In this document: positions 1 to 23,710 of the stretch, one piece after another
Layout: each line of letters starts with the position of its first letter
Numbering within the stretch: position 1 is the stretch's first letter
Virus record (IMG/VR): IMGVR_UViG_3300034196_000042
Location: 1 to 23,710 of that record
Length of the DNA stretch: 23,710 bases
Strand: one strand, 5' to 3'
Origin: a virus
Translations under genes and position numbers: made by a program
The notes under the pieces: model-generated
The model's input: only the letters and a program-made list of their open reading frames with translations
Databases searched by the model: none
Told to the model about the DNA's origin: nothing

Positions 1-302
1 ACGCAGGTATTCGGTGTAGCGAACTGCTCGTGGATCTGGCGGATGAAATCCGCCTCGCACAGTCCGTCTTTCATCGCCTTTTGCGGCGTGATGCCGGTGA
101 TGAGGCAGGCCTCCGGCTCCGGCAGGTAGTCCGCCGGCGGCTTGCAATAGATCACCAGCGGCTCGCCGATGAGGTTGAAATCCGCGTCGGTGCGAATACC
201 CGCAAACTGCGACGGCCTGTCCTTCGCCGGACTGATCCCGAAGGTCTCGTAATCGTGGAAGTAGAAGGTTTGCTGTGTGGCTTGGTTCTTTGATGTGCTC
301 AT
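1..302 (-). CDS. sbcB: Exonuclease I, N-terminal part (host gene, cut by window edge)
   Basis: The minus strand reads MSTSKNQATQQTFYFHDYE and continues as a close match to the exonuclease I N-terminus: an FxFHDYETFG block carrying the first DEDD-family acidic residues (D18, E20), then an FAGIRTD block, then a GEP-YCKP block and an LITGITPQKA block. Exonuclease I degrades single-stranded DNA 3' to 5' and acts in mismatch repair and suppression of recombination. Only about 100 of roughly 475 residues are present; the rest lies left of the window, so this is truncation by the edge and not a broken gene. It is the only clearly chromosomal gene here and marks the host side of the prophage boundary. 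The start is the ATG at 300-302. The identification is from recalled family sequence and is strong. Confidence 0.93.
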   Translation of the reverse strand, partial: MSTSKNQATQQTFYFHDYETFGISPAKDRPSQFAGIRTDADFNLIGEPLVIYCKPPADYLPEPEACLITGITPQKAMKDGLCEADFIRQIHEQFATPNTC

Positions 303-485
303 TTGTTCTTTATATATCGCCTAGGCGTTTGATTTTATGGTTCTTTATGATGTGTTCAGTCATATCTGAGCACTCAGTAATTCTTTCATTGTTCACCGCC
401 GTCTAGCCTCGTTCACTAGGCAATTAGTACAACTCAAAGTACAAAACATGATATTTTGTTAGTACAAAATTTTATTGGGTGAGCT
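303..485. other. Non-coding spacer between sbcB and integrase; probable attachment and arm-site region
   Basis: This 183-base AT-rich stretch holds no convincing gene. It should contain the sbcB promoter, the integrase promoter and the left prophage attachment site, but I cannot place the core because the right end of the prophage is outside the window. Visible structures are a perfect 10-bp palindrome CGCCTAGGCG at 318-327, a related CTAGGC at 416-421, and an imperfect repeat (338-358) of the sbcB start-codon region (283-301). Three AGTACAA repeats near the integrase start are listed separately. No tRNA or tmRNA end is recognisable, although integrases of this type often target such genes. 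Confidence 0.55.
426..469 (+). repeat. Three AGTACAA direct repeats upstream of int
   Basis: AGTACAA occurs at 426-432, 438-444 and 461-467. The second and third extend to AGTACAAAA, and the first and third share TTAGTACAA. Repeat starts are 12 and 23 bases apart. The block lies 16-60 bases before the integrase ATG in an AT-rich setting. Direct repeats here are typical of integrase arm-type or excisionase sites in temperate phages, so that is the likely role, or else an operator for the integrase promoter. The role is inferred from position only. Confidence 0.5.
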
Positions 486-1673
486 ATGGCAATTACAGAC
501 AGCTGGCTGCGAGGCGTCAATGGTAAACCATACTCCGGTCAGAGCGAAGTCACTGACGGTGATGGGCTTGGGGTGAGGGTGTCGCCAAAGGGGTTGATCA
601 CCTTTCAGGTGCGCCATATGCGTGATGGAAAACAGGTGAGGACAACGATCGGGCGCTACCCTGCCATAACTCTCAGGGATGCCAGGATTAAAGCCTCAGA
701 GCTCAAGGCTGGCCCTGCGCAAAGTGTCGATGCCGGGGATGAACCAACGCCAGTGCAACTGCTCGATGAGTGGTTTGAGAAGTACGTGATACGGGAGTGT
801 CGAGAGAGCACCCAGAAAAACTATCGGTATACCTTCTCGTCGGTGAAGAACCGCCTGCCAGACAGACCACTCAACCAGATCACCATGGATATGTGGCTTA
901 CCTACTTCGATGCCATCAGTGAACGGGCACCAGGTGTTACCCGCTCGGTGATCACCGCGCTCAAGGCCTGTTTCAACTGGCATATTCGCCGCGGCTCAAT
1001 CCAACCACCTTGCATGATGAGTCTACGGGCCCGTGATGTGGGTGCCATGCCAAAAACCGGTAGCAGGGTGCTGACGGTGCTTGAGGTGGTCAAGATATGG
1101 CGAGCCGTTGAAGCGTGCCGTGCCGGTACCGCCAACAAGGTGATCCATCTGCTCTGCCTGGTCTATGGTTGCCGCCTATCGGAGGCGAGAACCATCAAGC
1201 GCAGCGATCTTGATTTTGACTCCATGGTATGGACTGTGCCGGCTGAGGTCAGCAAGACGGGGCGTGAAATTCGCAGGCCGATCACCACCATTGGCCGCCA
1301 GTTGTTCGAGCGAGCTGGTATGGCATCGGTTGATCCTGAGTATCTGTTCCCAGGGCAATCTGGTGGGGTTGTCGAGATCCACTCATGTAACCGACTGGTT
1401 AGCCGGCTGCGCAGCAACTTGGGGATCCCGCATTGGCGTATTCATGATGCCAGGCGCACCCTATCAACAAGGCTATCCGAACTCGGCGTATCACCGCATA
1501 TCACTGAGACGATGCTGGGTCACGCGCTGCTAGGCGTGATGGCGGTGTACAACAAACATGACTGGCTGGAGGACCAACGAGCAGCATATGAGCTATGGTG
1601 GTCGGTCCTCCAGCGCGAGTTAGGAGTGGGTGGCAGCCCGGTTGTGGCTATCAATCCACGCCATGACGTGTGA
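486..1673 (+). CDS. int: Prophage tyrosine integrase with DUF4102-type N-terminus
   Basis: A 395-aa site-specific recombinase that integrates and excises the prophage. Residues 1-75 resemble the DUF4102/arm-binding domain of P4-like integrases (DGDGLGVRVSPKG, then a GRYPAITLRDAR block). Residues 88-180 form the SAM-like core-binding domain, and 195-375 the catalytic domain. The active-site set is visible: R230 in YGCRLSEA, K257 in SKTGR, H320 and R323 in HDARR, H346 in LGHALLG and nucleophile Y355. Nothing is missing, so the enzyme should be active. It points away from sbcB into the prophage, as expected at an attachment end. Its last 54 bases overlap the convergent AlpA-like gene. The ATG at 486 begins a natural N-terminus; AGTACAA repeats lie just upstream. 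Confidence 0.95.
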   Translation: MAITDSWLRGVNGKPYSGQSEVTDGDGLGVRVSPKGLITFQVRHMRDGKQVRTTIGRYPAITLRDARIKASELKAGPAQSVDAGDEPTPVQLLDEWFEKYVIRECRESTQKNYRYTFSSVKNRLPDRPLNQITMDMWLTYFDAISERAPGVTRSVITALKACFNWHIRRGSIQPPCMMSLRARDVGAMPKTGSRVLTVLEVVKIWRAVEACRAGTANKVIHLLCLVYGCRLSEARTIKRSDLDFDSMVWTVPAEVSKTGREIRRPITTIGRQLFERAGMASVDPEYLFPGQSGGVVEIHSCNRLVSRLRSNLGIPHWRIHDARRTLSTRLSELGVSPHITETMLGHALLGVMAVYNKHDWLEDQRAAYELWWSVLQRELGVGGSPVVAINPRHDV

Positions 1674-1814
1674 CTTGATCCAGCGCAGCGGCTGGTGGTC
1701 GATCGGCTTGGGAAATGTGGCGTCTTTATTGCGCAGGTGATAAAGCGCGGTGCGTCCCTTGCCAAGCATCACAAGCAGCTCTTTCTGTTCAATTTTCTCG
1801 ATTGGCTCAATCAT
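1620..1814 (-). CDS. AlpA/MerR-like helix-turn-helix regulator, excisionase-type
   Basis: A 64-aa protein with the AlpA-family pattern: a recognition helix with GKGRTALYHLRNKDATFPKPI, then the beta-wing ending PLRWIKSHVMAWIDSHNR. AlpA proteins are small DNA-binding regulators next to integrases, and several act as excisionases or activators of int. This is the last gene of the left operon, so it would be made when the early-left promoter is derepressed, which suits an excision role. Two ATGs are adjacent (1817 and 1814). The AGGAGG sits one base from the first and four from the second, so I favour 1814. It follows ssb by a few bases and its 3' end overlaps the 3' end of int on the opposite strand. 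Excisionase function is inferred from context. Confidence 0.75.
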   Translation of the reverse strand: MIEPIEKIEQKELLVMLGKGRTALYHLRNKDATFPKPIDHQPLRWIKSHVMAWIDSHNRAATHS

Positions 1815-1822
1815 CATGCCTC

Positions 1823-2299
1823 CTAGAACGGCAAATCGTCGTAATCGATGGGGGGCTCGTTGTAAACGGGCGGAGCCGGCTGTTGTGACTGGCGGCCATA
1901 TCCGCCCTGTGGCTGTGATGCTGGTGGTTGTTGCGGCTGGCCCTGCTGCGGTTTGCCACCCAACATCTGCAGCACACCGGTGAAGCTATCGACCAGCACC
2001 TCTGTGGTGTAGCGGTCGCTGCCGTCCTGCGCCTGCCATTTGCGGGTCTGCAGCTTGCCTTCGACGTAGACCTGCGATCCCTTCTTGAGGTGCTGGCCTG
2101 CCACCTCGGCCAGCTTGCCCATGAACACTACGCGGTGCCACTCGGTGCGCTCTTTCTGCTCGCCGGTCTGCTTATCTCGCCATGATTCGGAGGTTGCCAG
2201 GGCGATGGAGGTCACCGCGCCGCCGCCCTGGGTGTAGCGCACTTCCGGATCCTGCCCCAGATTTCCGATCAGGATGACCTTGTTGATGCCGCGTTTCAT
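1823..2299 (-). CDS. ssb: Single-stranded DNA-binding protein
   Basis: A 158-aa SSB. The OB fold is at residues 1-110, beginning [21 protein letters not shown], with the TEWHRVV and [11 protein letters not shown] blocks typical of the family. A Gln/Pro/Gly-rich linker follows (about 115-148), and the acidic tip is DYDDLPF, a slight variant of the canonical DDIPF that recruits partner proteins. It should form tetramers that coat single strands during phage replication and recombination. It overlaps the preceding 87-aa gene by ATGA, and an AAGGA motif lies about eight bases upstream of the ATG. The length is slightly shorter than the bacterial protein (about 178 aa), as is common for phage copies. 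Confidence 0.95.
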
Positions 2300-2559
2300 T
2301 CTGTGATCCTTTTGAATTTAACAACCATGTTGTCGTCGCCATCCACGTCAACAAGTACCTCATAGGTTGGCAGCTTTTCGCCAAGGCCAACCTCATCAAA
2401 TGCCGGGTGCTCGGCTTTATAGGTGGCGGTGTCGCGGTAGATGTTGTGCTCGATATCCAGTACGACCATATCTTTCTGGATAGCCCGCATCAGCTCATAG
2501 TCGTGGTTTCTGAAGCGGTTGCCCTGCACTGCAAATTTTCCGAGTCGTATTTTCATCAT
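2296..2559 (-). CDS. Hypothetical phage protein, 87 aa
   Basis: I do not recognise this family. The product begins [20 protein letters not shown] and is a small, acidic-to-neutral, mixed alpha/beta-looking protein without membrane segments or cysteines. It ends in a strand-rich, Asp-rich stretch ([19 protein letters not shown]). The reading frame stays open 18 bases further upstream, but a perfect AGGAGG seven bases before the ATG at 2557-2559 fixes the start there. It sits between the Cys-motif gene and ssb, overlapping ssb by four bases, so it is translated as part of the left operon. Being co-translated with ssb hints at DNA metabolism, but nothing in the sequence shows that directly. Confidence 0.7.
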
Positions 2560-2561
2560 GG

Positions 2562-3113
2562 TTAAACCTCCTTCCACTTGATGTCCTCGGCTCGGCCCTT
2601 AACCCATAGGCTTTCAGGGGCCTGCTCTTCGCTCTTTACCACCCCAGAGTGCAAGGGGCACTCCAGCGGAACCCGCCAGAAAACAACCTCCCCGGTGGTG
2701 TAGTTCAGCGAGTGAGGTACTACCGCTCCAGTCTCCTTACAACCGATACACCAAAACATCCCCGAACCGGCCCGCTCCAAACTGGCACACCCGGCACAGG
2801 TGTACCTGTCACTGGCAACGTCCACCGGGTATTTAGCCTCGTAGGCATCCTCTCCATATGCTTCCCATGAGTACGTCACCGGGAAAGCCCCCCGAGAGCC
2901 TTCCTCTACGAAGTGGTAAAGGCAGGTGCATTCACCGGTTGAATCCGGCGTGACCTTCGCCCAGCGATGTTCAGGGACGCCCAAGGGCCACTCATAACCC
3001 TCTGCCCGAACCGCCTTCATAAAGGCGTGAATATCGTGATGGCCGCGAGACATGACGATGTATTCATCCCCGCCAACGTTCTGGATATCGAGTGGGTATA
3101 CCTTTTTGCTCAT
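2562..3113 (-). CDS. Hypothetical phage protein with a possible zinc-binding Cys cluster, 183 aa
   Basis: No family recognised. The N-terminal third (residues 1-65) starts MSKKVYPLDIQNVGGDEYIV and includes HHDIHAFMKAVRAEGYEWP, a compact mixed fold. The middle carries CTCLYHF. Residues about 105-125 hold CAGC, an 11-residue gap, then CIGC, a spacing suited to a zinc ribbon. A later C-x-L-H pair lies near residue 155. A structural zinc site and nucleic-acid or protein binding are plausible but not shown. The ATG at 3111-3113 has GAGGA about eight bases upstream. The next gene downstream starts two bases after the stop, with its AGGAGG inside this gene's last codons, indicating coupled translation. 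Confidence 0.7.
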   Translation of the reverse strand: MSKKVYPLDIQNVGGDEYIVMSRGHHDIHAFMKAVRAEGYEWPLGVPEHRWAKVTPDSTGECTCLYHFVEEGSRGAFPVTYSWEAYGEDAYEAKYPVDVASDRYTCAGCASLERAGSGMFWCIGCKETGAVVPHSLNYTTGEVVFWRVPLECPLHSGVVKSEEQAPESLWVKGRAEDIKWKEV

Positions 3114-3126
3114 AGTCTGATTTCCT

Positions 3127-3543
3127 CTAACTCTGTTGGTTGCTGGTGAGCACAGCCCATGTGTAGCCGCGGTGGTGCTTCTGCTCGCCGCGCAGGCAGC
3201 GGGTGATCATCTCCCTGTCGAACCCACCGAGCTGGTGTGCCTTCTGGATGCTATCGAACTGGACGGTTTTCCCGTTGCGATAGATGCCGATCACCGGCTT
3301 GCAATCCCACTGTGACGGGCTGACCTGATCCACATAGAGACGGCGGCCTGCCACAGATGCCCCGAGCGAGTTGCAAATCTGGCATTTCTCAACCCGGGTA
3401 TCGAATCGCGGTTCGCGGTGAATGGCCGCGATGATCATGCTGGCCCGCGAGGTGCTGACGTTGAACTCGGCCGCCACGTCAGCGCTGACGGCCCCCTTCG
3501 CTCTGGTGTGAACCCACTCGGCCACGTCTTGAACGATGCTCAT
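3127..3543 (-). CDS. HTH protein with a C-terminal NUMOD1-like DNA-binding module
   Basis: A 138-aa protein. Residues 1-45 look like a winged helix (VAEWVHTRAKGAVSADVAAEFNVSTSRASMIIAAIHREPRF). A CxxC at about 54-57 may bind metal. Residues 82-132 (PVIGIYRNGKTVQFDSIQ then a GGFDREMITRCLRGEQKHHRGYTWAVL stretch) match the pattern of NUMOD1 (a DNA-binding module usually attached to homing endonucleases): an aromatic strand, an 'FDSI-A' helix, an 'I-RCL-G' helix and a 'GYTW' end. There is no HNH or GIY-YIG nuclease domain, so it is a stand-alone DNA binder or a remnant of a mobile intron-type nuclease. Its start overlaps the preceding stop as ATGA. Confidence 0.72.
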   Translation of the reverse strand: MSIVQDVAEWVHTRAKGAVSADVAAEFNVSTSRASMIIAAIHREPRFDTRVEKCQICNSLGASVAGRRLYVDQVSPSQWDCKPVIGIYRNGKTVQFDSIQKAHQLGGFDREMITRCLRGEQKHHRGYTWAVLTSNQQS

Positions 3544-4457
3544 GCGGCACCACCAATAGGGCCGTAAAGCCCTTCTTCTGGGTATTCCGCGAGGTATGCG
3601 TACACTCCAGATGGCATTTCTTCGCCATCCGTGGATGTAAATGCTTCGCGATTGAGCAGGACAATCTCAGTCTCCTGCTGCTCAATGTCTGTTTCGTGGT
3701 CTGGGCAGATGAAATCAACCAGCTCCAAAAGCCCCTTTCCGCTTATTGTGACAGTGCGCTTTTCACCGATCACTGGAGCAGGCAGCTTCCCGGCCAGCAC
3801 AGCAGGATCCGCCCCGCGCTGATGGAGCATCATGGCAAGGTTGCCGATGTCCTCGAAGTTGCCGGTGTTTCCCTTGCCGATGTGGTCCACCAGCAGCTCT
3901 GCCAGGAACTCGACGGAGCAGGCGTCGGGGTCGTCCCAGCCGCCGCGACCTTTTGCTCTGGCAGCTGCCAGTTTTGCCTTCATGGCTACGGCGAAGCGGT
4001 CAACGGCTGCATCGTCCGGGTGCTGGGTCGGCAGCTTGCCGGCCAGAGCATCAGCGACGTGCTCGGTCAGAGCAATCAACTTTCCGGCTTCTTCACCGCT
4101 CAATATGCTGTCTGGGCTTTCGAGGTGGAAATACACACTATCGTTCGCCTCCAGCAGCAACCCTGCCATCACCCCGCACTGGCGGGTGACATCAGAGAGC
4201 TGTGCGGCCAGATCCATCTCGTGCTCGTGGTGGTTAACCAGGCCCAGCACCACATACCCCGGCTTCTGCTCGAAGTCGGTGATGTAGCTGACCACCTTCT
4301 CTACGAAATCACCGGTGAACTCGCCATCCCACGCCTTGAGCCGCAGGGTGTCACCAACCTGGAAGTTTCGATCGGCGTTATTGCGGATCTCGAAGGTCTT
4401 CTCGCCGAAGTTGATGGCGGCGAGGTATTCAGGTTTTATCTTGAGTTCGTGTTTCAT
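3540..4457 (-). CDS. DUF3850 (PUA/ASCH-like) protein fused to a phage Ead-type C-terminal module
   Basis: A 305-aa protein of two parts. Residues 1-75 (HELKIKPEYLAAINFGEKT, then FEIRNNADRNFQVGDTLRL and a GYVVLGL end) are a DUF3850 domain, a PUA/ASCH-like fold associated with RNA or modified-base recognition. After a linker that includes a LAAQL...GVMAGLL helix, residues about 150-215 carry AMKAKLAAARAKGRGGWDD, then CSVEFLAELLVDHIGKG and NLAMMLHQRG, a module widely shared among small early phage proteins of unknown function. The frame allows a start at 4463, but AAGGGG is better spaced for the ATG at 4455-4457, which also gives the expected MKHELKI terminus. The stop overlaps the next gene's ATG. 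Confidence 0.8.
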   Translation of the reverse strand: MKHELKIKPEYLAAINFGEKTFEIRNNADRNFQVGDTLRLKAWDGEFTGDFVEKVVSYITDFEQKPGYVVLGLVNHHEHEMDLAAQLSDVTRQCGVMAGLLLEANDSVYFHLESPDSILSGEEAGKLIALTEHVADALAGKLPTQHPDDAAVDRFAVAMKAKLAAARAKGRGGWDDPDACSVEFLAELLVDHIGKGNTGNFEDIGNLAMMLHQRGADPAVLAGKLPAPVIGEKRTVTISGKGLLELVDFICPDHETDIEQQETEIVLLNREAFTSTDGEEMPSGVYAYLAEYPEEGLYGPIGGAA

Positions 4458-4467
4458 CGCCATCCCC

Positions 4468-4548
4468 TTAAATCAGTGCCAGCGCCACCAAGGCGGCCAG
4501 TGTGTTGAGTGCCAGAATGGTGAGTCCGGCGGCTTGTTGTTTGGTCAT
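4468..4548 (-). CDS. Very small single-span membrane peptide, 26 aa
   Basis: The peptide is MTKQQAAGLTILALNTLAAL followed by VALALI. Apart from the first seven residues it is one hydrophobic segment long enough to cross a membrane. Its ATG overlaps the TGA of the upstream gene as ATGA, the same coupling used throughout this operon. Its stop lies just before the AAGGGG that serves the DUF3850 gene. This placement, filling exactly the gap between two genes, makes it more than a chance frame. The function is unknown; small membrane peptides in early phage operons can act in host takeover or exclusion. Confidence 0.6.
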   Translation of the reverse strand: MTKQQAAGLTILALNTLAALVALALI

Positions 4549-4781
4549 AGCTTCCATCCGTCCTGGTCGAGAGTGGGTGCAATGGTCACCATGTCTTGCC
4601 ACACCTTGGCGACTTGCTCATCGCACAGGGCAGGGGCGTTATCGTCTGCATGCTGGCCGACGGAGATCATGGTTGGCGTGGCCTGTCTCGGTACCAGCAC
4701 CCAGCCTTCCGGCAGTTCAATCTCGAGCGTTTCGGCGTAGAACAGGCGCATGCGCATTGCCGGTGTGAGTTGGATTTTCAT
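4545..4781 (-). CDS. Small early phage protein with a 'LVPRQATPTMI' motif, 78 aa
   Basis: The protein begins MKIQLTPAMRMRLFYAETLE and continues with LPEGWVLVPRQATPTMISVGQ. The 'GWVLVP--PT-EMI-AG' pattern recurs at the ends of many lambdoid Ea22/Ead-like and DUF551-type early proteins, usually with no known function. No membrane segment, cysteine cluster or catalytic motif is visible. GGGGAGG precedes the ATG by a few bases within the last codons of the methyltransferase gene, and the two genes overlap as ATGA. It is translated between the methyltransferase and the 26-aa peptide. Confidence 0.75.
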   Translation of the reverse strand: MKIQLTPAMRMRLFYAETLEIELPEGWVLVPRQATPTMISVGQHADDNAPALCDEQVAKVWQDMVTIAPTLDQDGWKL

Positions 4782-5620
4782 GCCGCCTCCCCGTTGTCGA
4801 TGCTCAGCTGCAGCTGTTCTTCATCCGGATGCAGCAGGCGGCTGGCCATATCAGAGGCGCAGGCCAGGGTGGTAGCGTCATCGCTACCGCTGTCGATGAT
4901 GTCGCGCACGTAACCGGCCAGCAGGTTGGTGTTGCTCGGTGTGAGCAGTTCAACCTCATCGACCTGGTACATCACCGCTTTGACGGCAGGGAAGTTGCGC
5001 CAGTCTGCCAGTGGCTCGATATCGGCCAGTGGGTTAACCGGTGCGCTGGTGGCCTCCGCTGCAGGCGCTTCATTGCCCCAGCAGTCCCAACCGGCGGCGG
5101 ATTCACGGGCGAACAGCTCGATGCGTGGCACATCGCCGCACATCTTCTCGATGGCAACGCGAAACTCGTTCGGCTTCTGGCTGTGCTTGCCAACCTCTGC
5201 CTCGATGACGGCCCGCACGGCGCGATCCTTGATGAGCTTGCTCACCTTGCCGCGCACCCCAATCAGGGCTGACTCAGACCCCGCCCGGGTGGTGAACCCC
5301 ATGCCGAAGTGGGGGAGCCAGCGCTTGGTCATCTTGCGCCAGACAAAGCCGTTCATGTTGACCAGGCGAAAGCCCCACGCCTTGCACAGGTCGATGGCTT
5401 CTTGCGGCATGCTGCCGACCCACCACATCACCAGCAGGCAGTGATCGTCAGCGAGTTTGGCAACCGGCAGTGCGGCCATGTCGGCCAGGCTGGTGACGGT
5501 GTATTGCGCCTCGGCGGAGCTGGTCATGCTGCCGCCGGTGTTCTTGTTGTTGAACTGCCAAGCTGGATCGGCGTAGATGACGCGGTATTTGCGATCGGTG
5601 TTGAAGATGTCGATGTTCAT
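4778..5620 (-). CDS. MT-A70 family N6-adenine DNA methyltransferase
   Basis: A 280-aa protein. Residues 10-190 form an MT-A70-type methyltransferase: YRVIYADPAW with the catalytic D18-P19-A20-W21 (canonical DPPW), a CLLVMWW strand, a WGFRLVNMNGFVWRK segment, and HSQKPNEFRVAIEKMCGDVP leading to RIELFARE and GWDCWGNE. This family transfers methyl from S-adenosylmethionine to adenine N6; phage members usually modify DNA, which can block restriction. Residues about 195-280 are an extra C-terminal region rich in Ala and acidic residues, without a recognised fold. No restriction enzyme is adjacent, so it is an orphan. The start overlaps the upstream stop (ATGA) with AAGGTGG just before. The DNA target cannot be read from the sequence. 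Confidence 0.9.
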   Translation of the reverse strand: MNIDIFNTDRKYRVIYADPAWQFNNKNTGGSMTSSAEAQYTVTSLADMAALPVAKLADDHCLLVMWWVGSMPQEAIDLCKAWGFRLVNMNGFVWRKMTKRWLPHFGMGFTTRAGSESALIGVRGKVSKLIKDRAVRAVIEAEVGKHSQKPNEFRVAIEKMCGDVPRIELFARESAAGWDCWGNEAPAAEATSAPVNPLADIEPLADWRNFPAVKAVMYQVDEVELLTPSNTNLLAGYVRDIIDSGSDDATTLACASDMASRLLHPDEEQLQLSIDNGEAA

Positions 5621-6414
5621 GCCGCGCCACCTTTTGCTTTGCCGAGTGCGTCACGGGCCACACCTGCACGAGAACCTGCGTATGAGCGCATCTCAGCCTT
5701 GCTATCAAGTCCACTATCCTCACCAAATGAGCGAAGATTAATTGTTTCAAGTGATGTGGCTGCAGCATCAAGAGCAGCTATAAGCGCGGCGTTTTGTGCC
5801 TCCAGATCAGTTGCTCGAATAGTCATATCAGCCAGTTGCTTTACCTCATCGGTAAGCCCGATGCGGCCCAGCAGAATGGCCTCCTTGATGGCGTTGTACT
5901 CCCAGCAATAGGTCTGGGCATCGACATAGACTCGAATACCTTTGCGGTAGTCATGCCGCTTGCGCTCGATAAACGCCTCGGCTGCATCCTTGGTGAAGTG
6001 GCTGTTTACGTATTCCCACTCCTCTTCCCATCCAACAACGCGGTGATCATCAATGTCGTCGAGCTGATCCCACTGGTCGCTCTCATCAAGTTCAAGAAAG
6101 TCGCACTCATGCCAGTGCTGGGCAATTTTATTGAGCTGCGCCCGCTCATCGTCATCTAAATAATCCCAGTATTCCTGCGGGCTGAACCAGACGGAGTCAT
6201 CACAGATCACCGCCTGCTTGTCGGTGTAGTCGCGATCTATCCCGTAGACTATCTTGCGGGCCTCGACCTTGAAGATGGCATCAGCGGTGTGATGATTGCG
6301 CACCCCTTCTCCAACGCAGTCGTGGCGAAGTCTTGCCACGAAGTCAGACCATGATTCGGTGCTCAGCGGTGCTCCGTGAGCGAGTGATACCGGCTTATCT
6401 GATTGCTGGCTCAT
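5617..6414 (-). CDS. Hypothetical early phage protein with Ead-like C-terminus, 265 aa
   Basis: Function not recognised. The N-terminal 30 residues (APLSTESWSDFVARLRHDCVG) and a strongly acidic, tryptophan-rich middle (about 70-135, many Asp/Glu/Trp/Tyr) form the bulk. Residues about 190-265 (a DLEAQNAALIAALDAAATSL helix, then YAGSRAGVARDALGKAKGGAA) match the coiled, Ala-rich tail found on many Ea22/Ead-type early proteins. The acidic middle could mimic DNA or simply be surface; this cannot be decided here. GGAGG stands four bases before the ATG, and both ends are coupled to neighbours by ATGA overlaps. Confidence 0.75.
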   Translation of the reverse strand: MSQQSDKPVSLAHGAPLSTESWSDFVARLRHDCVGEGVRNHHTADAIFKVEARKIVYGIDRDYTDKQAVICDDSVWFSPQEYWDYLDDDERAQLNKIAQHWHECDFLELDESDQWDQLDDIDDHRVVGWEEEWEYVNSHFTKDAAEAFIERKRHDYRKGIRVYVDAQTYCWEYNAIKEAILLGRIGLTDEVKQLADMTIRATDLEAQNAALIAALDAAATSLETINLRSFGEDSGLDSKAEMRSYAGSRAGVARDALGKAKGGAA

Positions 6415-7019
6415 GCGACCTCCTTCTCGCTCGGCAGGCCGATAAGTGCGTTCAGGTCGGCGGTTTGCACTGCCGGCAGTTGCACCTTCTGGATCTCTTT
6501 CGGTAGAAGCTCAGCGGCTTCCGGCCACACCTTCAGCAGCTTGGTGTCTGAGTGGATATTGGTCAGTGCTGCCGTGACGCTCTTCTCAATGCTGGTTGAT
6601 CTCTTGTTCAAATCGATTCTGGCGTTATCAATTTCGTAAAACTCTTCCACGAGAGGGTTGTCAGCCAGCAGGGTATGGGAATGGATTGCAGGCTTTAAAA
6701 CTTGGACACCTTTGCCGCTGACGTGGCCATTGAAGTAGGCATAGGCAGTCACGCCAGCAACGTTCACATACATCTCCTTTCTGTGAACGATGCCAACGCC
6801 ACCACTTCTGAGCGCCTCCGGTATCGCTGCCACAGCTTCACGAACCTGCTTGGCAACTTCCTCAATCTTTCCAGCCAGTTCACTACCAAGAGCATCGACA
6901 CGGACGGCCTCTGCCCAAGCTTCCTGCCGCAGGCGCAGCGCCTCTTCCTCTGCTGGGATGCCAGCCTTGGCTATGGCAGCAGTAACGATCTGCTGTTTTA
7001 TTGCGTTGGTCAGTTTCAT
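6411..7019 (-). CDS. Nmad5-type putative nucleotide-modification-associated protein
   Basis: A 202-aa protein beginning MKLTNAIKQQIVTAAIAKAG, followed by an EEEALRLRQEAWAEAVRVDALG helix. It ends with LLKVWPEAAELLPKEIQKVQ and a LPAV...LNALIGLPSE tail. This start, the 'WPEA-ELLP' block and the terminal 'LN-LIGLP' are the marks I associate with nucleotide modification associated domain 5 (Nmad5), a phage family linked by gene context to DNA base modification. No catalytic residues are established for it, so its role may be structural or regulatory. AAGGAG precedes the ATG. It lies between the DUF4406 gene and an Ead-like gene, two genes from the methyltransferase. Confidence 0.78.
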   Translation of the reverse strand: MKLTNAIKQQIVTAAIAKAGIPAEEEALRLRQEAWAEAVRVDALGSELAGKIEEVAKQVREAVAAIPEALRSGGVGIVHRKEMYVNVAGVTAYAYFNGHVSGKGVQVLKPAIHSHTLLADNPLVEEFYEIDNARIDLNKRSTSIEKSVTAALTNIHSDTKLLKVWPEAAELLPKEIQKVQLPAVQTADLNALIGLPSEKEVA

Positions 7020-7357
7020 GCTGCATCTCCTTCAGCTTCCGGATACCAGACAAAGCCATCTTCGGCCTGGCGGATGACCTTGCCGCACTTCAGTGCGAGG
7101 TTGAATTCGGCGGCGGCGCCCTGTGAGTTGATCCAGTTCGGCAGCATGATCACCTCATCGGCCATCATCACCATGGGGCAGCAGAGCTGCATGTATTCGT
7201 GCTGGGTGAGGCCGTCCGGCAGGGTTGCCGGGTTGAGTACGATGTGGCCTTTTTGCTGCTGGTGGTGCGCTTCTGCGTGGAAGGCAGGGCGGTTGCAGTC
7301 AGCGATACCGGACATGGGTCCGGCTATGTAGATGCGTTTGCGGCGTTGGTTCGACAT
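7016..7357 (-). CDS. DUF4406 protein (nucleoside 2-deoxyribosyltransferase-like)
   Basis: A 113-aa protein with RIYIAGPMSGIADCNRPAFH at the N-terminus, NPATLPDGLTQHEYMQLCCP in the middle and MLPNWINSQGAAAEFNLALK near the end. The IAGPMSG glycine-rich start, the 'W-NS-GA--E---A' motif with its conserved Glu and overall size fit DUF4406, a relative of nucleoside 2-deoxyribosyltransferases, which exchange bases on deoxynucleosides. Enzyme activity is not proven for this branch. It is the first gene of the left operon. Its ATG at 7355-7357 has only a weak GGGA ribosome site and lies about 25 bases downstream of the predicted promoter start point. Confidence 0.85.
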   Translation of the reverse strand: MSNQRRKRIYIAGPMSGIADCNRPAFHAEAHHQQQKGHIVLNPATLPDGLTQHEYMQLCCPMVMMADEVIMLPNWINSQGAAAEFNLALKCGKVIRQAEDGFVWYPEAEGDAA

Positions 7358-7389
7358 GGTTCATCCCGTTTACTGGTGTATCTGGGATT

Positions 7390-7409
7390 AAGTTAAGCCA
7401 CCCAAACTA
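7390..7409. promoter_or_regulatory. Operator-like site OL-a
   Basis: AAGTTAAGCCACCCAAACTA fits the pattern NAGTT-N10-AACYN. It overlaps the -10 box and adjoining spacer of the leftward promoter, where a bound repressor would block RNA polymerase. Its leading AAGTTAAGC is the exact reverse complement of the end of OL-b. Confidence 0.55.
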
Positions 7410-7418
7410 AAAAGTAAA
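7390..7418 (-). promoter_or_regulatory. Predicted early-left (PL-like) promoter
   Basis: On the minus strand a TTTACT (-35, plus coordinates 7413-7418) is followed after exactly 17 bases by TAACTT (-10, 7390-7395). The predicted transcript starts near 7383 and enters the DUF4406 gene at 7357. The -10 box is embedded in GCTTAACTT; the rightward promoter of cro has GCTTAACCT at the same position with the same 17-base spacer. Repressor-like sites overlap and flank it. The call is from pattern only. Confidence 0.6.
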
Positions 7419-7423
7419 GCCTT

Positions 7424-7443
7424 AAGTTGTGATTGCTTAACTT
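7424..7443. promoter_or_regulatory. Operator-like site OL-b
   Basis: AAGTTGTGATTGCTTAACTT is a gapped palindrome with AAGTT/AACTT arms. It matches the cro-proximal site (10537-10556) at 16 of 20 positions and lies just upstream of the -35 box of the leftward promoter. Its centre is 34 bases from that of OL-a. Confidence 0.6.
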
Positions 7444-7451
7444 CATGAGTG

Positions 7452-7478
7452 TAAAAAAGCCCACCGTGCTGGTGGGCT
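7452..7478 (-). terminator. Rho-independent terminator for the lysogeny (minus-strand) transcript
   Basis: Read on the minus strand, GCCCACC, loop AGCAC, GGTGGGC (plus coordinates 7459-7477) forms a perfect 7-bp GC-rich stem followed by six T (7453-7458). It faces leftward, after the stop of the DUF4041/GIY-YIG gene at 7538 and before the early-left promoter, so it separates the lysogenic transcript from the lytic left operon. Confidence 0.88.
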
Positions 7479-7537
7479 ATTCTGAGCTCTTGGTAAAGCG
7501 TGTGGCTACGCAAAAATAATTCGGTAGGTGGTCAAAG

Positions 7538-9130
7538 CTAAGCTTCCGCCATCACCATGACTGATGCTTGTTGCTTTTTAGCTACACTTTGCGTCTCGCG
7601 GTATTCTGCCGCCTCTGCCTTCATGGTCCAGTGAATCTCGTTCAGGCCACGCTCCTCAACAGCTTGTCGAATGTCAGTCAGGGGCAGGCGGAAGAACTCC
7701 TTGCGTGGGTTTACCTTGTTAACCGAGTTTTGCTCGAAGGTGCGGTGCAACTCCTTTTCCAGCGATGGAGCGTCATCACTGTAGATCATGGCGTGTACAT
7801 CAAAATCAAACGGCACTGAAGCATCACTTAACTCCTTTACTCGATCCAGTGGCTCCAGACGTCTGGTCATACCTACCTTGAATATATTCTCCCCAAAACT
7901 GCCGATGTTGCTGATTACATAGACGTGCCCGCGCCTGGTCTGTTGCGCCATGGAAATAGCGCGCTGCCCTCTAGCTTCAGCTTCCAGCAGCTTAGCTTCA
8001 AGTTCAGCAAGTTGAGCCTCAAACTGTTGCCGCTGTTCGTCGTTGGCTGTGCTGAGCTCTTGTCTGGCCTTCTCTAAGGCCTCTTGCAGTATCCGCTCTT
8101 CCTTCTCCACCTCTTTGATTGCCCTGTCTATTTCCCTTTGGGCTCGGTCTTCCTCCCTAATTTGCTCGCGGATCTGCCGCTGCTCCTCGCGCTCTTTAAG
8201 TTGTATTTCGTGGGTGGCAACTGCCCACTTAAGTTCATCCAGTCTGGCGTCGAGGTATTCTTGGTTTATTCTGGCGTTGCGAAATGAGGTTCCGTTATGA
8301 TTAACCAATGCAAAAGCATCAATTATTTCTTGCTTTATCTTGCCGTAATTATCGTGTTTTACCTTGGCAAGTGCTGAGTCAGTTTTTCCGTTGAATGCAT
8401 CTACAACTAAATGTATCGCATACCTCTTGCGATACGGCTCAACATAATCGCAATCACCAGCAAGCCTATTCTTAACTAATGTACGTATACGATTGCGTGC
8501 CGCTTTTAGTTGTTCGCCAGCCTCTGTGTAACTGTACTCCTGAGCCAGATCATCCAACACCGCATGATTGGGGATTATATATTCATCCTCATATCCCTTT
8601 ATGGTATTTCGCATTGCTCTAATCATTGAATCATAAAGGTCGGCGTTGCTTTTCGCTTCTAGGGCTGAGCCGGCTATCTCCTCAGCTTGCTTTTTCGCGT
8701 AGTCAGTGATTCTGATTGCTTCAGCTCTACTGTCCCGCTCGATTTGCTCAGCTTTGTCCTTGGATGTTCTCAGCAGAGATCTAGCCTCTGCTCGTAACGA
8801 ATTCGCTTCATCACGAATTCTATTAGCCTCAACCTCAGCACGCTTTGCAGCTTCCGCCATTTCACGGTCAGCCAGATCCCTAGCTAGATCAGCCTCCAGC
8901 AAGAGCAAGCGAGCCCGTTCCTCTGCTGTTGCCAATAAGTCATTAATATGTGACTCCATATCGGTTATTGGCTTGTATTTTCTATCAAGTTGTTCTTTAG
9001 CTTCTATCTCTTTAGCTAAAGCTTCCTGCAATAGTTGCAGATCTCGCGCTATTTTATTTTTTTTCCTATTCAATAGGAACGCAATTACATAAGGAGCAAA
9101 AAAAACTAACAGCGCAATAAAAACTTCCAT
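7538..9130 (-). CDS. Membrane-anchored DUF4041 / GIY-YIG (T5orf172) nuclease, putative phage-defence protein
   Basis: A 530-aa protein. Residues 2-20 are one membrane-spanning segment, followed by NRKKNK, which suggests a cytoplasmic body. Residues 25-165 are long coiled coil. Residues about 165-305 (SNADLYDSMIRAMRNTIKGY, then a YEDEYIIP stretch) fit DUF4041. Residues 305-395 are a highly charged helix, and 400-490 a T5orf172/GIY-YIG domain: HVYVISN, FKVGMTRR (417-424), a probable catalytic Glu in SLEKELH (E458) and RKEFFRLP. This architecture resembles SNIPE, a membrane-bound nuclease reported to cut incoming phage DNA; I recall that and have not checked it. It has its own terminator, is AT-richer than its neighbours and lies on the lysogeny side, so lysogenic expression is likely. 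AGAGG lies six bases before the ATG. Confidence 0.88.
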   Translation of the reverse strand: MEVFIALLVFFAPYVIAFLLNRKKNKIARDLQLLQEALAKEIEAKEQLDRKYKPITDMESHINDLLATAEERARLLLLEADLARDLADREMAEAAKRAEVEANRIRDEANSLRAEARSLLRTSKDKAEQIERDSRAEAIRITDYAKKQAEEIAGSALEAKSNADLYDSMIRAMRNTIKGYEDEYIIPNHAVLDDLAQEYSYTEAGEQLKAARNRIRTLVKNRLAGDCDYVEPYRKRYAIHLVVDAFNGKTDSALAKVKHDNYGKIKQEIIDAFALVNHNGTSFRNARINQEYLDARLDELKWAVATHEIQLKEREEQRQIREQIREEDRAQREIDRAIKEVEKEERILQEALEKARQELSTANDEQRQQFEAQLAELEAKLLEAEARGQRAISMAQQTRRGHVYVISNIGSFGENIFKVGMTRRLEPLDRVKELSDASVPFDFDVHAMIYSDDAPSLEKELHRTFEQNSVNKVNPRKEFFRLPLTDIRQAVEERGLNEIHWTMKAEAAEYRETQSVAKKQQASVMVMAEA

Positions 9131-9171
9131 TATTTACCTCTCTCAATATATCCCATTTCTCTATTCCTTTT

Positions 9172-9600
9172 TTATTTTAAGGCGTTGATGCCTATGGTTG
9201 CCCCTACACTGAATACTTGCGATACCAGTGTGCTGATGATCTCAACCCCGCCTTGTTTTACTGCATCCTTGATCCGTTCGCCGAGCGGGGTGGTCAGGCT
9301 ATCCGGTATCACCTTGAGGGTTTCAAGGCCCTTGGCGGTGAGGACTGCTTTAGCTAATCCGGATTTTGGGTGAACCGTTGCTCTGATGTAGCCGCTTTCG
9401 ACCAGCCAATCCAATGACGCCATCACCAGCGCCGCCTGCGGGGTTAATTCAGTGCCGGTAAATCCATCAACTTCAAAAACCAGCCCTTCACCTGTATATT
9501 TGACCAGTGGTAAGGTGATAGGGAGCGGGAATGCCTCGTAGAGCAAGGCAAAGGTTTGCCCGACGATTGCATCAAATTGTTCAATATTGGAGGTTGTCAT
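9172..9600 (-). CDS. Hypothetical phage protein, 142 aa, lysogeny region
   Basis: Not recognised beyond a sense of being a recurrent phage hypothetical. It starts MTTSNIEQFDAIVGQTFALL; residues about 60-115 (LTPQAALVMASLDWLVESGY then LAKAVLTAKGLETL) have the helix-turn-helix-strand look of a winged helix, though no clear HTH signature is present. The C-terminus (LGERIKDAVKQGGVEIISTLVSQVFSVGATIGINAL) is an amphipathic to hydrophobic stretch that could touch a membrane. The frame stays open upstream, but AGGGGA just before the ATG at 9598-9600 supports this start. That ATG overlaps a divergent ATG on the other strand. It lies between the repressor and the DUF4041/GIY-YIG gene, 41 bases from the latter, and may work with it. 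Confidence 0.75.
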   Translation of the reverse strand: MTTSNIEQFDAIVGQTFALLYEAFPLPITLPLVKYTGEGLVFEVDGFTGTELTPQAALVMASLDWLVESGYIRATVHPKSGLAKAVLTAKGLETLKVIPDSLTTPLGERIKDAVKQGGVEIISTLVSQVFSVGATIGINALK

Positions 9601-9844
9601 GCCATCCCCTGAATTTATGAAAAATGAAGAAAAAGCGGCGTTGGTGGAGGAGTTTAAAAGCGTGATTAGACGCCAAGGGGCGCAAACGATGGACTTTATC
9701 AGGGCGAGGGCGTACTGGGAGACCAAGCTGCCGACTGTGCCGGCAGAGATATTGGCCTCCGCACTGGCTGAGGCCCTGAGCTATGCAATACCCGGTGTTA
9801 TTACCGATGAGGTTCGGCGCATCCATCGCGATCTGCTCCGTTAG
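9599..9844 (+). CDS. Possible small gene on the opposite strand of the lysogeny transcript, 81 aa
   Basis: The frame encodes MPSPEFMKNEEKAALVEEFK and ends with TDEVRRIHRDLLR. It is mostly helical, charged and Ala-rich, with protein-like composition, and I do not recognise it. GGAGG stands six bases before the ATG at 9599. This ATG overlaps, in opposite sense, the ATG of the 142-aa gene, and the stop overlaps the 3' end of the repressor gene by three bases, so it fills exactly the gap between two minus-strand genes. That fit, the ribosome site and the absence of a better minus-strand frame argue for a real gene. Against it: it is short and antisense to a repressor transcript. Confidence 0.55.
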   Translation: MPSPEFMKNEEKAALVEEFKSVIRRQGAQTMDFIRARAYWETKLPTVPAEILASALAEALSYAIPGVITDEVRRIHRDLLR

Positions 9845-10491
9845 CGGCGACGTCTGCGGCGGCGGTGTTCCACCATGGTGCCGATGATTTGAATGGGCTG
9901 GCGATCTGATCGCATGGTGGCGTAGTCGTCATTGAGCGGGGCCAGCTCGAAGATCTCTTTGCCGTCTTCGCTGTAGCCGCGGGGGCGGTACTTCTTGAAG
10001 GTGGCTTCTTCTTCGCCGTTCTTGGCAACTACGAAGTCCCCTGGGTGTAGCGGTTCATCCGGATCGATCAGCACCAGATCGCCCTCGGTGAATTCCGGCT
10101 CCATGGAGTTACCCCGGATCACGATGGCAAAGGCGCGGTCACCCAGATCGAGATCGGTGCTGATGTAGAGCATGTTGCCGTCGCACTCGCGGATCTCGTT
10201 GGGCTCTGTCCATACCCCGGCCTGCACATAGCTGATCACCGGGATACGGTGAGTGTCTGGTAATGCTATCTCCATATTCTGACCAGAAGGGTCACCCTTT
10301 CCATCCATTAACCAAAACACAGAGACAGAGAGCGCCTTCGCCAGCTCGGAAAGGTTCTTGGCGTCAGGGGTGTATACCCCATTCTCCCACTGTGAAATGG
10401 ATGCCTTGTTTGCGCCTATTTTGTCGCCGAGTTGCTGCTGGGTCATTTTCAGGCGCGACCTAGACAGCTTGATGCGTTCTCCGATGTTCAT
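9841..10491 (-). CDS. cI: CI/LexA-type prophage repressor with self-cleavage domain
   Basis: A 216-aa repressor. Residues 4-62 are an XRE-type HTH (RIKLSRSRLKMTQQQLGDKI, then ASISQWENGVYTP). Residues 83-207 are an S24 peptidase domain: cleavage pair A91-G92 in SYVQAGVW, catalytic S129 in RGNSMEP and the catalytic Lys in EATFKKY (K166 or K167). DNA damage and RecA should trigger self-cleavage and induction. The C-terminus EHRRRRRRR is unusually basic. The gene is divergent from cro, its start codon adjoins an operator-like site, and it should bind the five sites listed here to hold both early promoters off. Downstream on the same strand lie the 142-aa gene and the DUF4041/GIY-YIG gene. Confidence 0.95.
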   Translation of the reverse strand: MNIGERIKLSRSRLKMTQQQLGDKIGANKASISQWENGVYTPDAKNLSELAKALSVSVFWLMDGKGDPSGQNMEIALPDTHRIPVISYVQAGVWTEPNEIRECDGNMLYISTDLDLGDRAFAIVIRGNSMEPEFTEGDLVLIDPDEPLHPGDFVVAKNGEEEATFKKYRPRGYSEDGKEIFELAPLNDDYATMRSDRQPIQIIGTMVEHRRRRRRR

Positions 10492-10510
10492 AGTTAAGTA
10501 ATTTAAACCT
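10491..10510. promoter_or_regulatory. Operator-like site OR-a (repressor-gene side)
   Basis: TAGTTAAGTAATTTAAACCT fits NAGTT-N10-AACYN. It begins at the last base of the repressor's start codon, where binding would stop repressor transcription, as lambda OR3 does. Its centre is 24 bases from OR-b. Confidence 0.55.
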
Positions 10511-10514
10511 TTTG

Positions 10515-10534
10515 GCGTTAATTGTGCTTGACCG
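10515..10534. promoter_or_regulatory. Operator-like site OR-b (central, degenerate)
   Basis: GCGTTAATTGTGCTTGACCG matches the cro-proximal site at 12 of 20 positions and keeps GTT and ACC in the arms. It covers the -35 box of the cro promoter. On sequence alone it would be weak; its even spacing (24 and 22 bases to the neighbours) is the main support. Confidence 0.35.
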
Positions 10535-10556
10535 GAGAGTTGCGCTTGCTTAACCT
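10528..10556 (+). promoter_or_regulatory. Predicted early-right (PR-like) promoter for cro
   Basis: TTGACC (-35, 10528-10533), a 17-base spacer and TAACCT (-10, 10551-10556). Transcription would start near 10563, giving a leader of about 16 bases before the cro ATG, which carries AGGAGG at 10569-10574. Operator-like sites overlap both boxes. Confidence 0.65.
10537..10556. promoter_or_regulatory. Operator-like site OR-c (cro side)
   Basis: GAGTTGCGCTTGCTTAACCT fits NAGTT-N10-AACYN and matches OL-b at 16 of 20 positions. It covers the -10 box and half the spacer of the cro promoter, so binding by the repressor would shut that promoter. Confidence 0.6.
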
Positions 10557-10578
10557 TTCCTCATCGACAGGAGGGGCT

Positions 10579-10755
10579 ATGAAGAAACTAGACGTTATCG
10601 CCTACTTTGGCGGGGTAACAAAGACCGCAAAAGCACTCGGCATAAGCAAGTCGGCAGTGTCGCTGTGGGGTGAAGAAATCCCTTACGGTCGCGCTTGTCA
10701 GATCCAGCTCCTCACCAAGGGGAAGCTGAAAACTGAGCAGGTACGGCCATCATGA
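10579..10755 (+). CDS. cro: Cro-type repressor, 58 aa
   Basis: The product begins MKKLDVIAYFGGVTKTAKAL and continues GISKSAVSLWGEEIPYGRAC. The pattern 'DVI-YFGG--K-AKALGISK-AVS-W-E-IP--RA---' is that of P22-type Cro proteins, small HTH repressors that favour lytic growth by shutting the repressor gene. The recognition helix is around SKSAVSLWG. AGGAGG lies four bases before the ATG at 10579. It is the first gene of the rightward early transcript and overlaps the CII-type gene by ATGA. It should compete with the CI-like repressor for the same operators. Confidence 0.9.
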   Translation: MKKLDVIAYFGGVTKTAKALGISKSAVSLWGEEIPYGRACQIQLLTKGKLKTEQVRPS

Positions 10756-11273
10756 CAGAAGCCAAAAAAACAACCACGAGAGTCAAGCGGGATCACTCCC
10801 ACGCATCTGACCCTATTGACGCCGCTTATCAGTTGAGCCGCAGCTACAACGTCACCGAGCTGGCAAGACTGATGGGCAACAAGCGCCCGACCACCCTGAA
10901 CAACAAGTTCAATCCGCAGTGTGAAGACCACCACTTGTATCTGTCTGAGGCGATCGCCGTTACCGAGCTGACCGGTGACAACGCCATTCTGCAAGCCTGG
11001 GCGCTGTCTCGTGGTCATGTGCTGGTGGCCCTGCCGGATACCACCGTGAGCGAGGAAGAGCTGGCCGACCAGGTGATGACGGTCACCTCTGTGGTGGGGG
11101 CGGTGTTCGGTGAGCTGCATTTGGCGCGTCAGGACGGGGTGATTGACCCGATCGAGCGTCAGGCGATTACGGCGGCGGTGCATCGCGCTATCAGGGAGCT
11201 GTTGAGTCTGGATGAGTCGGTGGCAAGTCAGGTTCGCCCGTTGCCAGTGGCAGCGAAGGGAGTAGCGAAGTGA
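10752..11273 (+). CDS. cII: Phage regulatory protein CII, CP76 family
   Basis: A 173-aa protein. After a basic start (MTEAKKTTTRVKRDHSHASD), residues 20-90 read PIDAAYQLSRSYNVTELARL, then KRPTTLNNKFNPQCEDHHLYLSEAIAVTELTGD, which is the layout of the CP76/CII regulator family. The long C-terminus (about 95-160, VSEEELADQVMTVTSVVGAVFG then GVIDPIERQAITAAVHRAIRELL) is helical and likely holds oligomers together. In related phages these proteins govern the lysis/lysogeny choice or replication timing. The position right after cro, with ATGA coupling, agrees. It is not a sequence homologue of lambda CII; the name follows convention. Confidence 0.85.
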   Translation: MTEAKKTTTRVKRDHSHASDPIDAAYQLSRSYNVTELARLMGNKRPTTLNNKFNPQCEDHHLYLSEAIAVTELTGDNAILQAWALSRGHVLVALPDTTVSEEELADQVMTVTSVVGAVFGELHLARQDGVIDPIERQAITAAVHRAIRELLSLDESVASQVRPLPVAAKGVAK

Positions 11274-11350
11274 TGAATGGAGCGCAAAAAGAGTGGGCCC
11301 GCGCTGCTGTAACAGCCGGACCCGAGGTCAGTTTTCGAGGAGAAAACAAC

Positions 11351-11581
11351 ATGAATAAGCGTACCGAAGCGGGGGCAAAAGTGCAAGGCAAGCGCCGAAG
11401 CGTGATCCCGGCGACATTCCCGAAGCTGGTGGCCAGCCTGAGCGGCACCTTTCTGGTGTACAGCGGCATGCGTTTGCCTATCACCACTGAGCAAGCTATC
11501 TGCCATGTCATTTGGCTGCAGCAGCACCTGCGTGACGCCGCCATGGCTGAGCAGATGGGGCAGGGGGTGGCCCATGGGTAA
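11351..11581 (+). CDS. Hypothetical phage protein, 76 aa
   Basis: The product begins MNKRTEAGAKVQGKRRSVIP and ends MAEQMGQGVAHG. The first 25 residues are strongly basic; the middle (FPKLVASLSGTFLVYSGMRLP) is mildly hydrophobic. I do not recognise the family. The frame is open from a GTG at 11270 that overlaps the CII stop, but GAGGAG (from 11337) is well placed for the ATG at 11351, so I chose that. It overlaps the O-like gene's ATG by eight bases. The 77 bases between the CII-type stop and this start hold no gene I can support. Confidence 0.65.
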   Translation: MNKRTEAGAKVQGKRRSVIPATFPKLVASLSGTFLVYSGMRLPITTEQAICHVIWLQQHLRDAAMAEQMGQGVAHG

Positions 11582-12665
11582 CGTCGTTCGCCTGGCCACA
11601 ACCAGCGCACCCACCACACAGCGAGGCTGCAACGTGAACGAGAACCGCCGCAGCGGGTTTGTGCTGCTGTACAAGAGCGTCAAGGATACCCCGTTTTATC
11701 GGGATCCCATGCGCAAGGCCATGTGGCTGCACCTGCTGCTCGAGGTGACCCATGAGCGCACGGAGTCGGTATTCAACGGCAACCGTGTGGCACTGAGCCG
11801 GGGCCAGCTGGTTGGCTCTGCCCGCTCACTGGGTGAAGCCTGCGGTGTTTCTGAGGATAGCGCCCGCCGGTCACTGGATGCCTTCGAGCGTGAGGGGATG
11901 ATCACCCGCACCAGCAAGGTGGGCACCAAGGGTTACACACTGATAACGGTTATCAATTACGACCAGTACCAGCGCGGAATTTCAGAACATGATGGCGCGG
12001 AGTTTGGCGCGGAGTTCAAAGCCGCACCAGATATGGGGTTACAGGGGGTGTCGCAATCTGATTGTGCGGAGTTAGGCGCGGAGTTTCACGCCGAAGATCT
12101 AAACAATATAAACAATCAAACAAGTAATGATCTTAAAGACTTTTCGTCGCAACTCGCTGACGCGAATTTCGACCAGCAGAGTGAGCAGGGCACTGGCGAT
12201 GAGCTGGTCGCCGCTGAACCCGTCACCACAGGGCCGGCATCCCCCCGGCAGAAGACCCGCACCATTCCTGGCGCCGCCGTCCAGACCCCGAACGGCAAAG
12301 CGTGGGGAACCGATGAAGACCTGAAAACCGCTCAGTGGATGTTCAAGCGGGTGCTGAAACTCAACCCGACCGCGCAGGAGCCCAACTGGCCGCAGTGGGC
12401 CAACGTGGTGCGCCTGATGCGCGAGCTGGACAAGCGCACCCACCGGGAGTTCTGCGAGCTGTACGACTGGGTGAGCCGGGATCCGTTCTGGTGTGCCAAC
12501 GTGCTCTCCCCGCAGAAGCTGCGCGAGAAGTGGGATCAGTTGGTCACCAAGCGCAGCGTGCCCGCCGCCAAGCCGGTACACCTCTCCAACCTGATGCAGG
12601 CCCAGAAGCAGGCGCAAGCCCTGCGCGAACAGGGGGTGACCTATGACCGCAACACTCCCCTGTAA
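11574..12665 (+). CDS. Replication initiation protein, lambda O-like, with origin inside
   Basis: A 363-aa protein. Residues about 25-130 (FVLLYKSVKDTPFYRDPMRK, then ALSRGQLVGSARSLGEACGV and a SEDSARRSLDAFEREGMITR helix) form a winged-helix DNA-binding domain of the phage replisome-organiser type. The middle is low-complexity and is encoded by the iterons (GAEFGAEF, CAELGAEF). The C-terminal 110 residues (EDLKTAQWMFKRVLKLNPTA, then LRDK-like WDQL end) probably contact the helicase loader. It should bind its own iterons and open the AT-rich DNA beside them. I start at the ATG at 11574; a GTG at 11634 with GAGG upstream is an alternative that begins NENRRSGFVLL. Coupled to the P-like gene. Confidence 0.85.
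   Translation: MGNVVRLATTSAPTTQRGCNVNENRRSGFVLLYKSVKDTPFYRDPMRKAMWLHLLLEVTHERTESVFNGNRVALSRGQLVGSARSLGEACGVSEDSARRSLDAFEREGMITRTSKVGTKGYTLITVINYDQYQRGISEHDGAEFGAEFKAAPDMGLQGVSQSDCAELGAEFHAEDLNNINNQTSNDLKDFSSQLADANFDQQSEQGTGDELVAAEPVTTGPASPRQKTRTIPGAAVQTPNGKAWGTDEDLKTAQWMFKRVLKLNPTAQEPNWPQWANVVRLMRELDKRTHREFCELYDWVSRDPFWCANVLSPQKLREKWDQLVTKRSVPAAKPVHLSNLMQAQKQAQALREQGVTYDRNTPL
11972..12146. other. Predicted replication origin: iterons plus AT-rich unwinding region, inside the O-like gene
   Basis: A 12-bp unit GGCGCGGAGTTT occurs as two tandem pairs: 11994-12005 with 12006-12017, and 12063-12074 (TGTGCGGAGTTA) with 12075-12086. A degenerate unit GCGCGGAATTTC lies at 11972-11983. About ten bases after the last unit comes a markedly AT-rich run (12097-12146). 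Iterons followed by an AT-rich stretch inside the initiator gene is the layout of lambda ori. Confidence 0.75.
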
Positions 12666-13131
12666 CCAGGCTGGCCTTCCCGCCACCCAAGAGCCGCTGC
12701 AGGTGAGCCCCGGCATGACCATGTTCCTGGCTGACGAGCTGCTGCCGCTGATGGCCGGTCTGTGGCCTGCCAGTGCCAACCAGCTGGACGGCAATGCCCG
12801 CGGGGTGGCGATGGCCTGGGGCCTGCAGCTGCGTGGTCTGACCGCCGAGCAGATCTCGGAAGCGGTGCTGGCGCTGGCCAACGATACCACCCGCCAGTTC
12901 GCCCCACGGCCGGTCGAGGTCAGGGCAGCCGCCATGGCCCTGCTGGCGCCAGTCCAGTCAGCTGCCCCGATTGGGCAAACCATTTCAGTCAGGGCCTGCG
13001 AGATGATCGCCGAGGCCAGGATATTTATGCGCTGCGGGGCCGTACTGCCCGGCCAGCTGCAGGGCGAGATCGCCGCCGTCATGGGCGAGATGCGCCAGCG
13101 GGGCGCGGTGATCAGCGGGAGGGTGATGTGA
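12643..13131 (+). CDS. Putative replication protein P-like helicase loader, 162 aa
   Basis: The core region (residues about 28-105: FLADELLPLMAGLWPASANQ, then VAMAWGLQLRGLTAEQISEA and a FAPRPVEVRAAAMALLAP end) has the pattern of lambda P-type proteins, which bring the host DnaB helicase to the origin. The tryptophan-containing helix and 'ANP-/F-P-P-EVR' turn are the recognisable parts. It directly follows the O-like initiator and overlaps it by 23 bases, with GGGGGTGA just upstream of the ATG, which matches the lambda O-P order. It is shorter than lambda P (233 aa), so the family call rests partly on position. An alternative is an unrelated helicase-loading protein. Confidence 0.65.
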   Translation: MTATLPCNQAGLPATQEPLQVSPGMTMFLADELLPLMAGLWPASANQLDGNARGVAMAWGLQLRGLTAEQISEAVLALANDTTRQFAPRPVEVRAAAMALLAPVQSAAPIGQTISVRACEMIAEARIFMRCGAVLPGQLQGEIAAVMGEMRQRGAVISGRVM

Positions 13132-13412
13132 TGGCAGTGACATTCAGTGAAGCCTGCGAGCGGGATATCAAGGCTGCCAAGCATGTGCGGGTGGCGGTGT
13201 ACCCCGAGGTGAAGGATTGGCTGCCGGTGCAGGTGCGCCTTGAGGTGTCTGATTGCCAGCGCCTGCTGGGGGCCACCTCTGCTGCCCACCGTGCTGGGCA
13301 CTACCTGGTGCAGGATGCCGATCTCGGCGAGTTAGTGACGGCGGTAAACGCCCTGCGCGGCCAGCAACAGCGGCCTGCCACGTTGGAGATGATCAAATGC
13401 GCGATTTCATGA
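13131..13412 (+). CDS. Hypothetical phage protein, 93 aa
   Basis: The product begins MAVTFSEACERDIKAAKHVR and continues WLPVQVRLEVSDCQRLLGAT. I do not recognise it. It is a small soluble mixed-fold protein with a helical end (LGELVTAVNALRGQQQRPAT). The ATG overlaps the P-like stop by one base (TGATG), with GGGAGG upstream. The same frame is open much further left over the P-like gene, but that part is a shadow. It lies among replication genes. Confidence 0.7.
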   Translation: MAVTFSEACERDIKAAKHVRVAVYPEVKDWLPVQVRLEVSDCQRLLGATSAAHRAGHYLVQDADLGELVTAVNALRGQQQRPATLEMIKCAIS

Positions 13413-13489
13413 AGAGCACCCTGATGGTGGTGGTGATGATTGGCCTGGCTGTGTATCTGGCCGCGAATGTGTCGATGGGGGTGAAGTGA
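13397..13489 (+). CDS. Small membrane peptide, 30 aa
   Basis: The peptide reads MRDFMKSTLMVVVMIGLAVY then LAANVSMGVK, one hydrophobic span with a positively charged N-terminus. GGAG about seven bases before the ATG at 13397 supports that start; a second ATG at 13409 would make an ATGA overlap with the previous stop. It ends one base into the next gene. The function is unknown. It is the second tiny membrane protein in the early regions, after the 26-aa one at 4468-4548. Confidence 0.6.
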   Translation: MRDFMKSTLMVVVMIGLAVYLAANVSMGVK

Positions 13490-13866
13490 TGAGCAATTAC
13501 ACACAGGGGCCTTGGAAGCTGTACCGGAATGATCAGTCTGTTGGTGATGCGAATGGCTTCGCCGTATGTGATGTGTGGCCGCGCGGTGATGACGGCATGG
13601 CCAGTGAAGAAGGCAAAGCCAACGCCCGCCGTATCGTAGCCTGCGTGAATGCGTTGCAAGGAGTCCCAACCGAAGAGTTGGAACGTCACCACCTTGGTCA
13701 TGCTGGTGAGGTTCAGTTCAGAATCGAGATGACCAAGCAGCGCGACGAGCTGTTTGCGGCGCTTGAGGGGCTGCTCAGCGACGGCTGCGTCGTAATGAAC
13801 TGCGGTAACGGTGCGCTCCACGCTGCCAGAATTGCCATCGCCAAAGCCAAAGGCGGTGCCGCATGA
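13489..13866 (+). CDS. Early phage protein of the 'ANARRIVACVNA' type, 125 aa
   Basis: The protein begins MSNYTQGPWKLYRNDQSVGD and includes ANARRIVACVNALQGVPTEE followed by a helical tail ending in AKAKGGAA. This combination, a YTQGPW start with a short strand-rich domain and the 'NARRIVACVNA-G--TE-LE' block, is widespread in early operons of tailed phages and has no known biochemical role. Its tail resembles that of the 265-aa left-operon protein (GKAKGGAA). GTGATG at the start allows two initiation codons; I take the ATG at 13489. It overlaps the antirepressor gene by ATGA with AAGGCGG embedded in the last codons. Confidence 0.78.
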   Translation: MSNYTQGPWKLYRNDQSVGDANGFAVCDVWPRGDDGMASEEGKANARRIVACVNALQGVPTEELERHHLGHAGEVQFRIEMTKQRDELFAALEGLLSDGCVVMNCGNGALHAARIAIAKAKGGAA

Positions 13867-14567
13867 ACATGACCGCACTGACCAATCCGGTGATGAGCAG
13901 CCTCGAGATCGCCGAGCTGACCGGCAAAGAGCACAAGAACGTGATGGCTGATATCCGCCGGATGCTGGTGGAAATTCAATCGGCTGAAAAGTTAGCTGAT
14001 TACAAGGATGGCCTTGGCCGCGCCCAGCCGTGCCTGTTGCTGGACAAGGACGAGAGCCTTTGTCTGGTGGCCGGCTACAGCGCCGCGCTGCGGATCCGCA
14101 TTATTCGCCGCTGGCAGGAGCTGGAGCAGCAGGTCCACCAGCCCGCCATGATGATCCCCCAGACGCTGCCGGAGGCGCTGCGACTGGCTGCTGAGTTGGC
14201 CGAGCAGAAGATGGAGCTGGAGCGCAAGGTGGCGCTGGATGCCCCGGCCGTGGAGTTTGCCAAGCAGATCGCCAGCATCGAGAAGGGGATCACCCTGTCG
14301 GCATTCGCCAAGACCGTTGGCCTGGGACCTACCAAGCTGTTCGGCATGCTGCGTGAGCGCAAGATCCTGATGAGTTGCCGGGGGGAGCGCTGGAACCTGC
14401 CGATGCAGGAGTTCGTGGATCGTGGCTACTTCGCCACCCGGGAGAGCGCCTTTGAATCGAACGGGGAGAAGCGGATAAGCTTTACCCCGCTGATCACCGG
14501 CAAGGGCCAGCAGTGGCTGGTGGAGCGGTTAATCCGTGATGGCGTACTGCGCGGGGTGGCGGCATGA
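13863..14567 (+). CDS. Rha-type regulator with KilAC antirepressor domain
   Basis: A 234-aa protein. Residues about 8-90 are a Rha (pRha) domain: MSSLEIAELTGKEHKNVMAD, IRRMLVE, then LLLDKDESLCLVAGYSAALRIRIIRRWQELE. Residues 115-230 are a KilAC domain: FAKQIASIEKGITLSAFAKT, VGLGPTKLFGMLRERKIL and a GKGQQWLVERLI end. Proteins of this architecture act as phage antirepressors or regulators; some counter a CI-type repressor, others interfere with host functions. It is coupled by ATGA to genes on both sides in the rightward early operon. The exact target cannot be read from sequence. Confidence 0.9.
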   Translation: MNMTALTNPVMSSLEIAELTGKEHKNVMADIRRMLVEIQSAEKLADYKDGLGRAQPCLLLDKDESLCLVAGYSAALRIRIIRRWQELEQQVHQPAMMIPQTLPEALRLAAELAEQKMELERKVALDAPAVEFAKQIASIEKGITLSAFAKTVGLGPTKLFGMLRERKILMSCRGERWNLPMQEFVDRGYFATRESAFESNGEKRISFTPLITGKGQQWLVERLIRDGVLRGVAA

Positions 14568-15157
14568 GCAAGCAAAGCCTGATCGCAGTGGTAGACCTTG
14601 AGACGCTGGGCAAGGGACCACGCTCCATCATCGGCGAGATCGGTGTGGTGATCGTTGATATCGAGCAGCTGGTGGCCGTTGATGAGTTCTATTGCAGAGT
14701 CTCACACCACCAACCTCGCCAGCGCGATGACGGTACCATGACATGGTGGGAGCTGCAGCGGATTAATAGTTCGCAGGCGTGGCTCGAGATGTTCAAAAAC
14801 ACTGACCGCTTGTGTCTTTCTGACGCGCTGAATGCACTCAAAGACTTTCTGTCTCGCCACTTCCCGCGCGCTCTCGCTGTTGAACTGATGGGGAACGGGC
14901 CAGAGTTCGACAACGTGATCCTTGAGGATGCCTATTCGCAATGCGGGATTGAGCTGCCATGGTCATTTCGTGGCAACCAGTCACTGCGCACAGTTGTATT
15001 GATGGGGCGCATGCTGCTCGACATTGATCCCAAGTTCCAGATTGAGTTCGACGGCATCCGCCATCACGCGCTGCACGATGCCCGCCACGAAGCCGCCTAT
15101 CTCATCAGCATACTGCGCTCATTCAAGCAGGCGATCGGCAAGGCGGTGGTCGCATGA
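14564..15157 (+). CDS. DEDDh-type 3'-5' exonuclease (Rv2179c-like)
   Basis: A 197-aa protein with the exonuclease fold motifs: D11 and E13 in VVDLETLG (Exo I), D116 in GNGPEFDN (Exo II) and H167 with D172 in HHALHDARHEA (Exo III). The whole resembles the Rv2179c-like exoribonuclease family found in many phages, though small DNA exonucleases share the same motifs, so substrate is uncertain. All catalytic residues are present. It lies between the antirepressor and the DUF968 gene, each joined by ATGA overlaps, and near rusA, so a role in phage DNA or RNA processing during replication is likely. Confidence 0.88.
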   Translation: MSKQSLIAVVDLETLGKGPRSIIGEIGVVIVDIEQLVAVDEFYCRVSHHQPRQRDDGTMTWWELQRINSSQAWLEMFKNTDRLCLSDALNALKDFLSRHFPRALAVELMGNGPEFDNVILEDAYSQCGIELPWSFRGNQSLRTVVLMGRMLLDIDPKFQIEFDGIRHHALHDARHEAAYLISILRSFKQAIGKAVVA

Positions 15158-16149
15158 CCACCAGCAACGCTGTGTTTGTTGAAGATATGGGTCTGGCCCT
15201 GGTGCGGTTGGGTGACAGCTTGGCTGCCACCCAGCGCCATCTGGCTGGGCATCCGGTTCGGCTGGTGCGCGACCATCGCGCTGATCTGGTGCTTCAGTTC
15301 CCCGAGCTGGTGGCCGCCCTGGCCCGTGCAGAGGTAGTGAATGCAGCAGGAGGCGAGTTGCTGACTGCCAATGCCGGGCACTGCGTGATCGGCCATGCCT
15401 GCGCCGGGGAGTCTGTCAGCGCGGAGGTGGAGGGGGTTCACCTGCCGCTGTGCTGGCACCACGACAACGAGCGCCACGATGGGCAGTTGCCGATCTCCCT
15501 GGCTGCGGTGGCTGAGTGGGTTGCCCGGGTGGTGCTGCAGAAGGTGGCGGGCTGGTGCGGGGTGTCTCAGCTCGATCTGGGTGTGCGGGACCTCTGTTGG
15601 TGGGCGACCGTTTACAAGGTGCAGCATTGCCTGCCGACCGCCGTGCTGCGCGATGCCTGCCGCTTGCCGCCACTGGAGCCTGATCGGTTGCTGGTGCCGG
15701 GGCGTGGCTACAAGGAGACCGATGCCCGTTACCGCGTCAACCGCTCCGATCTGCTGGCAGATGATCCGCTGGCCGATCTGCGCCCCCGTATCAAGGCCAA
15801 ACCGGCCATTCGCCATATCAACCCTGAACCCGCCGCCTTGTTTATGGGCAAGCCGAAGCGCCAGCGCTGGGAGTGCTCGGCATACCTAGCCTTTGTGCGC
15901 CAGTTGCCCTGTGTGCTGACAGGCAGCCGCGAGGGGGTGGAGGCACACCACGTAGTGGGGCACGGAATGAGTGTGATGGGCAGCAAGGCCCATGACCTGA
16001 TGGTGTTCCCGCTCGCCCACCAGCCGCACATGGAGTTGCACCAGATCGGTTGGAAGGCCTGGGAGGCCAAGCACGGTTCACAGCTGCAGCATGTCATCAA
16101 CACACTGGAGCTGGCCTGCTCCCTTGGAGTGTTCAATGAAAAAGCCTGA
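15154..16149 (+). CDS. DUF968 / HNH-type nuclease-like protein with long N-terminal extension
   Basis: A 331-aa protein. The C-terminal ~95 residues (YLAFVRQLPCVLTGSREGVE, AHHVVGHG, then HDLMVFPLAHQPHMELHQIG) match DUF968, an HNH-like family that includes E. coli YdfU and is related to phage recombination nucleases. His residues in AHHVVG and HPHMELH-type turns are the likely metal and catalytic ligands. The N-terminal ~220 residues have several Cys/His (CVIGHACAGE, PLCWHHDNERHD, VAGWCGVSQ) and no family I recognise. DUF968 proteins in other phages are often about this size. The context next to RusA and an exonuclease suits a recombination or Holliday-junction role. Confidence 0.8.
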   Translation: MTTSNAVFVEDMGLALVRLGDSLAATQRHLAGHPVRLVRDHRADLVLQFPELVAALARAEVVNAAGGELLTANAGHCVIGHACAGESVSAEVEGVHLPLCWHHDNERHDGQLPISLAAVAEWVARVVLQKVAGWCGVSQLDLGVRDLCWWATVYKVQHCLPTAVLRDACRLPPLEPDRLLVPGRGYKETDARYRVNRSDLLADDPLADLRPRIKAKPAIRHINPEPAALFMGKPKRQRWECSAYLAFVRQLPCVLTGSREGVEAHHVVGHGMSVMGSKAHDLMVFPLAHQPHMELHQIGWKAWEAKHGSQLQHVINTLELACSLGVFNEKA

Positions 16150-16522
16150 GTCTTTCACCGTCACCCTGCCGTGGCCACCTTCGACTAACCGGATCTGGCG
16201 CAATGTGGCGGTGAGGGGAAAGCCGAGAACCCTGCTCAGTGAGGAGGGGCGGCGCTACCGCACCAACGCGGCCCAGATGTGCATGCTGGGCGGGGTCAAT
16301 AACCGCCAGCTGGCCGGCCGACTTGCGGTGTCGCTGGTTGCCTGCCCACCCGATCGCCGGGCGCGGGATCTCGATAACGTGCTCAAGGCTACCCTGGATG
16401 CTCTGACCCATGCCGGGGTGTGGCTGGATGACAGCCAGATCGATCTGTTGAGCGTGGAACGTGCCCAGATAGTGAAGGGTGGCGAACTGCGGGTGACCAT
16501 TTCAGTGAGGGAGGCGGCATGA
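16136..16522 (+). CDS. rusA: RusA-type Holliday junction resolvase
   Basis: A 128-aa protein close to the RusA length (120 aa). It begins MKKPESFTVTLPWPPSTNRI, the canonical RusA start, and has the catalytic acidic set D78 and D80 in RDLDN, K85, and D98/D99 in GVWLDDSQID. RusA cuts four-way DNA junctions symmetrically to resolve recombination intermediates and to clear junctions before packaging. The frame is open 45 bases further left, but GGAG at 16126-16129 six bases before the ATG at 16136 sets the start. It overlaps the DUF968 gene by 14 bases and the Mor-like gene by ATGA. Confidence 0.95.
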   Translation: MKKPESFTVTLPWPPSTNRIWRNVAVRGKPRTLLSEEGRRYRTNAAQMCMLGGVNNRQLAGRLAVSLVACPPDRRARDLDNVLKATLDALTHAGVWLDDSQIDLLSVERAQIVKGGELRVTISVREAA

Positions 16523-17022
16523 GGAGCGCGCTGGCCGAGTTGCCCCGCAGTGTGCGGGAGATTGCCGAGGTGATCGGGGTGGAACGGGCGCTCTATCTGG
16601 TTGGCCAGTTGCCGCGCTGCTATGAGCGTGATCACCGCTACCCTGGCGCCAAGCGCTCTTGCGTGATCCTTTATGTTCCAAAGACCCTGCGCCCCGATCA
16701 CCCGCTGGTGACCATTCTCGGCTGGCCGGATGCTGACAAGCTGGTGAAGGAGTTCGGCGGTGAGATCTTGCAGCCAGGCAACTGCATGGACATGTACCGC
16801 CGCTTTCGTGATCAGGCCATCGTTCAGATGTTGAAGCAGGGCACTCCCTCTGCCTATATCTCTGAAATCATGGGGCTGTCTGAGCGTCAGATCCGAAATT
16901 TGGCGCGGGCAGAAATCCCCCAAGAGGATAGCAAAGCTGCGATTGGCAACACTCCGAGAGGTAAGAGCACCGGAGCTATACCAATGAAAAACAACATGGG
17001 GGCCCGCACAGCATGGGCCTGA
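16519..17022 (+). CDS. Mor-like transcription activator, probable late-gene regulator
   Basis: A 167-aa protein. Residues 7-30 (LPRSVREIAEVIGVERALYL), 55-95 (a 'RPDHPLVTILGWPDADKLVK then EFGGEILQPGN' stretch) and 98-130 (RFRDQAIVQMLKQGTPSAYI, then SEIMGLSERQIRNLARAE) follow the Mor/C activator plan of phage Mu: a dimerisation domain with 'hPL---G---A--L---GGE---P', then a C-terminal HTH. It stands immediately before the holin genes, where lambda has Q, so it probably activates the late promoter instead of antiterminating. Its target promoter should lie within or upstream of this gene's end; I cannot pin it down. The last 35 residues are low-complexity. Confidence 0.72.
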   Translation: MRSALAELPRSVREIAEVIGVERALYLVGQLPRCYERDHRYPGAKRSCVILYVPKTLRPDHPLVTILGWPDADKLVKEFGGEILQPGNCMDMYRRFRDQAIVQMLKQGTPSAYISEIMGLSERQIRNLARAEIPQEDSKAAIGNTPRGKSTGAIPMKNNMGARTAWA

Positions 17023-17339
17023 TAGAGCGAATCCTCACAAATGCCGAGTGGGCCCTCGCGGGCCTTATCGGCGCCTTGGTGGCCGTCCCTTTCCATGAAG
17101 AACTGCGCACCTGGAAGGGGCGCGTGGTCTTTATCGGTACCGGTGCGGCTTGCGCCTACTTCACCACGCCTCTGGCAATCAGCATGTATAGCATCGACCC
17201 CGGCCTAGCCGGTGGGGTCGGCTTTCTGCTGGGTGCCTTTGGCGGATCACTGCTTGCCGCTGGCCTGCGCACCATAAAGGGGCTGGACCTGGTAGAGCTG
17301 GTGAGGCAGCGCTTCAGTCGAACAGGAGGCGGTCAATGA
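17013..17339 (+). CDS. Putative holin, first membrane protein of the lysis cassette
   Basis: A 108-aa protein with about three hydrophobic segments: residues 12-27 (EWALAGLIGALVAVPF), 38-56 (VVFIGTGAACAYFTTPLAI) and 65-85 (AGGVGFLLGAFGGSLLAAGL), and a basic C-terminus (LVRQRFSRTGGGQ). Size, topology and location just before a second membrane protein and the endolysin make it the best holin candidate. Holins form membrane holes that release the endolysin at a set time. No family-specific motif is visible to me. The ATG at 17013 overlaps the end of the Mor-like gene; a GGGG run about ten bases upstream is the only ribosome-site candidate. Confidence 0.75.
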   Translation: MGLIERILTNAEWALAGLIGALVAVPFHEELRTWKGRVVFIGTGAACAYFTTPLAISMYSIDPGLAGGVGFLLGAFGGSLLAAGLRTIKGLDLVELVRQRFSRTGGGQ

Positions 17340-17626
17340 TGTTCATCAACTCCATCGCCGTGACGGCCATCGTGCTGTGGGCCTTCTGGTGCTGGTTGTC
17401 GCCAGATATCCATGATGGGCTCATCGGCAAGATCCTTTGTCTATTGCTGATGCTGGCTGCGTTGGGGGTGTTGAGCAATCCCGGGCAAGAAGCGGAGGTG
17501 CTGCTGAATGTGTCAGTGGCATCGCTCGCCATCCGCCATTGGTGGATGAAAACCTATTACCCACGGGTGCGTGAGTTTGTGCTGAGACATCTCAGGTGCA
17601 AAAACTGCCCCAATAAGCCGGAGTGA
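17336..17626 (+). CDS. Second lysis-cassette membrane protein (holin or antiholin)
   Basis: A 96-aa protein with hydrophobic segments at residues 3-20 (FINSIAVTAIVLWAFWCW), 30-47 (IGKILCLLLMLAALGVLS) and a weaker one at 55-68, followed by a basic tail with a CxxC (LRHLRCKNCPNKPE). GGAGG six bases before the ATG at 17336 shows strong translation. It overlaps the first putative holin's stop. In such pairs either protein may be the holin and the other its inhibitor; sequence alone does not decide. It precedes the endolysin. Confidence 0.72.
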   Translation: MMFINSIAVTAIVLWAFWCWLSPDIHDGLIGKILCLLLMLAALGVLSNPGQEAEVLLNVSVASLAIRHWWMKTYYPRVREFVLRHLRCKNCPNKPE

Positions 17627-17631
17627 GCATC

Positions 17632-18114
17632 ATGAGACTGTCACAGCACGGCGTGGCCGTGGCCCATTACTTCGAACAGTGCAAGCTGAAGGCATACCCT
17701 GACCCTGGCAGCAATAACGGCGAGCCCTGGACGATTGGTTGGGGGCATACAGGCTCCGAGGTGAAGCCCGGGCTGGTGTGGACGCAGGAGCAGGCTGATG
17801 CCGCGTTTCTGGTCGACGTGACCCGCTTTGAGCGTGATGTGCTGTCGCTGGTCAAGGTGCCGGTCAATCAGGGCCAGTTCGATGCCCTGGTGCTGTTTGC
17901 CTACAACGTTGGCCGCAAGTCGCTGGAAACCTCCACCCTGCTGCGCAAGCTGAACGCCGGAGACTATGACGGCGCAGCGCTCGAATTCCGCCGCTGGAAC
18001 AAGAACGACGGCAAGGTGATGCGCGGTCTCACCCGTCGCCGTGCTGCCGAGGAGTGCCTGTTCAGGGGTATGGGCGGCGCGGATGCCATTCAGAAGGGAG
18101 TGGCAGCAGCATGA
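17632..18114 (+). CDS. Endolysin, T4-type lysozyme (glycoside hydrolase 24)
   Basis: A 160-aa muramidase cutting peptidoglycan glycan strands. The catalytic set is E15 (HYFEQCKLKAYPDPG), D24 in the same block and T40 in TIGWGHT; the R21/T4-lysozyme order is kept. Later blocks (QFDALVLFAYNVG, STLLRKLNAGDY, GLTRRRAAEECLF) are typical of the family. There is no signal peptide or SAR segment at the N-terminus (MRLSQHGVAVAHYFE), so export depends on the holin. A GTG at 17623 is possible, but GGAG at 17620-17623 is correctly spaced for the ATG at 17632. The stop overlaps the Rz start. Confidence 0.95.
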   Translation: MRLSQHGVAVAHYFEQCKLKAYPDPGSNNGEPWTIGWGHTGSEVKPGLVWTQEQADAAFLVDVTRFERDVLSLVKVPVNQGQFDALVLFAYNVGRKSLETSTLLRKLNAGDYDGAALEFRRWNKNDGKVMRGLTRRRAAEECLFRGMGGADAIQKGVAAA

Positions 18115-18638
18115 TGTATGCCCTTTCCCGCCGAATCCGTCCCTACCTGCTGGCGCTCGCTGGCTTACTGGCCTGCCTGTGGTGGGCCTATAGCCATGGC
18201 GTCAGCGTCACCACTACCGAGTGGCAGGGCAAGTGGGACAAGCAGGCCATGGAGCTGACCGAGGCTAAGACCAAAGCCCTGGAGCTGGTGCGCGAGGAAG
18301 AGCAGCGCCGGCAATCCTCAATCAACAAGGTGCGAGAAGATGCAGAAAAACAGATTGCCCTGGCCGAGCGTGATGCTCTTGCTGCCAGTGATGCTGCTGC
18401 TGGGGTGCTCGAGCAAGCCAAGCGATTGGCGGCCAGAGCAGGTAAGTGCCCCGGCAATCCCTCAACTACCCAGCCAGGCACGCCAGCAACCGAGCCCGGC
18501 GTGGTGCTCGCCGACGTGCTCGGCAGGGCTGACGCGAGAGCGGGGGAGCTGGCAGCAGCTTATGACCGCTCAAGAGCCGCAGGATTAGCCTGCGAGCGAG
18601 CCTACGACTCCCTGCTCGCGGGGCGTGTGAATCCATGA
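18111..18638 (+). CDS. Rz: i-spanin, Rz-like (DUF2514)
   Basis: A 175-aa inner-membrane spanin. Residues 8-28 (RIRPYLLALAGLLACLWWAY) are a type II signal anchor. Residues 35-115 (TTTEWQGKWDKQAMELTEAK through LAERDALAASDAAAGVLEQA) are periplasmic coiled coil, as in DUF2514/Rz proteins. The C-terminal third includes a Pro/Thr-rich part (PGNPSTTQPGTPATEPG), overlapping the Rz1 frame, and ends CERAYDSLL. Together with Rz1 it joins inner and outer membranes to complete lysis. The ATG at 18111 overlaps the lysozyme stop. Its coding sequence contains the whole Rz1 gene in another frame. Confidence 0.88.
   Translation: MMYALSRRIRPYLLALAGLLACLWWAYSHGVSVTTTEWQGKWDKQAMELTEAKTKALELVREEEQRRQSSINKVREDAEKQIALAERDALAASDAAAGVLEQAKRLAARAGKCPGNPSTTQPGTPATEPGVVLADVLGRADARAGELAAAYDRSRAAGLACERAYDSLLAGRVNP
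18340..18588 (+). CDS. Rz1: o-spanin lipoprotein, Rz1-like, nested inside Rz in another frame
   Basis: An 82-aa product in the +1 frame of Rz. It starts MQKNRLPWPSVMLLLPVMLL; the hydrophobic segment ends in the lipobox LLGC with the lipidated Cys at 23. The mature part begins SSKPSDWRPEQVSAP and is Pro/Gln/Ser-rich in its first half, as Rz1 proteins are. It should be an outer-membrane lipoprotein that meets Rz in the periplasm. It is embedded entirely within the Rz gene, as in lambda. It is larger than lambda Rz1 (60 aa). GAGAAG just before the ATG is a modest ribosome site. Easily missed by frame-exclusion gene callers. Confidence 0.85.
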   Translation: MQKNRLPWPSVMLLLPVMLLLGCSSKPSDWRPEQVSAPAIPQLPSQARQQPSPAWCSPTCSAGLTRERGSWQQLMTAQEPQD

Positions 18639-18776
18639 CCTCGCCCCTGATTTTCGGCTGGGTCCTTCCTCCGGGGGGCTCCCCTGCGGGGGCATAGACT
18701 CCGCGGTATTTGATATCTGCGTGGCCCGCCAGATAAGAATTTTTAATTATATCTCCCGCCTCGATAAGGGTGTGTT
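18639..18776 (+). other. Probable cos (packaging start) region between lysis and terminase genes
   Basis: A 138-base non-coding stretch. It contains ATTTTCGGCTGGGTCCTTCC (18650-18669); the CTGGGTCCTT core matches the run that, from memory, precedes lambda cosN. A very GC-rich block with nested inverted repeats (GGGGCTCCCC and CCCCTGCGGGG, 18673-18692) and CCGCGG (18701-18706) follows. Next is an inverted repeat TATCTG/CAGATA (18714-18719 and 18730-18735), then an AT-rich run (18736-18752) that could bind IHF. Position before a Nu1-type gene is where lambda-like phages carry cosN-cosB. AAGGG precedes the Nu1 ATG. The cut site itself is not resolved. Confidence 0.6.
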
Positions 18777-19298
18777 ATGAAAGCCAAGCATGCCGGTCAG
18801 AACGTCAATAAGTCAGAGCTCTGTGTGATCATGGGTGTGAGTCCTCCGACCGTTGACGGCTGGACTCGCAACGGCTGCCCGATCACTCAGCGCGGATCCC
18901 GCGGGGTGGCAGCCACCTTCAATACGGCCGACGTGATGAAGTGGCTGCGTGACAAAGCCCGGGATGAAGGTCGCGGCACGGCGCAGGCATCAGAGGAAGA
19001 GCTCAAGCTGCGCAAGTTGGCGGCGGAGGCCGAGAAGGCCGAGCTGGAGCTGGCGAAGGCAAAGGGGGAAGTTGCCCCGGTCCGTGAATTCGAGCGCGCC
19101 ACCTCGGCGCTGATGGCGGTGATCCGCCAGAACGTGATGCAGGTGCCTGGCCGCGCCGTGATGCAGCTGATCGGTTGCAACGATGAAACCGAGTTCAAGT
19201 CCAAGCTGCGGGCCGAGTTGGTGCTGGCGCTTGAGTCTGCAGCAGAAGAGGATCTGGCCCTCGATGACGACGAGGACCAGCCGGGATCGGATGACTAA
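18777..19298 (+). CDS. Terminase small subunit, Nu1-type
   Basis: A 173-aa protein. Residues 8-60 (NVNKSELCVIMGVSPPTVDG, WTRNGCPI, then FNTADVMKWLRDKARDE) are a winged-helix DNA-binding domain as in lambda gpNu1, which recognises cosB. Residues 65-115 are a helical dimerisation stretch (EEELKLRKLAAEAEKAELEL AKAKGEVAPVREFERA, with the usual 'K--AEAEKAELELAKA-GE' pattern). The end is very acidic (EEDLALDDDEDQPGSDD) and probably contacts the large subunit. It lies directly downstream of the cos-like spacer and overlaps the large-subunit gene by eight bases. Confidence 0.93.
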   Translation: MKAKHAGQNVNKSELCVIMGVSPPTVDGWTRNGCPITQRGSRGVAATFNTADVMKWLRDKARDEGRGTAQASEEELKLRKLAAEAEKAELELAKAKGEVAPVREFERATSALMAVIRQNVMQVPGRAVMQLIGCNDETEFKSKLRAELVLALESAAEEDLALDDDEDQPGSDD

Positions 19299-21342
19299 GC
19301 AACACCAGTTCAGCAACCTGGTCGCGGTTGCTGAGGCTGTCAGACGAGCCACGATCAACCTCATCCCTCCCGCCGACATCCTCCCGAGTGTCTGGGCAGA
19401 GCGCAACGTGCGCATCCCGGTAGGCAATGCCAAGCCAGGCCCGATCCGGTTTGATAATGCCCCGCCGCAGCGCGGGATGATCGATGTCATCAAGGAGCCC
19501 GGGATCCGCCGCGTCTCCTACAAGCTGGCCGCTCAGCTTGGCAAGACCACCATCCAGCAGTGCATAACCGGATTTCATATCGAGCATGAGCCTAAGTCGC
19601 AGATCTTCGCCCAGCCATCGCAAGGCGATATCCAGACCTTTCAGGAGACCAAGCTGCGCCCGATGCTGGAAGCCAACCCGCAGATCTCCAACAAGATGGC
19701 GAAGCAGCGGGGGAGGGAAGGGGTCAACAACAGCAGAATGATCTCCTACATCGGCGGCTGGCTGATGTTCTGCTGGTCAGGTTCCCCTAAAACCGCCCGT
19801 GGTCGCTCGGCGCCGGTGATCCACCAAGACGAGATCGACGGCTATGATCCGTTGCCAGAGGGTGACTTTGGCGAACTGCTGGCCCAGCGGGCGGCCTCCT
19901 TCGGTGATGAAGCGCTACGCACCGAGTCCAGCACCCCGACCATTGAAGGCTCAAGCCGGATCGCCATCGCCTACGAAGAGGGGGATCAGCGCCGCTACTA
20001 TGTACCGTGTCCGCACTGTGGCCACGCCCAGGTATTGAAGTGGGAAAACGTCACCTGGCAGGGGCGCGCCTCGGTTGATATCGATGATGCAGAGGAAGAT
20101 CTCGGCAAGGAACACCTGCCGGAAACCGCTGGCTACGCCTGCGAAGGGTGCGGAGTGATATGGAGCGATGGCGAGCGCATCGCCGCGATCCGTGAGGCTG
20201 AGAAGCACGGAGGAGGCTGGCGGGCGGCGAAACCGTTCCGGGGCCACGCCTCCTTCCATGCCCCTGAGATGCTGTCTACCTTCCGGCGCCTGCGCGATAT
20301 CGTCCAGTCCTACCTCGACAAGCTGGCCGTGGCTGACATGCAATCCTTCGTCAACGTGTCGCTGGCAGAGGTGTATGCCGAGAAGGGCGAGAAAGCCGAC
20401 CCGTCCAGCCTGCAACTGCGATCAGAAGAGTACCGCGCAGATGTTCCGATGGGGGGGCTGTATCTCACCGCCGGGATCGATATGCAAATGGACCGCCTCG
20501 AGTGCGAGGTGGTGGCGTGGGGTGTGGCAGAGGAAAGCTGGTCTGTCGCCTACTACGTGCTGTGGGGGGATCCGCTGGAGCAGGACGTCTGGGACGATCT
20601 GGATGATGTGCTGGCCGGCACCTACCAGCACGAAAGCGGGGCGGTCATGTCGATCAGCTCTGCGGTGCTCGACACCGGCGGCACAAAGAAGCAGGGACAG
20701 AGCTACACCCAGGCGGCCTATGACTACGCCAAGGGCAAGACAGGCCGGCGCCTGTTCGCCGGTAAGGGGGTTGGTGGCTGGGGCCGTCCGATAGTTGAGA
20801 AGCCACAGCGCAAGCAATCAGGCAAGAAGGCGCGCAAGGTTGACCTGTTCCTGGTCGGGGTGGATGAGGCGAAGCTGGTGGTCATGCGCCGTCTGGCTGC
20901 CACCGTTGGCGCGGATACCCGCACCAGCGGCCCTGGCTACTGCCACACCCCCAGCGATCGGGATGCTGAGTGGTACCGCCAGCTCACTGCCGAGAAGCTG
21001 CTCACCCACTACGTCAAGGGGCAAGCGGTCAGGACATGGACCAAGCCTGATCGGGCCCGCAATGAGGCGCTTGACTGCCGGGTGTATGCCTATGCCGCGC
21101 TCAAGATCATGAACCCGTCATTCAAGCGGCTGGCCGAGCGGCTCGCCAATCCTGATGATACGGTAGCCACCAAGAAACCCACCTCCAAGCGGCCGCCGCA
21201 GGGTGGTCACATCAAGCCGGAAGGGGGGAAGGAAATCCCCCAAGAGGAAGCGAAACCCCCACAAACCCAGACTAAACCCACGATCAAGCGCTCCAAATCC
21301 GTCGCGGGGCGCAATAAAGGCGGATGGGTGAGGAGCTGGTGA
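19291..21342 (+). CDS. Terminase large subunit, GpA family
   Basis: A 683-aa packaging motor and cos endonuclease. It begins MTKQHQFSNLVAVAEAVRRA. Residues 70-90 (IRRVSYKLAAQLGKTT) form the Walker A-like loop (79-87), and 176-182 (VIHQDEID) the Walker B with D180 and E181. A zinc ribbon follows: C240-x2-C243 and C284-x2-C287. The RNase H-like nuclease half begins around 400 (YLTAGIDMQMDRLECEVVAW). The length is near lambda gpA (641 aa) with a basic, Pro/Lys-rich tail. The frame is open 108 bases further left, but that part is a shadow of the Nu1 gene; the ATG at 19291 fits the family. Confidence 0.95.
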   Translation: MTKQHQFSNLVAVAEAVRRATINLIPPADILPSVWAERNVRIPVGNAKPGPIRFDNAPPQRGMIDVIKEPGIRRVSYKLAAQLGKTTIQQCITGFHIEHEPKSQIFAQPSQGDIQTFQETKLRPMLEANPQISNKMAKQRGREGVNNSRMISYIGGWLMFCWSGSPKTARGRSAPVIHQDEIDGYDPLPEGDFGELLAQRAASFGDEALRTESSTPTIEGSSRIAIAYEEGDQRRYYVPCPHCGHAQVLKWENVTWQGRASVDIDDAEEDLGKEHLPETAGYACEGCGVIWSDGERIAAIREAEKHGGGWRAAKPFRGHASFHAPEMLSTFRRLRDIVQSYLDKLAVADMQSFVNVSLAEVYAEKGEKADPSSLQLRSEEYRADVPMGGLYLTAGIDMQMDRLECEVVAWGVAEESWSVAYYVLWGDPLEQDVWDDLDDVLAGTYQHESGAVMSISSAVLDTGGTKKQGQSYTQAAYDYAKGKTGRRLFAGKGVGGWGRPIVEKPQRKQSGKKARKVDLFLVGVDEAKLVVMRRLAATVGADTRTSGPGYCHTPSDRDAEWYRQLTAEKLLTHYVKGQAVRTWTKPDRARNEALDCRVYAYAALKIMNPSFKRLAERLANPDDTVATKKPTSKRPPQGGHIKPEGGKEIPQEEAKPPQTQTKPTIKRSKSVAGRNKGGWVRSW

Positions 21343-21881
21343 GCTGCAATTTTCCTGCAAAAATCGGAGCCGGGTTAACGTTTAACCTGTTGCTGACATT
21401 GACCGCATACCCTGCCCCTGCATGGGGCATCTCTGTTTATCTGCGCGGGCCATCATCGATCAGCATGACGGCGGCCGCAGAGGGATCTCAACACCGCTTT
21501 CGCAAACCATCCGGCGAGACCGCCAACTGGGCCGCCGGTGATTACTGGTACACCCTGCGAGCGGTAGACGCTGCCACCGGCGACATGGTCGAGGTGGAGA
21601 GCGGACAAGTCACCATCACCCCAGATCTGGTAAACGCTGCCGACGGATTTGATGGTCGAACACCAAACCAGATCGCCCTCGATGCCATCGAGGCGGTGAT
21701 CGCCCAGCGGGCCACCCTGGATCAGGAGCGGTACCGCATCAACAACCGCGAACTCTATCGCACCTCCATTCCTGACCTGCTCAAGCTGCGCGACCACTAC
21801 GTTCGACTGGTCAAGCGTGAGCAGGACATCGCCTGCGGCCGTAACCCGTTCGGCAACACCGTCAGAGTGAGGCTTCGCTGA
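21324..21881 (+). CDS. Head-tail joining-position protein, 185 aa
   Basis: The first ~95 residues look like a beta-sandwich: GAGLTFNLLLTLTAYPAPAW, YLRGPSS, WAAGDYWYTLRAVDAATGDM, VEVESGQVTITPDL. The last ~75 are helical: GFDGRTPNQIALDAIEAVIA, AQRATLDQERYRINNRELYR, then PDLLKLRDHYVRLVKREQ. I know this pairing from other phages, where it sits, as here, between terminase and portal at the place of lambda gpW. A connector or completion role is likely but not shown. The ATG at 21324 overlaps the terminase end; a GTG at 21339, after AGGAG, is an alternative start. The stop overlaps the portal ATG by one base. Confidence 0.75.
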   Translation: MGEELVSCNFPAKIGAGLTFNLLLTLTAYPAPAWGISVYLRGPSSISMTAAAEGSQHRFRKPSGETANWAAGDYWYTLRAVDAATGDMVEVESGQVTITPDLVNAADGFDGRTPNQIALDAIEAVIAQRATLDQERYRINNRELYRTSIPDLLKLRDHYVRLVKREQDIACGRNPFGNTVRVRLR

Positions 21882-23443
21882 TGACCACCATGGTTTTCAA
21901 ATGGCAGCAGCGGCTGATGGAGCAACAAGCCGCCGAAGCGCCGACAAAGCGCCACTTTATGCGCAACCGCACCGGCGCCCGCATGTTTGCCGCCGCCAGG
22001 CAAGATCGACTCGGTACCGCATGGGGTGGCACCCCGCTCACCGCCGATGAAATTGTTGATCGCAATCAGGTTGTGCTGGTGGCCCGCTCCCGAGAGCAGT
22101 CAGCCAACAACGATTACGGCCGCTCGTTCCTGCGGATGTGCCGCCAAAACATCGTCGGCCCGAAAGGGGTGATGCTGCAGGCCCAGAGCATGACAGCGCG
22201 CGGCAAGCTCGATAACGCCGCCAACCAGGCGATCGAAGATAGCTGGCTGGAGTGGGGCAAGCGCAAGAACTGCGATGTGACCGGTCGCCGCTCATGGCGC
22301 GCCATTCAGAACAACTGCATCACCAGCGCAGCCAAAGATGGCGAGTTCATGGTGCGGTTGGTGTTTGGCGCAGATGGTGGCCCGTGGGGCTTTGCCCTGC
22401 AAGTGTTGGATCCGCAACGTTGCCCAATAGACCTGAACGACCAGCGGCCGCGCACTGGCGCCTTCATCCGGCAAGGGATTGAGTTCAACCGCTACGGCCG
22501 CCCGCTGGCCTACTACTTCACCAGCACCGATGAGAAAGAGGCCGACTACCACTGGGGCGGCAAGCACTACGTGCGGATCCCTGCGGAAGAGATTATTCAC
22601 GGCTTTCTCGAGGACATGGTGGGCCAGAAGCGTGGCCTGCCGTGGATGGCGACCGCCCTGTTCCGCATGCGCCAGCTCGGCGCCATGGAAGAGGCGGCCA
22701 TCATCAAGGCCCGCACCGGCGCCAACCAGATGGGTTTTATCGAGTGGGATGTGGATTCCGGCCCTGAATCTGAAGAAGGCGACGAGCTAACCATCGACAG
22801 CGAGCCTGGCGAATGGAGAGTGCTGCCGTCCGGTGCCCGCGTCAAAGAGAGCAATCCGCAATATCCAACAGGTGAATACGCCCCCTTCTACAAGCAAGCC
22901 CTGCGCGGCATGGCCGCCGGTTTCGGGGTGCTTTACAACAACCTTGCCAGCGATCTGGAAGGGGTCAACTTCTCCAGCATCCGGCAGGGTACCCTCGATG
23001 AGCGGGAGCACTGGAAGGATCTGCAGGAGTGGCTGATCGAAAGCCTGATCGAACCGGTGTTCGAGGCATGGCTGCCCCGGGTGCTGCTGGCTGGCTTGAT
23101 CAAGGTTAAAGGCAAGCCGTTGCCCGCCGAGCGCATCGATCAGTATCGGGTGGTGGAGTGGCAAGCCCGACGCTGGCAGTGGATCGACCCGCGCGCCGAT
23201 GTGAACTCCGCCGTCGAGGCAAAGAACAACATGCTGACCAGCCCGGGCAAGATTATCCGCGAGCAGGGTCAAGACCCGCAAACCGTCTGGCAAGAGTCGG
23301 CCCGCGATGTCGCCGCGATGATCGAGGCCTACAAATCGGAAGGGATCGACGAAGCCACCGCCAAAGAACTGGTATTGCTCTCCATGGGCAGGCCACAACC
23401 GAAAGTTGCACCAACGCCATCAACTGATAAGGCCGAAGCATGA
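21881..23443 (+). CDS. Portal protein, lambda gpB family
   Basis: A 520-aa portal, near the length of lambda gpB (533 aa). Blocks typical of the family: LVARSREQSANNDYGRSFLR near residues 66-85, NIVGPKGVMLQAQ (about 90-102), DGEFMVRLVFG (about 150), LQVLDPQRCP, and EYAPFYKQALRGMAAGFGVL then YNNLASDLEGVNFSSIRQG (about 325-370). The portal ring sits at one capsid vertex, docks the terminase, conducts the DNA and seeds head assembly. It overlaps the upstream gene by one base and the prohead protease by ATGA. Confidence 0.96.
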   Translation: MTTMVFKWQQRLMEQQAAEAPTKRHFMRNRTGARMFAAARQDRLGTAWGGTPLTADEIVDRNQVVLVARSREQSANNDYGRSFLRMCRQNIVGPKGVMLQAQSMTARGKLDNAANQAIEDSWLEWGKRKNCDVTGRRSWRAIQNNCITSAAKDGEFMVRLVFGADGGPWGFALQVLDPQRCPIDLNDQRPRTGAFIRQGIEFNRYGRPLAYYFTSTDEKEADYHWGGKHYVRIPAEEIIHGFLEDMVGQKRGLPWMATALFRMRQLGAMEEAAIIKARTGANQMGFIEWDVDSGPESEEGDELTIDSEPGEWRVLPSGARVKESNPQYPTGEYAPFYKQALRGMAAGFGVLYNNLASDLEGVNFSSIRQGTLDEREHWKDLQEWLIESLIEPVFEAWLPRVLLAGLIKVKGKPLPAERIDQYRVVEWQARRWQWIDPRADVNSAVEAKNNMLTSPGKIIREQGQDPQTVWQESARDVAAMIEAYKSEGIDEATAKELVLLSMGRPQPKVAPTPSTDKAEA

Positions 23444-23710
23444 AAACAGCACAAGAGCGCATGGCCCAGCGCCTGAAAGAGATTCAAAGCCGTGGCGCCT
23501 TATACCGCGAAGCAACCGTGGTCAGCATCGACAAGGAAGCGCGCACCGTTGAACTGTCTTTCAGCAGCGAAACAGAAGGTGTTGAGCGCTGGTTTGGTAT
23601 CGAGATCCTTGGTCACGAAGCTGGCGAATGCGACCTGACCCGCCTTAACAACAAGGCCCCGCTGCTCTGGATGCACGACTTGGACGATCAGCGTGGGGTA
23701 ATCGAGCAGG
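23440..23710 (+). CDS. Prohead protease, N-terminal part (cut by right edge)
   Basis: Ninety codons are visible, starting MKTAQERMAQRLKEIQSRGA. The stretch YREATVVSIDKEARTVELSF followed by SSETEGVERWFGIEILGHE and LNNKAPLLWMHDLDDQRGVI is the N-terminal half of an HK97-type/S78-like prohead protease, with the conserved His in WMHD as the likely catalytic one. These enzymes trim the scaffold or capsid during head maturation. In many relatives the protease continues into a fused major capsid protein; the window ends too soon to say. The ATG overlaps the portal stop. Confidence 0.88.
   Translation, partial: MKTAQERMAQRLKEIQSRGALYREATVVSIDKEARTVELSFSSETEGVERWFGIEILGHEAGECDLTRLNNKAPLLWMHDLDDQRGVIEQ

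What the first reader, a model, noticed from the sequence alone, without database searches (positions are those of the whole stretch)
7538..9130. Prophage-carried membrane-anchored DUF4041/GIY-YIG nuclease: likely anti-phage defence
Seen: one N-terminal membrane span, about 140 residues of coiled coil, a DUF4041-like region, a charged helix and a complete-looking T5orf172/GIY-YIG domain (VYVISN, FKVGMTRR, E458). The gene is on the repressor strand, AT-richer than its neighbours, and ends at the only strong terminator in this region. Known: T5orf172/GIY-YIG domains are nucleases; as I recall, a membrane-bound DUF4041/GIY-YIG protein called SNIPE cuts incoming phage DNA at the membrane. Inference: this is a lysogenic-conversion defence gene that blocks DNA entry of other phages. 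How it spares its own phage DNA is open; the modification genes of the left operon are candidates.
Basis: partly seen in the sequence, partly recalled or inferred. Interest (0 to 1): 0.8.

Follow-up and report, generated by a model that had tools for sequence, protein, structure and literature searches.

The report
SNIPE anti-phage nuclease in Aeromonas prophage
A virus sleeping in an Aeromonas chromosome carries, in a swappable cargo slot beside its repressor gene, a clear relative of SNIPE, a known membrane-tethered enzyme that cuts the DNA of other viruses as they inject it; this is a new carrier of a published system, not a new kind of system.

Summary
ORF 7538-9130(-) encodes an intact 530-aa protein with one N-terminal hydrophobic span, a long helix, DUF4041, a charged helix and a C-terminal T5orf172/GIY-YIG nuclease domain. 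It matches PADLOC PD-Lambda-1 (399 bits) and phrog_1847 (434 bits). PD-Lambda-1 was renamed SNIPE in PMC13190303. It is 35% identical to a phage copy carrying every checked published SNIPE residue (E414 = E458 here).

Added here: (1) The window is an Aeromonas prophage flanked by host sbcB; siblings with 96-98% identical terminase and portal have contractile tails. (2) The gene is a single-gene cargo cassette: homology to siblings stops at 9147 and resumes at the terminator at 7483, and siblings carry unrelated genes there. (3) In 18 of 46 SNIPE clusters a repressor gene lies within 500 bp upstream on the same strand, so this carriage recurs.

Activity and expression here are untested; two 98.5% identical Streptococcus homologues differed completely (PMC12322248). 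New member of a known kind.

The parts
7538..9130 (-). SNIPE-family gene (PD-Lambda-1): N-terminal membrane anchor, long helix, DUF4041, charged helix, T5orf172/GIY-YIG nuclease
9068..9127 (-). predicted single transmembrane span, residues 2-21, followed by RKKNK (positive inside, so N-out/C-in inferred)
8243..8410 (-). DUF4041 region (residues 241-296)
   Evidence: modelled as helical with pLDDT above 90
7655..7930 (-). T5orf172/GIY-YIG domain (residues 401-492) with Y404, K418, G420, R423, E458, N474
7484..9146 (-). cargo cassette: the stretch not shared with sibling prophages, containing only the SNIPE gene
7454..7483 (-). intrinsic terminator closing the cargo slot; the same stem and T-run is kept at the slot end in relatives L195, L119, L102 (96% identity) and lies in the aligned flank of L098, L094, L101
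9172..9600 (-). phrog_2266 gene, conserved neighbour in siblings that lack SNIPE, so not part of the system
9841..10491 (-). CI-type repressor (HTH + S24), upstream on the same strand; probable source of transcription of the slot in the lysogen (inferred)
   Evidence: homologous CI lies 0-27 bp upstream of SNIPE in Aeromonas-type loci L009, L013-L015
1..301 (-). host DNA: start of Aeromonas sbcB (exonuclease I); shows the window is an integrated prophage
486..1673 (+). integrase, 81% identical to one at the same chromosomal site in A. caviae

Best explanation
The gene is a prophage-borne SNIPE (PD-Lambda-1) homologue in a temperate, probably contractile-tailed Aeromonas phage. In the lysogen it would be transcribed from the repressor strand and sit in the inner membrane by its N-terminal span, with DUF4041 and the GIY-YIG nuclease in the cytoplasm. 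When another phage, most likely a siphovirus, injects, DUF4041 would bind the incoming DNA and the tape measure protein, and the nuclease would cut the DNA at the membrane. The resident prophage is spared because SNIPE acts only on DNA being injected: the prophage is already inside, induced copies are not attacked, and at first infection no SNIPE is present. Shown here: architecture, family membership, intact catalytic residues, cargo position, sibling tail type. Inferred from PMC13190303: membrane location, tape-measure recognition, cutting during entry. Not shown by anyone for this protein: expression and defence.
For: PADLOC PD-Lambda-1 399 bits over residues 6-522; Pfam DUF4041 and T5orf172 above cut-off; 35% identity to PhiR26_1 PD-lambda-1, which carries all nine checked SNIPE residues at their published numbers; SNIPE Y360/R379/E414/N430 align with Y404/R423/E458/N474 here. 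Experiments on SNIPE: membrane location, need for DUF4041 and E414, cleavage during injection, no effect on induced prophage (PMC13190303). A second group saw more than 3-log resistance from a Streptococcus PD-Lambda-1 (PMC12322248). Cargo slot with unrelated occupants in siblings. Contractile tail in siblings with 96-98% identical TerL and portal.
Against: No experiment on this protein. The N-terminal half is not alignable with confidence to E. coli SNIPE (the tblastn match covers residues 239-516 only), so its host partner and target phages are unknown. One of two 98.5% identical Streptococcus homologues was inactive. No consensus promoter was found on the repressor strand at the slot, and a converging small gene lies between CI and the slot.
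Confidence: 0.85

Rival explanations
1. A free-standing GIY-YIG homing endonuclease that promotes its own spread between phages, not a defence gene.
For: T5orf172/GIY-YIG domains occur in many small phage proteins that may be mobile nucleases, and the gene is AT-rich cargo.
Against: N-terminal membrane anchor plus long helix plus DUF4041, kept in homologues; the full-length profile match is to a tested defence protein; the slot holds unrelated genes in siblings, as expected for a cargo site rather than a homing site.
Confidence: 0.05
2. A SNIPE homologue that is silent or inactive in this phage (no lysogenic expression, or lost specificity).
For: Homologues 98.5% identical can differ fully in activity (PMC12322248); no consensus promoter upstream on its strand.
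Against: Intact ORF, good Shine-Dalgarno and all conserved residues kept; the terminator is preserved and other Aeromonas copies sit 0-27 bp behind CI.
Confidence: 0.1
3. A superinfection-exclusion protein aimed mainly at close relatives of its own phage (contractile-tailed) rather than at siphoviruses.
For: 16 of 37 SNIPE clusters with a record examined come from records with sheath or baseplate J; the E. coli carrier PhiR26_1 has a tape measure 99.4% identical to that of lambda, so carriers can belong to the targeted class.
Against: E. coli SNIPE stopped no BASEL myovirus or podovirus (PMC13190303); relatives with the same immunity are already blocked by CI.
Confidence: 0.15

Closest known systems
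SNIPE / PD-Lambda-1 of E. coli (PMC13190303, PMC9519451; copy in phage PhiR26_1)
   Same: Order of domains, one N-terminal span, DUF4041, GIY-YIG residues Y/R/E/N; carried by a temperate phage
   Different: 35% identity; N-terminal half diverged and longer; K266 and K301 here stand where E. coli SNIPE has E223 and W257, positions where E223K and W257R strengthened defence against Bas14 (K or R at 301 in 34 of 36 sequences of this clade)
phrog_1847-type proteins in P2-like phages vB_EcoM-813R9 and KP12 and in Synechococcus phage Ssp-JY37
   Same: Full-length match, 48-50% identity; in 813R9 (Peduoviridae) the gene lies about 20 bp behind the CI-type repressor
   Different: Annotated as hypothetical or chromosome segregation ATPase; different repressor and integration module
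PD-Lambda-1 of Streptococcus thermophilus (PMC12322248)
   Same: Same family, tested defence against streptococcal phages
   Different: Chromosomal, Gram-positive host; homologues differ in activity

Membership tests
SNIPE (PD-Lambda-1) | Match to the PD-Lambda-1 family profile over most of the protein | tested here: met
   399 bits, residues 6-522
SNIPE (PD-Lambda-1) | DUF4041 domain | tested here: met
   60.7 bits against cut-off 27
SNIPE (PD-Lambda-1) | GIY-YIG nuclease with the catalytic glutamate (E414 in E. coli) | tested here: met
   T5orf172 59.6 bits; E458 aligns with E414, invariant in 36
SNIPE (PD-Lambda-1) | N-terminal membrane anchor | tested here: met
   Hydropathy span at residues 2-21; prediction only, not a topology assay
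SNIPE (PD-Lambda-1) | Cleaves phage DNA during injection and protects cells | not testable with these tools
   Needs plating and DNA-entry assays
SNIPE (PD-Lambda-1) | Binds tape measure protein and, for lambda, ManYZ | not testable with these tools
   The N-terminal region is the most diverged part (column identity 0.34-0.42 against 0.8 for the nuclease)
Prophage cargo (moron) | Extra gene absent from sibling phages at the same site, with unrelated occupants there | tested here: met
Homing endonuclease | Insertion at a defined recognition site, spread by gene conversion | tested here: inconclusive
   The same slot holds unrelated genes in siblings, which argues against it; no transfer test possible

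The most novel reading that the evidence does not exclude
This phage group keeps a dedicated single-cassette slot between a CI-linked gene and a conserved terminator that is refilled with different exclusion factors (SNIPE in one phage; small lipoproteins or other membrane and unknown proteins in siblings), and SNIPE is favoured there because a contractile-tailed carrier can deploy it against siphoviruses without hindering its own spread.
Probability: 0.3. Interest if true: 0.5.

Novelty: new member of a known kind. Interest (0 to 1): 0.33.

Why it matters
SNIPE was described in 2026 in E. coli. A prophage copy in Aeromonas, with sibling phages that differ at that slot, gives a natural with/without comparison and a clean test of whether phage-carried SNIPE protects the lysogen and which tail types it recognises. 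The slot also points to further untested exclusion genes.

Tried and rejected
Methylation as self-protection: not needed given the published mechanism. phrog_2266 as a partner of SNIPE: rejected, it is present in siblings without SNIPE. Structure from a single sequence failed (pLDDT 56.5). Foldseek against PDB gave no match at E <= 0.001 (whole-model search swamped by long helices); BFVD gave mostly T5orf172/GIY-YIG-type proteins. No solved structure by sequence. The A. caviae KAM479 element at sbcB shares only the integrase. Family searches with wrong L101 coordinates failed and were repeated.

Full report
Observation. The ORF at 7538-9130(-) is intact, 530 aa, with a Shine-Dalgarno. It is the most AT-rich of the genes measured and is followed by the strongest terminator-like site of the region.

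Identity. PADLOC gives PD-Lambda-1 with 399 bits over nearly the whole length, and PHROGs gives phrog_1847 with 434 bits. PD-Lambda-1 was renamed SNIPE (PMC13190303). The PD-lambda-1 protein of Escherichia phage PhiR26_1 carries all nine checked SNIPE residues at the published numbers (E223, N250, L253, W257, E264, K305, I308, T319, E414), so it is the published protein or very close to it. The window protein is 35% identical to it, and Y360/R379/E414/N430 align with Y404/R423/E458/N474. These residues do not vary among 36 sequences. Conservation falls from the nuclease (0.80) over DUF4041 (0.70) to the N-terminus (0.34-0.42), the same trend the SNIPE authors report.

Structure. AlphaFold2 with 36 sequences gives mean pLDDT 79 but pTM 0.41, so domains are credible and their relative placement is not.

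Setting. Window bases 1-301 match the start of Aeromonas sbcB (89% to A. caviae over 310 bases) and the integrase is 81% identical to one at the same site in A. caviae, so this is an Aeromonas prophage; the record is a 23.7-kb fragment. TerL, portal and head genes are Mano-like. Siblings with TerL 97-98% and portal 96% identity have tail sheath and baseplate V/W/J, and the one in Aeromonas genome G100 also has a tape measure 58% identical to that of myophage Mano. The window lacks its own tail genes, so a contractile tail is a strong inference, not a reading.

Cargo slot. In siblings, the interval between CI and the deoxyribosyltransferase gene holds different genes: phrog_2266 plus two small lipoprotein-like proteins (L119), phrog_2266 plus a secreted-type and a zinc-ribbon membrane protein (L102, L195), one 194-aa lipoprotein-like protein (L093, L094, L095, L098), a 267-aa protein (L100), three genes including DUF2939 (L101), a nucleoid-associated protein plus another gene and insertion elements (L096). 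DNA identity with L195 and L102 stops at 9147, 25 bp past the phrog_2266 stop, and resumes at 7483-7480, the terminator. The exchanged unit is thus the SNIPE gene alone. In other records, 18 of 46 SNIPE clusters have a repressor gene within 500 bp upstream on the same strand, and 22 within 3 kb, found with only four repressor queries, so these are lower bounds. In loci L009 (A. salmonicida) and L013-L015 a relative of this very CI lies 0-27 bp before SNIPE.

Mechanism. By published experiment, SNIPE is inner-membrane anchored, needs DUF4041 and E414, cuts lambda DNA during injection, and does not affect lambda after prophage induction (PMC13190303). No BASEL myovirus or podovirus was affected, most siphoviruses were at least weakly. 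The same scheme is the best account here. PhiR26_1, a carrier, has a tape measure 99.4% identical to that of lambda, so carriers need not be of an untargeted tail type. Of 50 carrier records, 27 have sheath or baseplate J; by cluster 16 of 37. Records may be partial, so the rest are not shown to be siphoviruses.

Limits. Expression, topology and defence of this protein are untested. Activity cannot be assumed from homology: of two 98.5% identical Streptococcus homologues one was inactive (PMC12322248). The alignment of K266 and K301 with E223 and W257 rests on a 35% identity pair; it is gap-free locally but remains a suggestion.

Verdict. A new, well-supported member of the SNIPE family in a new prophage setting; ordinary in kind.

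Noticed in passing
window 9598-9601: The phrog_2266 gene (9172-9600, -) and an 80-aa gene (9599-9844, +) start at overlapping ATG codons (CATG), each with a Shine-Dalgarno inside the other's coding sequence; the + gene also overlaps the CI stop tail to tail. A similar head-to-head arrangement is seen in L119, L102 and L195.
   Followed up: partly
window 7391-7453 and CI N-terminus (9841-10491): Between relatives the DNA-binding N-terminal part of CI and the operator-like repeats before the left operon differ together while the CI C-terminus is kept: an immunity swap.
   Followed up: no
L119 11359-12494; L094 10856-11440; L102 11364-12384; L101 10654-12733; L096 10676-12780: Other occupants of the same slot are mostly small lipoprotein-like, membrane or unknown proteins with few Pfam hits: candidate exclusion factors.
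   Followed up: partly
window 1-301: Prophage inserted directly before the start codon of host sbcB (exonuclease I), a site also used by a different element with a related integrase in A. caviae KAM479. Effect on sbcB expression unknown.
   Followed up: partly
L008 7494-9023 (phage ES18 gene 19): A DUF4041 protein listed as a possible moron lies two genes before the tape measure gene of a Salmonella phage with lambda-like tail-tip genes, a different location from the repressor slot.
   Followed up: no
G068:C9:91045-93136 and G069:C3:15558-17649: Two Aeromonas genomes carry two different DUF4041/GIY-YIG genes side by side (matches at residues 239-518 of the query, 37-44% identity).
   Followed up: no
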